Positions 1 through 64,000 of a stretch of DNA of 64,000 bases are shown piece by piece. This DNA is from Pseudotabrizicola formosa (GTDB lineage: Bacteria > Pseudomonadota > Alphaproteobacteria > Rhodobacterales > Rhodobacteraceae): contig NZ_PJOM01000001.1 of NCBI RefSeq assembly GCF_002900965.1, forward strand, positions 1-64,000, in the 5' to 3' direction. How positions within the stretch are numbered: the first letter of the stretch is position 1; every line of letters begins with the position of its first letter. The position numbers and the translations under genes are program-made. A model generated the notes under the pieces. The model saw only the letters and a list, made by a program, of their open reading frames with translations, had not been told where the DNA came from and did not search any database.

Positions 1-353
1 TGAAGTTCGTGGATGATCGCAAGTTTGACTGGCATTACATCGCGCCAGGCAAGCCGACCCAGAATGCCTTCATCGAAAGCTTCAACGGCCGCCTGCGCGA
101 CGAGCTCCTGAACGAGACCCTGTTCCCATCTCTGCACCATGCCCGCGTCACGCTTGCCGCCTGGCGCACCGACTACAACACCGAACGCCCCCACTCGCGA
201 CTCCGCTGGCAGACGCCTGCCGAGTTCGCCCTGACCTTCACCCCGCAACGGGGCCTGACGCTGCGCAATCCACAAAGCTCCGCGCCAGCCCCCGTTGCCC
301 AACCCGCCCAAAGGGGCAAAACTCAAACCCGGAGTCTCGCTCACCATGGATAA
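1..353 (+). CDS. IS3-family transposase OrfB, C-terminal part
   Basis: This is the C-terminal part of a DDE (retroviral-integrase fold) transposase, open at the left window edge; the frame can be read from base 3. The motif [19 protein letters not shown] carries the final catalytic glutamate of the DDE triad, and the later [11 protein letters not shown] is the usual IS3-family C-terminal signature. The catalytic aspartates would lie upstream of the window. The last ~35 residues are a low-complexity Ala/Pro/Gln-rich tail. The protein would cut and join IS ends together with an OrfA partner. Family assignment is firm; whether the element is complete cannot be seen. Confidence 0.85.
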
Positions 354-371
354 AAGTCGGGGGCAACGTCA
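1..371 (+). mobile_element. IS3-family insertion sequence, right end only
   Basis: The window opens inside an insertion sequence. The transposase reading frame ends at 353. The sequence from about 349 to 371 ends in GGGGGCAACGTCA, which read on the other strand starts TGACGTTGCCCCC, close to the TGACCTGCCCCC-type terminal repeats of the IS407 group of the IS3 family. From 372 onward a LysR reading frame begins in mid-gene, so 371/372 is the likely element border. The left end and the target duplication lie outside the window. Confidence 0.75.
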
Positions 372-1070
372 GAAATAACCGAAGCTGGACAGGTTTTTCT
401 CGAAGACGCACGGCTGGTGCTCGCGACGTTCGAACGAACCATCCGCGCTTCCCGCCAGAATGACCTTGGTGCGCGCGGCCACATCATTGTGGCGTATTCA
501 GCCCTTGCAACCTCATCTCAAATCTCCGCCGGCTTGGACAAGTTTGACAAGCGCCACCCTGGCTGCCAGGTCGAGATGCATGTCATGTCAACGGATGCCA
601 TGATGCGCAAACTCAAGACTGGCGAAATCGACATCGGCTTTCTTCTGTCACATGCCAGTGTGCAGGACCCAGAGGTCACCCAAAGCCCGGTATGGTCCAC
701 ACAGATCGGTGTCGTCGTTCCACGCTCGGCCAGCGAGGTGTCTCTCGACGATCTTCGCGAGGCAAATTTTGTGCTTGGCGTCCGGGAAAACTGGCGATCC
801 TTTCGCGCGCTTCTGGATGAGGCCTTTCTTGCACCAGGCCTGAGGCCGACCATTGTGGATGAGGCTTGGGATGTGCAGGTGATATTTCAGCGTGTCGCCG
901 AGGGACGTGGGCTGACGTTTTTCCCGATCAGTGCAGCGGACAGCTTGCCCGCCGCGCTCAAGATCCTGCCGGTGCCGATCTGGGCACCACAACTGACCAT
1001 CGCGATAGCGTGGAGCAATGTGGTGGATGCCAAGCTGCTGCGGGCTTTCCGGGAGAGCTTCACTCAATAG
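372..1070 (+). pseudogene. LysR-family regulator lacking its DNA-binding domain (IS-truncated)
   Basis: The frame from 372 reads EITEAGQVFLEDARLVLATF and continues to the stop at 1070. The first residues match the end of the LysR helix-turn-helix region (the usual 'LTEAG..FL..AR..L' linker), and the rest is a complete LysR substrate-binding domain. The helix-turn-helix itself is absent because the sequence before 372 belongs to the insertion sequence. A protein could only start at an internal GTG near 417 and would have no DNA-binding domain. The simplest reading is a regulator gene disrupted by the IS. Confidence 0.8.
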
Positions 1071-1091
1071 CGCCAAACACGTGATCCAATT

Positions 1092-1113
1092 TTGTGATCA
1101 GCTGATCGCACAA
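1092..1113. promoter_or_regulatory. Inverted repeat upstream of the esterase gene (possible operator)
   Basis: The sequence TTGTGATCAGCTGATCGCACAA contains a perfect 12-bp palindrome, GATCAGCTGATC (1097-1108), flanked by TTGTG and CACAA arms. It sits about 70 bp before the esterase start codon in the gap between the broken LysR gene and the esterase, a typical place for an operator. The cognate regulator is unknown. Confidence 0.35.
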
Positions 1114-1184
1114 CCCTATTTGAGCTTCCTCACATTCTTACGCTTTATGCCGCAATATCAACGATTGACGGCAATGAGCGTGTG

Positions 1185-1925
1185 ATGGACTACGATACCG
1201 ATCCGAAGCCATGCTATCTTCACGGATCGCGTATCGGCCTCGTCTTGCTGCATGGTTTCACAAGCACACCGCAAAGTGTCGCCTATGTGGGCCGTCGGAT
1301 TCATGCCGCGACCGGCGCAACCGTCAGTGTGCCGCTGCTTGCAGGCCATGGAGAGACGCCGGAAGCGCTGGCGCAGACCGGGTATCACGACTGGCTTGGG
1401 TCGGCGCAAGAGGCGCTCAATCGTGTGCGCGCGGAATGCGATGTGGTGGTTATAGCGGGCTTGTCGCTTGGGGGAATGATCGCACTCAATCTTGCCATCA
1501 GGTTCCCAGAGGTTGTGGACCGCGTCATCAGCATCAACGGATCAACCGGCATTTACAGGCCAGATCAGGCGCAAGGATTGTTTGCTTCCGACGAGAGCGG
1601 ATTTCATTGTGGCATTGGGTCCGACATCAAGCATCCGACACGACGTGAGACATGTTACGACCGTATTCCGCTGGCAAACATGCGCGAGCGGTTCGTCCTG
1701 ACATGCGCGACAGGCATCATGCTACCTGATCTAAAGCAGCCCATTCTTGTGTTTCAATCCCGCGAAGACCATGTTGTTGCGCCAGAGAATGGATCTCGCA
1801 TTGTCCGAGACGTCGGCTCGTCGAACGTGCGCTTGCACTGGCTTGACCAATCCTATCACGTGGCGACACTCGACAATGACCGGGACCAGATCGTGATGCA
1901 GTGCTCAGATTTCATTACCCAGTGA
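1185..1925 (+). CDS. Alpha/beta hydrolase (carboxylesterase/monoacylglycerol-lipase-like)
   Basis: A 246-residue soluble alpha/beta-hydrolase. It shows the oxyanion-hole motif LLHGF near residue 23, the nucleophile elbow GLSLGG with Ser94, an acid residue in SREDHVV (Asp195) and the catalytic histidine in DQSYHVATLD (His225). The order and spacing fit the Est30/carboxylesterase type, so it probably cleaves short acyl esters; the natural substrate is not evident. There is no signal peptide. A GTG lies directly before the ATG at 1185 and could also serve as start. The gene stands alone after the broken LysR gene. Confidence 0.8.
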   Translation: MDYDTDPKPCYLHGSRIGLVLLHGFTSTPQSVAYVGRRIHAATGATVSVPLLAGHGETPEALAQTGYHDWLGSAQEALNRVRAECDVVVIAGLSLGGMIALNLAIRFPEVVDRVISINGSTGIYRPDQAQGLFASDESGFHCGIGSDIKHPTRRETCYDRIPLANMRERFVLTCATGIMLPDLKQPILVFQSREDHVVAPENGSRIVRDVGSSNVRLHWLDQSYHVATLDNDRDQIVMQCSDFITQ

Positions 1926-1929
1926 TGGA

Positions 1930-1950
1930 GCGGCTCAACCTTTCTTGAGC
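1930..1950 (+). terminator. Hairpin after the esterase gene
   Basis: GGCTCAA and TTGAGCC form a 7-bp stem around a CCTTTC loop a few bases after the esterase stop. There is no clear T-run, so it is a weak terminator candidate. Confidence 0.3.
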
Positions 1951-2001
1951 CGGCCTGTTCACCTGCCCCCCGTCATACAAAACGCAACGATCTGTTAACT
2001 A

Positions 2002-3267
2002 TTAACCACTTTTAAGCTTTGCCTGCTCAAGCGACCAATATTCCATTTCGAACAGCCGCAGAGGATGAAGTGGTTCAAAGCGGCCATAGCGTTCCGCTGC
2101 TGCAACCACACGCACCATCTGCATTGCCAAATCCGCCACGATCTTGGCGTCGCCAGCGGACTTTCCGATACCGAATATACCCAAGCCCGGCACAAGAACC
2201 AGCCGGGGAAGCGGGTCGAGCATGATCTTTGGTTCTGCAGCCTGAGATGCGCCCTGTTCAAAGTATTGATGGTAGCGGGTGGAGAAATCCTTCAAGGCGT
2301 TCCCAATGTCAGCCACCGTAGCATCGCACTGCAACACCAGCGGAAATGGCTTGAGCCGGATCACATGGTCAGGTGTGACGGTACCGCGTTGCAGCGCCTG
2401 CACATTTTGAGGTTGGTCAAGAATGGCGCGGATCAATCGTGATGTGCGAAAATCAAACACCACTTTCGCCCATCCATGATGTGTTTGAGCGATGGCCTCT
2501 TGCAGACTCGTCGTGAATTCTGTCGCCGCATCAGGTGGTGTCTGCTCTGCCCCTGGCTCTGGGTCGAGTGCAGCCTTATGATCTTCAAGGAAACGCTCTG
2601 CCATGGTGGCGAACTCGATCATCCGTGCATAGGATTGCTCTGCTGTGTCACCAAAGGTGAACAGGCCATGATTGACCAGCCAGAGCCCTTCGCAATCTGG
2701 AGAACTGTCAAAAATCCGGGCCGCTTCTATGGAAAGATCATAGCCAGGCATCACATAGTCAACGACGGCAACCCGCTTGCCGTAAATATCAGATCCGATT
2801 TGGGCAGCATCGGGCTGATTGGCCAGCGCCAACACCGCCGAGGCATGGGAGTGATCCACAAACTTGGCAGGCAGGAAGGCGTGGAGCAGGGTTTCTAGCG
2901 ACGGGTTCGGCGCGGTCGGGTCCAGAAGGTTGGCCCGCAGAAATGCGACCATCTCCTCATCCGACATTGGCGGCATGTTGCGCGCAGATTGCAGGGCCTC
3001 AAGGTCAAGGGCAGGCAGACCCGGCCCTTCTATCGTGGCCAGATCCCAACCGCTCCCCTTGACATGAAGCGTTGGGCGACGTGATCCATCCGGCCAGAGT
3101 CGGATCGTTTTGACCGAGGTGTTTCCGCCCCCGTGCAAGACAAGATCAGGGTCGCCCCCGATCAGCCGCGAGGTATACACCCGATCCGCCAGATCAAGAT
3201 CTGCCGGATCGGATCCCGCCGCAGCACGATAGCGGGCCGCGTCTGCATCTTTCCAACGTGACTGCAT
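2002..3267 (-). CDS. Class II aldolase, RhaD/YuxG aldolase half without the dehydrogenase half
   Basis: A 421-residue class II (zinc-dependent) aldolase. Visible features are GGGNTSVK near residue 48, a zinc-site motif DHSHAS near 138, and NHGLFTFG near 200. The sequence follows the N-terminal half of the ~700-residue RhaD/YuxG proteins, in which this aldolase is fused to a short-chain dehydrogenase. Here the protein ends at EYWSLEQAKLKSG, the linker just before that dehydrogenase, and two stops (TAA TAG) follow. It is the last gene of the Lsr-type operon, 9 bp after the LsrG-like gene, and is a candidate to split the processed AI-2 phosphate in place of the missing LsrF thiolase. That role is inference. 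Confidence 0.75.
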   Translation of the reverse strand: MQSRWKDADAARYRAAAGSDPADLDLADRVYTSRLIGGDPDLVLHGGGNTSVKTIRLWPDGSRRPTLHVKGSGWDLATIEGPGLPALDLEALQSARNMPPMSDEEMVAFLRANLLDPTAPNPSLETLLHAFLPAKFVDHSHASAVLALANQPDAAQIGSDIYGKRVAVVDYVMPGYDLSIEAARIFDSSPDCEGLWLVNHGLFTFGDTAEQSYARMIEFATMAERFLEDHKAALDPEPGAEQTPPDAATEFTTSLQEAIAQTHHGWAKVVFDFRTSRLIRAILDQPQNVQALQRGTVTPDHVIRLKPFPLVLQCDATVADIGNALKDFSTRYHQYFEQGASQAAEPKIMLDPLPRLVLVPGLGIFGIGKSAGDAKIVADLAMQMVRVVAAAERYGRFEPLHPLRLFEMEYWSLEQAKLKSG

Positions 3268-3276
3268 GGCTTTTCC

Positions 3277-3591
3277 TTAATGCGCCGATTGAGTGATCAG
3301 GTCGGACATCCGCAGATGATAAAGGTCTTTGCTTCGCGGCCCTTCCATAATGTCGTCCAGCAATGCAACGGTCTGGCGGTAATGGTCCGTGTTGCGGTGG
3401 TCATCCACGGACTCGGCCGAGCGAAATACCTCTACGATGGTGAAGTGCGTCGGCTCTTCCCGATCCTGCAGCACATCAAACCTGAGGTTTCCAGGCTCTT
3501 GTGTTGTCCCATCGTAATTGATCCGGAAGGCGTCGAGAAAGGCGTCGATCTTGTCGGGTTTGACCCGAATATGAACCAATTGCACAAACAT
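3277..3591 (-). CDS. lsrG: LsrG-like phospho-AI-2 isomerase (ABM-domain protein)
   Basis: A 104-residue antibiotic-biosynthesis-monooxygenase-fold protein. It follows E. coli LsrG closely from memory: a VxIxVxxDKxDxF opening, then GNLRFDVLQD, a central HYRQTVALLDD segment and a GPR motif. In enteric bacteria LsrG isomerises phospho-AI-2 (P-HPD) before LsrF cleaves it. The gene starts directly after the stop of the RbsD-like gene and is followed by the class II aldolase, so it is translated as part of the operon. The neighbouring LsrK and LsrR homologues make the assignment much stronger than for an isolated ABM protein. Confidence 0.82.
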   Translation of the reverse strand: MFVQLVHIRVKPDKIDAFLDAFRINYDGTTQEPGNLRFDVLQDREEPTHFTIVEVFRSAESVDDHRNTDHYRQTVALLDDIMEGPRSKDLYHLRMSDLITQSAH

Positions 3592-3593
3592 GT

Positions 3594-4085
3594 TTACTTG
3601 ACCCCCTTCATGCCGTGCTTGACATTCAAGGTATGGCGTTCCGTCCAGCTGTCGGGCACGTCGCCGCCCGTGTTGTCAAACCATTCCTTGACCGGAATGC
3701 CTGAGATCAGCGCGACATTGCCCCAAGGCATCCAGCCGCCGGTGCGCACGATATATTTGGCACCGTGGTAGCCCTCTTCGTGAAACCAGCTGTTTGGGCG
3801 TGTGTCGGGCAGAGCGTCGGGGAAGACGTCATTGGTTGTGCCCCAGGCGTTTGGATTGTTGGCCTTCGCTTCCTCGATCATGTAGAATGCCTCAACCCAC
3901 ATATCTTGGCGGATCGCACTCAGCACAGTGCGCAGATCCGGCACGCCGGGGCAGAGGGCAAGGTCTATGACGCGGTCATCATAGACCATCGGAAAGCCGG
4001 CATCGACGACAAGCATGATGTCATCATGGCCCATTTCAGAAATGGCGCGGCTGAGTTTGACGTTCAGAATACCTTTGCGACGCAT
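3594..4085 (-). CDS. RbsD/FucU-family sugar mutarotase
   Basis: A 163-residue RbsD/FucU-family protein. It has the N-terminal KGILNVKLSRAISEMGHDD with the conserved catalytic-type His20, VVDAG next to it, and RTGGWMPWGNVALISG near the C terminus, all typical of D-ribose pyranase and fucose mutarotase. It is longer than RbsD (~139 residues) because of an insertion around residues 75-105, nearer to FucU-like members. The family interconverts ring forms of sugars. Here it may act on a cyclic form of DPD (AI-2), which also cyclises spontaneously; this is inference from operon position. Start supported by AAAGGACC before the ATG. Confidence 0.8.
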   Translation of the reverse strand: MRRKGILNVKLSRAISEMGHDDIMLVVDAGFPMVYDDRVIDLALCPGVPDLRTVLSAIRQDMWVEAFYMIEEAKANNPNAWGTTNDVFPDALPDTRPNSWFHEEGYHGAKYIVRTGGWMPWGNVALISGIPVKEWFDNTGGDVPDSWTERHTLNVKHGMKGVK

Positions 4086-4112
4086 GGTCGGTCCTTTCGT
4101 GTAGAAGTAGGT

Positions 4113-4838
4113 TCAGGCGTGACCCTGAACGATGAGTGAGATGATTTCGTCCTGAGTGGTGTCCGCCATGTTGCGAATGCCTGCCATCCGGCCCAGATGC
4201 AGAATGGCGACGCGGTCGCATACCTTGCGCACATGGCCAAGGTCATGGCTGACCATGATGATGCCGATGCCCTGATCAGCCAAGTCACGTACGATGGCCA
4301 GCACCTCATCCCGTGCCGAGGGCGACAGGGCCGAGGTCGGCTCGTCGAGAATAATGTAGCGGCTGCCAAAAGCGGTTGTGCGTGCCAGCGCCGAAACTTG
4401 CCGCTGCCCCCCCGACAGATGGCCTGACGGCGTTCGCACATCAAAGGGGCGCACCGAAAAGCTGTTCACAATTTCCTGCGCACGCTTGCGCATGGCACCA
4501 TAGCGCAGAAAGCCAAACCGATTGGTGATTTCGCGCCCCAGAAAGATGTTGTGCACGACCGACATGTCATCACACAGCGCCAGATCCTGATAAAGCATTG
4601 CGATGCCGGCATCCCGGGCCGCACTGGAACTGGTAAAACTGTAGGTTTCGCCGTCTACCATGATTGTACCGGCATCGGGGGCGGTGGCCCCGGCAAGAAT
4701 TTTCATCAGGGTAGATTTGCCCGCCCCGTTGTCACCAAGAACACCCACGACCTCGCCGGCCTCAACGGTCAGATCTATGTCTTCAATCGCCTTGACCGCG
4801 CCGTAGGATTTCGCAATGCCGCTCAGAACCACGCTCAT
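4113..4838 (-). CDS. ABC importer ATPase, single-domain sugar type (Frc/RbsA-half-like)
   Basis: A 241-residue ABC ATPase of the CUT2 (ribose/fructose) class with Walker A GDNGAGKST near residue 35, signature LSGGQRQ near 139, Walker B YIILDEPTSAL near 160 and switch histidine in VSHDL near 196. E. coli LsrA and RbsA are ~500-residue double ATPases; this is a single domain like rhizobial FrcA, so it must work as a homodimer. It lies between the LuxP-like binding protein and the mutarotase gene and would power import through the single permease. A GAGG ribosome site precedes the ATG. Confidence 0.9.
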   Translation of the reverse strand: MSVVLSGIAKSYGAVKAIEDIDLTVEAGEVVGVLGDNGAGKSTLMKILAGATAPDAGTIMVDGETYSFTSSSAARDAGIAMLYQDLALCDDMSVVHNIFLGREITNRFGFLRYGAMRKRAQEIVNSFSVRPFDVRTPSGHLSGGQRQVSALARTTAFGSRYIILDEPTSALSPSARDEVLAIVRDLADQGIGIIMVSHDLGHVRKVCDRVAILHLGRMAGIRNMADTTQDEIISLIVQGHA

Positions 4839-4885
4839 CGACTTGCCTCATTTTTGTGAAAGGCCCACATCTGGGCCGGGAGTGA

Positions 4886-4906
4886 TCCGGGGCCGAGGGC
4901 CCCGGA
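4886..4906 (-). other. Intercistronic hairpin after the LuxP-like gene
   Basis: TCCGGGGCC and GGCCCCGGA form a perfect 9-bp GC-rich stem with a 3-base loop, in the 77-bp gap between the binding-protein stop and the ATPase start. A second small stem (GGCCCA/TGGGCC) follows at about 4862-4877. No T-run follows, so this looks like an mRNA-stabilising or attenuating hairpin rather than a full terminator. Confidence 0.5.
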
Positions 4907-4915
4907 CCTGCAGGA

Positions 4916-6055
4916 TCAGCGGTCGAGCTTGCCAGAATAGCGGAACGCGTAATCGGTCTCGGCGGTGATCTCATCCGGTGTCAGCTTGTAATCCAGCGCC
5001 TTGATCGTTGCGGCCAGAACGACCGGCACCGGCTGTTCTTCTGCATGGGCGCGGATTGCTTCGGCAACGGCAGTGCCCCAGTCGTCATTCACGCGAAACG
5101 CGGTGACCTTCAGGCCGCCATCCATGATGGATTTCAGCTCATCCGCGCCACCGCCCCATCCGTTGATGATCACATCATCCAGAACTCCGCGTTCTGTCGC
5201 GGCCGCCAGCGCTCCAAGCGCGATGGCAGTGCTTGCTGCATGCAGCATCTTGATGTCGGGATGGCGGCTGAGCAGCGCATTGGCCCCGGAAAACGACAGC
5301 TCACGGTCACCATTCGCCTCAAAATGATCGACGATTTCCATGTTGGAGTTATCTTCGACGCATTTCGCAAAATGGTCAGACCGCTGTGAGTCAATCAAGC
5401 CAGGGATGTACCGCAAGAGGGCAATCTTTCCCTCCCCGCCGGTTTCCGCAATCGTCCAGCGGCAGAGTTCCTCGGCACCGATCGTGTGGTCAAATCCGAC
5501 ATGGGTGATCGGTTGATTTTCCGTGCCCAGCAGATCAACAAACGGGTTGACGACGTTCATCACCAGGGTCGGAACCTCTGCGGACAAGCGGGCAATATTG
5601 GACTTTTGTACTTGGTACTCGGTTGGACCAATCACGACGTAGTCAAAATCCCCGGCGAGAATCTGTTCAACCTGCGCGCCCTGCCGGTCATGTTCATCGG
5701 GCTTGAACATGTATTCCACGATTTCGAAGGGGACGCCCATTTCTTCCATCCGTGCCCGGATCGAAAGGTTCAACCGCGCCCAAGCATCCGACGTTTCCAG
5801 ACTTGGAAACATGAGCGCTATTTTCAGCGGTGCCTCATAAGTCTTGTCTGATGGGACAGCCGCGGCCTGCACACGTGCCATGAACTCGGTCATCGCATCG
5901 CGTTCGGCTGGCAGCATTTCGTGTAGTTCGGGCAACAGCAGGTACCCCCGCTCTTTGGCTGCGTCCGGCACCGTTTGTGCAGTCACATGGTGTGCAAGGC
6001 TCGAAATCAGCAGGCCTGACAACAGTAGGCTTTTCAGAGACATCTTTCCGGTCAT
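4916..6055 (-). CDS. luxP: LuxP-like periplasmic autoinducer-2-binding protein
   Basis: A 379-residue exported periplasmic binding protein (signal peptide about residues 5-27). By recall it follows Vibrio LuxP over its whole length: PLKIALMFPSLETSDAW, THVGFDHTIGAEEL, LHAASTAIALGAL, IINGWGGGADEL, FRVNDDWGTAVAEAI and a C-terminal AFRYS. Counted from 6055, the AI-2/borate-contact positions of LuxP match as Ser89 (S79), Trp92 (W82), Asn167 (N159), Arg225 (R215), Ser275-Thr276, Trp300 (W289) and Arg321 (R310); Gln77 is replaced by Glu87. LuxP normally partners the sensor LuxQ, but this copy sits in an ABC-import operon with LsrG and near LsrK and LsrR homologues. Start chosen at 6055 because GGGAGG precedes it by seven bases. 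Confidence 0.78.
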   Translation of the reverse strand: MTGKMSLKSLLLSGLLISSLAHHVTAQTVPDAAKERGYLLLPELHEMLPAERDAMTEFMARVQAAAVPSDKTYEAPLKIALMFPSLETSDAWARLNLSIRARMEEMGVPFEIVEYMFKPDEHDRQGAQVEQILAGDFDYVVIGPTEYQVQKSNIARLSAEVPTLVMNVVNPFVDLLGTENQPITHVGFDHTIGAEELCRWTIAETGGEGKIALLRYIPGLIDSQRSDHFAKCVEDNSNMEIVDHFEANGDRELSFSGANALLSRHPDIKMLHAASTAIALGALAAATERGVLDDVIINGWGGGADELKSIMDGGLKVTAFRVNDDWGTAVAEAIRAHAEEQPVPVVLAATIKALDYKLTPDEITAETDYAFRYSGKLDR

Positions 6056-6107
6056 GGTATTTCCTCCCATTTGTGGTTCAGTGCATCCGTTTTATTTGGT
6101 CCTACGC

Positions 6108-7139
6108 TCATTCTTCGGCGCGGGTGTTTCTGCGGGAATAGAGCGCGATGGTGATCAGGATCACCGCACCGGCGGCGACGTGCTGCCAGAACGCTTCAAA
6201 GCCCAGCATTACGACGGCGTTGGTGATGGTGGCCAAAAGCCATGCCCCAAGTAACGTACCGATGATGGACCCTCGCCCGCCGAACAGGTGGGTGCCTCCG
6301 ACAATCACGGCCGCAACTGTGTTCAGCAGGATGGTTACGGCTCCCGACGCCACGACTGCATCCAGCCGCCCGGTCAGGATGATGCCGCCAATCGCCGCGA
6401 TAATGCCCATGAAAACATAGACCCCTACGCGGTAGCCGGTGACGCTGATGCCAAGGCGCTTGGCCGCTGTCGGGTTGCCGCCAACTGCATGGAGTCGCAT
6501 GCCGATACGGTGATAGGCAAAGATGCAATGCGCCACCACGACAAGCGTCAGCGCAATGATCAGAGGCATCGGGACGCCTATTACACGCCCCCGACCCAGG
6601 AAGGTGATGACCTCGGGAAACCCGAAGAACACGCCGCCGCCGGCGTAGACCAGCGCCAGACCGCGAAACACGAGTTCAGACGACAACGTCACAATGAAAT
6701 CGGGCATCCTCAGCCGGGTGATGAGCAGCCCATTAAACAGCCCGCACAAGGCGCCAACTGTCAGGCCAACAAGGACCGATACCCAAAGTGGCAGACCGAA
6801 ATCCTTAAGCGCTGCGGCGAAGGCCACACTCGACAGCGTCAGAATGGCACCAATCGACAGATCAATCCCACGTGCGGTGATCACGGCCGTCATACCTATT
6901 CCCAAGAGCATGATCAGCGACGCGTCCAGTGCGATCGCCCGCAAGTTCCCCACTGCAAAGAAGTTCGGCGCAGCCAACACCATGCCGACCGCAATGATCG
7001 CCAGCATGACAAGAGGGGCAGCAAGCGGAACCTGGGTCGGGCCGAGAAGCGGTGGCATTCGCGCGCGCCATCCCGTTTCCCCCAATAGTGCAGCGCGGCG
7101 TTCATCGGCCGATGACATGTTGTCGGTCGCGGGCGTCAT
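6108..7139 (-). CDS. ABC importer permease, CUT2 (ribose/fructose) class
   Basis: A 343-residue membrane protein with about 8-10 hydrophobic segments and the class signature (GIDLSIGAILTL, GLFNGLLITRLRMPDFIVTL, AVGGNPTAAKRLGISV). It is the only permease in the operon, whereas the E. coli Lsr system uses two (LsrC and LsrD), so it probably forms a homodimer as in the Frc fructose importer. A longer form from a TTG at 7160 is possible, but AGGAGA stands just before the ATG at 7139. It is the first gene after the operator/promoter at 7154-7207. Confidence 0.88.
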   Translation of the reverse strand: MTPATDNMSSADERRAALLGETGWRARMPPLLGPTQVPLAAPLVMLAIIAVGMVLAAPNFFAVGNLRAIALDASLIMLLGIGMTAVITARGIDLSIGAILTLSSVAFAAALKDFGLPLWVSVLVGLTVGALCGLFNGLLITRLRMPDFIVTLSSELVFRGLALVYAGGGVFFGFPEVITFLGRGRVIGVPMPLIIALTLVVVAHCIFAYHRIGMRLHAVGGNPTAAKRLGISVTGYRVGVYVFMGIIAAIGGIILTGRLDAVVASGAVTILLNTVAAVIVGGTHLFGGRGSIIGTLLGAWLLATITNAVVMLGFEAFWQHVAAGAVILITIALYSRRNTRAEE

Positions 7140-7153
7140 CTCGTCTCCTGCAG

Positions 7154-7207
7154 TGTTCAAATGTTTGTATAACGATCATATGAACAGATCTGCACATTTT
7201 CTGTCAA
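7154..7207 (-). promoter_or_regulatory. Promoter and LsrR-type operator of the AI-2 operon
   Basis: Read on the minus strand, TTGACA (7207-7202) is followed by 17 bp and TTCATA (7184-7179) as -35 and -10. The -10 lies inside TGTTCATATG (7186-7177), which forms an inverted repeat with TGTTCAAATG (7154-7163 on the plus strand), 9 of 10 positions matching, 13 bp apart. TGTTCA/TGAACA half-sites are typical for SorC/DeoR-class sugar regulators. The same TTGAC-N16-TGTTCATATG block stands before the LVIVD/lsrK transcript at 8236-8266. The expected transcript start is about 30 bp before the permease ATG. Confidence 0.75.
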
Positions 7208-7227
7208 GCGGAACTTGAAAAGAAAAC

Positions 7228-7248
7228 GGCCAGCTCCGAAAGCTGGCC
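7228..7248 (-). terminator. Rho-independent terminator of the lsrR-like gene
   Basis: On the minus strand GGCCAGCT, a TTCGG loop and AGCTGGCC form a perfect 8-bp stem followed by GTTTTCTTTT. It lies 20 bp after the regulator stop codon and just before the operon promoter, so it separates the regulator transcript from the transport operon. Confidence 0.85.
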
Positions 7249-7268
7249 CGAGGGATGAAAATCAGAGG

Positions 7269-8192
7269 TTAGTGCAGCAGCGCAGGGGCTGTTTCTTCAT
7301 CCGTGATGAAGATGTTGATAAATCCCCCCCGCAGGGCTGCGCGAATGGCCTGTACCTTTTCTGAGCCAGCTGCAGCAGCAATCACCTTTGGGCCCCTGCG
7401 CAAATCGGATAACGGTACCCCAACCACTCTGCGGTGGAGTGGAAGGTCAACCTCTGCTCCATCCGAGTCGATGAATCGGCATAGGACGTCTCCTACCACA
7501 CCGCGTCGACGCATCGATTCCACTTCGTTGGGATGCACATAGCCATGCCTGATGACTGTCGCTTCTGGCGTCAGCCCGCCGATGCCCACCAGGGCAAAAT
7601 TGGCTTGCATCGACATGTCCAGAATGCTCCGCACACTGGTTTCGTTGCGCAGCGCGGACGCAATTTCCCCGCTTTCAACAATGAGAGGGGCGGGCACGAG
7701 GTAGAACTTTTGCGCACCACCGACGATTCGAAGTCCATCTGCATAGGCCTGGACTCCACCGGTCAGGCTCACCAGATCCACGCGACGATCAGTGGCCAGG
7801 TGGCCCAATCGATGAATTGCTGCCCCCACCATTTCGCCCCAGCCCACCGCCAGCAGGCTGTTTTCCGGGAGATGTCGCATCAGATATTGCGCCGCCGCCT
7901 GTCCCAACCTTTCGCTGACCCGCACACCATCCAGTCGCGGAATCACACGAACCTCGGCGATATCGAACTGCTCCTCAATGAGGCGTTCAAGGTTCAGGCA
8001 GCCCTGCAAGGCAGAGTTTATCCGCAATTCTAGCAGGCCTGTCCGCCGTCCCATCTCCAGCAGGCGTGACACCTTGATGCGCGGAATCCCAAGGCGCTCA
8101 CCGATTTCCTGCTGCGTCTGGCCGTCATTGTAATAATACCAGGCTGCCCGCGCCATCAGGGCTTCATCATCATCTATCAAGGGGTGATCCAA
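7269..8192 (-). CDS. lsrR: SorC-family transcriptional regulator, LsrR-like
   Basis: A 307-residue SorC/DeoR-type regulator. The N-terminal part (residues ~10-55: ARAAWYYYNDGQTQQEIGER, then GIPRIKVSRLLE) is the helix-turn-helix and closely resembles E. coli LsrR; the remaining ~250 residues are a sugar-phosphate sensor domain of the NagB-like fold. LsrR represses lsr genes until phospho-AI-2 binds. The predicted start is a TTG with GAGAGG eight bases upstream; the next ATG (residue 13) would cut into the start of the domain. It is transcribed in the same direction as the transport operon but ends at its own terminator, and its upstream region overlaps the second operator, which would allow autoregulation. 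Confidence 0.85.
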   Translation of the reverse strand: MDHPLIDDDEALMARAAWYYYNDGQTQQEIGERLGIPRIKVSRLLEMGRRTGLLELRINSALQGCLNLERLIEEQFDIAEVRVIPRLDGVRVSERLGQAAAQYLMRHLPENSLLAVGWGEMVGAAIHRLGHLATDRRVDLVSLTGGVQAYADGLRIVGGAQKFYLVPAPLIVESGEIASALRNETSVRSILDMSMQANFALVGIGGLTPEATVIRHGYVHPNEVESMRRRGVVGDVLCRFIDSDGAEVDLPLHRRVVGVPLSDLRRGPKVIAAAAGSEKVQAIRAALRGGFINIFITDEETAPALLH

Positions 8193-8235
8193 GCAGTTGC
8201 CTCTCGACCTTATCAGTGCGTCACGTGAAAAAACC

Positions 8236-8270
8236 TTGACCCGACCATCGGGCCACTGTTCATATGTTCA
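8236..8270 (+). promoter_or_regulatory. Promoter and LsrR-type operator of the LVIVD-lsrK transcript
   Basis: TTGACC (8236-8241), 17 bp, TTCATA (8259-8264) form the promoter; TGTTCATATG (8257-8266) overlaps the -10, as at the divergent AI-2 operon promoter. The spacing from TTGAC to TGTTCATATG is 16 bp in both promoters. The second half-site expected at 8280-8289 is degenerate (6 of 10). Because the -10 covers 8264, the ATG at that position cannot be the start of the next gene. Confidence 0.72.
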
Positions 8271-8362
8271 GAATAGAAACTTTTGGTCGCATCGCAAGCG
8301 AACAAGCGCAGGCTGTCACCGGGTGCGGCTGCGAACTGAACCATGCAAGTATAGAGGGTGAC

Positions 8363-9622
8363 ATGTCAGGGCCAAACGGGAAAACAGCACAATACACGCG
8401 GAATATGCGCCTGATCGGACATTGCGATCAAGGAGGTCGTGGCGACGGCACGCAGATCATGGTCGCCAATGGCTATGCCTATGTGGCGCATATTTTCTCG
8501 CAAGGGTTTAGTGTGCTTGATGTCCGCGACCCCGCAAAGCCCCGGACGGTCCTTCATGTGCCCGCTCCTGCCAATACCTGGACCCTGCATCTTCAGCAAG
8601 CCGACGGCCTTTTGTTGGTAGTCCATGCCCAAGATCAGTTCCGCCGCGCCGACATTCGTCACGAGTCTGATTATTACAAGGCCGACACCCGCGATACGGG
8701 CAAGTCTGTCGCGACCGAGCAGCGCGATTATTCGGCGGGGATGGCGGTGTATGACCTTTCTGACCCGGCAGCCCCCAGACAGATCGGCTTTATGCCGGTC
8801 AATGGCATTGGCCTGCATCGCATCTGGTACGTTGGTGGACGCTGGGCTTACGCATCCGCCCAGATCGAAGGGTTCAGCGACTTCATTCTGGTCACCATCG
8901 ACATGTCCAATCCAGCACGACCTGAAATTATTGGACAATTCTGGTTGCCAGGTATGAACATCGCAGCCGGTGAAGTGCCGGACTGGCCGCTCGAACGCGG
9001 TCGCTACAGCCTGCACCACCCGATTGTGCACGATGACGTCGCCTATTGCGGCTGGCGTGACGGCTGCCTTGTGATTGTCGACGTGGCCGACAAGGCTGAG
9101 CCGAAGCTGATGGCACATCGCAACTGGGCTCCGCCCTTTGGCGGCGGAACCCACAATTGCCTGCCTTTGCCGGACCGTGATCTTTTGGTGGTGGTTGACG
9201 AAGCTGTACTGGACAATGGCGAAGATGGTGACAAGCCGATCTGGCTGTTTGATATCCGCGATAAGACCAATCCTGTCAGCATATCCACACTGCCTAAGCC
9301 GTCTGACCGAAATTATCTGGCGGTTGGCGGTCACTTTGGGCCGCATAACGTGCATGAAAACCGCCCCGGCAGCTTTGTCAGCTCTACTCTGATCTTCTCA
9401 ACCTGGCAAAATGCAGGGCTGCGGGTCCACGACATTGGCAATGCCTATGCCCCGCAAGAGGTTGGTGCCTTTGTTCCAGAGGCTCCGGCCCGTCACGTCG
9501 ACCCGCGACCAGGGCGACCGCTCGTCATCAACACCACCGATGTTTTCGTCGACAAAGCGGGATTGATTTACTTCACCGACTTTAGTGGGGGGGGGCTGCA
9601 CATTGCAGAGTTCAATGGCTGA
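8363..9622 (+). CDS. LVIVD-repeat beta-propeller protein in the AI-2 locus
   Basis: A 419-residue protein built of LVIVD-type beta-propeller repeats: GFSVLDVRDPAKP (~residue 48), GMAVYDLSDPAAP (~127), VTIDMSNPARP (~176), CLVIVDVADKAEP (~234) and WLFDIRDKTNP (~294). Conserved His-rich spots (THNCLP, GPHNVHEN) could bind metal. No signal peptide is seen, so it is probably cytoplasmic. An upstream in-frame ATG at 8264 lies inside the promoter -10; the ATG at 8363 follows GAGGG and is preferred. It shares its transcript with lsrK 12 bp downstream, yet classic lsr operons have no such gene. Function unknown. Confidence 0.75.
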   Translation: MSGPNGKTAQYTRNMRLIGHCDQGGRGDGTQIMVANGYAYVAHIFSQGFSVLDVRDPAKPRTVLHVPAPANTWTLHLQQADGLLLVVHAQDQFRRADIRHESDYYKADTRDTGKSVATEQRDYSAGMAVYDLSDPAAPRQIGFMPVNGIGLHRIWYVGGRWAYASAQIEGFSDFILVTIDMSNPARPEIIGQFWLPGMNIAAGEVPDWPLERGRYSLHHPIVHDDVAYCGWRDGCLVIVDVADKAEPKLMAHRNWAPPFGGGTHNCLPLPDRDLLVVVDEAVLDNGEDGDKPIWLFDIRDKTNPVSISTLPKPSDRNYLAVGGHFGPHNVHENRPGSFVSSTLIFSTWQNAGLRVHDIGNAYAPQEVGAFVPEAPARHVDPRPGRPLVINTTDVFVDKAGLIYFTDFSGGGLHIAEFNG

Positions 9623-9634
9623 GGGGAAGAATCA

Positions 9635-11200
9635 ATGACCCGGTACTTTTTGGCAATCGACGCGGGCACCGGGAGTGGCCGTGCAGTCATCTTTGATCAA
9701 AGTGGCAATCAGGTGGGGATGGGCCAGCAAGAGTGGACCCATATCAGCGAACCGGGCGTGCAGGGCTCGATGGCGTTTGACTGCCAGGCCAACTGGCGCA
9801 TTCTGTCGGATTGCATCCGCGCCTCCGTTGCAGATGCCGGAATTTCTGCAGACCAGATTGCAGCTGTCAGTTCCACCAGCATGCGCGAAGGCATAGTCCT
9901 TTACGACCGCGATGGACGGGAACTTTGGGCATGCGCCAATGTCGATGGACGCGCGGTCCAAGAAGTAATCGATCTGAAGCGGCAGGATGACGGCATGGAA
10001 GCTGCCTTTTATGCCGTGAGTGGCCAGACCTTCGCGCTCGGAGCCTGGCCCCGGTTGGAGTGGCTGCGCCGCAATCGACCTGCGCTTTTGGACAAGGCCG
10101 CCAAGGTCTCTATGATCAACGATTGGGTTCTGGCCCGACTGTGTGGTGAAATTGTCACCGAACCCTCAAACGGTGGCACAAGCGGCCTGATCGACCTCTC
10201 CACCCGGCAATGGTCGCCCGAGTTGATTGCGCGGACTGGCCTTGCGTCTGATCTGTTCCCCGCCATGGTTGAGCCCGGCACAGCGGTAGGCCGCGTCTCG
10301 TACAAGGCGGCGGCTGAAACCGGCCTCACTGTCGGCACAGCCGTCATCTGTGGCGGCGGCGACGTACAACTTGGAACCTTGGGTCTTGGTCTGGTCGATG
10401 AGGGGGCGGCTGCCGTCCTGGGCGGCACGTTCTGGCAGCAGGTTATCAACATCGGTCAAGGGCGCACGGATTCGACCATGCGCGTTCGGATCAACCCGCA
10501 TGTGCAGAACAATCTGAACCAAGCTGAGTGCATTTCATTCTTCGTTGGCCTGACGATGCGCTGGTTCCGGGATACCTTTTGTCAGGATGAAAAGGCGCAT
10601 GCCGCCGCTCATGGCCTGGATGCTTATACCGTGCTGGAACAGATGGCCGCGCAGGTGCCAGCCGGCGCGAACGGAATCATCCCGATTTTTTCCGACGCTA
10701 TGGATTTCGGACGCTGGTATCATGCGGCCCCGTCCTTCTTGAACATGTCGATCGACCCCGGCCACACCACCAAAGCCAGCTTGTTCCGTGCCTTGCAGGA
10801 AAATGCTGCTATCGTGTCGGCTGTGAATTTAGACCGCGTGTTGGACTTTGCCGGTGTCAGCATTGATCGTCCGGTCGTCTTTGCGGGCGGGGCATCAAAA
10901 GGGGCGCTCTGGTCGCAGATCTTGGCAGATGTCCTGGGACGCCCCGTCGCCATTCCCAAAGTGCGCGAGGCCACGGCACTTGGGTGCGCCGCCGCTGCGG
11001 CTTGTGGGGTTGGGCAATTTGCGACGCTAGCAGAAGCTGGACGGAGTTTTGCCGCAACCGATCGGATTGTCGAGCCAAACACCGCCAACGCCTCTGTGTA
11101 TGCACGCGCACGCACCGATTGGATGCAGGCTTATGCCGCACAAAAAGCTCTGGTCGATCAAGGTGTGACGACGTCCCTGTGGAAGGCCCCTGGAACTTGA
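9635..11200 (+). CDS. lsrK: Autoinducer-2 kinase LsrK
   Basis: A 521-residue FGGY-family kinase that follows E. coli LsrK nearly end to end from memory: LAIDAGTGSGRAVIFDQSGN, SMREGIVLYDRDGRELWACA followed by NVD, PSNGGTSGLIDL, VICGGGDVQLGTLGLG, VLGGTFWQQVINI, FFVGLTMRWFRDTFC, SDAMDFGRWYHAAPSF, FAGGASKGALWSQILADV and the C-terminal TTSLWKAPGT. LsrK phosphorylates DPD (AI-2) after uptake, trapping it and creating the inducer of LsrR. The length equals the family norm. GAGGGGA precedes the ATG. It is transcribed with the LVIVD gene, divergent from lsrR and the transport operon. No LuxS gene is in the window. Confidence 0.92.
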   Translation: MTRYFLAIDAGTGSGRAVIFDQSGNQVGMGQQEWTHISEPGVQGSMAFDCQANWRILSDCIRASVADAGISADQIAAVSSTSMREGIVLYDRDGRELWACANVDGRAVQEVIDLKRQDDGMEAAFYAVSGQTFALGAWPRLEWLRRNRPALLDKAAKVSMINDWVLARLCGEIVTEPSNGGTSGLIDLSTRQWSPELIARTGLASDLFPAMVEPGTAVGRVSYKAAAETGLTVGTAVICGGGDVQLGTLGLGLVDEGAAAVLGGTFWQQVINIGQGRTDSTMRVRINPHVQNNLNQAECISFFVGLTMRWFRDTFCQDEKAHAAAHGLDAYTVLEQMAAQVPAGANGIIPIFSDAMDFGRWYHAAPSFLNMSIDPGHTTKASLFRALQENAAIVSAVNLDRVLDFAGVSIDRPVVFAGGASKGALWSQILADVLGRPVAIPKVREATALGCAAAAACGVGQFATLAEAGRSFAATDRIVEPNTANASVYARARTDWMQAYAAQKALVDQGVTTSLWKAPGT

Positions 11201-11204
11201 TGCG

Positions 11205-11650
11205 CTATCCGGTCTTCGACGTGACACGCAAGATGGGGTGGCTGTTGTTGCGTTGTCTCATTGCCAACAAAGCGCCGCAAGCCTTTCTTAAGGCGCGGAC
11301 CGCAAAGATCAGCCGGTACTCCGCAATGAAAGCATACCTCACCGGGAGTCCCTGGCGAAGCATGGGATCGCCTTTTTGAGGATGCTCCCATGCGCCGGGA
11401 AAACAGTCCGCCGGACTGTTTTCTTGTCCCGCTCAACTCCGTCACCCTGGCAAGGTCGCGCTTGAGGCGGCGGATCTCGTCCGCTTGGGCATCGACCTCC
11501 TTGATCACCTTGGCCGATCGCAAAATCTACTTTTGCCAAGTGTGGATCGACTTGGTGCTAATCCCCAACCGCTGCGCCATCTGTCGATCCGGCGCGAAAC
11601 TTTCATGCTGGAAAACGTTGCAGACTCGCCTGGTTGCAGTCGGATGACGT
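11205..11650 (-). mobile_element. Decayed IS3-family element (OrfA end and OrfB start)
   Basis: This 460-bp stretch holds no intact gene. On the minus strand it reads the end of an IS3 OrfA (DRQMAQRLGISTKSIHTWQK, a stop, then AQADEIRRLKRDLARVTE, then in another frame ILKKAIPCFARDSR), followed by an OrfB beginning (YAFIAEYRLIFAVRA) that breaks off after ~15 residues. At least one stop, one frameshift and a 42-bp insertion are visible, so the element is dead. It lies right after lsrK and borders the AI-2 locus. Confidence 0.75.
11384..11425. repeat. 42-bp palindromic element inserted in frame in the IS3 remnant
   Basis: GAAAACAGTCCG (11399-11410) and CGGACTGTTTTC (11412-11423) are perfect 12-bp inverted arms with one base between. 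Relative to the usual OrfA sequence 'ERDILKKA', exactly 42 bp separate the ERD codons from the ILKKA codons, in the same frame. It therefore looks like a small palindromic element inserted in a coding sequence without shifting its frame. Confidence 0.5.
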
Positions 11651-11666
11651 CTGCTCTTGGAGTGTC

Positions 11667-12881
11667 TCAAAGGTGACGTGCAGCGCGGCGGCCGCCGATG
11701 GCCCCAAGAGTTGCGGCGATCACGAAATAGGCGCTCATGCCAAAGGCCTGTTGCGGCATGTCAATGCCCTGGTCGATCAGCCAGCCGCAGATGCCCGGCC
11801 CGAGCGCAGAGCCCAGTACCATGACGGCCCCGGTCATCGCGCGGATGCGGCCCAGATTTGCTGTGCCGAAAAACTCTGCCCACAGGGCTGCGCTCATCGT
11901 TGAGCTGGCCCCGACGGAAGCCCCGAGCAGCACCAGGGCCCCGGCACCGAGCCACAGGTTTTCGGCGATGGCGATCAACAGATAGCCGAAGGCCATGGGA
12001 ATGAGATAAAGCCCCGCAATCCGGGGAGATCCGATCCGGTCCACCAGCCAGCCGGTCAGCAGCATGGATGTGACTGCCGTTGCGCTGAAAACCGGAAACA
12101 GTGCGACCAGATCAAAATGCGCCCAGCCCTTGGCTTCTGCGAAATGAACCTGACGGAAAAAGAACGCGGTATTCCATGCGGCCGGTCCCAGTAGCGCGGG
12201 CAGCGTCAGCCAGAACAACCAATGGCGCAACACCTCGATCCGGGTCCAACTTCGCCCGCCCATGCCAACAGAGGTATCGTCGCGGGCCATGGCCTGCGGG
12301 GTGCGTTCGGATTTCAGGATCAACACCATGACCAGTGCCGCAACCACCAGAAAGAGCGCGGCGATCATCCAAAGTGCGCGCCATTCGAACCAGCCCATCA
12401 GCCCGACAAAGGCGAGGGGCAGCACCGCTTCGCCCAGGGAAACTCCCAGGGCAGCAATCGAAATCGCCCGCCCCCGGGTTGCGACGAACCAGCGCGACAT
12501 GGCGACCATGGAGGTCTGCATCATCATGCCCTGACCCATCAGCCGCAGCAGAAAGATGGCGCAGGTGAGTGCGGCAATGCTTGTGGAGAGCGACACAAGG
12601 GTTGTGGCAAGTGCCAAGCCGATCAGGATGACCGGGCCAATCAATCGCACGCGGAACCGGTCTGTCAACCCGCCGGCAAAGACCATGCACGCAGCGGATG
12701 CCATGGTGGCAAGCGCATAGATGCCCCCCCAACCGGCATTGGTCAGGCCAAATTCTTCCCGGATGTCACCGGCAAAAACGGCAATAAAGAAGGTCTGGCC
12801 GAAGCTGGACGAAAACGTCAGCAGGAACCCCGCAAAAAGCCAGGGCGCATTCTGACGTAAAAAGCCAATCGGACTGGGCAT
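11667..12881 (-). CDS. MFS permease next to the acid-sugar genes
   Basis: A 404-residue major-facilitator transporter with about 12 hydrophobic segments, an MFS loop motif GGLTDRFRVRLIG near residue 70, and a second-half equivalent GWLVDRIGSPRIAG near 270. No substrate signature is recognised. It follows the AldA-type dehydrogenase and PdxA2-type genes on the same strand after a 250-bp gap with a hairpin, so it may import the acid or aldehyde they use, but it could be an independent transcript. It ends close to the decayed IS3 element. Confidence 0.8.
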   Translation of the reverse strand: MPSPIGFLRQNAPWLFAGFLLTFSSSFGQTFFIAVFAGDIREEFGLTNAGWGGIYALATMASAACMVFAGGLTDRFRVRLIGPVILIGLALATTLVSLSTSIAALTCAIFLLRLMGQGMMMQTSMVAMSRWFVATRGRAISIAALGVSLGEAVLPLAFVGLMGWFEWRALWMIAALFLVVAALVMVLILKSERTPQAMARDDTSVGMGGRSWTRIEVLRHWLFWLTLPALLGPAAWNTAFFFRQVHFAEAKGWAHFDLVALFPVFSATAVTSMLLTGWLVDRIGSPRIAGLYLIPMAFGYLLIAIAENLWLGAGALVLLGASVGASSTMSAALWAEFFGTANLGRIRAMTGAVMVLGSALGPGICGWLIDQGIDMPQQAFGMSAYFVIAATLGAIGGRRAARHL

Positions 12882-13069
12882 CCAGTCAGATCTCCTGAGT
12901 CACGCGTGCGTTTGAACGGTTCTCCGAAGCGCTTTTCACGCATTTTCCGCAAGGGCCCAGAAAAACTCCAGGTTCGAAAAGATCAGTCCCGGACCGGAAG
13001 ATCAAGGCGAAACCCGGTGTGCGGCGTCGTCCGGACGGGAACGGCATGTCGCCGGGCAACTGGGTGGAT

Positions 13070-13104
13070 GGGTCACGCGCAGACCTGAGCAGTGCGCGTG
13101 ACCC
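13070..13104 (-). terminator. Hairpin after the aldA-like gene
   Basis: GGGTCACGCGC and GCGCGTGACCC form a perfect 11-bp stem with a 13-base loop; a small GGCGT/ACGCC stem lies at 13121-13131 next to the stop codon. No T-run is visible. The rest of the 250-bp gap 12882-13131 shows no gene. Confidence 0.5.
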
Positions 13105-13131
13105 CGATCAGAGCTGAAAAGGCGTCACGCC

Positions 13132-14613
13132 TCAGGCATAGGGCATCAGCGGCACGGGCGAGGAGCCGGACCAGTTCACATAGACGGATTTCTTGCGCAG
13201 ATAGGATTCAAGTCCGTGAATGCCGTCATCGCCACCGGGACCCGAATTCCGGTATCCGGTGTGATAGCCCTGCAGTGCCTCTGGCCCGATGCGGTTCACA
13301 TAGATCTCGCCAAAGCGGATGTCGGCCACCGCCTGCATGATGCGTCGGTAATCTTGGGTGAACAGATAGGCGGAGAGGCCATAGCGACTGTCGTTTGCCA
13401 CGGCCATCGCCTCGTCAAAGCCAGAGACTTTCATCACCGGAACAACGGGGCCAAAGATTTCGTCCTGCATGATCGCCATATCGGCAGTCACCCCACCCAG
13501 CACTGTCGGTGTCATCCAGTAACCCCCGGCCACCGGCGGTGTGTCGGGCCGGCCGCCCAGCAGCAGCGGTTCGGCACCGGATTTCAGCGCAGCGGCCAGA
13601 ATGGCCTCCACCTTCTCCAGTTCCGGTTGCGAGACTTTGGGGCCAAGATCTGTCGTCTCCAGCATCGGGTCTCCCAGCCGCAGCGCCTTGGTGGCCTGTA
13701 CGAAGCGGGTGACAAAGGCATCGTAGACCTTTTCATGCACCAGCATCCGTTCGTTGCAGATGCAGACCTGCCCGCAGTTCATGAAGCGCGAAGTGACGGC
13801 CGAGGCCACGGCAAGATCGAGATCGGCATCTTCCATCACGATCAGCGGGGCCTTGCCGCCCAGTTCCAGCGAGACGGGCACAAGGTTCGGGGCAGCAGCG
13901 ACCATGATGCGCTTGCCGGTTGGCACAGAGCCGGTCATGGTCACAAGATCAACGTCCGAGTGCGTGGTCAGGGCCGCGCCCACTGTGCCGCCCGCGCCGG
14001 TGACAATGTTCACCACCCCTGCAGGCAGGCCCGCCTGTTCGAACAATCGCGCCATGTACAGCGCCGAAAGCGGCGTTTCTTCATGGGGCTTCAGAACAAT
14101 CGTGTTCCCGGCAATCAGGGCAGGGGCCACTTTGCGACTGACCAGTGCTGCGGGATAATTCCAAGGAATGATGCCGACGACGACACCCACCGGCACCCGC
14201 TGAATCCAGATCTGTTCGCCGGGCGCGTCCGAGGGCAGGATCTCCCCTTGAATGCGGCGGGCAAATTCTGCAAAATAGGTGAAGAACTCGGCAGCGCCCC
14301 CCACTTCACCCCGCGCCTCGGTGATGGGTTTGCCTTGTTCGCGCACGACCAGCTGCGCCAAAGGCTCGGCGTGTTCTCGGATCAGCCCCGCGATCTTGTG
14401 CATAAAGACCCCGCGTTGCAGCGGTGACAGCCGCGCCCAGGCGGGTTGTGCGGCGCGAGCTGCATCAATGGCCTGCAGGGCCTGTGCCGCGCTGGCCTCG
14501 GGGGCATGGGCAAATACCTCTCCGGTGGCGGGGTTGATGACGGGGCGGGTGCCTTCGGCCCCCTTATGCCAGTGCCCGCCAATCCACATGCTGCTGTGAT
14601 CCTCGCTTTGCAT
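13132..14613 (-). CDS. Aldehyde dehydrogenase, AldA (lactaldehyde/glycolaldehyde) type
   Basis: A 493-residue NAD-dependent aldehyde dehydrogenase. It has IPWNYPAALVSRK near residue 155, the general-base motif LELGGKAPLIV near 257 and the catalytic cysteine in NCGQVCICNERM near 290. The C-terminal block FGEIYVNRIGPEALQGYHTG resembles E. coli AldA (lactaldehyde/glycolaldehyde dehydrogenase). It lies 20 bp after the PdxA2-type gene in one operon. The start at 14613 is set by GGGAGGAGACAGG directly before the ATG; an upstream in-frame start adds only five residues. Likely role: oxidising a small hydroxyaldehyde from acid-sugar breakdown. Confidence 0.82.
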   Translation of the reverse strand: MQSEDHSSMWIGGHWHKGAEGTRPVINPATGEVFAHAPEASAAQALQAIDAARAAQPAWARLSPLQRGVFMHKIAGLIREHAEPLAQLVVREQGKPITEARGEVGGAAEFFTYFAEFARRIQGEILPSDAPGEQIWIQRVPVGVVVGIIPWNYPAALVSRKVAPALIAGNTIVLKPHEETPLSALYMARLFEQAGLPAGVVNIVTGAGGTVGAALTTHSDVDLVTMTGSVPTGKRIMVAAAPNLVPVSLELGGKAPLIVMEDADLDLAVASAVTSRFMNCGQVCICNERMLVHEKVYDAFVTRFVQATKALRLGDPMLETTDLGPKVSQPELEKVEAILAAALKSGAEPLLLGGRPDTPPVAGGYWMTPTVLGGVTADMAIMQDEIFGPVVPVMKVSGFDEAMAVANDSRYGLSAYLFTQDYRRIMQAVADIRFGEIYVNRIGPEALQGYHTGYRNSGPGGDDGIHGLESYLRKKSVYVNWSGSSPVPLMPYA

Positions 14614-14633
14614 CCTGTCTCCTCCCAAAGATC

Positions 14634-15677
14634 TTAGTCCGTGATGGCGGTATCCGCCTTGCTGCTTACCAGGGCCAGCGCGTAGTCGATGGCCTCGATC
14701 AGGCTGGTCGCTTCGGCAATGCCCTGACCTGCAATGTCGAAGGCGGTGCCGTGATCGACAGAGGTGCGGATGATCGGCAGGCCAAGGGTGACATTCACCC
14801 CACTGAGCCCGACCCAGCGGCCAGTTGCCGGATCAACAGTAAAGCCAAGCAGCTTGACCGGAATATGCCCCTGATCGTGATACATCGCGACCACGGCATC
14901 AAAGGCTCCGCCGCGCATTTTCACAAAAACCGTATCGCCGGGCACCGGGCCGGTGATGTTCAACCCTTCGCTGCGCAACTGGGCCACCAAAGGCTCGGTC
15001 ACGTCGATGTCCTGTCGCCCGAAGATGCCGCCTTCGCCTGCGTGGGGGTTCAGCGCGGCTATGGCAATGCGGGGGGTGGCAATGCCCAGCCGGCACAGGG
15101 CGCTGTGGGTCAGGGTCACAACATGCCGGATGCGTGCGGCGGTGGCGCGCGTGGGCACATCTTCCAGCGCACAATGTGTTGTGACATGGGACACGCGAAA
15201 CGCCCCATGGGCCAGCATCATCACGCTGCCTTTTGCGCCAGTCAGATCAGCCAGCAGTTCGGTATGGCCCGCATAGGCATGGCCTGCCAGATGCAGCGCC
15301 TCTTTGTTCAGGGGTCCGGTCACGATGGCATCGGCGGCCCCCGTCATGGCAAGCGTGGTTGCCTGCACCACTGCACGATAGGCCTGATCGCCCGCATCGG
15401 CGGATAGGGTGCCGGGCAGGATGGGACGCGCAGGCGGGACTGTCGGCAAGATCGCCGCGCCGGACAGGCTGCGCACGTCATCCTGCCCGATGACGGGCGG
15501 GCAGGGCAGGCCAAGGCTTGCCGCGCTGCGCTGCAACGTTGCCGCGTCGCCAATCAGCACAAGGGCCAGGTCCTGTGCAGACAGCCTGGCCATCAGGGCA
15601 TGGCACGCCTTCAGCGCGATTTCGGGGCCGATCCCGGCAGGGTCACCGATCGAGATGGCCAGAACAGATTTTGGCAT
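14634..15677 (-). CDS. pdxA2: PdxA-family dehydrogenase, PdxA2 (threonate/erythronate 4-phosphate) type
   Basis: A 347-residue PdxA-family oxidoreductase. Typical motifs are SIGDPAGIGPEIALK at the N terminus, YAGHTELLADLTG (metal His), ALNPHAGEGGIFGRQ, and MYHDQGHIPVKLLGF. Housekeeping PdxA oxidises 4-phosphohydroxy-L-threonine for vitamin B6. The PdxA2 subgroup oxidises D-threonate or D-erythronate 4-phosphate to dihydroxyacetone phosphate, paired with a DUF1537 kinase. The nearby DUF1537 kinase (16635-17678) and a divergent DeoR regulator support the catabolic reading. Distinguishing the two by sequence alone is not certain. Confidence 0.82.
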   Translation of the reverse strand: MPKSVLAISIGDPAGIGPEIALKACHALMARLSAQDLALVLIGDAATLQRSAASLGLPCPPVIGQDDVRSLSGAAILPTVPPARPILPGTLSADAGDQAYRAVVQATTLAMTGAADAIVTGPLNKEALHLAGHAYAGHTELLADLTGAKGSVMMLAHGAFRVSHVTTHCALEDVPTRATAARIRHVVTLTHSALCRLGIATPRIAIAALNPHAGEGGIFGRQDIDVTEPLVAQLRSEGLNITGPVPGDTVFVKMRGGAFDAVVAMYHDQGHIPVKLLGFTVDPATGRWVGLSGVNVTLGLPIIRTSVDHGTAFDIAGQGIAEATSLIEAIDYALALVSSKADTAITD

Positions 15678-15846
15678 CTTTTGACGCGGCCTTTCCGAAG
15701 CTTGCTCCGATTCGTGTTATATTTTGATCTTTTATGAAACATCTTGAACTATTTTGGTAGAACATTGCAACGCTGTGAGAGCAGGCTGGAACATTTTCGC
15801 GGTTTTGTGCCAGTATGCTGACAAGTCAGCGATCAACAGGGCGCAT

Positions 15847-16626
15847 ATGCTACCAGCAAAAAGACGAGCCCGGATTCTGGAGGTGCTGGGAGCCGAACAG
15901 ATGGTGTCCCTGAAAGACCTGTCGGAAGCCTTGGGCATTTCGATATCCACGGTGCGCCGCGATGTCGATTATCTGGATGAGGCAGGCTATTTGTCCCGCA
16001 CCCATGGCGGCGCGATTTCAACCGCGCGGGCATCCACGACGTTTGAGCCTGAAGCTGCCATCGCATCGGCCATCGAAAGTGCGGCAAAGGCTGCCATCGG
16101 TGCCGTTGCGGCGCAGCTGATTCAGCCGGGGCAATCGGTGTTGTTTGACAGCGGAACCACGACCGCAGCGGCGGCGAGGGCCGCAGCCAAGCTGAGCATT
16201 CCCTTCACCGCGATGACCAATGATGTGATGATCGCATCTTGCCTGTCACAGAATGCGCTGGTGCAGACCAGCGTCACAGGCGGGACCATGCGCAGTGGCA
16301 CCACCACATTGCTGGGGGCGGATGCGGTGAATTCTGTCGCGCGGCTGCGGGCCGATATCGCCTTTGTGGGCACCCATGCGATCACGCCAGAGGTGCTGTC
16401 GGATACGTCGCTGGAACTGGCAGACCTCAAGCGCCGGTTTATGGCAGCGGCAGACCGGGTGATCCTGCTGGTGGACAGCAGCAAGTTTTTCAACCGGGCG
16501 TTCTGCGCCTTTGGCGAAACCTCTGCGGTGGATCTGGTGCTGACCGACAGCCGGATCAGCGCGGATGCGACGGCCGCCCTCAAAGACCGGGGTATTGACC
16601 TGCGGATGGTGGATATCGCGCCATAA
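15847..16626 (+). CDS. DeoR-family transcriptional regulator
   Basis: A 259-residue DeoR/GlpR-family repressor. Residues ~5-55 are the helix-turn-helix (RRARILEVLGAEQMVSLKDL, then STVRRDVDYLDEAG and THGGAI); the remainder is the DeoR sugar-phosphate sensor domain with LFDSGTTTAAAARAA and DSSKFFNRAF. It is divergent from pdxA2-aldA across a 169-bp gap, so it most likely regulates them in response to a phosphorylated acid sugar. The ATG at 15847 (AGGG upstream) gives the normal family length; a longer frame from 15754 would add an unrelated leader. Confidence 0.85.
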   Translation: MLPAKRRARILEVLGAEQMVSLKDLSEALGISISTVRRDVDYLDEAGYLSRTHGGAISTARASTTFEPEAAIASAIESAAKAAIGAVAAQLIQPGQSVLFDSGTTTAAAARAAAKLSIPFTAMTNDVMIASCLSQNALVQTSVTGGTMRSGTTTLLGADAVNSVARLRADIAFVGTHAITPEVLSDTSLELADLKRRFMAAADRVILLVDSSKFFNRAFCAFGETSAVDLVLTDSRISADATAALKDRGIDLRMVDIAP

Positions 16627-16634
16627 AGGGCGGA

Positions 16635-17678
16635 TCAGCGCGGAGATGCGCCCGAGATAAGCCGCGACATGGTATCGGGCGCGCCAAAGCCGCCGGATTT
16701 GGTGATGATCTGAAGCCCGGGCCATCCGGTCAGGGCGGTCGAAAGCGGCAGTCCCGGCAGCACTTCACCCCGCACCTCAAGCAGCCCGATGCCCAGTTCA
16801 GACAGAACAGCTTCGGCGGTGGAACCGCCACAGGCCAGAACCGTGGCGGGCGGTGAGGCTTTGACCCATAAAGCCACACCCGTGGCAAATCGGGCCGCTG
16901 CCTGAAGGGGCGTTGTCCCAGAGCGGCCGGGTTGCATCTGCAAAATCATCAAAGGCCCTGACGCCGCCGGTGGCGGCGGCACCGCGCCATCGGGTGCCGG
17001 GAAAACATCAAACCCGGTGAGCTGAGCCAGCGTGATCGGATCGCGCGATCCGATGGCAAACAGGGCAGGGGAAGCCAGCCGCTGATGAGCGGCTTGCGGC
17101 GCGCCAGCCGTTAACCGCCGTGCCAGAGAGTCTGCCAAGCCGGCAGCACCCACCAGCAAGGCAGCCTCAGAGGCCGCTGCAAGCCCGGCGTCAATCTGGG
17201 CCTCGGTATGAGCATTCAGCACGGCAGAGGCGGCAACCCCGGCGCGCTCTGCCACGGGAAGGGCACGCTCAACGCCCATTCCGGTGACATGGCCATCCTC
17301 AACAAAGCGGCCCAGCCTTGGAATGGCCGGGCAGATCAGCACAGGCTGACCCGGAATGCAAAGCGCCTGAAGCTCGGCGGCGATGTGTCCCTTCATCCGG
17401 CTGTCGATTTTCTTGAAGACGATCGCACTCCGGGCCACAGGGTCGCCCATCAAAGCAACCCGCACCTGCAAAACACGGGCAACAGCGGCGTCTTGCGTGC
17501 CGTCGCGCGATCCGGTCGAGACGGCGACCACCTGCGCCCCGCTGCGCAGCGCCGCGTCAAGATGGTTGGTCGAGGTTGCACAGACGACCGTCATGCCCCG
17601 CGCCGCAAAGGCGGCAGAGCTGTCCAGCGCGCCGGTCAGATCATCTGCAATCACGATCACCTTTGGCCCCAAGGTCAT
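16635..17678 (-). CDS. Four-carbon acid-sugar kinase (DUF1537; DtnK/OtnK type)
   Basis: A 347-residue DUF1537-family kinase. The N-terminal substrate-binding domain begins VIVIADDLTGALDSS and includes KKIDSRMKGH; the C-terminal nucleotide-binding domain shows LACGGSTAEAVL, VRGEVLPGLPL and ITKSGGFGAPD. These enzymes phosphorylate D-threonate, L-threonate or D-erythronate at O4, making the substrate of PdxA2-type dehydrogenases, one of which is encoded 1 kb away. It is shorter than many members (~420). It follows the RpiR gene on the same strand; a GTG at 17720 would add 14 residues, but the ATG at 17678 fits the family start better. Confidence 0.82.
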   Translation of the reverse strand: MTLGPKVIVIADDLTGALDSSAAFAARGMTVVCATSTNHLDAALRSGAQVVAVSTGSRDGTQDAAVARVLQVRVALMGDPVARSAIVFKKIDSRMKGHIAAELQALCIPGQPVLICPAIPRLGRFVEDGHVTGMGVERALPVAERAGVAASAVLNAHTEAQIDAGLAAASEAALLVGAAGLADSLARRLTAGAPQAAHQRLASPALFAIGSRDPITLAQLTGFDVFPAPDGAVPPPPAASGPLMILQMQPGRSGTTPLQAAARFATGVALWVKASPPATVLACGGSTAEAVLSELGIGLLEVRGEVLPGLPLSTALTGWPGLQIITKSGGFGAPDTMSRLISGASPR

Positions 17679-17723
17679 GCGATGGCCTGACGGCAAGACC
17701 GAGATGTCCCGGCAGGGCACATC

Positions 17724-18560
17724 CTAGCGGCTTTCACTGGGTCGGGTTTCATTGACGGCAATGGCAAGGGCCTGCAATACGCAGGTTCCGATCACCAGCG
17801 GATGCGCGGCAATCGGGCTGCGCTGGGGGGTTTCAATGGTCACTCTGGCGATGGCTGCCAGCGGGCTGAGCACATTGTCCGTCACCGCGACCACAATGCC
17901 GCCCCGCGCGGCATGCAGCTTGGCCCCGCGCACGACAGAGGTCTGATAGGGGGCGAAACTGATGGCCAGAATGGCGTCTTCCATCCCCAGAAGCTCGATT
18001 TGACGACTGAAAAAGGAACCCGCCTCATCCAGCATGTTGGTGGGCGTGCCAAGGCTGAGCGCGGTGGCGTGAAAGATGCAGCCAAGCGCAAATGAGGTTT
18101 GCTGCGCCAGAACATGGATGCGATCCGCTCGCACCAGTTCGATCACCGCGCGGTCAAATTGTTTACGGTCAAGTTCCTTGAACAACCGGTCCAGATCGCG
18201 GCGGGCCTCGCTCATCAGCGCATCGGCAACGGCAATGGCCCCGCTGGCGGGATGGGCGCTGATCGCCTCACGCTCGCGGATTTCGCCCATCCGGTACACC
18301 AGATTGTCACGGAAATCGCGCTTCAACTCGTTGAACCCGGCATAGCCAAGCGTCTGTGCAAAGCGGACCATACTGGAAGGCGGCACACCGATTCGCTTGG
18401 CAAGCTGCTGCGCGGTTTCCACTGCGACCGTATCGGCGTTCTGGATGGAAAACTCGGCAATGGCCCGCAGCTGCGGACTAAGCTCCGGATAGGCGCGGGC
18501 AATGCGGTCTCGCAAGCCGGCAAAGGCCCCGTTTGTCTCGGTTTCGGCAATATTCCCCAA
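17724..18560 (-). CDS. RpiR-family transcriptional regulator (SIS domain)
   Basis: A 278-residue RpiR-type regulator: an N-terminal HTH_6 domain (SPQLRAIAEFSIQNADTVAV, then IGVPPSSMVRFAQTLGYAGF) and a C-terminal SIS phosphosugar-binding domain (~125-260). It probably starts at a TTG with AAAGGG upstream; there is no suitable ATG. It sits directly before the DUF1537 kinase gene on the same strand and is divergent from the sugar ABC operon at 18773, so it could control both transcripts in response to a sugar phosphate. Confidence 0.82.
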   Translation of the reverse strand: MGNIAETETNGAFAGLRDRIARAYPELSPQLRAIAEFSIQNADTVAVETAQQLAKRIGVPPSSMVRFAQTLGYAGFNELKRDFRDNLVYRMGEIREREAISAHPASGAIAVADALMSEARRDLDRLFKELDRKQFDRAVIELVRADRIHVLAQQTSFALGCIFHATALSLGTPTNMLDEAGSFFSRQIELLGMEDAILAISFAPYQTSVVRGAKLHAARGGIVVAVTDNVLSPLAAIARVTIETPQRSPIAAHPLVIGTCVLQALAIAVNETRPSESR

Positions 18561-18610
18561 GATGAGGCCCTTTCGAACGGTGGTTCAAAAATTCCAATAC
18601 CGTCTTAAGA

Positions 18611-18654
18611 ATGAAAATTCAATCGTTGACAGGTTTGCGAATTTACGGGTTACT
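18611..18654 (+). promoter_or_regulatory. Promoter and possible operator of the sugar ABC operon
   Basis: TTGACA (18626-18631), 17 bp, then GTTACT (18649-18654) is a plausible promoter 120 bp before the binding-protein ATG. Just upstream, GAATGAAAATTC (18611-18622) is an inverted repeat in an AT-rich patch between this gene and the divergent rpiR-like gene, a suitable operator position. Confidence 0.4.
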
Positions 18655-18772
18655 GGTGTCAGGAGGGTAGAGATAGCAGAGTTTCGATCCGTTTTGGAGG
18701 ACGTGTCGCAACGGAACTTTGGCCCTGATGGTCAGAGAGAATGCAGGAAAAATGCAACCAGGGAGGACTACA

Positions 18773-20059
18773 ATGAAATTTGGACGCAGAACGACAACGT
18801 TCATGCTGACAGCGGCACTGGCACTGGGAACGACTGCGCTTTCCGGGCTGTCCAGCCAGTTGGCGGCGCAGGAGCGCACGCTCAAGGTCTGGTTCGGGCG
18901 GGATCAGTTCATCCCCGAGGATCAGTTCGCACAGTTCAAGGCCGAGAACCCCGATATCGCGGTTGAGTTCGAAGTGATCCGGCTGGAAGATGTCAGCGCG
19001 CAACTTGTGCTGGCCACGCGGTCCGGCAATGCCCCCGATATCGTGCAGATTCAGGCCCGCGACATCACCCAGCTTGCGCAGGGCGGTATGCTGAAGGAAT
19101 TCGATGCACAGATCGAGACCTTCAAAGAGCAGTTTCCCGACACCTACAACCAGCTTTCTCCCATCGCGTGGGAAGGCGCTTCAAGTGCCGATGGCAAGCT
19201 TTACGGCGTGGCGCTGTTTGTGCAGTCGATTTACCTAACCTATCGCAAAGACCTGCTGGAAGCTGCTGGCATTGCGATGCCGCTGGAGACCACAGACAAG
19301 GTTCTTGCGGCGGCAAAGGCGGTCAGCACCATTCCAGGCGGCGGCGACATGCTTGGGTTCAGCCTGATCGGCTGCTGCGTGGCACCGACCTGGGAACTGC
19401 CGCTGTTTCTGGCGATGGGCGGGCAATTCATCGACGGCGTGCCGCAGATCGACAGTGAAGTCGGCATCGAATGGATCGAATTCTACCAGACCCTGATGCG
19501 CGATAAATCGGCCAGCCCGGATTCTGCAAGCTGGGATTCCGGCCAGATGCGCGCAGCCTTTGTCGGTGGTCGTGCCGGTGTGATGCACGAAGGCGAGCAT
19601 ATCTACGTCGAGATCGAAAAGACCATGCCTTATGCCGAGGGTAAGTGGACGTTCGAGCGTCTGCCGACCCGCCCGGGCCAGACCGAACCGCATGTGTAGT
19701 CGGGCTTTGCCTTTCCCTTTGTGGTGACCACGGCGGCGGATGATGATGATGCGGTCGTCCGTGCGCTGGAATATCTGGCGCGACCGGATTTTGCCAAGCA
19801 GGTCGCCATCCGGTATCAGCCGACCACCAATTCGGCGGTCTCGAACGACCCGGAGTATCTGGCGGCAAAGCCATGGGCGCAGGATATCGCCCCCTTGGCC
19901 GCATCGCTGGTGTCCCTGCCGACCCACCCGACACGGGTGATCCAGATCTATGACGTGCTGACCCAACTGCGGGACCGGTCTGTCGCCGACACCACGACCT
20001 CGGCTGCCGATCTGGCCAAAGAGTACCAGGAACTGGTGAACAAGGCCGCCGGCCTCTGA
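18773..20059 (+). pseudogene. Sugar-binding protein gene (CUT1 ABC) interrupted by an amber stop
   Basis: The frame from ATG 18773 (GGGAGGACTACA upstream) encodes a signal peptide (AALALGTTALSGLSSQLAAQ) and a family-1 extracellular solute-binding protein. At 19697-19699 the frame hits TAG after QTEPHV, but the same frame continues without any shift (SGFAFPFVVTTAA ...) to a normal C terminus at 20059, 428 codons in all. One base change (for example TGG or CAG to TAG) explains it. The stop removes the last 120 residues, about 28% of the protein, so the product should be inactive unless the stop is read through or is a sequencing error. The permease and ATPase genes downstream are intact. Confidence 0.85.
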
Positions 20060-20086
20060 CCAACCCCCTTTTGCTCCCAAGCAACT

Positions 20087-20116
20087 GCGGTACGGAGAAA
20101 TCCGTACCGCCCTTTT
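20087..20116 (+). terminator. Hairpin with T-run between binding protein and permease genes
   Basis: GCGGTACGG and CCGTACCGC form a perfect 9-bp stem around AGAAAT, followed by CCTTTTC. It sits between the binding-protein gene and the first permease gene, so it probably acts as a partial terminator that lowers expression of the downstream membrane components. Confidence 0.8.
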
Positions 20117-20143
20117 CACCCACGCTTAACGTCAGAGGCCCGT

Positions 20144-21070
20144 ATGTCACATACCACGCCCATGGTTGAAGACGGACCAACAGGTGCCGACCGCCTGAAA
20201 CCGTTTGTTCCCTATCTTCTTGTTCTGCCGGGACTGCTCTTTGTCATGGGCATTCTGGGCTATGCCGTTGTGGGCGGTATCATCTTGTCTCTGAACGAAA
20301 CCGACATGTTCATGAACAAGACATTCGTCGGTCTCAAGAATTACATCGATGTCTTTGCCGACCCCCGGTTTCAGGACGCAATGGTCCGCACGCTGAGCTT
20401 TGTTGTGATCAGCATCGTGCTAGGGATCTTCATGTCGATGAGCTTTGCGCTGGTGCTTTACAAGGTGGTGCGCGGGCGTCGGTTCTTTCGTGGCCTCAGC
20501 CTTGTGCCCTATTTCGTTTCCGGCATCGCCACCGCTGTGATGTTCCGCTTTATTTTTACCACCAGCGGCGGCTTCGTGAACACGGTGCTGGCGCAATTGG
20601 GGCTGCCGGCGCAATCCTGGCTGGGCGATCCGACTCTGGCCTTTGCGGTGGCGATCATGGCCAATTGCTGGTTCATGGTGCCCTTTGCTTCGCTGATCCT
20701 GCTCGGCGGGTTGCAAACCATCGACAAGGATCTGTATGACGCCGCCGCGATCGACGGGGCAAACCCGATCCAGATTTTCTTCCGCATCACCCTGCCGCTG
20801 ATCAAACCCATGCTGGGGGTCAGCCTGATCTGGGTGTCTTACATCAGCTTTTCGACCTTCGATATCGTGCTGGCGCTGACGTCGGGCGGGCCGCTGAAAG
20901 CGACCGAGCTGGTGTCGATCTACATGTATGAACTGGCGTTCCAGCAACTGAACTTCGGTCAGGGCGCGGTGCTGATGGTGGTGCTGCTGGTGTTCAACAC
21001 GGTGCTCAGCCTGATCTACATCAAGATCTTCGTGATGGGCGACCGCCGTCATTCGGAGGCAGGCAAATGA
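20144..21070 (+). CDS. Sugar ABC importer permease 1 (MalF/UgpA class)
   Basis: A 308-residue CUT1 permease with six main membrane segments. The ATPase-contact EAA motif is visible as DAAAIDGANPIQIFFRITLP around residue 200. It pairs with the permease encoded directly downstream, whose start overlaps this stop (ATGA). AGAGG stands before the ATG. The substrate is unknown; the operon also encodes a PfkB kinase and an aldolase, which suggests a monosaccharide or sugar derivative. Confidence 0.9.
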   Translation: MSHTTPMVEDGPTGADRLKPFVPYLLVLPGLLFVMGILGYAVVGGIILSLNETDMFMNKTFVGLKNYIDVFADPRFQDAMVRTLSFVVISIVLGIFMSMSFALVLYKVVRGRRFFRGLSLVPYFVSGIATAVMFRFIFTTSGGFVNTVLAQLGLPAQSWLGDPTLAFAVAIMANCWFMVPFASLILLGGLQTIDKDLYDAAAIDGANPIQIFFRITLPLIKPMLGVSLIWVSYISFSTFDIVLALTSGGPLKATELVSIYMYELAFQQLNFGQGAVLMVVLLVFNTVLSLIYIKIFVMGDRRHSEAGK

Positions 21071-21930
21071 GGGTGCAAGAGTCCGGCCCCATGGCGCTGC
21101 TGTTCCAGCGCCTTGGCCCCAAGGTGCTGATCTGGTTGACCCTGACCTTTCTGGTGATCTGGACAGCAACCCCGATCATCTGGGCGATCCTGTCGTCCTT
21201 CAAAGACCCGCTGGAGATCTATGAGAGCAAAAGCCTGCTGCCCGAGGTCTGGCGGCTGGATGCTTACCGCAAGGTGCTCAGCATGCCGGGGTTCGGTACA
21301 TGGCTGATGAACAGCATCATCGTGACCGTTGTCGCCACGATCGTGCCGCTGATCCTTGCCATCCTCGCGGCCTATGGCTTTGCCCGCTACGCGTTCAAAT
21401 TCCGCCATGTGCTTCTGCTCTTGTATCTGATCCCGCGCATCATTCCGCGCGTCAGCCTGATCGTGCCGCTGAATGACCTGATGAGCGATCTGGGCCTGAT
21501 CAACACCTATTCCGTGCTGTTCATCACCTACATCGCCAGTGCGGTGCCTTTGGCGACATGGATTCTGGTGGGCTTTTTCGGCTCGATCCCAAAAGAGATC
21601 GAGGAAAGCGCCACGCTGGACGGCGCAAACATGTGGAACCGCCTGCGCCATGTGATGCTGCCGATGGCCTGGCCCGGCGTGGTGACGGCGGCCGTGCTGT
21701 GCCTGCGCGAAGCCTGGAACGAGTTTTCCTTCGTGCTGGCTCTGGTGAACCAGACCGACATGCGAACGCTGCCCTATCAGCTCTACATGCTCAAGGATTC
21801 CATGGGGATACAGGATTACGCGGTTTACAACGCCTTTACCATCCTGACCGTGCTGCCGCTCTTGCTGGTCTATCTGCTGCTGGAACGAAAGGTCGTGGAC
21901 AGCATCGTATCGGGGGCGGTGAAATCATGA
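21067..21930 (+). CDS. Sugar ABC importer permease 2 (MalG/UgpE class)
   Basis: A 287-residue CUT1 permease. It has six membrane segments and the EAA motif EESATLDGANMWNRLRHVMLP around residue 180. It overlaps the previous permease by four bases and the ATPase gene by four bases (both ATGA), which indicates translational coupling and equal stoichiometry. Confidence 0.9.
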   Translation: MRVQESGPMALLFQRLGPKVLIWLTLTFLVIWTATPIIWAILSSFKDPLEIYESKSLLPEVWRLDAYRKVLSMPGFGTWLMNSIIVTVVATIVPLILAILAAYGFARYAFKFRHVLLLLYLIPRIIPRVSLIVPLNDLMSDLGLINTYSVLFITYIASAVPLATWILVGFFGSIPKEIEESATLDGANMWNRLRHVMLPMAWPGVVTAAVLCLREAWNEFSFVLALVNQTDMRTLPYQLYMLKDSMGIQDYAVYNAFTILTVLPLLLVYLLLERKVVDSIVSGAVKS

Positions 21931-23030
21931 CAACGCAAGTATCGGAAGGACAGAAAATGGCAGAGGGCTATGTCGAGTATCGCAATCTGCGCAAGAGCTT
22001 TGGCGGATTGGAAATCCTGCACGGCGTTGACCTGACCATACCAGAAGGTGCCTTTGCCGTGCTTGTCGGACCGTCAGGTTGCGGGAAATCGACGCTGCTG
22101 CGGATGACGGCCGGGCTGGAAAACGTGACCAGCGGCGAGATCAACATCGCCGGGCGCCTGGTGAACAACGTGCATGCCAAGAACCGCGGCATTGCCATGG
22201 TGTTCCAGTCCTACGCGCTCTACCCGCACATGAGCGTCGAGGACAATATGTCCTTCGGCCTGAAGATGCGCAAAACGCCTTTGCAGCTCATCACCGACCG
22301 GATCAAGCGCGCGGCGTCGATCCTGAAACTCGGGCCCATGCTGGACCGCTTGCCATCGCAACTGTCAGGCGGGCAGCGCCAGCGTGTGGCCATGGGCCGC
22401 GCCCTGACACGAGAGCCGGAAGTGTTCCTGTTCGACGAGCCGTTGTCCAACCTGGACGCCAAACTGCGGGTCGAGATGCGGGCGGAAATCAAGGCGCTGC
22501 ATCAACGCCTGAAGACCACGACGATCTATGTGACCCATGATCAGATCGAGGCCATGACCATGGCCGATATCGTGGTGGTGATGCATGACGGCCGGATCGA
22601 GCAGGTGGGCGAACCGCTGGCCATCTATGACCGCCCGGCCAACCTGTTCGTGGCGGAATTTCTGGGCTCACCTGCGATGAACCTGATCCCCGGCACCATC
22701 GCGCAGGATGCAGACGGACGCTGTGTGCAGACCGAGGCGGGCATGCGCCTGCCGTTGGACTCTGGGGCAAAGGGCACTGTGGGGCAGAAGGTGGTCTACG
22801 GCATCCGCCCGGAACATCTGCAGCTTGATCCGGCGGGTGATCTGCCCATCCGACTGACGCTGGTCGAGCCCGCCGGGTGGGAAACCCATGTGCATGCCGA
22901 TCTGGGAGGCCAGATTGTCCGCATGGTGTCTACCAAACGTGTGGCGCAGCGCGCGGGTGACAGCACGACCGCCAAAATCGACGCAACCCGCGCGCATCTG
23001 TTCGATGCCGCCACCGGCAATCGCCTGTGA
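21927..23030 (+). CDS. Sugar ABC importer ATPase (MalK/UgpC class)
   Basis: A 367-residue ATPase: ABC domain with Walker A GPSGCGKST near residue 50, signature LSGGQRQR near 148, Walker B FLFDEPLSNLDAK near 170 and switch histidine in VTHDQ near 205. The C-terminal third is the TOBE/MalK regulatory domain. A longer frame runs upstream inside the permease gene, but the ATG at 21927, overlapping the permease stop, is the natural start. It energises import by the two permeases encoded upstream. Confidence 0.92.
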   Translation: MTTQVSEGQKMAEGYVEYRNLRKSFGGLEILHGVDLTIPEGAFAVLVGPSGCGKSTLLRMTAGLENVTSGEINIAGRLVNNVHAKNRGIAMVFQSYALYPHMSVEDNMSFGLKMRKTPLQLITDRIKRAASILKLGPMLDRLPSQLSGGQRQRVAMGRALTREPEVFLFDEPLSNLDAKLRVEMRAEIKALHQRLKTTTIYVTHDQIEAMTMADIVVVMHDGRIEQVGEPLAIYDRPANLFVAEFLGSPAMNLIPGTIAQDADGRCVQTEAGMRLPLDSGAKGTVGQKVVYGIRPEHLQLDPAGDLPIRLTLVEPAGWETHVHADLGGQIVRMVSTKRVAQRAGDSTTAKIDATRAHLFDAATGNRL

Positions 23031-23067
23031 CCTGAATTTTGAAGACGACAAAGAAAGAGGAACCGGA

Positions 23068-24057
23068 ATGACACGTCCGCTTGATGCAAAGCTCGCCCGT
23101 ATCCGCGAAGGCAACTACACTCCCGCCGATTTCGTGATTGCCGACGCCAAGGACGGCGATATGTCGATGGGCGTGGCTACGCCAGGCTTTCGCACGGGGG
23201 CCGACGGCAAGCCAACCACCCAGCCCCGCCCTCTGTCGGACTACCGCGATGACATGCGCAGGATGACCCGATCCGGGTTGGTCGATGTGATGCTGACCTC
23301 GCTGTCGTCAGCTGAAACACTGGCCGCCGAAGGTCTGTTCGAGGGCAGTGACGTGACCCCCGCCGTGCGCCTGAACGATGCGTCGGACATCTGGGCCTAC
23401 CGGGGGGCAAGTTACCGCAAGGTGCCAGCGGCCCCCTTCCGCACCGCGCGGCTGGACCGGGCGCTCAAGGTCGCAGATCTTGGTCTGTATGCGGCGACCT
23501 TCTACAACGATCTGGCGCAGGACGCCGCAACGCTGAACGCCTATACCGCCTTCCGCGATGAGGCCAGCGCCGCTGGGATGCGCCACTTTCTGGAGGTGTT
23601 CAATCCGGCCTTCGATATCGACACCAACGGCGTCGACATCGGCCACTACATCAACGACACAATTGCCCGTTGCCTTGCAGGTGTGTCCAGCGAGGAATAT
23701 CCGCTGTTCCTCAAGATCGCCTATAACGGTCCGCGCGCGATGGAGGAACTTGCCAGCTATGATCCCGGCAAGCTGATCGTCGGCATTCTGGGCGGCGGTG
23801 TTGGCACCACCCGCGACACGTTCGAACTGGTTTCGCAGGCCGAGAAATATGGCGCGCGGATCGCGCTCTTCGGTCGCAAGATCTATTTTGCCGAAGACAG
23901 CACCGAAATCGTCGCCGCGATGCGCCGGGTGGTGGAAGGCGTGCAAACCCCGGAAGATGCCGTGCGTGACTACCACGACCGGCTTGCGAAAAAGGGTATC
24001 AACCCAAACCGCTCGCTGGAAGATGATGTTCAGGTGACCGAGGCGGTGCTGAAATGA
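23068..24057 (+). CDS. Unassigned TIM-barrel aldolase-like protein in the sugar operon
   Basis: A 329-residue protein of the DeoC/FbaB/LacD (class I aldolase) appearance. Lys216 in LFLKIAYNG is placed like the Schiff-base lysine of this superfamily, and GILGGGVGTTRDTF (~238-251) looks like the phosphate-binding loop near the end of the barrel. I do not recognise a characterised family. It sits between the ABC transporter genes and the PfkB kinase gene, overlapping the latter by four bases, so it probably cleaves the phosphorylated product of that kinase. The ATG at 23068 follows AAAGAGGAACCGG; the open frame further upstream runs into the ATPase gene. Confidence 0.6.
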   Translation: MTRPLDAKLARIREGNYTPADFVIADAKDGDMSMGVATPGFRTGADGKPTTQPRPLSDYRDDMRRMTRSGLVDVMLTSLSSAETLAAEGLFEGSDVTPAVRLNDASDIWAYRGASYRKVPAAPFRTARLDRALKVADLGLYAATFYNDLAQDAATLNAYTAFRDEASAAGMRHFLEVFNPAFDIDTNGVDIGHYINDTIARCLAGVSSEEYPLFLKIAYNGPRAMEELASYDPGKLIVGILGGGVGTTRDTFELVSQAEKYGARIALFGRKIYFAEDSTEIVAAMRRVVEGVQTPEDAVRDYHDRLAKKGINPNRSLEDDVQVTEAVLK

Positions 24058-25073
24058 CCAGTCGGCAAGGAGTCCTCACGGCCGGAACATGGTGCGCGGA
24101 TCACAACAAGGTTGTCGAATTCTGGCCGCTGGAGAATGAGGTGGTCGAGATCCTGTCCGAAGACGTCAAAGGGGGCGGTTCGGGCTGCAATCTGGCGATC
24201 GATCTCAAACGGCTCGATTCTTCCATTCCGGTCGAAACCATCGGTGTGATCGGAAATGACGAAGATGGTCGCATCCTGCTGGCAGAGGCCGACGCTTACG
24301 GCATCGAGCGGAGTCGGCTGCATGTGGTCGAAGGGCTGCGCACAAACTACACCGACGCCTATACCTCCAACCGGACGGGACGGCGTACACATATTTACCT
24401 CCAGGGTGCGAGTGCCGAGCTGAACCCGGATCACTTCGATTTCTCCAAAACCAATGCCCGCTTCCTGCATCTGGGGCTTCCCGGCATTCATCGACAGATG
24501 GACCGTGCCTGGGGCAATGACGAAAACGGCTGGGTCACTGTGCTGCGCGCCGCGCAGGCGGTGGGGATAGAGACCAATATGGAACTGTGTTCCATCGCAC
24601 CGGAAAAGCTGGCCAAGATCGTTCGGCCCTGCCTGCCGCATCTGGATTACCTGATCATCAATGATTTCGAGATGGCGGCAATTTCCGGCAATCCGACGGT
24701 GGCGGCAGAGGCGGCGGATATCCCCCGGGTCATTGCATCGGCAAAGACGGTGCTTGCCATGGGCAGCATGAAACTGCTGGTGGCGCATTTCCCCGAAGGC
24801 GCGGTTGTGTTGCCGCGCGGCGGCGAGGCCATGTTCATCCCCTCGGTTGACGTTCCTCCGGAAAAAGTCATCGGCGCAAACGGGGCGGGCGATGCCTTTG
24901 CTGCGGGTGTCATCTACGGTCTGCACCAGAACTGGCCGATGGAAGAAACCGTCAGGCTGGGCCACGCCGCAGCGGCCGTCTCGCTGCGCAGTCTTGGCAC
25001 AACAGATGCGGTGTTGCCGGTGGCCGAATCTTTGGCGCTGGCGAAAAAATGGGGATGGCGCAACGCAGCCTGA
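24054..25073 (+). CDS. PfkB-family carbohydrate kinase
   Basis: A 339-residue ribokinase/PfkB-family kinase. The N-terminal GGGSGCNLAIDLKRL (~40-54) matches PfkB signature 1, and GANGAGDAFAAG (~274-285) is signature 2 with the catalytic base Asp280. It probably phosphorylates the sugar brought in by the upstream ABC importer and feeds the neighbouring aldolase. Substrate unknown. It is the last gene of the operon; a small stem (ACGCC/GGCGT) follows at about 25098, before the convergent dihydropyrimidinase gene. Confidence 0.85.
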   Translation: MTSRQGVLTAGTWCADHNKVVEFWPLENEVVEILSEDVKGGGSGCNLAIDLKRLDSSIPVETIGVIGNDEDGRILLAEADAYGIERSRLHVVEGLRTNYTDAYTSNRTGRRTHIYLQGASAELNPDHFDFSKTNARFLHLGLPGIHRQMDRAWGNDENGWVTVLRAAQAVGIETNMELCSIAPEKLAKIVRPCLPHLDYLIINDFEMAAISGNPTVAAEAADIPRVIASAKTVLAMGSMKLLVAHFPEGAVVLPRGGEAMFIPSVDVPPEKVIGANGAGDAFAAGVIYGLHQNWPMEETVRLGHAAAAVSLRSLGTTDAVLPVAESLALAKKWGWRNAA

Positions 25074-25146
25074 GGCCGGACCCGATCTGTAAGGCAGACG
25101 CCCTGTCGTGGCGTTTGCGGCTACTGAAACCTTTGCTCCGTTCCTG

Positions 25147-26547
25147 TCAGCCGATCTTGGGAAGCCCCCGGGACACATAGGCCCCAGCCCCTTGTGTCCC
25201 GCAAAGCTGTCCGTCCTCGACCATCACCTTGCCACGCAAAACGACAGTCACCGGCCAGCCGGTGACGGCAAAGCCTTCATAGGGCGAATAATCTGATCCG
25301 TCATGCAGGTCCGCATGGCGGATGATCCGTTCGGCCTCAGGATCCCAGACCGTCAGGTCGGCATCCGAGCCGATGGCGATCGTGCCCTTCCGGGGGTAAA
25401 GCCCATAGGTTTTCGCTTGATTGGTCGCGGTCAGCGCCACAAAGCGGCAAAGGTCGATCCGCCCTTTCGAGACCCCTTCCGAGAACAGGATCGGCAGGCG
25501 GGTTTCCACGCCGGGGATACCGTTCGGCACATGCCGGAACGAGGTGCGGCCCTTTGGGTTCAGCTTTCCCTTCGGGTCGTCATAGACAAAGGGACAATGG
25601 TCGGAGGACACCAGATCGAACACGCCCGTGCGGATGCCTTCCCAGCAAGCCTCCTGATCGGCCGTGGTTCTGGGCGGGGGCGAGCAGACGAATTTTGCCC
25701 CGCTCCAGTCCATCGCTTCCAGATCATCTGCTGTCAGCACAAGGTATTGCGGGCAGGTTTCGCCCACCACCCGGCTTCCCCGGGCGCGCGCGCGGGAGAT
25801 TTCCTCCATCGCCTCGCGGTTTGAGACGTGAACGATGACGACCGGCACATCTGCCACATCCGCCAAGGCCATGGCGCGATGGGTGGCTTCGCGCTCTGCC
25901 GACACCGGGCGGGTTCGGGCATGGGCGGCCGGCACCAGATCACCATTGCGCTCGGCCCTGTCGGCCAGAAAGCGGATCACATCCTCATTCTCGCAATGGA
26001 CCATGACCAGCGCCCCGGCCCCTTGTGCGGCATCCATGGTGGCCAGGATCTGCGCGTCGTTCAGGCGCAACCCTTCATAGGTCATGAACACCTTGAAGGA
26101 GGTATAGCCGTCAGCCACCAGCGCGGGGATTTCCTGCCCCAGGATCTGATCGGTCGTATCGGGGATGATCACATGAAAGCTGACATCGGTGTAACAGGCC
26201 CCTTCGGCCAGATTGTGATAGTCCTGCAGCGCAGCGCGTAGCGACTGGCCCTTGGCAGGCAGGCAAAACGGCAGGACCATGGTGTTGCCGCCGAACAGGG
26301 CCGATAGCGTGCCGGATGCAAAATCATCCGCCATCTGAATGCCATCGCCCGAGGGTTGCGCAATATGCACATGGCTGTCGATGCCGCCCGGCAGGACATA
26401 TTTTCCGCTGGCGTCGATCACGCGCTTGGCCTCGCCCAGATCCATACCGATCTGCACGATCTGTCCGTTTCGAATGGCGATGTCGGCTTTGTACACATCG
26501 GCGGCGGTGGCCAGGGTGCCACCCCGGATGATCAGATCGAATGCCAT
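25147..26547 (-). CDS. Dihydropyrimidinase/D-hydantoinase
   Basis: A 466-residue cyclic amidohydrolase with the complete binuclear metal site: His59 and His61 (GIDSHVHI), the bridging Lys152 (FKVFMTYEG), His184 (VHCEN), His240 (VIVHVSN) and Asp316 (SSDHCPF). Such enzymes open dihydropyrimidine or 5-substituted hydantoin rings to N-carbamoyl amino acids. It is the last gene of the operon with the amino-acid importer. No N-carbamoylase gene is adjacent, so the product would need another enzyme. Confidence 0.9.
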   Translation of the reverse strand: MAFDLIIRGGTLATAADVYKADIAIRNGQIVQIGMDLGEAKRVIDASGKYVLPGGIDSHVHIAQPSGDGIQMADDFASGTLSALFGGNTMVLPFCLPAKGQSLRAALQDYHNLAEGACYTDVSFHVIIPDTTDQILGQEIPALVADGYTSFKVFMTYEGLRLNDAQILATMDAAQGAGALVMVHCENEDVIRFLADRAERNGDLVPAAHARTRPVSAEREATHRAMALADVADVPVVIVHVSNREAMEEISRARARGSRVVGETCPQYLVLTADDLEAMDWSGAKFVCSPPPRTTADQEACWEGIRTGVFDLVSSDHCPFVYDDPKGKLNPKGRTSFRHVPNGIPGVETRLPILFSEGVSKGRIDLCRFVALTATNQAKTYGLYPRKGTIAIGSDADLTVWDPEAERIIRHADLHDGSDYSPYEGFAVTGWPVTVVLRGKVMVEDGQLCGTQGAGAYVSRGLPKIG

Positions 26548-26560
26548 GCGGTCTGTGTCC

Positions 26561-27457
26561 TTACGCGTTTATATCGTCGATGTCGAAATCGTCGCGCTCA
26601 CCGCGCTTGCGATAGGCAATGCCCATCATCAGCGTCTGCACCAGCGACAACAGGGCGGTCAGCGACCGGAATCCGTGCAATTCGGCATCGTCCACCAAAA
26701 TCACTTCTGCCGCCCTTTCGGTGATCGGGCTGATCGTGCTGTTGGTGATGGCCAGAACCGGATTTCCGCGCGCAAGCGCCACGCCTGCAACCGTTACCGT
26801 GTCATCGGCATAGGGCGGAAAGCTGATCGCCACCAGCAGATCGCCGGGGGCCATCACATTGGCCTGATCGGCCACCGAACTGCCCAGGCCCGCAATCTGC
26901 ACACATTGCACACCCGCCCGGTTGAGCGCGTAAGACAGATAGGACGCAGCGGCAAAGGAACGGTCAGCCCCGATCACATGCACCACCCGCGCGCCAAGGA
27001 CCAGATTGATCGCTGCCTCCAGTGGCATACGGTCAAGTTTTTCGGCCAGATGGGTCAGTGATGCGATATTGGCCTGCGCAAAAGACCGGCCTATGGCCAC
27101 CACATCATTCGGATTGGGGATAACCTGTTCCCCCTGCGAATGCCGGATCCGTTCCTCGAGCGAGGCCGGATAGGCCTCGCGCAACGGATCGCGGAACAGG
27201 GCCTGCATTTCGGTAAAGCCTGCAAACCCCATGGATTGGGCCAGCCGCACGAAGTTGGCGCTTGCGAGACCCGACCGCGCCGAAAGCTGGGATACCGGGC
27301 TGAAGGCAACCTCTTTCGGGTTGTCGATGACATATCCGCCCGCTTCCAGCATCTTGGGGGTAAAGCGGTCTCGTTCCTGCATCAGCAGGTTCTGAAACTC
27401 TGAGGCCGATGCCGGCTTGCGCGGCTTGTCGGCCTCTGATTTCTGGGCATCTCTCAC
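26561..27457 (-). CDS. RpiR-family transcriptional regulator (SIS domain)
   Basis: A ~298-residue RpiR-type regulator with the N-terminal HTH_6 domain (SQLSARSGLASANFVRLAQS, then MGFAGFTEMQ) and a C-terminal SIS domain (~130-270). It is embedded between the ATPase gene and the dihydropyrimidinase gene and probably controls this operon, although RpiR proteins usually sense sugar phosphates. The start is uncertain: a GTG at 27457 has TTGAGGA upstream, and a TTG at 27472 overlaps the ATPase stop. Confidence 0.8.
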   Translation of the reverse strand: MRDAQKSEADKPRKPASASEFQNLLMQERDRFTPKMLEAGGYVIDNPKEVAFSPVSQLSARSGLASANFVRLAQSMGFAGFTEMQALFRDPLREAYPASLEERIRHSQGEQVIPNPNDVVAIGRSFAQANIASLTHLAEKLDRMPLEAAINLVLGARVVHVIGADRSFAAASYLSYALNRAGVQCVQIAGLGSSVADQANVMAPGDLLVAISFPPYADDTVTVAGVALARGNPVLAITNSTISPITERAAEVILVDDAELHGFRSLTALLSLVQTLMMGIAYRKRGERDDFDIDDINA

Positions 27458-27468
27458 GAAAGCAATCC

Positions 27469-28209
27469 TCAATTCAACCTGACCTGCGACAGGAACAGCT
27501 TTGCCCTGTCGCTCTGCGGATTGGAAAAGAATTCGGCAGGGGACCCCTGTTCCACGATCCGCCCGGCATCCATGAAGATCACGCGATTGGCAACATTGCG
27601 GGCAAACCCCATTTCATGCGTCACGCAGATCATGGTCATGCCTTCGGTCGCCAGTTCGGTCATCACGTCCAGCACTTCCTTGATCATTTCCGGGTCAAGC
27701 GCGCTGGTGGGTTCATCGAACAGCAAGATCTTTGGTTTCGTGCACAGCGCGCGGGCAATCGCCACACGCTGCTGCTGACCGCCCGAAAGCTGCGCCGGGA
27801 ACTTGTCGGCCTGTTCGGGAATATGAACCCGGTCAAGGTAGTGGCGCGCGACTTTTTCGGCATCGCGGCGCTTGCGGCCCTGCACCCAGATCTGGGCCAG
27901 CATCAGGTTTTGCAAGACGGTCATGTGCGGATAAAGATTGAACGACTGAAAAACCATGCCGATCTCACGCCGCACCAGATCGAGCGTTTTCAGCTCGGCA
28001 TCCACCTTGACCCCATTCACCACGATATCGCCCATCTGGTGATGTTCCAGCTGATTGATGCAGCGGATCAGGGTCGATTTGCCCGATCCCGACGGGCCGC
28101 AGATGACCAGCTTTTCGCCCTCCGCCACGGTCAGGTTGATATCGGCCAGCACGCGCATCTGGCCGAACCATTTGTTCACGCCGCGCATGGCAATCATGTC
28201 CGTGCTCAT
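27469..28209 (-). CDS. aapP: Amino-acid ABC importer ATPase (AapP/GlnQ class)
   Basis: A 246-residue polar-amino-acid-type ATPase: Walker [10 protein letters not shown] near residue 38, signature LSGGQQQR near 143, Walker [14 protein letters not shown] near 164 and VTHEMGFAR near 198. The stop overlaps the next regulator frame and the start overlaps the permease stop, so it is coupled to the AapM-like permease. Confidence 0.9.
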
Positions 28210-29306
28210 CGTGAGGCCCCCAGTCCAAGCCGCCTTTCAAGATACATCGAATAGCGCGAGAGTGAGAAACACAGGATCCAGAACCCCATGGCCGCAAAGA
28301 CATAACCGGTTTTCGTGACCGAGGCCGACAGCCAGTTCGCATCGGCGATGCCCGCCTGCACAATGCCCAAGAGATCAAACAGACCGATGATCAGCACAAG
28401 GGTCGTATCCTTGATGATGGCCACCCAGGTGTTGACCAGCCCCGGTATCACCAGACGCAGCGCCTGCGGCAGGATGACAAAGCCCATCATCCGCCAATAG
28501 CCCATGCCTGCCGCCGTTGCCGCCTCATACTGGCCTTTGGGAATGGCCTGCAACCCACCGCGCACCACCTCGGCCATCAGCGCGCCGTTGAAGACCGCCA
28601 CCCCGATCAGGGCGCGCAACAGCTTGTCCAGGCTGAAGCCGCTGGGCAGAAACAGGGGCAGCATGACCGAGGCCATGAACAGCACGGTGATCAGCGGCAC
28701 GGCGCGGAACAGCTCGATGAACAGGGTGCAGAAGGTGCGGATCGCAGGCATGTCTGACCGCCGCCCAAGCGCCAGCAGGATTCCAATCGGCAACGAGCCG
28801 ACAATGCCGGTGATTGCGACCACAAGTGTCAGCATGAAACCTCCCCAGCGGGCAGTTTCCACCACCGGCAGGCCCAAGACCCCACCATACAGCAGACAAA
28901 AGGCCAGCACGGGATAAAGCGTCAGCAGAAAGCCGATGATCCAAGCCTTGCCGCGCACCATTGGAAGGACCAGCGGCACCACCGATACTGCCAGCACCGC
29001 AAAAGTGACGTTGACGCGCCACCGTTCCTCGACTGGGTAGAACCCATAGATGAACTGACCCCAGCGCGCTGAAACAAATGCCCAGCAGGCACCGCCGTTT
29101 GCGACGCAGTCATCGCGCGTGCCTTGCCATGTGGCATCCACAAACAGCCAGCCCAGCAAAGGCGGCACGCCCCTTATGACCGCATAGAGCACAATCAGAG
29201 TCAACGCCGTCTGCCGCCAGTCGGTAAACAGGTTGCGCCGCATCCACGCCCACGGCCCGGCCGATACGACAGGCGGTGGCAGAAAGGCGGTAGGGTCAAT
29301 TGCCAT
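28206..29306 (-). CDS. aapM: Amino-acid ABC importer permease (AapM-like)
   Basis: A 366-residue permease of the HisM/GlnP class. It has the long N-terminal extension with extra membrane segments and a [19 protein letters not shown] stretch that mark AapM of the general L-amino-acid importer. The EAA motif lies near residue 270 ([18 protein letters not shown]). It overlaps the AapQ-like permease gene upstream by 11 bases and the ATPase gene downstream by four. Confidence 0.88.
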
Positions 29307-30474
29307 GGCGCAGCACCCGATAGTTGAGGAAGTTCATGACAGCGGCAATCGACAGGCTGACGCCCATGTAGAACAGCATGGCCAGCGTGATCGCCTCCAG
29401 CGCCTGACCGGTCTGCGTCAGGGTGGTGCCTGCGACGATCGAAATGATTTCCGGAAAGGCGATGGCTGCGGCCAGCGAGGTGTTCTTCGCCAGTGACAGA
29501 TATTGCGTGGCCAAGGGCGGAATGATGATGCGCATGGCCTGCGGAAGAACCACCAGCCGCATGATATCACGCCGCGCCAGCCCCAGCGCCGATGCCGCTT
29601 CGACCTGCCCCTTGTCCACGCCCTGAATGCCCGAGCGCACGATCTCGCCAATCGCGGCCGCGATGTAGAACCCAAGGCCCAGCAGCGCAGCCAGCATTTC
29701 CGGCAGCATCAACATGCCGCCGCGATAGTTGAAACCGCGCAATTCGGGAATGACAAAGGACAGGCTGGCACCGGTGATCATGAACGCAGTAAGGGGAAGG
29801 GCAACAAGACCGATGGGCCACCAGTACCAGGATTTCGGGCCATGGCCAGTTTTCAGCCGCTGCTGTCTGGCACGCAACGTCATGACCAAAGCCATACATA
29901 AACCAGCCACGAAGCAGACCATTATCACCCAGCCGCCTTGATCGACCTGCGGGCGCGGCATGTACAGCCCACGATTGTTCAGAAAGACCAGATCGGCCAG
30001 AACAACGCTTTCCTTTGGCCCGGGCAACTGTCGCAGAATGGCAAAATACCAGAAGAACAGTTGCAGCAGCAGCGGGATATTGCGGAAGATCTCGATATAG
30101 ACAGTTGCCAGCCGGGCAATCAGCCAGTTTTTTGACACCCGCGCCAGCCCAAGCCCGAACCCGAGTATGGTTGCCAGCACAATCCCCAAGGCCGAAAGCA
30201 CCAACGCGTTGACCACGGCCACCCAGAACGCCCGGCCATAGCTTGAATCACTGGTGAAGGGCAGGAAAGACAAGGAAACGTCAAATCCGGCCCGCTGCGA
30301 CAGAAAGCCAAAGCCCGAGGCGATGCCCTGACGCTGAAGGTTGGCCGTGGTGTTGGCAAACAGAAAGTAGGCAAGCCAGGCCAATCCGCCCAGAAACACC
30401 ACCTGCACCAGTAGCGACTTCACGCGACGGCGGGTCCAGAAGATCTGGCGCGGGGGCAAAAAAGGTGCGGTCAT
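29296..30474 (-). CDS. aapQ: Amino-acid ABC importer permease (AapQ-like)
   Basis: A ~392-residue permease of the same class. It has the AapQ-type periplasmic insert between early membrane segments (FGFLSQRAGFDVSLSFLPF, and SDSSYGRAF) and the EAA motif near residue 325 (ASALGLARRDIMRLVVLPQA). It pairs with the AapM-like permease. An in-frame start at 30507 is possible; 30474 gives the usual N terminus. Confidence 0.87.
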   Translation of the reverse strand: MTAPFLPPRQIFWTRRRVKSLLVQVVFLGGLAWLAYFLFANTTANLQRQGIASGFGFLSQRAGFDVSLSFLPFTSDSSYGRAFWVAVVNALVLSALGIVLATILGFGLGLARVSKNWLIARLATVYIEIFRNIPLLLQLFFWYFAILRQLPGPKESVVLADLVFLNNRGLYMPRPQVDQGGWVIMVCFVAGLCMALVMTLRARQQRLKTGHGPKSWYWWPIGLVALPLTAFMITGASLSFVIPELRGFNYRGGMLMLPEMLAALLGLGFYIAAAIGEIVRSGIQGVDKGQVEAASALGLARRDIMRLVVLPQAMRIIIPPLATQYLSLAKNTSLAAAIAFPEIISIVAGTTLTQTGQALEAITLAMLFYMGVSLSIAAVMNFLNYRVLRHGN

Positions 30475-30550
30475 GGGGCACTCGACAGTATGAGAGACGC
30501 CGCACAACCCGCAGGGCGCGCGCGCATCAGAGGGACGTGAGATCAGAGAG

Positions 30551-30580
30551 CAGGGGGCGGGCCACCGGCACCGCCCCCTG
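30551..30580 (-). other. Intercistronic hairpin after the aapJ-like gene
   Basis: CAGGGGGCGG and CCGCCCCCTG form a perfect 10-bp stem with a 10-base loop in the gap between the binding-protein stop and the permease start. There is no T-run, so it probably protects the binding-protein message or attenuates transcription. Confidence 0.55.
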
Positions 30581-30594
30581 TCGGATTGCCGGCC

Positions 30595-31608
30595 TTACTT
30601 GATCGGCATGGCGTATTGGATGCCGCCGTTGTTGTAGAGCTCGTTCAGGCCGCGTGCGAGTTTGAGCGGGGTATCGGGTCCAAGGTGACGGGCCCAAAGC
30701 TCACCATAGTTGCCACCTGCGGCAATGGCCCGTGTCGCCCAATCATTGTCGAGCCCGACCCATTCGCCGGTTCCAGTCTCGCTTGATCCCAGCAGACGCT
30801 GGACGTCCGGGCTGCCTTCGGCCTTCATCTGATCGATATTGGCGGCGGTCACGCCAAGTTCTTCGGCCGCAATCAGCGCATAAACGGTCCATGTTACGAT
30901 ATCGAACCAGGCATCATCACCGTGCCGAACAGCCGGAGCCAACGGCTCTTTCGAAATGGTTTCCTTCAGCATCAGGTGCTCGGCCGGGTTCTGCATCACA
31001 AGGCGGCGTGCGGCCAGACCGGACAAATCTGATGTGTAGACGTCGCAGCGGCCTGCGTCATAAGCCGCCAGAACCTCATCCGCCTTTTCAAAGCGGACCG
31101 GCTCATAGGTCATGTTATTGGCGGTGAAATAGTCGGCCACGTTCAGCTCGCTGGTCGATCCGGCAGAGACACAGACGGTGGTTCCATCCAGTTCCAAAGC
31201 CGATGTGATGCCCGAGCTTTCGCGGACCATGAAGCCCTGACCATCATAGAACACCACCGGCGCAAAGTTCAGGCCCAGTGCGGTGTCGCGGTTCAATGTC
31301 CGCGTTGTGGTGCGCGACAGAATGTCGACCTCGCCCGATTGCAATGCTGTAAAGCGTTCGGTGTTGGACAGCGGGGTATAGCGCACCGCATCGGCATCGC
31401 TCAGCACGGCGGCAGCCACCGCGCGGCAGATATCGACGTCAAAGCCGGTCCAGTCGCCGGCGTCATTCGGGTTCGAGAACCCGGGCACGCCTTGCGTCAC
31501 GCCGCACTGGATGTGGCCGCGCGCCTTGATGTCGTCAATTGTGCCGGCAAGGGCAAGGCCCGTTCCGGCCAAGGTGATGGCCGTGGTTGCAGTCAGCAGT
31601 TTCATCAT
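30595..31608 (-). CDS. aapJ: General L-amino-acid ABC binding protein (AapJ-like)
   Basis: A 337-residue exported family-3 solute-binding protein. A signal peptide covers about residues 1-21 (ending ALAGT), followed by TIDDIKARGHIQCGVTQGVP and GFDVDICRAVAAAVL, the classic AapJ/BztA start. AapJ delivers a broad range of L-amino acids to the AapQMP complex. The gene follows the aminotransferase gene by 37 bp in one operon, and a strong hairpin stands after it. Confidence 0.9.
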   Translation of the reverse strand: MMKLLTATTAITLAGTGLALAGTIDDIKARGHIQCGVTQGVPGFSNPNDAGDWTGFDVDICRAVAAAVLSDADAVRYTPLSNTERFTALQSGEVDILSRTTTRTLNRDTALGLNFAPVVFYDGQGFMVRESSGITSALELDGTTVCVSAGSTSELNVADYFTANNMTYEPVRFEKADEVLAAYDAGRCDVYTSDLSGLAARRLVMQNPAEHLMLKETISKEPLAPAVRHGDDAWFDIVTWTVYALIAAEELGVTAANIDQMKAEGSPDVQRLLGSSETGTGEWVGLDNDWATRAIAAGGNYGELWARHLGPDTPLKLARGLNELYNNGGIQYAMPIK

Positions 31609-31645
31609 GGTCTTGTATCCCTGTTGGTTGGATGTGGGGGGAGGT

Positions 31646-32887
31646 TCAGGCGGCCTGTCTGCGCAGGCCTTCCAGAAGGGCGATCAACCGATCCATTTCG
31701 TCGATTGTGTTGTAATGAACAGCAGAGGCGCGGATCACGGCATTGCCGCCAGGCAACTGCAGGCTCTCCACCAGCCGCTTGGAATGGAAATCACCATGCC
31801 GGATGCCGATGCCCGAAGGGTCCACGGCGCGCACCACCTCTTCGGCGGACAGACCGTCGATGGTGAAAGAGATGGTGGGCACGCGGCGATGCTTGTCGGC
31901 AGACGTATCTCCGATCACTGTCACATCGGCGCGGGCATTCAGATAGTCCAGCAGCCGCGCCGACAACGCAGCTTCGTGCTCGGCAAAGATATCAAAAGCT
32001 GCTTCAACCGCTGGCCTGCCTTTGGCATTGGCCCCATGCGCGGCCGCAAAGGCTTCGAGATAATCAATCACGCCCAGACAGCCGTAGGCCAGTTCGTAAT
32101 TGGCATTCCCGGGCTCCAGCTTGCCCGGCACTTTGTCTTCACCATAGAAATAGTGGTTAATGTTGCCCGCCTTGTGCCGCAACAGATCGTATTTTCCATA
32201 CAAGGCCGCATGGTGTGGGCCATAAACCTTGTAGACCGAGAACCCGTAAAAATCGGCATCCAGCGCCTGCACATCGACGGCTCGGTGCGGTGCATAGGCG
32301 ACCCCATCAACGCAAATCAGGGCACCCGCTGCGTGAACGGCGTCGGCAATGTCGCGCACTGGCAGAATGGAACCAAAGATATTCGACACATGCGTGACCG
32401 CAACCAGTCGGGTCCGTTCGTTCATCAGCGCCTGCAAGTCGCTGAGCTTCGGCTCAAACTCACCTTCCGGCAGCCGCCATTCGCGAATGACAATGCCCTG
32501 CGCTTCCAGCCGACGCCAAGGGCCGATGTTGGCCTCATGGTCAAAGCCGGTGACAATCACCTCGTCGCCGGGCTGCCAGTGCTGAACCAAGGCGCGCGCA
32601 AGCTGGTCAAACAACTGGGTGGTGGTGGCACCCATGACCACCTCTTCGGGCCGGGCCGCGTTCATCAACAGTGCCAAAGCGGCGCGGCCTTGCGCCACCT
32701 GCGCCCCAGCCTCCACCGAGGCACTGTAGCTTGCCCCAAGTTGCACATTGCGACTCAGCAGATAGTCCGTGATCCTCTCTGCGACCGGCCGCGCAACCTG
32801 GCTGCCGCCTGCGTTGTCCAGAAAGATGGTCCCTTCGGTCAGCGAAGGAAAATTTCCATGGATGAAGTCCTGCTTTATCGCCGCCAT
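31646..32887 (-). CDS. Class V aminotransferase (cysteine-desulfurase-like)
   Basis: A ~413-residue PLP enzyme of aminotransferase class V in the NifS/Csd-like group. Key marks are FLDNAGGSQVARP near the N terminus, TTTQLFDQLARAL, FDHEANIGPWRRL, CVDGVAYAPHR and the PLP-binding lysine in FSVYKVYGPHHA. Members of this subgroup are annotated as cysteine desulfurases but lack iron-sulfur operon context. Here it heads the amino-acid importer/dihydropyrimidinase operon, so it more likely acts on the imported amino acid; this is inference. GTG at 32896 is an alternative start. Confidence 0.75.
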   Translation of the reverse strand: MAAIKQDFIHGNFPSLTEGTIFLDNAGGSQVARPVAERITDYLLSRNVQLGASYSASVEAGAQVAQGRAALALLMNAARPEEVVMGATTTQLFDQLARALVQHWQPGDEVIVTGFDHEANIGPWRRLEAQGIVIREWRLPEGEFEPKLSDLQALMNERTRLVAVTHVSNIFGSILPVRDIADAVHAAGALICVDGVAYAPHRAVDVQALDADFYGFSVYKVYGPHHAALYGKYDLLRHKAGNINHYFYGEDKVPGKLEPGNANYELAYGCLGVIDYLEAFAAAHGANAKGRPAVEAAFDIFAEHEAALSARLLDYLNARADVTVIGDTSADKHRRVPTISFTIDGLSAEEVVRAVDPSGIGIRHGDFHSKRLVESLQLPGGNAVIRASAVHYNTIDEMDRLIALLEGLRRQAA

Positions 32888-32953
32888 TGCCAACACACTT
32901 TCTCGTTTCCCCCGAAGTTTGGAAGGGACATTTCGCTTTGAAATAAAACTGAT

Positions 32954-32965
32954 TGAAACGTTTCA
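32954..32965. promoter_or_regulatory. Perfect palindrome upstream of the amino-acid/hydantoinase operon
   Basis: TGAAACGTTTCA is a perfect 12-bp palindrome about 65 bp before the first gene of the operon. A second dyad, ATTTCGCTTTGAAAT, lies close by at about 32930-32944. It is a plausible operator for the operon's RpiR-type regulator, although a CG-centred palindrome is also typical for LacI-family proteins, none of which is encoded here. Confidence 0.45.
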
Positions 32966-33019
32966 TCCAGTCAAACAAAAATGGCAATAATCCATTCTTT
33001 TTTGCAACTGCCCAAAAAT

Positions 33020-33480
33020 TGAGTGCTTCGCATGACGCTGCTTCTCGAATTCGGGCAGATTGGGTCTGCAATCCCGAAGACGGTGATGATCGACGCGACC
33101 TGCCTCAAGGCGCACCGCAGGGCGACGCGCCTGCGGCCGAAAAAGGGGGACGTGGCGACCAAAAGGGACGGTCGACCAAGGGCGGTACGCACACCAACTG
33201 CACTCCATCACCGACGCCGATGGTCGCCCGATCCGGTTCTTCATGACTGCGGGCCGGGTTAGCGATTACACCGGCGCGGCGGCGCTGCTGAGCAGCTTGC
33301 CAAAGGCGGAGTGGTTGCTGGTCGACCGGGGTTATAGCGCCGACTGGTTCAGAAAAGCATTGAAAGACAAGGGGATAAGGCCCTGCATTTTGGGCCGGAA
33401 GTCGCGCGGCAAGCCCATCAAGCTCGACAAGCGCCGCAACCGTCATGTTCTGGCCACGATCCGAGACCGAGTCCTGACCC
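33020..33480 (+). mobile_element. IS5-family transposase remnant
   Basis: The region encodes pieces of an IS5-family (IS427-like) DDE transposase in two frames: GQIGSAIPKTVMIDATCLKA with HRRATRLRPKKG, then, after a frameshift near 33150-33240, MTAGRVSDYTGAAALLSSLP, LLVDRGYSADWFRKALKDKG and RKSRGKPIKLDKRRNRH. The N-terminal part and the C-terminal catalytic region are missing, so the element is dead. No intact gene lies between 32888 and 33517. Confidence 0.8.
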
Positions 33481-33517
33481 TAGAGCATGCTGAAAGCGTG
33501 CATCGCATTCACCATCG

Positions 33518-34834
33518 TCATTGCGACGCCCACCGGGCATGGTTTTCATCGATGACGAAAGCATGCGCGTGCCGCCTTGTACCATGGATATGAGGGTGAT
33601 CCAGCGGCAGGGAGTCATGGCTATGCTCAATGATCTCCGGGTCGTTCTGCGGCCAGACACGCAGCGCGAAGATCACACCGCCACCCGCCAGAACCGCCAG
33701 AACGATAAGCGCCGTCACCGGGCCGAACTGAGTCATCAGCCAGCCGGACAGCGGATAGGTCACCAGCCAGCAGGCGTGGCTCAGCGCGAATTGTGCGGCG
33801 AACAGGGCGGGCCGGTCTTCGGTTTGGGCCGACCGGCGCAGCAACCGCCCCGAGGGTGTCTGAACGGCCGAAAAGCCCAGCCCGATCATCAGCCAGGCCA
33901 CCAGCAGGATGGGCCAGACAAGGCCGGCAAAGGCGATCGTCACCGCCAGCGTCACCAATGTGGCCACCATCAGCAGCGCGCCGCCCACCATCACCGGGCG
34001 ATCCGCCACGCGGTCCAGCACGCGGGGCAAGGCAAGCGCCGCGATCATCGACCCTGCGCCGAAGGCAAAGATCGTCCAGGCAAGGGCGGAGTCATTCAGC
34101 CCCAGCGTGCCACGCACCAGCAGCACGGAATTCACCAGCACCATCGCCCCGGCAGAGGCCGCCGCAACGTTCAGAGCCAATAGGCCGCGCAAGCGCGGGG
34201 TTGCCAGGTAGATCCGGATGCCGCGTGTTGTGCGGTCATAGATGCCGCGCCGCGTTGCAGGTTTCGGGCTGGGCAGCAGCACCGAGATAATCAGCGCCGC
34301 AGACCCCACAAAGCCGACGACAGTGCCCAGAAACAGGGAGTTATAGCTGACCATGGTCAGCAAAACTGCCGCAAGCGTCGGGCTGGCGATGTTTTCCAGA
34401 TCATAGGCCAACCGCGACAGGGACAGCGCACGGGTATAGCGCGCCTCTTCTGGCAGCACGTCGGGAATCGTGGCCTGAAACATCGGGGTAAAGGCGGCAG
34501 AGGCGGATTGCAGCAGGAAGATCAGGACATAGACCTGCCAGACCTCGGTGACGAAGGGCAAGCACAGGGCCACACCCGCCCGCACCAGATCAAGGGTGAC
34601 CAATAATGCCCTGCGGTTGACCCGGTCTGCCAGCGCCGCTGCGACCGGGGCGATTCCGACATAGGCGACCATCTTGATGAAAAACACTGTCCCCAAAACC
34701 ATTGCCGCATTGTCTTCGGCAAGATCATAGGCCAGCAGCCCCAGGGCAACTGTGGCAAGCCCGGTGCCAAGCAGGGCCACCACCTGCGCCGCAAACAGGT
34801 TGCGATAGGTGCGGTCGGACAGGATTTCAAACAT
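33518..34834 (-). CDS. MFS nickel exporter with His-rich tail (NreB/NrsD-like)
   Basis: A 438-residue major-facilitator protein with ~12 membrane segments, including ADRVNRRALLVTLDLVRAG after helix 2. The cytoplasmic C terminus is rich in histidine (HSHDS, HPHIHG, RRHAHAF; eight His in ~40 residues), as in the nickel exporters NreB and NrsD, where the tail binds Ni(II). The gene lies 8 bp after an InrS/CsoR-type metal sensor on the same strand, which supports a role in Ni or Co efflux. The metal is inferred, not proven. Confidence 0.75.
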   Translation of the reverse strand: MFEILSDRTYRNLFAAQVVALLGTGLATVALGLLAYDLAEDNAAMVLGTVFFIKMVAYVGIAPVAAALADRVNRRALLVTLDLVRAGVALCLPFVTEVWQVYVLIFLLQSASAAFTPMFQATIPDVLPEEARYTRALSLSRLAYDLENIASPTLAAVLLTMVSYNSLFLGTVVGFVGSAALIISVLLPSPKPATRRGIYDRTTRGIRIYLATPRLRGLLALNVAAASAGAMVLVNSVLLVRGTLGLNDSALAWTIFAFGAGSMIAALALPRVLDRVADRPVMVGGALLMVATLVTLAVTIAFAGLVWPILLVAWLMIGLGFSAVQTPSGRLLRRSAQTEDRPALFAAQFALSHACWLVTYPLSGWLMTQFGPVTALIVLAVLAGGGVIFALRVWPQNDPEIIEHSHDSLPLDHPHIHGTRRHAHAFVIDENHARWASQ

Positions 34835-34842
34835 GTGTCACC

Positions 34843-35103
34843 TTAGAGATACCGGGCGATGGTCTTGAGGTCGGCGCGGTCTTCGGGGGAATGGTCGACA
34901 TCGAGGCAGTGATCCATGTGGTCATGGATCAGCGCGCGCTTGGCGTTGACCACGGCCTTTTCAACGGCGTGGAGTTGCTGGGCGATCTCAAGACAGGGCT
35001 TTTCTGCCTCGATCATCTCGATCACAGCGCGAAGGTGGCCATCGGCGCGTTTCAGCCGGGCGATCAGCGCGGGGTGGGTTGCATGTGCATGGGGCTTTAT
35101 CAT
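34843..35103 (-). CDS. CsoR/RcnR-family metal-sensing repressor (InrS-like)
   Basis: An 86-residue all-alpha CsoR/RcnR/FrmR-family repressor (RLKRADGHLRAVIEMIEAE, then KPCLEIAQQLHAVEKAV). Candidate metal ligands are His5 or His7 at the N terminus, Cys37, His62 and Cys66. A His-Cys-His-Cys set resembles the nickel sensor InrS, while RcnR uses His-Cys-His-His and CsoR lacks the N-terminal His. Metal binding would release DNA and allow expression of the exporter gene that follows at once. Residue numbers were counted by hand. Confidence 0.8.
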   Translation of the reverse strand: MIKPHAHATHPALIARLKRADGHLRAVIEMIEAEKPCLEIAQQLHAVEKAVVNAKRALIHDHMDHCLDVDHSPEDRADLKTIARYL

Positions 35104-35184
35104 AGAACGACGCTATCCTCCCCCGGGGGATAGAGCAAGGCGGAGCTTTGACGCCGCAACAATGACGGGCAGACAAGCTCGCTG

Positions 35185-35439
35185 ATGCAACGATTGTGGA
35201 GCAGCGGGCGGCAGATCATGGCGGTACTTTTGTGCCTGTCCCTGCTGGTCTGGTCGTTTCTGCCCACAGTCTCGCACGTGCCCAAGATTGCCGAGGTGCT
35301 GGCAGAGCATGCGCAGACCGTTGCAGAGCATGGGCATTCCCACGGATTGCAGGACGATCTGCTCTGGGCTTTGCACGGGCACAGCCATGATGCCGACACC
35401 CATGATCACAGCCCGGCCCGGGTCGAAATCAAGGTTTAA
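35185..35439 (+). CDS. Short His-rich secreted/membrane protein, C-terminally truncated
   Basis: An 84-residue protein with one hydrophobic N-terminal segment (IMAVLLCLSLLVWSFLP) and a His-rich part (EHAQTVAEHGHSHG, LHGHSHDADTHDHS). It resembles small proteins found next to metal-efflux genes. After HSPAR the sequence switches to VEIKV and a stop, then the same frame reads LAAEAEADNLLDEQ, part of a different gene (next entry). The C terminus therefore looks like the product of a deletion, and function is doubtful. Confidence 0.6.
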   Translation: MQRLWSSGRQIMAVLLCLSLLVWSFLPTVSHVPKIAEVLAEHAQTVAEHGHSHGLQDDLLWALHGHSHDADTHDHSPARVEIKV

Positions 35440-35737
35440 CTTGCCGCCGAGGCCGAGGCGGACAACCTGCTGGACGAACAGCGCGCGCAGGATCAGTCCT
35501 CAATTGTGCTTGATGCCGTGTTCGGACTGTTTGTGGGCACGGCCCACGCGCAGGATGCAACCGATGTTTGCCGTGACGAAGTGACCTTTGTCCTCGAACC
35601 GGGCGGCACCGCAGAAATCAAGATGACAATGGAAGCGGGACATATGGCCGAATACGAATGGACCGCCGCCAGGGGAAGGGTCAACTTTGACCTGCATGCC
35701 CATAGCGGCGGTGAGTCGATTGTTTACGAACGCGCTT
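35440..35737 (+). pseudogene. Internal fragment of a 'transmembrane anchor' protein of metal-efflux loci
   Basis: The frame after the stop at 35439 reads LAAEAEADNLLDEQRAQDQS, then FGLFVGTAHAQD, CRDEVTFVLEPGGTAEIKMT and GRVNFDLHAHSGGES. This follows a protein family of Rhodobacteraceae metal-efflux loci (annotated as transmembrane anchor protein) from its middle onward. Its membrane anchor is missing at the left, where it is joined to the His-rich gene, and its C terminus is missing at the right, where sequence unrelated to the family (CNHQCSAQ...) begins. It is a decayed gene piece. Confidence 0.65.
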
Positions 35738-35756
35738 GCAACCATCAGTGCTCTGC

Positions 35757-36674
35757 TCAGAAACGGTTGACGGGAATTTTCAGATAGCTCTGCCCGTCCG
35801 CTTCGGGTTCGGGCAGGCGGCCGCCGCGCAGGTTGATCTGCAGCGCGGCGAGGATGCGGTCGGGCAGTGGCAGAGTGGCGTCACGCGCGTTGCGCAGGCT
35901 GATCCAGTCCTCGCGCTTGGTGCCGTCCTTGACGTGGCGGTTGCGGCTGCGATGCTCGGCCACGGTCGCTTCCCAGTCCGGCTCGTCGCGGCTGTCCGTG
36001 CCATAGTCGTGGCCAACGAAAAGGCGCGTGTCCTCCGGCAGCGCCAGAATGGCCTCAATCGAGTCCCATAGCGCTTCAGGGGTGCCGCCGGGGAAATCGG
36101 CGCGCGAGGTGCCGACATCGGGCTGCATCAGCGTGTCATGCGTGAAAGCCGCGTCGCCGCAGACATAGGTAATCGAGCCGAGCGTGTGGCCCGGCGACAG
36201 CATCACCCGCACCTCCAGATCGCCGATGCGGCAGGTCTCGCCCTCGGCAAAGAGGTGGTCGAAATCGCGGGCCGGATCGAAGGCACCCGGCAGGTTGTAG
36301 AGCTTCGCCCAGATGTCGGCAATGTCGCGCGCCTTCTCGCCGATGGCGTTTGGCGCGCCGGTGCGCTCCTTGAGCAGGGCCGAGGCCATAACGTGATCGG
36401 CATGCGGGTGCGTGTCGAGAACCCATTCGACGCTCAGGCCGTTCTCGCGCACCAGGTCCAGCACCTGGTCCATGCTCTCGGTCGAAAAGCGGTAATGCTT
36501 CACGTCGAGGTTCCAAACCACGTCGATCAGCGCCGCCTTCTTTGTGGCCGGGTCTGCGCAAATATACTGGATCGAGCCGGTGTCAGGCTCGTAGATGCCC
36601 CAGACATCGGGGCTGCCCGCCCCGCGCGAAGGGGACTGCCGGACAACGCGTTGCTTGAGTTTTGAGGTGCTCAT
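35757..36674 (-). CDS. Metallo-beta-lactamase-fold hydrolase, persulfide-dioxygenase-like
   Basis: A 305-residue MBL-fold protein with metal motif THPHADHV near residue 87, SPGHTLGS near 159, HDTLMQPD near 178 and GHDYG near 223. The arrangement and the YICADPATKKAALIDVVW start resemble the ETHE1/Blh persulfide dioxygenases that oxidise sulfane sulfur, though glyoxalase-II-like activities cannot be excluded. It is transcribed alone, convergent with the broken metal-resistance genes. Confidence 0.75.
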   Translation of the reverse strand: MSTSKLKQRVVRQSPSRGAGSPDVWGIYEPDTGSIQYICADPATKKAALIDVVWNLDVKHYRFSTESMDQVLDLVRENGLSVEWVLDTHPHADHVMASALLKERTGAPNAIGEKARDIADIWAKLYNLPGAFDPARDFDHLFAEGETCRIGDLEVRVMLSPGHTLGSITYVCGDAAFTHDTLMQPDVGTSRADFPGGTPEALWDSIEAILALPEDTRLFVGHDYGTDSRDEPDWEATVAEHRSRNRHVKDGTKREDWISLRNARDATLPLPDRILAALQINLRGGRLPEPEADGQSYLKIPVNRF

Positions 36675-36757
36675 GTTGCTGCTCCTTGCTCTGCGAAAAA
36701 TGAGGTGCTTTTTCAGCCGGGACCGCAGTCACAGCCCTGCCAGCACCGCTGGTTATA

Positions 36758-36804
36758 ACCGCAGCCAGCTTAAAACTGCAGCCAGCTTAAAGCCGCAGCC
36801 AGCG
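36758..36804. repeat. 17-bp tandem repeat, 2.8 copies
   Basis: The unit ACCGCAGCCAGCTTAAA (36758-36774) is repeated with one change at 36775-36791 and partly at 36792-36804, in the gap between the MBL hydrolase gene and the GlcD-type gene. Confidence 0.8.
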
Positions 36805-36859
36805 CGCGACCTGACGACCGCGCCAGCCCGCAGTTCAGGTCAGGGAGCATTCACCCGGC

Positions 36860-38278
36860 CTACAACCCGTCAGCAAGGTCGAAAATCCTGTGTCGGTTGA
36901 GTATCAACCGCGGGTCCAGCGTGGTTTTGAGCAAGCGCATCGTATCGATTTCCGCCGGGCTGCGGGACAGATGCAGCCAGGGCTTCTTGTCAACGCCGAT
37001 CCCATGCTCTGCCGAGACAGAACCGCCAAAGGCTGCGACCATCGTGAGCAGTTGTGATAGGGCAGGCTCTTTCCGGACCGTCTGAAACACGTAGTGCAGG
37101 TTGCCGTCGCCCATATGGCCAAAAGCCAGGAAAACGCTGTCCGGATCGATGGCGCGAAGGGCAGTCTGGCTTTCGCGCAGAAAATCAGGCACCCGGCCCA
37201 CCGGAACGCTGATGTCACCGTTGGCGACGTTTGGAAGCGTCCGCACGAAATCGGCGCAGCCGTCGCGCAGGTCCCACAACGCCTGAAACTCACGTCGGGA
37301 TTGCGACACCACGGCGTCGAGAATGCAATTGTCTTCGATTGCTGCCATCAGGGTGGTTTCAAACACCTCCTGAGCTGTCAGGGCCAGTGGCCCGGCCTGA
37401 ATTTCAGCCAGGACATAGACCTGTGCCTTTGTGCCAAGCGGCGGGGAGATCTGCAAGTGGCGGCACACTCCGTGGTAAACTTCGGGCAGCATGATCTCGA
37501 ACGCCGAAAGCGCTCCGCCCATGGCGCTGCGCAGCCGCGAGAGCAGGTCAAGCGCAGCGTCTGCCGAGGGCAGTGCCAGCAAGGAGTTGGCCTCGGTCAC
37601 CGGGGCGGGATGCAGGCGCAGCCGTGCCCGCGTCACAACGCCCAACACGCCTTCGCTGCCGATGAACAGCTGGCCAAGATCCGGACCGGTGTTGTCTTTC
37701 TCGACCTGTTTCATCGAGGTCAGCACAGTGCCGTCCGCCAGCACCGCTTCGAGCCCCGCTACCTGTGCCCGGAACATGCCGTAGCGCATGACCCGGATAC
37801 CGCCTGCGTTGGTGGCGATGTTGCCGCCGATGGTCGCGCTGCCACGCGCCCCGATATCCACCCCGAACATCAGGCCAACATCATTGGCGGCCTCTTGCAC
37901 CCGTTGCAGCGCGACGCCGGCCTGCGCCTCGATGCTGGCACTGTCTGTGTCGATCTGACCGAGAGCGTTCAGGCGCTCCAACGACAGCACCGCCTCTCCT
38001 GGCAGGATGCGATGCCCGCCCGACAGCCCGGTGCGCCCGCCGTGAACCACAACCGGCTGGCGGAAGGCGTGGCAAGCGGCCAGCCCCGCCGACACATCAG
38101 CCGTTGAGGATGGACGCAGCACGAACAGCGGCCGGGCCGAATAGCGATCGCGCCGGTCTTCCTGATACTGCGGGCCGATGTCAGTACCGGTCAGCACGGT
38201 GCCGGGCGGCAGGGTGGAGAAAAGCCGGTCCAGAAGGGCGGCGTCAGCTGCAGGCAGCGTGTCCCTGACGTCAGTCAT
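36860..38278 (-). CDS. FAD-linked oxidase (GlcD/D-lactate dehydrogenase type)
   Basis: A 472-residue flavoprotein with an N-terminal PCMH-type FAD domain (VHGGRTGLSGGHRILPGEAV near residue 78; GSATIGGNIATNAGG near 145) and the FAD-oxidase C-terminal domain ending in SAEHGIGVDKKPWL near 430. Members oxidise D-2-hydroxyacids such as glycolate, D-lactate or D-2-hydroxyglutarate. No GlcE/GlcF partners are adjacent, so a single-subunit D-lactate or D-2-hydroxyglutarate dehydrogenase is more likely than glycolate oxidase. Confidence 0.85.
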   Translation of the reverse strand: MTDVRDTLPAADAALLDRLFSTLPPGTVLTGTDIGPQYQEDRRDRYSARPLFVLRPSSTADVSAGLAACHAFRQPVVVHGGRTGLSGGHRILPGEAVLSLERLNALGQIDTDSASIEAQAGVALQRVQEAANDVGLMFGVDIGARGSATIGGNIATNAGGIRVMRYGMFRAQVAGLEAVLADGTVLTSMKQVEKDNTGPDLGQLFIGSEGVLGVVTRARLRLHPAPVTEANSLLALPSADAALDLLSRLRSAMGGALSAFEIMLPEVYHGVCRHLQISPPLGTKAQVYVLAEIQAGPLALTAQEVFETTLMAAIEDNCILDAVVSQSRREFQALWDLRDGCADFVRTLPNVANGDISVPVGRVPDFLRESQTALRAIDPDSVFLAFGHMGDGNLHYVFQTVRKEPALSQLLTMVAAFGGSVSAEHGIGVDKKPWLHLSRSPAEIDTMRLLKTTLDPRLILNRHRIFDLADGL

Positions 38279-38547
38279 GATCGTGATCTTCCTCGCTCCA
38301 GACTGGCAGCAACGCTACCTTCATTCCTATATTTGTCAAACCTTTTAGGGTTAAGGCTCCGCTGCTGCCGGTTTGGTTGGATGGACGCCTGCCGAACGGT
38401 GGCAAGACCGGCTGACCGATAGATCCCGGGCACGGACGGTCGTTGATCACGCGGGCAAGCCAAAGGCCGAATACTGCCTGACCAAAGCCGATCTGCCAGT
38501 TCATGAGGTGCGGGTCGGCCTGGCCGGTTCGGCGGCCCATCTCAGCC

Positions 38548-38564
38548 CCGGGCTGATAGCCCGG
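38548..38564 (-). terminator. Hairpin after the large minus-strand operon
   Basis: CCGGGCT and AGCCCGG form a perfect 7-bp stem with a 3-base loop, 10 bp past the acyl-CoA ligase stop; a smaller stem overlaps the stop. No T-run. The rest of the 294-bp gap 38279-38572 shows no gene. Confidence 0.4.
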
Positions 38565-38572
38565 AGCCTGCA

Positions 38573-40234
38573 TCAGGCCTTGGCAACCTCGGTCGCCACG
38601 CCGCGCAGCACATATTTCTGGATCTTCCCGGTCGATGTTTTGGGCAGATCTGTGAACACCACGCGGTCAGGGCATTTGTAGGCTGCCATCGTCGTGCGGC
38701 AATGGGCGATGATGGCGGCCTCTGTGGCGGTCTGGCCGGAGCGCAGTTCCACAAAGGCGCAGGGCCGTTCGCCCCATTTCGGATCGGGCATCGCTACCAC
38801 AGCGCAGAGCGCCACGGCCGGATGGCGATACAGCGCATCCTCCACCTCGATTGACGAGATATTCTCGCCTCCGGAAATGATGATGTCCTTGGAGCGGTCT
38901 TTCAGCTGGACATAGCCATCGGCATGCATGACCCCCAGATCACCGGAATGGAACCAGCCACCGGCAAAAGCCTCTTCCGTGGCCTTGGGGTTCTTGAGAT
39001 AACCCTTCATCACCAGATTGCCGCGAAACATCACCTCGCCCAAGGTCTCGCCATCTGCCGGAACCGGCTGCATCGTTTCCGGGTCCAGCACGGCCAGATC
39101 AGACAGCGAGAGATAGCGGATGCCCTGCCGCGCCTTGCGTATGGCCTGTTCGGCAGGGGGCAGGGCATCCCAGGCGCTGTGCCATTCATTGGCGACGGTC
39201 GGGCCGTAGGTTTCGGTCAGGCCGTAAAGATGGTTGACATGAAAGCCTTGTTCTTTCATCGCCTGCAGCACCGCCTCGGGCGGTGGCGCGGCGGCGGTGT
39301 TGAAGGTCACCCGGTGTGGCAGATCACGGCGCGCGGATGCGGGGGCATTCAGCAGGGTCGACATAACGATCGGCGCGCCGCACAGATGGGTAACGCCATG
39401 ATCTGCGATGGCCGCATAAATCGCCTCGGCCCGAACCCAGCGCAGACAGACATGGGTTCCGGCCTGCACGGCGATGGACCAGCTGAAGCTCCACCCGTTG
39501 CAGTGAAACATCGGCAATGTCCACAGATAGACCGGATGTTTGCCAAGCTCGCCATGGATGGTGTTGTTCAGCGCCATCAGTGCCGCGCCGCGATGGTGAC
39601 ACACCACGCCCTTGGGATTTCCGGTGGTGCCCGAGGTGTAGTTCAGGGCGATGGCATCCCATTCATCCTGGGGGGCGGCCGCGGCAAAATCCGGGTCGCC
39701 GCTTGCCAGAAACCCGGCATAATCCAGCGTTCCGATGGCAGGGCCTTTGGGATATGGCGCATCATCGGGGTATTCGTTGTCATCAAAGTCAATGATCAGG
39801 GGCCGGACCTTTGCCATGCCAAGTGCCTGCGACACCACCGCCGAAAACTCGCGGTCTACGATCAGCACCTTGGTTTCGGCATGGTCAAGCTGAAAGGCGA
39901 TGGTGGCGGCATCAGACCGTGTATTGAGCGAATGGAGCACTGCGCCATTGGCCATCGGCACGCCATAATGCGCCTGCACCATCGGCGGTGTGTTTGACAA
40001 CATCACTGTCACCGTGTCTCCCCGCCCGACACCCTGCGCGACAAGGGCCGAGGCCAGACGGCGGCAATCCTGCCACAAGGCGGCATAGCTGATGCGAAGA
40101 CGCCCGTGGATCACCGCCGGGTGGTCGGGATAGGTGCGGGCCGACCGCTCCAGATAGGACACAGGCGTCATCGGCTGGTGGTTCGCCGCGCGGCGGCCAA
40201 GCCCGTCATCATATTTGTTCAAGGCGCTCTCCAT
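38573..40234 (-). CDS. AMP-forming acyl-CoA synthetase
   Basis: A 553-residue acyl-adenylate-forming ligase. The P-loop motif LNYTSGTTGNPKGVV lies near residue 185, YGLTETYGP near 310, HSGDLGVMHADGY near 430 and the hinge/catalytic part KDRSKDIIISGGENIS near 450. It makes an acyl-CoA from a carboxylic acid. Of the family it looks like the medium-chain/3-methylmercaptopropionate-CoA-ligase (DmdB-like) group rather than acetyl-CoA synthetase. It is the last gene of the eleven-gene operon, 14 bp after the rhodanese gene. The ATG at 40234 is preferred; the longer frame runs into that gene. Confidence 0.8.
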   Translation of the reverse strand: MESALNKYDDGLGRRAANHQPMTPVSYLERSARTYPDHPAVIHGRLRISYAALWQDCRRLASALVAQGVGRGDTVTVMLSNTPPMVQAHYGVPMANGAVLHSLNTRSDAATIAFQLDHAETKVLIVDREFSAVVSQALGMAKVRPLIIDFDDNEYPDDAPYPKGPAIGTLDYAGFLASGDPDFAAAAPQDEWDAIALNYTSGTTGNPKGVVCHHRGAALMALNNTIHGELGKHPVYLWTLPMFHCNGWSFSWSIAVQAGTHVCLRWVRAEAIYAAIADHGVTHLCGAPIVMSTLLNAPASARRDLPHRVTFNTAAAPPPEAVLQAMKEQGFHVNHLYGLTETYGPTVANEWHSAWDALPPAEQAIRKARQGIRYLSLSDLAVLDPETMQPVPADGETLGEVMFRGNLVMKGYLKNPKATEEAFAGGWFHSGDLGVMHADGYVQLKDRSKDIIISGGENISSIEVEDALYRHPAVALCAVVAMPDPKWGERPCAFVELRSGQTATEAAIIAHCRTTMAAYKCPDRVVFTDLPKTSTGKIQKYVLRGVATEVAKA

Positions 40235-40248
40235 CCTGGTTCCGCCGG

Positions 40249-40641
40249 TCACCCGTGCTTTGCCCGCTCGGCCACCGGCCTGCCCGCGGCTTTCCAATCC
40301 CCAAACCCCCCGCGCAGGGATCGCGCGTTCAGCCCCATCTCTTGCGCCAGCTGCGCCGCCAGCAAGGACCGCCAGCCAGAGGCGCAATAGAAAACGAAGG
40401 TTTTCGGCTCTGCAAAACGGGGCTTGTGATAGGGGCTTTCCGGATCGATCCAGAATTCCAGCATCCCGCGCGGCGCGTGAAACGCCCCCGGGATCATGCC
40501 CTCGCGCTCCAGTTCGCGGGGGTCGCGGATATCGACGAAAACAATGCTGTCATCGTCCAGCCGGTCGGCCATGGCATCGCCCTCAACCGATTGCACCACG
40601 GCCTCGGCTTCGGCCAGCATCTGTTTGTACCCTTTGGCCAT
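40249..40641 (-). CDS. Rhodanese-domain protein
   Basis: A 130-residue single rhodanese domain with DIRDPRELEREGMIPGA near residue 37 and the active-site loop VFYCASGWRS with its cysteine near residue 85, preserved as in active sulfurtransferases. It would move sulfane sulfur, for example onto cyanide or a protein acceptor. It is 2 bp from the AhpD-like gene in the operon, and the neighbouring molybdoenzyme makes a redox/sulfur link plausible. Confidence 0.85.
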   Translation of the reverse strand: MAKGYKQMLAEAEAVVQSVEGDAMADRLDDDSIVFVDIRDPRELEREGMIPGAFHAPRGMLEFWIDPESPYHKPRFAEPKTFVFYCASGWRSLLAAQLAQEMGLNARSLRGGFGDWKAAGRPVAERAKHG

Positions 40642-40643
40642 GA

Positions 40644-41213
40644 TCAGCGCCCCAATGCGTAGAACTCGTCATTTGGCCGCATGCTGGTGACATTTGCCAG
40701 CCGGTTGGACATGCCGAAAAACGCCGAGATCGCGGCGATGTCCCAGATGTCATCCTCGGTAAAGCCGTGGGATTTCAGCAGCTCCATGTCAGCCTCGTCC
40801 ACCTCATAGGCGCGGGCCGAAACCTTCATGCCAAAGTCGATCATCGCCATCTGGCGCGGCGTGATATCAGCCTTGCGGTAATTGACCGCGACCTGATCGG
40901 CGATCAGTGGGTTTTTGGCCCGGATGCGCAGGATGGCCCCATGCGCGACCACGCAATACTGGCACTGATTGGCGTTGGACGTGGCCACCACAATCATCTC
41001 TCGCTCGGCCTTGGTCAGATTGCCGGGCTTGTCCATCAGCGCATCGTGATAGGCAAAAAATGCCCGGAACTCATCGGGCCGGTGCGCAAGGGTCAGGAAC
41101 ACATTGGGCACAAAGCCCGATTTTTCCTGCACGGCCAGAATGCGGCTGCGGATATCTTCGGGAATGTCGTCCAGCGCGGGAACGGCAAAGCGGCTGATGG
41201 CATGGTCGGTCAT
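40644..41213 (-). CDS. AhpD-like (carboxymuconolactone decarboxylase family) protein
   Basis: A 189-residue peroxidase-related protein of the AhpD/CMD fold. The motif ANQCQYCVVAHG carries the CxxC pair and the histidine of AhpD-type disulfide reductases, about residue 90. Such proteins reduce peroxides or protect partner enzymes. The ATG at 41213 follows GGAGGAGACC; the longer frame overlaps the molybdoenzyme gene. It stands between the BisC-like and rhodanese genes. Confidence 0.82.
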   Translation of the reverse strand: MTDHAISRFAVPALDDIPEDIRSRILAVQEKSGFVPNVFLTLAHRPDEFRAFFAYHDALMDKPGNLTKAEREMIVVATSNANQCQYCVVAHGAILRIRAKNPLIADQVAVNYRKADITPRQMAMIDFGMKVSARAYEVDEADMELLKSHGFTEDDIWDIAAISAFFGMSNRLANVTSMRPNDEFYALGR

Positions 41214-41229
41214 GGATGAGGTCTCCTCC

Positions 41230-43530
41230 TCAGACGGGTACGATTTCGGTAAGCTGCGCGGTGTAGGTGTCGATGGCATCCGGTGCGGTGCCATGGGGTT
41301 CGATGCGGATCAGGCAGGTATGGGCCGAACAGCCCTGACCAAAGGCAGAGGTGCCGATATCAAGGGTCAGCACATTGGGGTTGCCCGACAGGTCCAGCCC
41401 GCTGTTCCCCGATGGCGTGAACCACGCCCCGGTTGGCAACACGGCAACGCCGCGCGCCACCGCGTCGGTCAGGCAGGCGGTGGCAAGGCAGGCACCGCGC
41501 GCATTCCACAACCGCACCGTGGCACCATCTGCGATGCTGCGCGTGGCCGCATCGACGGGGTTCAGGCGCACCTGCTCGCGCCCCGACCGCTTGTCGGCGC
41601 GGCTGCTTGGCGCGGTTTCCAGCTGGCTGTGCAAGCGGCCATTGGGCTGGTGCGAGATCAGATGCAGCTCTCCTTCGGCAGCCCCGCCCAGCCATTCCGC
41701 CGGCGCAATCCAGGACGGGTGGGACCCGCAATCGGCATAGCCAAGGCGGGCCAGCGTCTCGCTGCCCAGCACGATCCGGCCCGTCTCGGTGTTCAGCGGA
41801 TGCGCCGCGGGGTCATCGCGGTACTCGGCCAGATAGGTGTGATTGCGTTCCACCGGACAGGCGGCATAGCCCTGCGCCCAGAAGGTATCAAAGTCTGGCA
41901 TATCGAACGCTAACTGCCGCGCCGCATGGTCGCGGCTTTCATTGTAGAGATGTCGCACCCAGCCCATCTCATCCCGGCCTTCGCTGAAGGCGTCGGATAC
42001 GCCCAGCTTTCCTGCAATCGCTAGAAAAATATCGAAATCAGACCGCGCCTCGCCCAAGGGTTCAATGGCTTTGCCCATGGCCAGGATGAAGTCGGAGCGT
42101 TTGTTGCCCGCCAGATCGTTGCGTTCCAGCGACGTGGTCGCAGGCAGCACGATATCGGCGCGTCTGGCGGTGGCGGTGAACATCGGGTCTTGCACGATGA
42201 TCGTCTCGGGCCGGGTCCAGGCTTCTGACAGCCGGTTCAGATCCTGATGATGGTGGAAGGGATTGCCGCCTGCCCAATAGACAAGCCGGGTGTCGGGATA
42301 GGTCCGGTCCTGCCCTTCATAGGTGTAAGAACCGCCGGGGTTCAGCAGCATGTCGCTGATCCGCGCCACGGGGATAAAGCTGTTGATCGGTCGCAGGCCT
42401 TGCGACATCGCAGGGGATTTTCCGGTGACAAACGGCGCGCCGACGCCGCCAAGAGAACCATAGCCAAAGCCCATCCCGCCGCCGGGCAGGCCGATCTGCC
42501 CGGCCACGGCGGCCAGCCCGATGGCGGCCCAGAACGGTTGTTCGCCATGATGCGCGCGTTGCAGCGCCCAACTTGCGGTGATCATGCTGCGCGTGTCCAC
42601 CAGCCGCCGCGCCAGTCCGCGGATGGCCTCTGCATCAAGCCCGGTGATCCTTGCGGCCCAGTCCGCCGTCTTCGGCGCTCCGTCCGACGCGCCGCGCAGA
42701 TAGGCCAGAAACCGGTCTGATCCGCTGGTGCAGCGGTCCAGGAAATCCGCGTCATGGCGACCGGCCAGAACAATTTCACCCGCAAGACCCAGCATCAGGG
42801 CCGTGTCGGTGTTGGGGCGGATCGGCCACCACTCCGCCCTGACCCAATCGGGCAGATCCTCACGGAAAGGCGAGACAAGGATGACCCGGATGCCCCGCGC
42901 CGCAATGGCGCGCAGATAACCGACCAGATGGTGCGCGCCGATCCCGCCGGCTTCGCTTTGCGCGGTGCGGGGGCTCATCGCGCCAAAGATCACCAGCGTC
43001 TCGCTGTGGGCGGCGATGGTGTCCAAGGTGTTGGACTGGCCACCACAGGCACGCTCATCGCCCAGCGTATGGCGCAGGATCACCGGTCCCGCCGCGATGG
43101 AATAGGTATCGACATGGCCGGTATAGCCGCCCGCGAAATTCAGCATCCGTTTCAACAGGGTGGGGGCGTGGTGAAAGCGGCCGCAACTCGTCCAGCCATA
43201 GCTGCCGGCAAAGATTGACTCATTGCCATGATCGCGCGCCACGCGCCGGATCTCGCCCGCAACCAGATCGGTCGCCTCGTCCCAGCTGACGGGCACAAAG
43301 CGCTCGCGCCCCCGGCCGCGCCGGTCACTTTGCGCGCCCTTGGCCAGCCAGCCCTCGCGCACCATGGGGCGCAGGATGCGGCGTTCGGGGTTGGCCCATT
43401 CGGTAACCGACTGGATAACAGGTGACGGCGCGGGGTCGTGGACGAAGGGCTCCACCCCCACGATCCGGCCATCCTCGACCAGCAAGGTATAGGCTCCCCA
43501 ATGGCTGCAATGCGGAACACGGCGGATCAT
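41230..43530 (-). CDS. Molybdopterin oxidoreductase, BisC/TMAO-reductase class
   Basis: A 766-residue molybdoenzyme of the DMSO-reductase family. SYGWTSCGRFHHA near residue 110 and TYSIAAGPVI near 142 match the pterin and molybdenum region of Rhodobacter DMSO reductase, in which the serine of the second motif binds molybdenum. It lacks a twin-arginine signal peptide and an N-terminal iron-sulfur site, like cytoplasmic BisC, which reduces biotin or methionine sulfoxide. It may reduce an S-oxide or N-oxide in the pathway of this operon; substrate unknown. Confidence 0.85.
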   Translation of the reverse strand: MIRRVPHCSHWGAYTLLVEDGRIVGVEPFVHDPAPSPVIQSVTEWANPERRILRPMVREGWLAKGAQSDRRGRGRERFVPVSWDEATDLVAGEIRRVARDHGNESIFAGSYGWTSCGRFHHAPTLLKRMLNFAGGYTGHVDTYSIAAGPVILRHTLGDERACGGQSNTLDTIAAHSETLVIFGAMSPRTAQSEAGGIGAHHLVGYLRAIAARGIRVILVSPFREDLPDWVRAEWWPIRPNTDTALMLGLAGEIVLAGRHDADFLDRCTSGSDRFLAYLRGASDGAPKTADWAARITGLDAEAIRGLARRLVDTRSMITASWALQRAHHGEQPFWAAIGLAAVAGQIGLPGGGMGFGYGSLGGVGAPFVTGKSPAMSQGLRPINSFIPVARISDMLLNPGGSYTYEGQDRTYPDTRLVYWAGGNPFHHHQDLNRLSEAWTRPETIIVQDPMFTATARRADIVLPATTSLERNDLAGNKRSDFILAMGKAIEPLGEARSDFDIFLAIAGKLGVSDAFSEGRDEMGWVRHLYNESRDHAARQLAFDMPDFDTFWAQGYAACPVERNHTYLAEYRDDPAAHPLNTETGRIVLGSETLARLGYADCGSHPSWIAPAEWLGGAAEGELHLISHQPNGRLHSQLETAPSSRADKRSGREQVRLNPVDAATRSIADGATVRLWNARGACLATACLTDAVARGVAVLPTGAWFTPSGNSGLDLSGNPNVLTLDIGTSAFGQGCSAHTCLIRIEPHGTAPDAIDTYTAQLTEIVPV

Positions 43531-43542
43531 GCGGGCATCTCC

Positions 43543-45087
43543 TCAGATCACAGCTTCGATCAGAAACGGCCCCTTGCGGGCCAGCGCGCTGTGCAGCACA
43601 TCGCGGAACCCTTCCGCCGACTCCGCACGGGCCGCTTCGACCCCCATCGACCGGGCCATCATCACCCAGTCCAGCGCGGGATCTTCAAGGTCCAGCATGC
43701 GGCGCGCAGTCTCGCCCGCCGGGCCTGCGCCGACATTCAGCAATTCACCATGCAAAATCTGATAGCGGCGGTTGGCAAAGATGATGGTCAGCACATCCAG
43801 CCGTTCCCGCGCCTGTGTCCACAGGCCCTGCACCGTATACATGCCGCTGCCATCGGCCTGCAGGCCGATCACCTTGCGGTCGGGACAGGCCACCGCGGCC
43901 CCTGTCGCCAGGGGAATGCCCATGCCGATTGCCCCGCCGGTCAGTTGCAGAAAGTCATGCGGTGCCGCGCCATAGGTTGACCGGAAGAAATCCCGCCCCG
44001 AGGTGACGGATTCGTCGCAGATGATGGCATTGTCGGGCATGGCCCCGGCCAATGCGATGGCAATGGCATCGGGCGTCAGCTTGCCCGTGGGCAGGTCTGG
44101 CCGGTGCCGCGCCGCCAGCCGCGCAGCGGGCGCAGTGCCCACCGCATCGGCCAAAGCGTTGATAATGGCGGTCAGATCGTGATCGGGGCTTGCAAGCTCG
44201 ATCACCTCACAGGACGGTGGCAGCATGGAGCCGGACTTGCCGGGATAGGCGAAAAATCCGACCGGGGCCTTTGCGCCAATCAGGATCAGCTGTTCGGTGG
44301 TCGCAAAACAGGCCAGCGCCTGATCAATCACGTACGGAACACGGTCCAGCGCCACCCGGCCCGCGCCGCGCTGCATCCGCCCATTGGCCTGTTGCGCCAG
44401 CAAGCGGGCCCCGGCTTTCTGCGCAATCCGGTCGAGCAAGTCCAGCTGCCGGTCGCGCAGGGCATGGCCGCTGATAAGAAGGGTTGTCTGTCTGCCATTG
44501 CGCAGCGCCGCCGCTGCCCGAGCGACCAGCGCGGCGTCCGGACCGGCCAGTTCCGGCAGGGAAACGGGGATCGGTTGCACGAAGGGCGTTTCGGTCCAGG
44601 CGGCGTCTGCATGCAGGATCAGCGTGGCAATGCCACCGGCCCCGCTGCGCGCCGCGCGGATTGCCGCTTCACACTCCGCGCCGACAGTTTGTGCGGTCTC
44701 TGCCCGGCCAACCCAATGCGACATAGGCCGGGCAAGCGAGTCGATGTCCGAGGTCAGCGGCGCATCGTGGATCAGGTGGCCCGTCGCGTGGTCCCCCACC
44801 ACATTGATCATCGGCGTGCGGGCGCGGCGGGCGTTGTGCAGATTGGCCAGCCCGTTCGCCAGCCCCGGCCCCAGATGCAGCAGCGTCGCGGCGGGCTTGT
44901 CGGCCATGCGGGCATATCCATCGGCGGCCCCTGTCACCACGCCCTCAAACAGGCCCAGCACGCAGCGCATCCGCGGCTGTCGGTCCAGTGCGGCCACAAA
45001 ATGCATTTCCGACGTGCCGGGGTTGGCAAAGCAGGTGTCGATGCCATTGGCCAGCAGGGTTTCGCAAAGGATGTCTGCACCGTTCAT
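43543..45087 (-). CDS. Thiamine-diphosphate-dependent enzyme (acetolactate synthase/decarboxylase family)
   Basis: A 514-residue ThDP enzyme: N-terminal PYR domain with the conserved glutamate in FANPGTSEMHF (~residue 28), a central domain, and C-terminal PP domain with the ThDP/Mg motif ADGSGMYTVQGLWTQA through FANRRYQIL (~430-460). It resembles 2-oxoacid decarboxylases of the benzoylformate-decarboxylase/IlvB-like type. Its aldehyde product could go to the SSADH-like dehydrogenase at 56247. The start at 45087 follows GGGAGACCAGA and overlaps the kinase stop by four bases. Confidence 0.8.
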   Translation of the reverse strand: MNGADILCETLLANGIDTCFANPGTSEMHFVAALDRQPRMRCVLGLFEGVVTGAADGYARMADKPAATLLHLGPGLANGLANLHNARRARTPMINVVGDHATGHLIHDAPLTSDIDSLARPMSHWVGRAETAQTVGAECEAAIRAARSGAGGIATLILHADAAWTETPFVQPIPVSLPELAGPDAALVARAAAALRNGRQTTLLISGHALRDRQLDLLDRIAQKAGARLLAQQANGRMQRGAGRVALDRVPYVIDQALACFATTEQLILIGAKAPVGFFAYPGKSGSMLPPSCEVIELASPDHDLTAIINALADAVGTAPAARLAARHRPDLPTGKLTPDAIAIALAGAMPDNAIICDESVTSGRDFFRSTYGAAPHDFLQLTGGAIGMGIPLATGAAVACPDRKVIGLQADGSGMYTVQGLWTQARERLDVLTIIFANRRYQILHGELLNVGAGPAGETARRMLDLEDPALDWVMMARSMGVEAARAESAEGFRDVLHSALARKGPFLIEAVI

Positions 45088-46580
45088 TCTGGTCTCCCGG
45101 CAAGGGTTTCGGCGGTGGTGCGAAGCTCTGCAAGGTCCGGCCAATGCGGGCGCAGGGCTTCGACCAATGCCACAAAGACCGCGTATTTGCGGTCGGCATA
45201 GCGGGTGATGTCAACGCCGTCCTGCGGGCCGACGGTCGTGTCCGGCGGGCCGATCAGCTGCGTGGCGATGGTCTCAAGATCTTTGCCCAACAGGAATTTT
45301 GCCCCGATCGCGGCGAGTCCGCGCAAACCTGCCTGCGTGCCGGGGCTCAGCTGCACCTCGTGACCCGTGGTTGTGGCCAGAAAACGCGCGAAATGCACGT
45401 CGCCGGCCAATCCGCCGCCCAAAGACAGGGCCCCTGGTGCGGTGCCCAGCATGTCATGGCTGTGCCGCGCGACAAAGGCCAACGCCTCGCGCCCCGCCCA
45501 GGCAATTTCGGCAGGTGTGGTGGCGGCGGTCAGGCCCAGCATCGCGCCGATAGCCTGAGGGTCAGTCCAGGGCGCGCGTTCGCCGCCCGGTTCAAAGAAC
45601 GGATGCAGGATCAGGCCGGAATACTGTGGCAGCGCAGGCGCGGGCAGGTTGCTGAACCGGGCGGACAGATGGTGCAGGAGTGTTGCACCGTTGAAACTGG
45701 GGTGAAAGGACACCCATCCTGACCCCAGCGCAAAGGCCTGCACCATCGCGCCGGGCGGGGCTTCGCCCATCGTGCTCTGGTCCTTGTGCAGGCAGGCATG
45801 AATGGAACTTGTGCCGAAGATCGAGGCCCGCGCCACCCCGGCACGGCTGCCAAGGCCCAGCCCGATCAGCGTGGATTGCACATCGCCCGGCCCCAGCAGC
45901 ACCGGCAGGCCCGTTGGCAGGCCGATGTCTGCGGTCAGGCCGGCATGGCATCTGCCCACGGGCAAAAACGCGGGCAGCAGGTCCAGACCGCGGGTCAGGC
46001 CCAGGGCCTGCTCGACAGCCAAAGACAGCTGCCCGTCGCGCCAGTTGCCCCAGACCGGCAGGGCCGCCGTGGGTTCCCCCATCAGCTTGCCGGTCAGGGA
46101 CAGGAACAGCCATTCCTTCAGGCGCAGCGCATGGGCAATGCGCGCAAAGCGATCCGGCTCGTGCCGCTGCATCCAAAGCAACTGCAGGCTGGCCGAGGCG
46201 GCGGTGGGGCGCGACCCGGTGGTCGACTGAACGGCATCCAGGGCCGCAGCCTCTTGCGCCATCACCCCGCGGGCCCGGCCATCCAGCCAGGTCATCGCGT
46301 GCCCCAGCGCCTGTCCCGCTGCATCTACCGGCCACAGGCCGTCGCCCTGTCCGGTAATGACCAGCCCGGTCACCGGCTGGGACAGCTTGGCAACACAGTC
46401 CCGCAGCACACCGAAGGCTTCATCCCGCGTGGCGGCCATGTCCTGCTCTACCCGCGCGCCATCGCGGCGCAGCGCGCCGTTCGGTCGTGCGGCGCAGGCG
46501 ATCATGCGACCCTGGCCGTCGAAGGCCGCCGCCTTGACCGCTGTGGTCCCTGAATCGAGGCAGAGCAGGATTTCAGTCAT
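45084..46580 (-). CDS. FGGY-family carbohydrate kinase
   Basis: A 498-residue FGGY kinase with phosphate motif CLDSGTTAVKAAAFD at the N terminus, DGLWPVDAAG near 83, GPGDVQSTLIGLGLG near 235 and LSLGGGLAGDVHFA near 400. Substrate unknown; possible are keto-pentoses, tetritols or related polyols. The start overlaps the aldolase stop (TGATG) and the end overlaps the ThDP gene, so it is co-translated. Kinase plus class II aldolase suggest that a phosphorylated sugar is split in this pathway. Confidence 0.85.
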   Translation of the reverse strand: MTEILLCLDSGTTAVKAAAFDGQGRMIACAARPNGALRRDGARVEQDMAATRDEAFGVLRDCVAKLSQPVTGLVITGQGDGLWPVDAAGQALGHAMTWLDGRARGVMAQEAAALDAVQSTTGSRPTAASASLQLLWMQRHEPDRFARIAHALRLKEWLFLSLTGKLMGEPTAALPVWGNWRDGQLSLAVEQALGLTRGLDLLPAFLPVGRCHAGLTADIGLPTGLPVLLGPGDVQSTLIGLGLGSRAGVARASIFGTSSIHACLHKDQSTMGEAPPGAMVQAFALGSGWVSFHPSFNGATLLHHLSARFSNLPAPALPQYSGLILHPFFEPGGERAPWTDPQAIGAMLGLTAATTPAEIAWAGREALAFVARHSHDMLGTAPGALSLGGGLAGDVHFARFLATTTGHEVQLSPGTQAGLRGLAAIGAKFLLGKDLETIATQLIGPPDTTVGPQDGVDITRYADRKYAVFVALVEALRPHWPDLAELRTTAETLAGRPE

Positions 46581-47269
46581 CACGAGGCCTGACGCAGACC
46601 GTCCTGAACCTGCGGCACCTGCTGGCCATAGGTTTTGAACTTCACCAGAACATCGGCGATCTCAGCCTCTGACAGAACCGGCGGCGCACCCAGCGGCAGG
46701 CACAGCAGATATTGCGTCGCCAGTTCCTCCACCGTCACCGCCAGCGCCAGCGCCCGCGCAATCGACACATGGGCCGCAATCACGCCGTGATGCGCCAGCA
46801 GACAGGCGCGCCGCCCCTCCAGTGCGGTGACAACACGGTCGGCCAATTCTTGGGATCCGAAAATTTCATACGGGGCGCAGCGGATGCTGGACCCGCCAGT
46901 TGCGGCGATAGAATAGTGGATCGCAGGTATGTCATGCCCTAGGATGGAGACGCTGGTGGCCTGAGTGGAATGGGTATGCACCACCGCATTCAGATCGGGG
47001 CGTGCGCGCAGGATATCGCGGTGAAACCGCCATTCAGAGGACGGCAGCACATCGCCCTGAAAGGTGGCATCCCAGCTCATCGCCACAACATGTTCGGGCT
47101 TCAGTTGATCATAGGGTATGCCGGTGGGTGAGATCAGAAAGCCGTCGCCCTGGCGTACACTGATGTTTCCGGCTGTCCCCTTGTTGATGCCAAGCCGGTT
47201 CATGCTGCGGCAGGCTTCGATCAGTTCGGTGCGCAGGGCGCGGTCTTCATCGGTCATCACAAACCTCAT
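46580..47269 (-). CDS. Class II aldolase (FucA/AraD-like)
   Basis: A 229-residue zinc-dependent aldolase/epimerase of the FucA/AraD family: NKGTAGNISVR near residue 30, ISPTGIPYDQL near 50, the catalytic glutamate in SSEWRFH near 77, zinc histidines in VVHTHSTQAT near 97 and LAHHGVIAAH near 157. It would cleave a sugar phosphate into dihydroxyacetone phosphate or glycolaldehyde phosphate and an aldehyde. The FGGY kinase gene directly downstream is the likely source of its substrate. Confidence 0.87.
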   Translation of the reverse strand: MRFVMTDEDRALRTELIEACRSMNRLGINKGTAGNISVRQGDGFLISPTGIPYDQLKPEHVVAMSWDATFQGDVLPSSEWRFHRDILRARPDLNAVVHTHSTQATSVSILGHDIPAIHYSIAATGGSSIRCAPYEIFGSQELADRVVTALEGRRACLLAHHGVIAAHVSIARALALAVTVEELATQYLLCLPLGAPPVLSEAEIADVLVKFKTYGQQVPQVQDGLRQAS

Positions 47270-48315
47270 GTGCAGGGGAAAAGCGGCGTCTTGCCTTCAA
47301 GGATCAGCGCGATGTCTTCGGCGATCATGCTTGCGGCCTTTGTGGCCGAATGGCGCGAAGCACCCGCGATATGGGGCGACAGGGTGACATTGGGCAGCTT
47401 GAGCAAAGGCCAGTCGGGTGGCGGTGGTTCGGGTTCGAACGTGTCCAGCGCCGCGCCCTTCAGATGGCCGGACACCAGCGCATCATAAAGGGCGTCATAG
47501 TCCAGAACCTGACCTCGGGTTGTGTTCACGATATAGCCGCCGGGCTTCATCATCGCGATCCGGTCCCGGCTGATCATGCCCTTGGTTTGCGGGGTAACGC
47601 GCGGATGCAGCGTGATCACATCGGCCTGACGCATCACATCATCCAGATCGGCCTTGCGGAAGCCTGCGGCCTTTTCATCTTCGGTCAGCTCCTTGAACGG
47701 ATCATAGATCAGGATCGAGCAGCCGAACGGGCGCAAAAGCTGTGCGACACGCGTGCCGATGTCGCCATAGCCAATAATCCCCACCGTCAGCTCGCACAGT
47801 TCCGGCCCGGTGTTGGCATAGTGATAAAATTCGCGCCCGAACGTGCCATTGGCCACGGCCAGATGCCCACGGATCAGGTTGCGCGTTTCTGCCAGAAGCG
47901 AGGCCACCGTGAATTCCGCCACCGCCGACGCATTGCGTCCGGGGGTGTTCACCACCGTGATGCCGCGGTCTCGCGCTGCGGCCATTTCAATATTCACCGG
48001 CCCGCCGCGCGACACCGCGATCACCCGCAGGTCTGGCGCATGGGTCAGGCTTTGGGCGGTGATCGGGGCCAGATGGGTGATCAGAACATCCAGTCCGGCC
48101 AGGAACGCGAAGTAGTCTTCCGGACGGCCGACAAATTCACCGACCGGCAGGGTAGGATCATATTTGGTCGATTTCAGCTTCAAAGGCCAGTCAAGTTCCA
48201 AGCTGCGGAAGTGCAGGTCGTGATCCGGCAACCGCCTGCTCAGCGCGGTCTGAAAAAAGGCGGGCTGCATGAATCCGTCACCGATGATGCCGACGGTCAG
48301 GGGTTGTTTGGGCAT
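47266..48315 (-). CDS. D-2-hydroxyacid dehydrogenase (SerA/GhrA-like)
   Basis: A 349-residue NAD-dependent D-2-hydroxyacid dehydrogenase: Rossmann motif GIIGYGDIGTRVAQ near residue 174, catalytic arginine in VNTTRGQVLD near 264, glutamate in DTFEPEP near 292 and histidine in LSPHIAGAS near 312. The sequence ends PCT with its stop overlapping the aldolase start (ATGA). It may oxidise or reduce a hydroxyacid formed in the pathway. Confidence 0.85.
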   Translation of the reverse strand: MPKQPLTVGIIGDGFMQPAFFQTALSRRLPDHDLHFRSLELDWPLKLKSTKYDPTLPVGEFVGRPEDYFAFLAGLDVLITHLAPITAQSLTHAPDLRVIAVSRGGPVNIEMAAARDRGITVVNTPGRNASAVAEFTVASLLAETRNLIRGHLAVANGTFGREFYHYANTGPELCELTVGIIGYGDIGTRVAQLLRPFGCSILIYDPFKELTEDEKAAGFRKADLDDVMRQADVITLHPRVTPQTKGMISRDRIAMMKPGGYIVNTTRGQVLDYDALYDALVSGHLKGAALDTFEPEPPPPDWPLLKLPNVTLSPHIAGASRHSATKAASMIAEDIALILEGKTPLFPCT

Positions 48316-48324
48316 GGGTGTTCC

Positions 48325-49521
48325 TTACACTTCGGCTGCGGCGGCCACCGGGTCTATCCCCGGCAGCACGTCGCGATAACGGTCGGTGTCGAGCCCGCGT
48401 TCGGCCATCACCTCGGCAGTGTGCTGGGCGAAGTGCGGCGGGGCAAGGCGATAGCTTGCGGGGGTGCGCGACAGCTTGATCGGGCTGCCCGTGCCACGGT
48501 ACGCCCCGATATCCACAACCATTTCGCGGTGAACCGTATGCGGGTCCGCCACCACCTGATCAATCCGGCGCACCGCACCGCAGGGGACGCCCGCCTTGAT
48601 CAGCTGATCCGAAAGACTGGCGCAGTCAAAGGCGGACAGCGCTGCCTCCAGCTCTGCCTTCAGCGCATCGCGGTGGGTGTTGCGCTGGCTGTTTGACACG
48701 AACCGTGGGTCATCGGGCAGGTCGGGGCGACCGATCATCCGGCACAGGGTGGCGAACTGGCGGTTGTTGCCGACAGCCAGAAACACCGGCTCGGTCGCGG
48801 TGGCGAATGTGTCATAGGGGCAGATGTTGGGGTGGGCATTGCCCGATGGCGCGGCCACCTGTCCCGACAGGTAATAATTCGGCAAATGCGGATGCAGCAA
48901 AGAGATGCCGCAATCATAAAGGCTTGCCTCGACAAACTGGCCCTTGCCGCTTTGGTGGCGTTCGTTCAGCGCCATCAGGATTCCCAGAGCGGCGTTCAGG
49001 CCCGTCACCATATCCACCACGGGCAGGCCGACGCGCAGCGGCTGGCCACCCTGTTCGCCGTTCACGCTCATGATGCCGCACAGGGCCTGAATGGCCGCGT
49101 CATAGCCGGGCAGTCCCCCCATCGGCCCATCTGCGCCAAAACCGGAAACACGGGCGTGGATCAGCCTCGGAAACCGGCGCGACAACTCTTCCTGCCCCAG
49201 ACCCCAGCGCTCCAGCGTGCCGGTCTTGAAGTTTTCGATCAGCACATCCGCATCGGCCAGCAGGTCAAGCAACAGGTCGCGCCCAGCCTCTTGCGCCAGA
49301 TCAACGGCAATGCCGCGCTTGTTGCGGTTGAGACCAAGGAAATAGCTTGCCGCCCCATCCAGAAACGGCGGGCCCCAGCCCCGCGTCTCATCCCCGGCAG
49401 GGGGTTCCAGTTTGATGACATCAGCCCCGTGATCGGCCAGAATCTGCCCGGCATAGGGGCCACCCAACACGCGGCTGGCGTCGATCACCTTAAGTTTGGC
49501 CAGAGAACCGATTTTGAACAT
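48325..49521 (-). CDS. Family III CoA-transferase (CaiB/BaiF)
   Basis: A 398-residue class III CoA-transferase with KVIDASRVLGGPYAGQILAD at the N terminus, KLEPPAGDETR near 45 and RNKRGIAVDL near 73. The stretch ALCGIMSVNGEQGGQPLRVG near 147, following GYDAAIQALC, is typical. It moves CoA between dicarboxylic or hydroxy acids. A longer open frame exists upstream but overlaps the next gene; the ATG at 49521 gives the usual family length. The operon thus contains two unrelated CoA-transferase systems. Confidence 0.85.
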   Translation of the reverse strand: MFKIGSLAKLKVIDASRVLGGPYAGQILADHGADVIKLEPPAGDETRGWGPPFLDGAASYFLGLNRNKRGIAVDLAQEAGRDLLLDLLADADVLIENFKTGTLERWGLGQEELSRRFPRLIHARVSGFGADGPMGGLPGYDAAIQALCGIMSVNGEQGGQPLRVGLPVVDMVTGLNAALGILMALNERHQSGKGQFVEASLYDCGISLLHPHLPNYYLSGQVAAPSGNAHPNICPYDTFATATEPVFLAVGNNRQFATLCRMIGRPDLPDDPRFVSNSQRNTHRDALKAELEAALSAFDCASLSDQLIKAGVPCGAVRRIDQVVADPHTVHREMVVDIGAYRGTGSPIKLSRTPASYRLAPPHFAQHTAEVMAERGLDTDRYRDVLPGIDPVAAAAEV

Positions 49522-49531
49522 GACAGACCTT

Positions 49532-50284
49532 TCAGGCAGCTTGCGTGGCCAGATCGCGGCGCCAGTCGGCTGCGAAGGCGGGGTAAGTTTCGGCAATTTC
49601 ATCAAGCACCCGCCCGCGCAGCAGCGCCAGTTCGGCGGCATCGGGCAGCAGCGTTTGGCGCGGGGTGCCATGGCATTCATAGGCAAAGCCGGTCGCTTCG
49701 GCGATGTCTGCGGCCGTGTGGCCCGGATGAACGCTTTCCAGCGTGAAACCCGGCCGGTCCTTGTCAAAGTGGAACAGGGCCTTGCTGGTGAGCAATGCCA
49801 CAGGCCCGCCGGGGCGGTACACGCCCGCCGGGCTGATGCCAGGGGCCGAGACGAAATCCACCTGATCGACCAGAACCCGTGGACTATGCTCTTCTCGGAA
49901 CAGGATCACCTTCGGCACCGTGAAATAGAGATAGGCCGATCCGAAGGATCCCGGCCAGCGCACCGTGCTGGCCGGATAACCCCCGACACCCACCAGGTTG
50001 ACATTGGCCCGACCGTCGATCTGCCCGCCCCCCAGAAAGAAGGCGTCCAGCCGGCCCTGACCGGCCGCATCAAACAGCTCGGCAGAGCCGTTGGTGAAGA
50101 AATTGTGTTTCACCGAGCCCAGAACCGACAGGCGCACCTGATGGCCGCTTTCGTCCAAGGCCCGCCGCAGCATGGAGCCTGCGGCAGGAATGGGCGATGC
50201 GGCCCCGACAGCGACCATCCGCACCCCTTCAAGCAGGCGGGCGATCGTGAAGATCAGCGTCTCGCGCAGCAGCACTCCGCTCAT
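49532..50284 (-). CDS. Family I CoA-transferase, beta subunit
   Basis: A 250-residue beta-subunit-type protein of the GctB/IpdB class: VGAASPIPAAGSMLRRAL near residue 27 and FFLGGGQIDGRANVNLVGVG near 83. It pairs with the alpha subunit encoded just upstream, their reading frames overlapping by four bases. Proteins of this sort include true CoA-transferases and ring-opening CoA hydrolases (IpdAB), so the reaction is not certain. Confidence 0.8.
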   Translation of the reverse strand: MSGVLLRETLIFTIARLLEGVRMVAVGAASPIPAAGSMLRRALDESGHQVRLSVLGSVKHNFFTNGSAELFDAAGQGRLDAFFLGGGQIDGRANVNLVGVGGYPASTVRWPGSFGSAYLYFTVPKVILFREEHSPRVLVDQVDFVSAPGISPAGVYRPGGPVALLTSKALFHFDKDRPGFTLESVHPGHTAADIAEATGFAYECHGTPRQTLLPDAAELALLRGRVLDEIAETYPAFAADWRRDLATQAA

Positions 50285-51081
50285 GCCGCCGCCTCCTGTG
50301 CCATATATCCGGCAAAGCCCTCGGCCGTGCGGGCGGCCCGGGCGTAGCGCATCAGCTCATCGGTGTCCGTGGGGTATTCGCCCCATAACCCATAGGGCCA
50401 GGCTCCGCGCGGGGCTGTGGCGATCGCGGTCACGTACAAGGCAGGCAGGGTGCCCGCCGCGGTTCTCTCTTCGGCCAGCAGATCGTGGTCGACAATGCGC
50501 TCCACCGTGACCAAGGTCCGGGTCGAGGCATAGGCCATGGCCCCCAACTCGCGGCGCCGCCCGATCCAGACATTGCCGAAGCGGTCGGCCATTGCCGCGT
50601 GAAAGATCGCCAGATCCGGGCGGATGGCGGGGATCAGCACGATCGGGTCACCCTGATCGGCAAAGGGATTGTCGATCACGCGCCAGTCATCGCGATGGCG
50701 CAGCACATCCGTGCCCAGCAGGCCACGCAAGGGAACGAAGGGGCTGCCCTTCTGTGCGGCCATCAACCCGGCATGCACGGCCGGGCAGGTGGAATCGCGC
50801 AAACGGATGCTGCCGTCTTTCACGGCCTGATTGAAGCGGGGGGCACCGCCCGCCTCCCCCAGAGACATGGCGCTGGTTTCCACGCTGCGAACCAGGCCCG
50901 CACCGATCAGCTGATCAACCTGCAGTCCGCCCGTCGGCACGCAGACCAGATCCAGATTGCCTGCGCCATGGGCGATCATCGGACGCGTCATCGCCATCGA
51001 TACGCCGGCATAATCCACCGGCAGCGCAATGCGCATTCCGGGCTCTATGCTTGCGGCCATCGCCCGCAAATCGGCTTGCAT
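50281..51081 (-). CDS. Family I CoA-transferase, alpha subunit
   Basis: A 266-residue alpha-subunit-type protein of the GctA/IpdA class, with HGAGNLDLVCVPTGGLQVDQ near residue 38, LIGAGLVRSVE after it, and AAMADRFGNVWIGR near 165. It is the first gene of the minus-strand operon: GGAGGG precedes the ATG at 51081, and the palindromic operator lies about 50 bp upstream. The open frame continuing beyond 51081 runs through the operator region and is not coding. Confidence 0.82.
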   Translation of the reverse strand: MQADLRAMAASIEPGMRIALPVDYAGVSMAMTRPMIAHGAGNLDLVCVPTGGLQVDQLIGAGLVRSVETSAMSLGEAGGAPRFNQAVKDGSIRLRDSTCPAVHAGLMAAQKGSPFVPLRGLLGTDVLRHRDDWRVIDNPFADQGDPIVLIPAIRPDLAIFHAAMADRFGNVWIGRRRELGAMAYASTRTLVTVERIVDHDLLAEERTAAGTLPALYVTAIATAPRGAWPYGLWGEYPTDTDELMRYARAARTAEGFAGYMAQEAAA

Positions 51082-51129
51082 CGGTTTTCCCTCCCGATCG
51101 TCCTTCGGTCCTCCAACCACAAGACGAAC

Positions 51130-51146
51130 GTTCCATAATATAGAAC
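51130..51146. promoter_or_regulatory. Palindromic operator, copy 1 (IclR type)
   Basis: GTTCCATAATATAGAAC is a 17-bp near-perfect palindrome (consensus with copy 2: GTTCYATAATRTAGAAC). It lies just before the first gene of the minus-strand operon and contains the AT-rich sequence expected for its -10. The size and symmetry suit an IclR-family dimer; an IclR gene lies in the divergent operon at 55478. Confidence 0.7.
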
Positions 51147-51256
51147 AACATTCTGAAATTAAGGATATGCAGAGCCCGGTGGCGGTGTCAATCACCATGG
51201 TGAGGGGTGCGGAAGACAAATTTTCGATCATTCCGGCTTTGGGTGCGCAGAACTTC

Positions 51257-51316
51257 TTGACAAGTTGAAAAGTGAGTTGAGAATGAAATACGGAATGCTG
51301 TTCTATAATGTAGAAC
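51257..51316 (+). promoter_or_regulatory. Promoter and palindromic operator, copy 2 (IclR type)
   Basis: TTGACA (51257-51262), 17 bp, AGAATG (51280-51285) form a plausible promoter for the plus-strand transporter operon. GTTCTATAATGTAGAAC (51300-51316) follows right after it, differing from copy 1 at two positions. A protein bound there would block transcription shortly after initiation. The two copies are 170 bp apart in the divergent promoter region. Confidence 0.65.
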
Positions 51317-51331
51317 GCGTGGGAGGATGCA

Positions 51332-52474
51332 ATGATACAGACCCAGACGTGGCGCGACCCGGCCAGGGAAGCCGCGCCATCCGGCAAGACGGCGCGTGGC
51401 GCAGACATCATCGGTGCCCGGATATCGCTGCGAGACGTGGTGAAAAGATACGGTGCCTTCGTCGCTGCCGATCGGATCAGCCTGGACGTGGAGCCAGGAG
51501 AATTCATCACCCTGCTTGGGCCTTCGGGCAGCGGAAAGACCACGCTTCTGAACCTGCTGGCCGGCTTTCAGGGCATTGATGGCGGCGAAATTCTGGTTGA
51601 CGGAAAGCCGATCACCCCTGTGCCGACACATAAGCGCGGCTTTGGAATGGTGTTCCAGAGCTATGCCCTGTTTCCGAACATGACCGTCGCACAGAATGTG
51701 GCCTTTCCGATGCGGATGGCCGGGGTGGACCGTGCCACATCTGACCGGCGCGTCGGTGAAACACTTGAAATGATGCGCCTTTCGGAACATGCGCACAAAA
51801 CGCCTTCGGAAATGTCGGGCGGTCAGCAGCAGCGTGTGGCCATTGCCCGCGCCATTGTCATGCGCCCGCGCGTCGTGCTGATGGACGAGCCTTTGTCGGC
51901 GCTGGATCGCCGTTTGCGCGAATCGATCCAGATCGAACTGCGCGAACTGCATCAGGCCATCGGCAGCACGATCCTGTTCGTCACCCATGACCAGAGCGAG
52001 GCGCTGACGATGAGCGACCGGATCGCCGTGATGGACAAGGGGCACATCATCCAGGTGGCCCGCCCGTTGGAGATCTACCGCCACCCGCAAAGCCGGTTCG
52101 TTGCCGGATTTGTCGGCGAAAGCAATCTGATAGAAGCCGAAGTGCTGGAGCGTCGCGAGGATGTCGCGGTGCTGCGCAGCCGGTCGGGGCATGTGTTCCA
52201 GACCGGTTGTCGCAATGTGCCCGCCACGGGCAAGGTGACCGTTCTGGTCCGGCCAGAGCGGATGGCATTGCACCAAAGCCCCCAGCCCGGCACGACCCCT
52301 GCGACGGTGACCTCGGCCTTGTTCCTTGGGGAAACCTTGCGGATCGAGGCTGTGATCGAAGGCGGCGAAACGCTGCTGATCCGCTGTCCGGATACTGCGG
52401 CGCGTGAACTGCCTGAAACTGGCAGCGTGATTCACGTCGGTTGGGGTGCGCAAGACTGCTGGGTGCTGTCATGA
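51332..52474 (+). CDS. Spermidine/putrescine-type ABC importer ATPase (PotA class)
   Basis: A 380-residue ATPase with Walker A GPSGSGKTT near residue 62, signature MSGGQQQR near 162, Walker B VLMDEPLSALDRR near 184, VTHDQSEAL near 218 and a C-terminal TOBE domain. This is the PotA/PotG-like class. GGAGGATGCA precedes the ATG. The gene starts the plus-strand operon and overlaps the fused permease gene by four bases (ATGA). Confidence 0.88.
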   Translation: MIQTQTWRDPAREAAPSGKTARGADIIGARISLRDVVKRYGAFVAADRISLDVEPGEFITLLGPSGSGKTTLLNLLAGFQGIDGGEILVDGKPITPVPTHKRGFGMVFQSYALFPNMTVAQNVAFPMRMAGVDRATSDRRVGETLEMMRLSEHAHKTPSEMSGGQQQRVAIARAIVMRPRVVLMDEPLSALDRRLRESIQIELRELHQAIGSTILFVTHDQSEALTMSDRIAVMDKGHIIQVARPLEIYRHPQSRFVAGFVGESNLIEAEVLERREDVAVLRSRSGHVFQTGCRNVPATGKVTVLVRPERMALHQSPQPGTTPATVTSALFLGETLRIEAVIEGGETLLIRCPDTAARELPETGSVIHVGWGAQDCWVLS

Positions 52475-54255
52475 CCGCTACACCGCTTTCTGCCCCTGCG
52501 GCCCCGGCCCGCCGCGCCTGGATCACATCCCCGGCCCTGCTTCTTGTGCCGGCGATTCTGTTCCTGTCGGTGATCTATGTCCTGCCGCTGATTGATCTGG
52601 CGCGTGTCAGCGTGGCCGCCGACCCGTGGTGGACCCATATCGCCCGGGTGTTTTCGGTACCGCTGTACTGGGAATCGCTGGTTCGGACGATGAAGATCGC
52701 GCTGACGGTGGCCTGTCTCTGCGCGGTGCTCGGCTATCCGACCGCGCTGCTTATTCAACGCAGCCGGGGCACCGTGCAGGCGCTGATCGCGACCGCGGTG
52801 GTGCTGCCCTATTTTATCGCCATTCTGATCCGCACTTACGCCTGGATGGTGCTTCTCGGCCGCAACGGACCGCTCAACAAGACAGCCATCTGGCTGGGCA
52901 TTTACGACGAACCGCTGGCGCTGCTGTTCAACCGGGGCACGGTTTTGCTGGGAATGACGGCGGTGCTGATGCCGCTGATGGTACTGACCATCTATTCCAG
53001 CCTGTCGCGGCTGGACCAGAACCTGATTCGTGCGGCACTGGCCGGCGGGGCCGGGCCGATGGCCGTGTTCTGGCGCGTGTTGCTGCCATTAACCTTGCCG
53101 GGTGTTGGGGCAGGCTTTCTTCTGGTGTTTGTCAGCGCCCTGGGCTTCTTCATCACGCCCACCCTTCTGGGCGGGCCCGGCGATCAGATGTTCGCCATGC
53201 ACATCACGCAGCAGGCCGATTCGATCACCGGTGAAGGCTTTTTGCAGGCGCTGGCCGTTGTGTTGCTGTTGATCACTCTGGCGGTGGTCGGCATCGCCGG
53301 CCGGATGATGGGGTTCGAGTTCATCTGGGGCGGCGGCAAGCTGGCCGCGCCGGTCCAGACCGCCGTGCCAGAGCAGCGCGGCACCATGGCACCGCCCCGC
53401 CGCAGTGTCGCAATGATGCTGGCCGATACCCTCGGCTGGCCGATCCTGCGGCTGATGGGGCGGCTGCCCGCCAATACCGGAGCCTGGGCGGTCCGCATCA
53501 TTGGCGCCATCGTCCTGAGCGCGCTGATCCTGCCCATTTTGGTCGTGATCGTCATTTCGTTCAGCGAAGCCAGCTATCTGACCTTCCCGCCGCCGGGTTG
53601 GTCGCTGCAGTGGTACGAAAAGTTCTTTTCCGACTCGAACTGGATGACCGCGTTCTGGAATTCGCTGACCATTGCTGCGCTGTCCTCGCTGATCGCCGTC
53701 GTCCTGGGGGGAACGGCGGCGGTGGGCATCGTGCGCAGCGAGATCAAGTACAAATCAGCGTTGATGCTGTTGCTGGTCAGCCCGATGATCGTGCCGCCGG
53801 TTGTGCTGGGCCTGTCGCTCTACAGCCTGTTTCTGCACCTGAATCTGGTTGGCACCTATTTCGGTCTGGCGGCGGCCCATGCCATCGGAGGTATTCCGAT
53901 TGTTGTGGTCATCATCGCGGCATCGCTGCAGGCGGTCGACCGGCGGCTAGAGCAGGGCGCAGCCGTCCATGGCGCGTCACCGCTGACCGTGTTTCGCACG
54001 GTGACCCTGCCGGCGATTGCGCCCGGCCTTGCCGCGGCGGTGTTCTTTGCCTTCCTGCACTCGTTCGACGAACTGGTGCTGTCCCTGTTTCTGTCCAGCC
54101 CGCGGATGAAGACGCTTCCGCTGATGCTCTGGGCCGACATCAACTATCAGCTCAACCCCGTTCTGGCTGTCGTCTCGACGCTGGAGGTTGTGCTGGTGGT
54201 CGGTGGAATACTCCTTGCGCGGCCCGTCCTTGGACGGTCGCGCGGGGCGCACTGA
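52471..54255 (+). CDS. ABC importer permease, PotB-PotC-like fusion
   Basis: A 594-residue protein holding two permease domains in one chain. The first (~residues 10-285) resembles PotB, with an EAA loop near IRAALAGGAGPMAVFWRVLL; the second (~330-590) resembles PotC, with an EAA loop near LEQGAAVHGASPLTVFRTVT. About 12 membrane segments are visible. In most relatives the two are separate ~280-residue proteins. The fused chain would supply both halves of the channel for one binding protein and one ATPase dimer. Confidence 0.88.
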   Translation: MTATPLSAPAAPARRAWITSPALLLVPAILFLSVIYVLPLIDLARVSVAADPWWTHIARVFSVPLYWESLVRTMKIALTVACLCAVLGYPTALLIQRSRGTVQALIATAVVLPYFIAILIRTYAWMVLLGRNGPLNKTAIWLGIYDEPLALLFNRGTVLLGMTAVLMPLMVLTIYSSLSRLDQNLIRAALAGGAGPMAVFWRVLLPLTLPGVGAGFLLVFVSALGFFITPTLLGGPGDQMFAMHITQQADSITGEGFLQALAVVLLLITLAVVGIAGRMMGFEFIWGGGKLAAPVQTAVPEQRGTMAPPRRSVAMMLADTLGWPILRLMGRLPANTGAWAVRIIGAIVLSALILPILVVIVISFSEASYLTFPPPGWSLQWYEKFFSDSNWMTAFWNSLTIAALSSLIAVVLGGTAAVGIVRSEIKYKSALMLLLVSPMIVPPVVLGLSLYSLFLHLNLVGTYFGLAAAHAIGGIPIVVVIIAASLQAVDRRLEQGAAVHGASPLTVFRTVTLPAIAPGLAAAVFFAFLHSFDELVLSLFLSSPRMKTLPLMLWADINYQLNPVLAVVSTLEVVLVVGGILLARPVLGRSRGAH

Positions 54256-54289
54256 CTGCAAGACCAAGTTAAACAGAGGAGGAGATGTC

Positions 54290-55375
54290 ATGCTTGGACG
54301 GAGAAAACTGATAGGAATGGTGTCGGCGCTGGCCGTCACCGCGGCGCTGGGCACCGCCCCGGTGCTGGCACAAAGCAACGAAGTCATCATGCAAGACCCC
54401 GGCGGCGGCTATGGCGAAGCGCTGCGCAAGGTGATGTATGACTCCTTTGAAGCCGAAACCGGCATCAAGGTCATCACCGTGCAAGAGGCGCGGTCAGGCC
54501 CGCGCATCAAGGCGCAGGTCGAGGCTGGCAAGACCGAATGGGATCTGACCTTCATCTTCGATCAGGAAACCAAGCTGCTGGGCGATTGCTGCCTTGCGGA
54601 CATCGATTATTCCATGATGTCGGAAGAGGCGCAGAAGACCCTTGCCGTCATGCCCGACAATCTCAAACGCCCCAAGGGGGTTGCGCTTCAGGTGATTGGC
54701 GTCGGGATGGTCTACAACACCGATGTCTACAGCGAAGGCAACAGACCGCAAAGCTGGGCTGATTTCTGGGATGTTGAGACATTCCCGGGCCAGCGCTGCC
54801 TGCCCGCCTGGCCGCGTTTCGTGATGGAAGCGGCCCTGATGGCTGACGGCGTTGAACAGGATCAGCTTTACCCGCTGGATATGGACCGCGCGCTGGCAAA
54901 GATCGCCGAGATCAAGCCGCATGTGTCGAAATGGTGGACCACGTCGGCCCAGCCGCCCCAGCTGTTGCTGGATGGCGAGGCGGATATGTGCATGGCCTAT
55001 ACCGGATCGACCTCGAAACTGGCACTGGACGGTGCCCCGATCGAGGTGGAATGGAACCAGGGCTTCATCTATTACGATTTCTTCTCGATCCCGAAAGATG
55101 CGCCGAACTATGAAAACGCGATGAAGCTGCTGTCCTGGCGGTTGGAACCTGCGCGCGCGGCCGAGCTGACCTCCAACTTCCCGGTGGCATTGCCGTCTTC
55201 GGTGGTGTTTGACGCGGCAGATCCGGCGGTCAGTGTGTACTGGGCCAACAATCCGGCCAACGTATCGCGCGCCATCGAATGGAGCCCGGATTACTGGGGT
55301 GCCATGTCGGAAGGGGGCACCACGACCAATGAAGAACATGGTCAGGAACAACTGAACGCCCTTTTGGCACAATAA
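54290..55375 (+). CDS. ABC importer binding protein (PotD/PotF-like)
   Basis: A 361-residue exported solute-binding protein. Signal peptide about residues 1-26 (GMVSALAVTAALGTAPVLAQ), then EVIMQDPGGGYGEALRKVMY; later WADFWDVETFPGQR and CMAYTGSTSKLAL, marks of the spermidine/putrescine or family-8 binding proteins. Polyamines are not proven; relatives bind diverse small organic molecules. GAGGAGGAGATGTC precedes the ATG. It ends the transporter part and is followed by a strong terminator. Confidence 0.87.
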   Translation: MLGRRKLIGMVSALAVTAALGTAPVLAQSNEVIMQDPGGGYGEALRKVMYDSFEAETGIKVITVQEARSGPRIKAQVEAGKTEWDLTFIFDQETKLLGDCCLADIDYSMMSEEAQKTLAVMPDNLKRPKGVALQVIGVGMVYNTDVYSEGNRPQSWADFWDVETFPGQRCLPAWPRFVMEAALMADGVEQDQLYPLDMDRALAKIAEIKPHVSKWWTTSAQPPQLLLDGEADMCMAYTGSTSKLALDGAPIEVEWNQGFIYYDFFSIPKDAPNYENAMKLLSWRLEPARAAELTSNFPVALPSSVVFDAADPAVSVYWANNPANVSRAIEWSPDYWGAMSEGGTTTNEEHGQEQLNALLAQ

Positions 55376-55380
55376 CCTTT

Positions 55381-55418
55381 GGGGGTGGCCGCCACGGTCT
55401 TGTCGCGGCCACCCCCTT
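55381..55418 (+). terminator. Strong hairpin after the PotD-like gene
   Basis: GGGGGTGGCCGC and GCGGCCACCCCC form a perfect 12-bp stem with a 12-base loop, 5 bp after the stop codon, then TT. It separates the transporter genes from the IclR regulator gene. Confidence 0.75.
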
Positions 55419-55477
55419 CCGCGCTATAGTTGGGGATCATCGTCCCGCCATCGCGGAACCAGAGTAACGGATTTTCT

Positions 55478-56230
55478 ATGGACAAAGCCTTCATCAAGGG
55501 ACTGCGCCTTATCGAGACGCTCGCCCTCAGCGATACACCGCGCGGGGTCAGTGATCTTGCGGCAGAGCTGGAGATGACGAAAAGCAATGTCCACCGCCTG
55601 TTGCAGACCCTTCAGGGGCTGGGCTACGTGCGTCAGGTGCCGGTGAACAGCTGCTACGAGCTGACGACCAAGATCTGGGAGCTGGGCAGCCATGTCATCC
55701 GGCGGATGGATCTGATCAAGATTGCCCGTCCGGCCATGACGCTTTTGGCAGAGCAGACGGGCGAGACGATCCACCTTTCGGTGCTGGAAGACACCGATGT
55801 GATCTATCTGGACAAGATCGAAAGCGCGCATCACATCCGCGCCAATACCAGCGTCGGCGCGCGTGCCCCGGCTTTCACGGTGGCAACGGGAAAGGCGATG
55901 CTGGCGCAGTTGCCGGATGAGTATCTGGAACGGTTCAGGCCGCATCTGCGCGCCTATACAGCCACCACCCGCACCACGATCGAAGCGTTGCGCAGCGATA
56001 TCGAGCTGGCGCGTGCGCAAGGCTATGCCGTGGTGCCGCAGGGCGAATGGCGCGACGGTATCGCCGCCTGCGCCTGTGCCATTCTGGGCCGCACCGGTGA
56101 ACTGGTGGGTGCGATCGGCATTTCGGGCCCGGACTCGCGTGTGAAACGCAAACAATTGAAACTGATCGCGCCGCAAGTGATGGAGGCCGCACAGACGATC
56201 TCTGCCGCTTTGGGATATGTGCGACGCTGA
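55478..56230 (+). CDS. IclR-family transcriptional regulator
   Basis: A 250-residue IclR-type regulator: winged helix-turn-helix at residues ~5-70 ([29 protein letters not shown]) and an IclR ligand domain with [15 protein letters not shown] near 105 and [15 protein letters not shown] near 185. It is the natural candidate to bind the two GTTCYATAATRTAGAAC palindromes and control both divergent operons. The ATG at 55478 gives the family length; an in-frame start at 55430 would overlap the terminator zone. Confidence 0.87.
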
Positions 56231-56246
56231 GCGCAAAGGAAAACCC

Positions 56247-57698
56247 ATGCCCGACTATCCTGATACCCAGCTTTTCATTGATGGCCATTGGCGGAACGGG
56301 GCAGGCGGGCGCAGCATCGCGGTGACGGACCCGGCCACGTCCGAGGTGATCGGGCAGGTCGCCCATGCAGAGACGGCGGATCTGGATCAGGCACTGGCCG
56401 CTGCCGAACGCGCATGTGCCGTTTGGCGCAGCACGGGCGGGTTCGAGCGGTGCCGCATTCTGCGCCGCGCTGCAGACCTGTTGCGCGACAGGGCCGGATC
56501 GATTGCCGAAATGATGACGCGTGAACAGGGCAAGCCGCTGGCCGAGGCGCGCAGCGAAGTGATGGCCGCGGCCGATATCATCGACTGGTTTGCCGAAGAG
56601 GGCCGCCGCGCCTATGGCCAGATCATTCCCGCCCGGGTGCCGGGGGTTCTGCAAATGGCGATCAGGCTGCCGGTCGGCCCGGTGGCAGCCTTTACGCCCT
56701 GGAACTTTCCGATCAATCAGGCCGTGCGCAAGATCGCGGTGGCGCTGGCGGCGGGCTGTTCGATCATCGTCAAAGCCCCCGAGGAAACACCCGCAAGCCC
56801 GGCCGCATTGGTGCGCGTCTTTGCCGATGCCGGGGTGCCTGCGGGCGTGGTCAACCTTGTGTTCGGCGTGCCTGCCGAAATTTCCGAATACCTGATCCCG
56901 CATCCGGTCATCCGCAAGATCTCGTTCACCGGGTCAACCCCGGTCGGCAAGCATCTGGCAGCACTCGCCGGGCAGCACATGAAACGGGTGACGATGGAAC
57001 TGGGAGGCCATGCGCCGGTCATCATCTGTGCCGATGCCGATCTGGATCAGGCCATTCGCCTGAGCGCCGGCTCAAAGCTGCGCAATGCCGGGCAGGTCTG
57101 CGTGTCACCCACCCGGTTTCTGGTGGAAGATGCCGCCTTTGACCCGTTCCTGTCGGGATTTACGCAAAGGCTATCTGCGGCGCGCATCGGCAACGGGCTG
57201 GAGGACGGGGTGCAGATCGGCCCGCTTGCCAATGACCGCCGCGTCGCCGCGCTGGAATCGCTGGTGACAGATGCGGTGGCACAAGGGGCGCGGCTGATGA
57301 CCGGGGGCACACGGCTTGGGAATGTGGGCAACTTCTTTCCACCCACCGTTCTGGCCGATGTCCCGCTATCGGCGCGGATCATGCATGAGGAACCCTTTGG
57401 CCCGGTGGCCATCGTCAACCGCTTCACCACGCTGGATCAGGCGATCACCGAGGCCAACCGCCTGCCGTTCGGCCTCGCCTCCTATGCGTTCACCCGGTCA
57501 GGCGATGCCATGTACCGGCTGGGGCAAGAGATAGAGGCGGGCATGACCACGATAAATCATCTGGGTCTCGGCCTGCCGGAAGTCCCTTTCGGTGGCGTGC
57601 GCGAGTCCGGGTATGGCACAGAAGGCGGTTCAGAGGCGATTGATGCCTATCTGATCACCAAATTTGTCACACAGATGAACGGCTCGACAGCGCCGTAG
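56247..57698 (+). CDS. Aldehyde dehydrogenase (succinate-semialdehyde-type)
   Basis: A 483-residue aldehyde dehydrogenase of the GabD/SSADH class, with [16 protein letters not shown] near residue 150, [11 protein letters not shown] near 228, general base in [12 protein letters not shown] near 250 and catalytic cysteine in [14 protein letters not shown] near 285. It directly follows the IclR gene. It could oxidise the aldehyde made by the ThDP decarboxylase-like enzyme of the divergent operon. AAAGGAAAA precedes the ATG at 56247. Confidence 0.85.
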
Positions 57699-57888
57699 AC
57701 GCTGCGCGCAGACCAAGGCAGCGGTTTGGCCGCGCGCGACGTGACGCTCTGATGAAAGTCCCGACCCGCCTGTCAGATCTTCGGTCCCCGTGGGCCAGCC
57801 CACCGGGGTCACGCCCCGGCCGGGTCGGGTCAGGCTGAAAGCCAGCACTCCGGTCCTTGGATGCCCCTCAACGGAACGTCGACATACG

Positions 57889-57919
57889 AAAACGGGGGCG
57901 GCCTGCGCCACCCCCGTTT
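57889..57919 (-). terminator. Rho-independent terminator of the cold-shock gene
   Basis: On the minus strand AAACGGGGGTGG, a GCGCAGG loop region and CCGCCCCCGTTT form a strong stem ending in TTTT, about 25 bp after the cold-shock stop. Between 57699 and 57888 no further feature is seen. Confidence 0.85.
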
Positions 57920-57944
57920 CACATCGTGTCAACCGAACCGAGGT

Positions 57945-58151
57945 TCAGGCGAGCGCGAGGTTCGTTGCGGATTCGCGGCCATTGCGGTCGCTTTCCAGAT
58001 CAAAGGTCACAGCCTGACCGTCATCCAGCTGGCGGATGCCGGCGCGTTCCAGAGCGCTCACATGAACGAACACGTCCTTGGAGCCTTGTGCCGGTGCGAT
58101 AAAACCGAAACCTTTAGTTGCGTTGAACCATTTCACGGTGCCATTGGCCAT
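57945..58151 (-). CDS. cspA: Cold-shock protein (CspA family)
   Basis: A 68-residue cold-shock-domain protein: [17 protein letters not shown] carries the RNP1-type motif (KGFGFI) and [10 protein letters not shown] the RNP2-type motif. Such proteins bind single-stranded RNA and DNA and melt mRNA structure at low temperature or as a housekeeping chaperone. The ATG at 58151 (AGGAGACAC upstream) starts MANGTVKWF as usual. It has its own terminator and about 220 bp of upstream space, which fits a long 5' leader. Confidence 0.95.
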
Positions 58152-58375
58152 CGTGTGTCTCCTAAATAATACCACCCGCAGAATTGCGATGGTCCGGCTC
58201 AGTGTCGTCAGAGTCGCAACTGAAGCCGTAAGGAAACAGGAGGTCGAAAGAAGAAGCTTTGCCAGACCTACCTAACAGACCGGGCTGTCAGATGCAAGCC
58301 CTGCCCGGCAGGGGGCGCGTGGCACCACCTGCACCACGCAGCGCGTCTGGCTGCCGAACGGCCCGCCTTGCCTTG

Positions 58376-59332
58376 TCAGTCGGGCAGATTGACGGGTGTC
58401 AACAATGGGCGACCCGCAAAATGCGCGGCCAGATTGTCCACCACCAGCTGTGCCATCGCGGCGCGCGTTTCCACGGTGCCACTGGCATGATGTGGATAAA
58501 GCGTCACATTCGGCAGCAGGGTCAGCGCCGGGTCAGGGTTTGGCTCGTTCCAGAACACATCAAGCCCGGCGGAGCCCAGCGCGCCCTCGCGCAAGGCGGC
58601 AATCAGCGCGGTTTCATCGACCACCGACCCCCGGCTGACATTGATCAGCGTGCCCTGCGGCCCCAGCGCGTGCAGCACCTGCGCGTCGATCAGGTTGCGC
58701 GTGCCCGGCCCGCCTGCAACGATCACCACCAGAATATCGGCCCAATGGGCCAAGGCCAGCAAATCCGGTTGGAACGGCAGATCAACATCCGCCTTGGCGC
58801 TGCGGCTGAAATAGGCGGTCTCCAGCCCCACCGCCTGTGCCCGTCCGATGATCGCCCGTCCGATGCGTCCCATGCCCAAAATGCCCAGCTTCTTGCCGCG
58901 CAGCGAGGATTGCAGCGGGTAGGCCCCCTTTGTTCCCCAGTCGCCCGAGACGACATGGGCATGGCCTGCGACCAAGGCCCGTCTTGCCGCCATGGTCAGC
59001 ATCAGCGCCGTATCCGCCACATCGTCAAACAGCGCATCCGAGGTATTGGTCAGCGCAACACCCTGCGCGGTCAGCGCCTCCACATCGATCATTTCATACC
59101 CGGCAGAGGCGCAGGCCACCACCTTCAGGGCTGGCATCTGCTCAATCATCTGGCGCGTCAGGGGGGTGTGGCCGTCGGTCACGATGGCTTGGCAGCGCTG
59201 GCCTGCGCCGGCCAACAGCGCCGCCTGGCCCTCGGCATCGGCCAGATCATGGCGGTGAAGCGTATAGCTTTGCGCAAGCGCCTGCATCTGGGGGGCAAGC
59301 GTCGGGCGAAGCACCAGAACATCGGGTTTCAA
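58376..59332 (-). CDS. D-2-hydroxyacid dehydrogenase (glyoxylate/hydroxypyruvate-reductase-like)
   Basis: A 318-residue NAD(P)-dependent hydroxyacid dehydrogenase: GILGMGRIGRAII near residue 150, FSRSAK after the second strand (an Arg-Ser that suggests NADP), catalytic arginine in NVSRGSVVDE near 233, glutamate near 262 and histidine in YPHHASGTV near 281. It probably reduces glyoxylate or hydroxypyruvate. It begins with TTG, preceded by AAGG. It is not closely linked to neighbouring genes. Confidence 0.82.
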   Translation of the reverse strand: MKPDVLVLRPTLAPQMQALAQSYTLHRHDLADAEGQAALLAGAGQRCQAIVTDGHTPLTRQMIEQMPALKVVACASAGYEMIDVEALTAQGVALTNTSDALFDDVADTALMLTMAARRALVAGHAHVVSGDWGTKGAYPLQSSLRGKKLGILGMGRIGRAIIGRAQAVGLETAYFSRSAKADVDLPFQPDLLALAHWADILVVIVAGGPGTRNLIDAQVLHALGPQGTLINVSRGSVVDETALIAALREGALGSAGLDVFWNEPNPDPALTLLPNVTLYPHHASGTVETRAAMAQLVVDNLAAHFAGRPLLTPVNLPD

Positions 59333-59505
59333 GCGAAGGACCTTCCTGTTTCGCAGGCCTTCGGACGTGCGTTCCGGCGCGCGAGCGGCAGGATCGGAGC
59401 TGCATGCAAAGAGGAGGGCCGGCAGGTGAGTTGTCGGAAAGATATAGGACAGGCGCAGGTGTCAGCGCAAGCCGTGACCCGGGCCTTGGCCACGCAGCAC
59501 TCTGG

Positions 59506-60585
59506 CTACAACCCCGCTGCCTTGGTCAGGTTCACCCGGAACCGGTCGCGGCGGCGCTGATAGCGGCGCGTCATCTCGGCGCTGGCATGGCCAAGCTGCT
59601 TTTGTACATGGCGTTCATCGACCTCGGCGCTGCTGGCCAATCCCGCGCGCAGGGAATGGCCGGAATAGAGCCTCAAGCGGTCCGCCTTCGACAGGTCCGG
59701 CCGCAGACCCGCATCCTCGACGCATTGCTTGATCAGCCGGGCGACATGCCGGTCGCTCAGCCGGTCTGGCGTCGCGCGGCGGCCATCGCGGGACACGGCG
59801 ACAAAGACCGGGCCAAAGTCGATGCGGGAAAAGTGAAGCCATTGCGTCAGCGCATGCACCGGGCAGGTCTGGTCGGCGCTGCCGCGCCCGATTTCCACCT
59901 CGCGCCAGCCGGTCTTGCCGCGCAGCGTGATCAGCGCGCCATCGTCCAGGATCTGCACCCAGCCGCCCGAGTCCGGGGTGTCATCCTTGCCATGGTCCAG
60001 GCCCACGATTTCGGATCGCCGCAGCCCCCCGGCAAAGCCGATCAGCAACAAGGCCCGGTCCCGCAAGCCGCGCAGATCATGCGGCAGGGTGGCCAGCATC
60101 TCGCGCAGATCCTGCGGCAGGATCGCCTCCTTCTGCACCGGCGGCCGCGCATGCTTGCGACGGATGCCCGCCAATACGGTTGCGATGTGGCGATCCTTGC
60201 GGTCAAGGCGGAACCCGCGCTGCGCGTACCCCCAGCACAGTCCCGACAGCCGTCGCTCGATGGAGGCGACCGACAGGGCGGCGGTCCGGCCAGAGGGGGC
60301 GGCCAGTTCGGTAATATAAAGGCCGATTGCCTCGGGCGACGGCGGCAGCAGCTCTGCACCGTGCATGCGCCCCCAGCGCGCGAAATGCGCCCAGTCCTGC
60401 GCATAGGCCCGGAGCGTATTGTCCGAGGTCGCCGCGCGCGCATAGTCTTGCGCCGCCTCCACCAGCCGGTCGATGGTGCCAGAGCCCGGCAGGGAGGCAG
60501 GCGTTCGTGCCGAATCCTCGGTCTCCGGCTCGGTCTGGTGCCCATCGGGCACGCCTGGCTGCATTGTCATCGGCGGTTTGGTCAT
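59506..60585 (-). CDS. Tyrosine recombinase/integrase
   Basis: A tyrosine recombinase. The N-terminal core-binding domain (~residues 20-125) is followed by the catalytic domain with Arg in GGLRRSEIV, the HSLRAG box (His and second Arg), LGHAS and the nucleophile Tyr in TRRYQRRRD near the C terminus, so the active-site set looks complete. The start is uncertain: 60585 gives ~359 residues, while the frame is open to 60732, which overlaps the LysR gene. No attachment sites, excisionase or tRNA are visible nearby. Confidence 0.8.
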   Translation of the reverse strand: MTKPPMTMQPGVPDGHQTEPETEDSARTPASLPGSGTIDRLVEAAQDYARAATSDNTLRAYAQDWAHFARWGRMHGAELLPPSPEAIGLYITELAAPSGRTAALSVASIERRLSGLCWGYAQRGFRLDRKDRHIATVLAGIRRKHARPPVQKEAILPQDLREMLATLPHDLRGLRDRALLLIGFAGGLRRSEIVGLDHGKDDTPDSGGWVQILDDGALITLRGKTGWREVEIGRGSADQTCPVHALTQWLHFSRIDFGPVFVAVSRDGRRATPDRLSDRHVARLIKQCVEDAGLRPDLSKADRLRLYSGHSLRAGLASSAEVDERHVQKQLGHASAEMTRRYQRRRDRFRVNLTKAAGL

Positions 60586-60686
60586 GGTGCAAAGCATAGT
60601 CGCTTGCGGTTCGGTATTGCAATTGCGCGCGGTCAGGCTGTCGCCGGGTTTCGGCAGATCTCGCCACAGCGCAAGGACCCAGCCCC

Positions 60687-61571
60687 TCAGGTCGAAACAC
60701 AGGATCTGATCCAGCCCAGAAACGCGCTGCACAGCGGGTCGGAGACATGGTCATTCGGCAAGACGACATAATAGGCCGCGTCGGTCCGCAGCGGGGCGTT
60801 GTGCACGATCTGCAAGGATCGGTCGCGCAATTCGCGCTCCACCAGATAGGTCGGCACCAGCGCCACCCCCAGCCCGGCCATCGCCGCTTCGATCAGCAGG
60901 GTGAACTGGTCAAACCTGTGCCCGCGCATCCCGTCGGTGCGGATGTCCCCGGTCGCGGCAAGCCAGTCGACCCAAAGCATCGGCCGCGAGTCCATATGCA
61001 GCAGGGGCGCCGTCAGCACCGAACCGTCAAGCTGCCCTGCCAGCAGCGGCGAGGCCACGGGCACCACCGTCTCGGCGCAAAGATAGGTACAGCTGGCGCG
61101 GGGCCAGACCGGCTGTCCGTAATGGATCGCCACATTCACGCCTGCCTCGTTCAGATCGAAGCTCTCGGCGCGGCAGGTGACCGTCAGCTGCAGGCCGGTA
61201 TGCTGGGCCAGAAAATCGGGCAGCCGTGGCACCAGCCAGCGGCTGCCGAAGGTCGGCAGGGTGGCGACAGAGAGATGTCCGGTCACATCGCGGGTGCCTG
61301 CTGCGCGCAGGGTCATCATCTCGACCTGCGACAGCACGCGGCTGGCGTCCGGCAACAGCCGCAAGCCTGCGGCCGACAGCACCACCCGCTGGCGCACCCG
61401 TTCAAACAGCGCAACGCCAAGCTGTGCTTCCAGATCCTTGATCTGGCGGCTGACAGCGCTTTGCGTCAGGCTCAGCTCTTCTGCGGCGCGCGTAAAGCTG
61501 CCATGGCGGGCCGCCGCCTCGAAAGATTGCAGCGCCAGGATGTCGGGAATACGGCTGCGGCTCAGCTTCAT
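60687..61571 (-). CDS. LysR-family transcriptional regulator
   Basis: A 294-residue LysR regulator with helix-turn-helix SFEAAARHGSFTRAAEELSL, then TQSAVSRQIKDLEAQLGVAL (residues ~12-60), and a C-terminal effector domain of the GcvA-like group. It is divergent from the ALDH7-type gene across 100 bp containing a T-N11-A dyad, so it most likely activates that gene. Full length, in contrast to the broken LysR gene at the left end. Confidence 0.88.
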   Translation of the reverse strand: MKLSRSRIPDILALQSFEAAARHGSFTRAAEELSLTQSAVSRQIKDLEAQLGVALFERVRQRVVLSAAGLRLLPDASRVLSQVEMMTLRAAGTRDVTGHLSVATLPTFGSRWLVPRLPDFLAQHTGLQLTVTCRAESFDLNEAGVNVAIHYGQPVWPRASCTYLCAETVVPVASPLLAGQLDGSVLTAPLLHMDSRPMLWVDWLAATGDIRTDGMRGHRFDQFTLLIEAAMAGLGVALVPTYLVERELRDRSLQIVHNAPLRTDAAYYVVLPNDHVSDPLCSAFLGWIRSCVST

Positions 61572-61620
61572 TCCAAAATCGCATCAAGTAAGTTGAAATC
61601 ATCATGTTTCATCGCTGATG

Positions 61621-61633
61621 TGATACGTTATCA
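61621..61633. promoter_or_regulatory. LysR-type T-N11-A box
   Basis: TGATACGTTATCA has TGATA and TATCA arms and fits the T-N11-A pattern of LysR-binding sites. It lies 38 bp before the ALDH7-type start codon and 50 bp before the divergent lysR start. Confidence 0.5.
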
Positions 61634-61671
61634 GAATGATCACAGCAACCTGCTTTGCCCAAGGATATGCC

Positions 61672-63189
61672 ATGACCGACACCATCGCCACCGACTGCGC
61701 CGCCCTTCTGACCCGTCTGGGCGTCGATGCTTCGCGCTACACCGGCGGCACGCTGCACAGTTTTTCGCCCATATCCGGCGAAAACATCGCCCAACTGCCC
61801 GAGCAGGATGCGGCAGCCGTGGCAGAAACCATCGGCCGGGCTGCTGTCGCCTTCCGGGCCTGGCGCGATGTCCCCAGCCCGCGCCGGGGGGAGCTGGTGC
61901 GCTTGCTGGGCGAAGAACTGCGCGCGTCCAAAGCCGATCTGGGCCATCTGGTGTCGATCGAGGCGGGTAAAAGCCCGTCCGAAGGCGCGGGCGAGGTGCA
62001 AGAGATGATCGACATCTGCGATTTCGCCGTCGGCCTGTCGCGTCAGCTCTATGGTCTGACGATTGCGACCGAACGCCCGGGGCATCGCATGATGGAAACC
62101 TGGCATCCGCTGGGGGTAGTGGGCGTGATCTCGGCCTTCAACTTCCCGGTGGCGGTCTGGTCCTGGAACGCGGCGCTGGCGCTGGTCTGTGGCAACCCTG
62201 TGGTCTGGAAACCCTCGGAGAAGACGCCGCTCACCGCGCTGGCCTCGCAGGCCATTCTGGACCGCGCGCTGGCCCGCTTCGGCGATGCGCCCGCAAATCT
62301 GTCGCAGGTGATCATCGGCGGGCGCGAAACCGGCGCGGCCCTGGTGGATGATCCGCGGGTGGCGCTGGTCTCGGCCACCGGCTCCACCCGCATGGGGCGG
62401 CAGGTCGGCCCCAAGGTCGCCGCGCGCTTTGGCCGGTCGATCCTGGAGCTGGGCGGCAACAATGCCGGTATCGTCTGCCCGTCGGCCGATCTGGACATGG
62501 CGCTGCGGGCGATTGCCTTTGGCGCGATGGGCACCGCTGGCCAGCGCTGCACCACGATGCGGCGGCTCTTCGTGCATGACAGCGTGTATGATGCGCTGGT
62601 GCCGCGCCTGATCAAGGCCTACGGCTCGGTTTCTGTCGGCAACCCGCTGACCACGCCATCGCTGGTGGGGCCGCTGGTGGACAAGTCTGCCTATGAGGCC
62701 ATGCAGGCCGCACTGGTGGCAGCGCAGGCCGCCGGTGGCACGGTGCATGGCGGCACCCGCGTAACGGACGCCGGCCCCGAGGCAGCCTATTACGTCAGGC
62801 CCGCGCTGGTAGAGATGCCCGCGCAAACCGGCCCGGTGTTCGAAGAAACCTTTGCGCCGATCCTTTATGTGATGCGCTACACCGACCTGCCCAGCGTGAT
62901 CGAGGATCACAACGCGGTTGGCGCGGGCCTGTCATCTTCGATCTTCACCACCGACCTGCGCGAGAGTGAGCTGTTCCTGTCCGCCTCGGGCTCTGATTGC
63001 GGCATCGCCAATGTGAACATCGGCACCTCGGGCGCCGAAATCGGCGGGGCCTTTGGCGGCGAAAAGGAAACCGGCGGCGGGCGCGAAAGCGGCTCGGATG
63101 CCTGGAAAGCCTATATGCGCCGCGCCACCAACACCATCAATTATTCCCGCGCGCTGCCGCTGGCGCAAGGCGTGGTCTTTGACATCTGA
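61672..63189 (+). CDS. Aldehyde dehydrogenase, ALDH7/AmaB type (2-aminoadipate semialdehyde)
   Basis: A 505-residue aldehyde dehydrogenase of the ALDH7 class: ISAFNFPVAVWSWNAALALV near residue 155, general base in LELGGNNAGIV near 260, catalytic cysteine in GTAGQRCTTMRRLFVH near 293, and the ALDH7 end VNIGTSGAEIGGAFGGEKET with GGGRESGSDAWK. ALDH7 enzymes (AmaB, antiquitin) oxidise 2-aminoadipate semialdehyde in lysine breakdown. Assignment by class, not proven substrate. The ATG at 61672 follows AAGGA. Confidence 0.85.
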   Translation: MTDTIATDCAALLTRLGVDASRYTGGTLHSFSPISGENIAQLPEQDAAAVAETIGRAAVAFRAWRDVPSPRRGELVRLLGEELRASKADLGHLVSIEAGKSPSEGAGEVQEMIDICDFAVGLSRQLYGLTIATERPGHRMMETWHPLGVVGVISAFNFPVAVWSWNAALALVCGNPVVWKPSEKTPLTALASQAILDRALARFGDAPANLSQVIIGGRETGAALVDDPRVALVSATGSTRMGRQVGPKVAARFGRSILELGGNNAGIVCPSADLDMALRAIAFGAMGTAGQRCTTMRRLFVHDSVYDALVPRLIKAYGSVSVGNPLTTPSLVGPLVDKSAYEAMQAALVAAQAAGGTVHGGTRVTDAGPEAAYYVRPALVEMPAQTGPVFEETFAPILYVMRYTDLPSVIEDHNAVGAGLSSSIFTTDLRESELFLSASGSDCGIANVNIGTSGAEIGGAFGGEKETGGGRESGSDAWKAYMRRATNTINYSRALPLAQGVVFDI

Positions 63190-63215
63190 GCGCGCAAGGA
63201 CAGCAGGCGCAGCCC

Positions 63216-64000
63216 TCACCGGTCCTGTGCACTGGCCCGACCATCCTCGTCAGGGCCGGTGTCAGACAGGGCGCGCGTGATTTCCTCCAGCAAGACCGGC
63301 AAGCGGATCGGCTTGCTGGCATAGCCCTGCATGCCCATCTGCAGGCAGCGCTCCCGCTCTCCGCCCATCGCATTTGCGGTCAAGGCAACCACCCGCACCT
63401 GTGACCAGGGTTCCCCCGACCGGCGGATGGCCTGCAAGGTCGCGGCACCATCCATCACCGGCATCTGCATGTCGAGCAGAACCAGATCAACCGCGCATTC
63501 GGCCAGAACGGCCAGACACTCAAGGCCGCCCGCGGCCTCATGGCAGATGGCGCCCAAGGGCGTCAGAAGGCCGCCAGCCACGCGGCGGTTTACCGCGCTG
63601 TCATCCACCACAAGAATGGAAATGCCCTGCAAGTCGCGCCGCGCAAAGGTTTTTTGCGACTCTGCCTCGATCTGTGATGCAGCAGCCGGCGCAACCCTTT
63701 GCGCAAGGAACCGGAAGACAAAGGACGATCCCGCCCCGGGGGCAGAGGTGACGCTGATATCGCCACCCATCATCCGCGCCAGCCGGCGCGAAATGGCCAG
63801 CCCCAGACCCGTACCACCATAGTCCTTGACTGTGGTCGCTTCCGCCTGGGTAAAGGCCTCAAACAGCCGCTTTTGCGCCAGCGGATCAATGCCGATCCCG
63901 GTATCCGTTACGGTCAGCACCACCTCTGTCTGCCCGTCGTCCAGCAGGGTGGTGGACAAGGTGACCGCAATTGTGCCGCCTGTGGTGAACTTGACCGCAT
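63216..64000 (-). CDS. Hybrid sensor histidine kinase, C-terminal part (runs off the window)
   Basis: The C-terminal ~260 residues of a hybrid histidine kinase; the frame stays open to the right window edge. From the edge it reads AVKFTTGGTIAVT (N box), then TDTGIGIDPLAQKRLFEAF (G1/F boxes), GGTGLGLAISRRLARMMGG (G2), followed by a receiver domain with VVDDS, the phospho-acceptor Asp in LVLLDMQMPVMDG, and KPI. The dimerisation/phospho-His and sensor parts lie outside. Signal and partner are unknown. Confidence 0.9.
   Translation of the reverse strand, partial: AVKFTTGGTIAVTLSTTLLDDGQTEVVLTVTDTGIGIDPLAQKRLFEAFTQAEATTVKDYGGTGLGLAISRRLARMMGGDISVTSAPGAGSSFVFRFLAQRVAPAAASQIEAESQKTFARRDLQGISILVVDDSAVNRRVAGGLLTPLGAICHEAAGGLECLAVLAECAVDLVLLDMQMPVMDGAATLQAIRRSGEPWSQVRVVALTANAMGGERERCLQMGMQGYASKPIRLPVLLEEITRALSDTGPDEDGRASAQDR

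Follow-up and report, generated by a model that had tools for sequence, protein, structure and literature searches.

The window analyzed here, 64,000 nucleotides of contig NZ_PJOM01000001.1 from the alphaproteobacterium Pseudotabrizicola formosa (assembly GCF_002900965.1), carries an lsr-type autoinducer-2 (AI-2) locus at positions 2002-11200. Judged from its gene content, the locus most probably serves AI-2 import and disposal, with the Lsr transporter swapped for a LuxP-superfamily ABC importer. In place of LsrABCD stand a binding protein of the LuxP family and the permease and single-domain ATPase that go with it (Table 1). Each gene named in an earlier, sequence-only reading of this DNA was found where that reading had placed it. 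The mutarotase, the class II aldolase, the LVIVD protein, and the single-domain ATPase are parts of the locus that lay beyond its argument.

Table 1. Features of the AI-2 locus, in window coordinates.
Feature	Coordinates	Strand	Basis or remark
Class II (metal) aldolase, RhaD-like, without dehydrogenase half	2002..3267	-	Pfam Aldolase_II 2.2e-20
LsrG-like phospho-AI-2 isomerase (ABM fold)	3277..3591	-	Best PDB match LsrG, E 3.9e-23
RbsD/FucU-type mutarotase/pyranase	3594..4085	-	Pfam RbsD_FucU 8.2e-26
ABC ATPase, single nucleotide-binding domain (LsrA has two)	4113..4838	-	Pfam ABC_tran
LuxP-family periplasmic binding protein, signal peptide by eye	4916..6070	-	Alternative start 6055
ABC permease, one gene as against two for LsrC and LsrD	6108..7160	-	Pfam BPD_transp_2
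Two putative LsrR operators	7154-7167 and 7173-7186		Two mismatches each; pattern scan
LsrR-like SorC-family regulator	7269..8192	-	Best PDB match LsrR, E 1e-71
Putative LsrR operator TGAACATATGAACA	8257..8270	-	Between lsrR and divergent genes; pattern scan
LVIVD beta-propeller protein	8264..9622	+	Pfam LVIVD; orthologs start near 8363
LsrK, autoinducer-2 kinase	9635..11200	+	NCBIfam NF008187, PDB match, S. meliloti identity

LsrK passed the cut-off of NF008187 (806 versus 528 bits), had LsrK as its best PDB match (E 2.8e-183), and was 58% and 54% identical to the Sinorhizobium meliloti and E. coli proteins, respectively. For the LsrR-like and LsrG-like proteins, LsrR and LsrG were the top NCBIfam families at scores below the cut-offs (294.8 versus 486 bits and 104.4 versus 135 bits), as was likewise the case for LsrR (315.5 bits) and LsrG (110 bits) of the S. 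meliloti locus. Identities to S. meliloti and E. coli were 54% and 42% for LsrR and 51% and 47% for LsrG. In an LsrK tree of 19 rows (overlong ORFs trimmed to their last 530 residues), a single change separates the labels, but it falls on a branch with support of 27/44, and a one-event hybrid origin is not claimed.

Eight close relatives were found (69-94% identity). The nine hybrid loci, which are kin and not independent samples, all encoded LsrK, LsrR, LsrG, the RbsD-type protein, the permease, and the ATPase; none had a match to LsrB, or to LsrA, LsrC, or LsrD above 36% identity. One of them (L009) also encoded LsrF (462.8 bits versus a cut-off of 297) and an epimerase-like gene. Because nine loci keep this company of LsrK, LsrR, LsrG, and RbsD, in one case with LsrF and the epimerase-like gene, AI-2 is the likeliest cargo. 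The permease was 29-32% identical to LsrC/LsrD and 41-44% identical to the permeases of Ruegeria pomeroyi-type importers; the ATPase matched the halves of S. meliloti LsrA at 36% and 29% identity and the R. pomeroyi-type ATPases of the longer loci at 37-42%.

Operator-like sites lay in the gaps around lsrR in eight of the nine hybrid loci, and the pattern scan found no such site in L051. With a pattern derived from the window and its close relatives and then counted in those same loci, 22 sites fell within or touched 3,992 bp of gaps, whereas the remaining 146,097 bp of the nine loci held 4; shuffled gaps held a mean of 0.28 sites and a maximum of 3 (300 shuffles). In the window, the putative pair (7154..7186) lies at the start of the transporter genes, and its site at 7154-7167 touches the permease start.

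LsrG isomerizes phospho-AI-2, and LsrF is a thiolase. Among 17 lsr loci, 12 had the class II aldolase, 4 had LsrF, 1 had neither, and none had both; since the two never co-occur, the aldolase may stand in for LsrF. It shared 52% identity with its counterpart in the lsr locus of S. meliloti, where the stretch read gave no LsrF match. The lsrF model (NF006081) had no match in the P. formosa genome. In 14 control genomes, E. coli included, neither the LsrK nor the LsrF model scored over its cut-off, so these controls carry no information; LsrF and LsrK proteins scanned directly did exceed the cut-offs. The RbsD-type protein was 31% identical to E. coli RbsD and kept the GH, DAG, and R-G-P-N positions. 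RbsD together with a RhaD-type aldolase is also compatible with a deoxy-sugar pathway.

The LVIVD protein was found in 7/9 hybrid loci. Its model (mean pLDDT 70) matched the fold of 5hrm (E 9.9e-16), and the protein bears a weak likeness to haloalkylphosphorus hydrolase. In the 4 of 65 plasmid records examined, relatives at 58-63% identity sat in differing clusters (one kind in Erwinia and Rahnella, two others in Leisingera and Rhizobium), no lsr genes were annotated nearby, and the binding protein beside the Erwinia relative was not LuxP-like; nothing was concluded about function from these neighbors.

The absence of luxS noted in the sequence-only reading extended to the genome: a genome-wide search of P. 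formosa gave no match, while the control search gave hits in 5 of the 14 genomes used, including E. coli. Nor was the LuxQ sensor kinase of the LuxPQ sensing system found, as the LuxQ sensor domain (PF09308) had no match in this genome under a model positive in 5 of 8 chosen genomes. Neither the binding protein (E 1e-20) nor LsrK (E 1e-100) found a counterpart in a same-genus genome (G517), which argues that the trait is optional. A search of 220 genomes of the order (E 1e-80) recovered a window-type protein from the window alone.

The binding protein had been said to follow Vibrio LuxP. Its top solved relatives were four LuxP sequences (E 7.1e-47 to 1.2e-46), the next being a ribose-binding protein (E 2e-11), and an AF2 model (mean pLDDT 64.6) had LuxP 1jx6 as its top fold match. 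In a tree, the window, LuxPQ, and R. pomeroyi types formed one group of 53 rows apart from RbsB, TorT, and LsrB (support 99/98, on long branches), so that the protein fell with LuxP and not with ribose/TorT-like proteins, and the refuting outcome named in the sequence-only reading did not arise. Within the group, window-type proteins were a clade of their own (100/99): membership of the LuxP superfamily stood, but as a third clade and not as LuxP itself. Support for that clade as sister of LuxPQ was 87/61, with AU p values of 0.31 and 0.12 for two alternatives, and this unsettled branching was dropped as proof of function. ORFs below 70 bits and rows whose last 250 residues matched an earlier row were left out, and overlong ORFs were trimmed to their last 385 residues. 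By choice, the tree omits L014, which belongs to the genus of L013 and L015, and two fragments of L080, whose LuxP gene has an internal stop; for the AU comparison, fifteen rows that were outgroups or on long branches were removed.

The ligand residues of LuxP, which we take to be Q77, S79, W82, N159, R215, T266, W289, and R310, had been paired correctly with Glu87, Ser89, Trp92, Asn167, Arg225, Thr276, Trp300, and Arg321 of the window protein (numbered from the second Met at 6055; the ORF start at 6070 adds 5 to each). Seven of the eight, and not all eight, are kept in 9/9 window-type proteins, with Gln77 replaced by Glu in each; at ~29% identity to LuxP, the binomial probability of 7 or 8 matches is near 0.001. 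Six of the eight, among them both arginines, are common to most of the wider family and occur again in LuxP-like ABC proteins that have no AI-2 genes nearby, so these residues are a mark of the LuxP superfamily rather than of the ligand. That the importer prefers borated AI-2 as Vibrio LuxP does, and that the locus serves to scavenge borate-AI-2 in saline habitats, is a reading we regard as possible, though with the balance against it. It draws on the seven kept residues, among them Asn159, which is Ala or Gly in 17/17 R. pomeroyi-type proteins, and on hosts among which are Stappia, Hoeflea, and an organism of intertidal sediment, Roseicitreum antarcticum. The two arginines, however, put forward earlier as a borate signature, proved to be family-wide (17/17 R. 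pomeroyi-type ABC binding proteins). The Gln77 position is Asp in those 17, and its Glu in the window type would put a negative charge where the borated ligand is an anion. The AF2 model, too poor at the site for geometry (residues 91-94 with pLDDT <50), was used for fold only. The borate claim for this importer is thus weak, and we lean toward an unborated bound form of AI-2, or toward no strict preference.

Another alternative is that the cargo is a related deoxy-pentulose or other sugar, LsrK, LsrG, and LsrR having drifted toward it. RbsD and a RhaD-like aldolase are characteristic of sugar pathways, one LuxP structure (4yr7) contains 1-deoxy-xylulofuranose borate, and the transporter relatives carry no assigned cargo; yet the similar aldolase in the S. 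meliloti lsr locus, LsrF in one hybrid locus, and an LsrK that exceeds its equivalog cut-off make such a cargo unlikely. Far more improbable is a chance neighborhood, in which the LuxP-like protein would belong to an unrelated sugar importer within an lsr locus. The nearest transporter kin, as judged by the permease, do occur in loci where the stretches read show no LsrK-grade kinase, but the same company surrounds the window protein and its eight relatives, all nine are without an LsrB match, and operator-like sites precede the transporter in 8/9.

In the favored reading, an AI-2 locus with an exchanged importer, the LuxP-family protein would bind periplasmic AI-2 in a cyclic form, and one permease and one single-domain ATPase, acting as dimers, would import it. 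The RbsD-type protein may speed ring opening or anomer exchange, LsrK would phosphorylate the open form in keeping with its family, and phospho-AI-2 would release LsrR from the TGAACA-type putative operators around lsrR, which are defined by pattern. LsrG would isomerize phospho-AI-2, again as its family does, and the aldolase would cleave the LsrG product. With no luxS match, the host would either scavenge AI-2 made by its neighbors or listen in on it. More tentatively still, and in our view rather doubtful, a complete AI-2 consumption route may have been rebuilt at both ends, with a LuxP-superfamily importer able to take borate-AI-2 standing in for LsrABCD and a class II aldolase, metal-dependent, for the LsrF thiolase, while a mutarotase frees the open form. 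If that were true, LuxP-fold receptors would have been importer parts before LuxQ took one as a sensor.

LuxP, in Vibrio sensing, and LsrB, in import, have so far been kept apart, and this locus joins a LuxP-family protein to an import-and-digest pathway, so surveys confined to lsrB or luxPQ would overlook it. Such a locus would mean that the two AI-2 receptor types known can exchange jobs, and it offers a direct test of how the LuxP AI-2 site changes under a transport job and of its need for borate. Previous work covers the response of S. meliloti to AI-2 (PMC3386761, PMC6333666) and a class of highly modified Lsr systems (PMC3420918); no LuxP-LsrK hybrid was found described in the open-licence literature consulted, including parts of these papers and of PMC2561040 and PMC2728841.

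The nearest transporter kin found, the R. pomeroyi-type LuxP-like ABC importers, share a permease, a single-domain ATPase, and a LuxP-superfamily protein with the window, but the stretches read around them show no LsrK-grade kinase and neither LsrG nor LsrR. No LsrR-, LsrG-, or LsrK-grade match occurred in 13-16 kb around 15 of 17 such proteins (one FGGY kinase, 25%), and the only FGGY-kinase matches in 19 loci with LuxP-family proteins at 30-40% identity (L052-L070) were at 25% and 29%. Vibrio LuxP, of the same superfamily, at 28-30% identity and with seven of eight ligand residues in common, works in LuxPQ sensing, whereas the partners of the window protein are an ABC importer and a kinase pathway. 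The E. coli K-12 lsr operon shares LsrK, has counterparts of the LsrR-like and LsrG-like proteins, and differs by LsrACDB and LsrF; E. coli K-12 makes its own AI-2. The S. meliloti lsr locus (L078) and the canonical same-family loci L071-L075 encode LsrK, LsrR, and LsrG, as the window encodes LsrK and the LsrR-like and LsrG-like proteins, and S. meliloti, L073, and L074 also have the class II aldolase, whose exclusivity with LsrF in the 17 loci proposes a last-step enzyme for S. meliloti too. In S. meliloti the genes are likewise arranged divergently, and its regulatory gap contains an operator-like site with two mismatches. These loci use LsrA/C/D/B, whereas the window has a LuxP-type importer and RbsD, usually joined in hybrids by the LVIVD protein; the set of LsrB with LsrA/C/D was not found in the window. 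Against S. meliloti, its transporter genes reached 29-36% identity versus 50-58% for the kinase, regulator, LsrG, and aldolase, and the comparison with S. meliloti drawn in the sequence-only reading is supported.

Pfam and NCBIfam searches assigned families to the nine genes of the cluster, which lie in two divergent blocks flanking the regulator. The cluster is an lsr-type AI-2 locus with a LuxP-family importer in place of LsrABCD. LsrK exceeded its curated NCBIfam cut-off; the LsrR-like and LsrG-like proteins matched their own families best, at scores below the cut-offs. Because LsrR and LsrG of the Sinorhizobium meliloti locus likewise fall below these cut-offs, the shortfall, taken alone, is no argument against either assignment.

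Features in and around the cluster
Feature	Position	Strand
IS3-type integrase fragment (rve_3), preceding the cluster	9-353	+
Nine-gene cluster	2002-11200	
Minus-strand block: LsrR-like regulator, permease, LuxP-family binding protein, single-domain ATPase, RbsD-type protein, LsrG-like protein, class II aldolase		-
Plus-strand block: LVIVD propeller protein, LsrK		+
LVIVD propeller protein	8264-9622	+
OrfA-like coil, after the cluster (by eye only; Pfam found nothing)	11379-11523	-
Separate adjoining cluster: aldehyde dehydrogenase, PdxA-family dehydrogenase, DeoR-type regulator	13132-16626	

This LuxP/lsr hybrid locus is real and recurrent. Binding proteins of at least 69% identity were found at six loci in the genome scan, at one on plasmids and at one in genome G457; with the window, all nine loci encoded LsrK, LsrR, LsrG, RbsD, permease and ATPase, and none had a match to LsrB. 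An aldolase was present in eight, the LVIVD protein in seven and LsrF in one. LsrK exceeded its cut-off in 7 of 295 family genomes and in 1 of 385 in the class sample (the window itself), counts for which the control was uninformative, as the model matched in none of 14 control genomes, E. coli included. Two of those seven family genomes (G000 and G457) carry the LuxP-type importer; the loci of the other five (L071-L075) had matches to LsrB and LsrA/C/D. L076 (genome G654) is perhaps a further variant: its LsrK is more distant and scores below the cut-off (477.5 bits), its aldolase shares 54% identity with the S. meliloti enzyme, and the binding protein of its transporter resembles LsrB at only 25%.

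More distant LuxP-like proteins (at most 41% identity) mostly had as neighbors either ABC permease and ATPase genes or an ORF with 22-34% likeness to LuxQ; the exceptions were, first, L037, L042, L107 and L112 and, second, L104, L105 and L109, where neither was found. At the first four of these (two Vibrio plasmid-listed replicons and two further genomes that also have LuxP), Ruegeria pomeroyi-type LuxP-like proteins (56-61%) adjoin a different binding protein and a ~830-residue ORF, and ABC genes are absent from the stretch read. Proteins 39-45% identical to LuxP with neighbors 22-34% like LuxQ (L067-L070, L101-L103, L110 and L111) occur in Alphaproteobacteria and other Pseudomonadota, a broader range than older surveys show in the portions consulted.

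AI-2 is the likely cargo of the LuxP-type importer, and the strongest evidence for this is a single Rhodospirillales MAG. Its locus, L009, is a nearly full lsr gene set with the transporter swapped. The genes for the permease, the LuxP-type protein, the ATPase, RbsD and LsrG are followed in order by a ribulose-phosphate-3-epimerase-like gene (below its cut-off) and LsrF (462.8 bits; cut-off, 297), with divergent LsrR and LsrK (828.5 bits; cut-off, 528). Salmonella lsrE is noted to have homology to epimerases in the part of PMC2728841 consulted. The class II aldolase may be a substitute for LsrF. Across 17 loci, 12 had the aldolase, 4 had LsrF, none had both and 1 had neither; these are not independent events, several being near copies, and L074 ends at a contig edge. 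The window's genome had no LsrF match, with a model that matched in five control genomes, never above cut-off.

The transporter is also a probable member of the LsrR regulon, as suggested by the placement of putative operators. Sites resembling TGAACANNTGAACA (up to 2 mismatches) numbered 22 in or touching the 3,992 bp of gaps around lsrR, versus 4 in the remaining 146,097 bp of the nine loci; single-base-shuffled gaps gave an expected mean of 0.28. One of the nine, L051, had none. The S. meliloti and E. coli regulatory gaps contained sites with two mismatches, and L074 had no site anywhere.

The closest solved structure to the binding protein was LuxP (E 7e-47), with ribose-binding protein far behind (2e-11), and LuxP entries made up all eight top fold matches of its AF2 model, whose quality was modest (pLDDT 64.6). 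The window type (the window's protein and eight close relatives) formed a single nine-row clade (100/99) in a 67-protein tree and, together with the LuxPQ and R. pomeroyi types, a 53-row group separate from RbsB, TorT and LsrB (99/98, on long branches). A 52-row tree placed the window type as sister to LuxPQ (87/61); neither alternative was rejected by AU tests on these rows (p 0.31 and 0.12).

The sequence-only reading had matched eight ligand residues to LuxP, and the alignment confirmed every correspondence. At LuxP Q77, S79, W82, N159, R215, T266, W289 and R310, the window type has E, S, W, N, R, T, W and R (9/9); Vibrio-group LuxP keeps all eight (9/9), and LsrB (9 rows) shares none. The use of these residues as support for borated AI-2 was not borne out: the 17 R. 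pomeroyi-type ABC proteins have D, S, W (15/17), A or G, R, T, W and R, which makes the two arginines, like most pocket residues, general to the LuxP superfamily. Import of the borated form is possible but less likely than not, and the cited residues offer no support for it. Asn159 is not exclusive to AI-2 loci either, since two ABC-linked proteins (L020 and L021) carry it, with Asp at 77.

The cluster was probably acquired: its G+C content is 57.9%, versus 62.3% for the remaining window, it was not found in a same-genus genome at the thresholds used, and an integrase fragment precedes it. In Roseicitreum (L035), an integrase lies at 13351-13710, directly beyond the aldolase. The LVIVD protein weakly resembles haloalkylphosphorus hydrolase in fold and profile searches; ~60% identical relatives occur on Erwinia, Rahnella, Rhizobium and Leisingera plasmids (L122-L125), away from lsr genes. 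The window's genome had no match to luxS and none to the LuxQ sensor domain, whose model matched in 5 of 8 chosen genomes.

In the portions of the literature searched, LuxPQ and Lsr are treated as separate systems (PMC3386761, PMC3420918) and no hybrid of a LuxP-type importer with Lsr was found. Outside Vibrio, these portions report LuxP homologs from Oceanospirillales and from one deltaproteobacterium, some of them adjoining PAS-domain regulators; they also record lsrB for Sinorhizobium and Rhodobacter (PMC2561040) and describe the Lsr set of Ruegeria mobilis as canonical (PMC6333666). The S. meliloti lsr locus, like the window, has a class II aldolase (52% identical). Asn159 groups the window type with Vibrio LuxP, whereas position 77 separates them (Glu versus Gln77); the R. 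pomeroyi-type ABC proteins differ at both positions, with Asp77 and Ala/Gly159.
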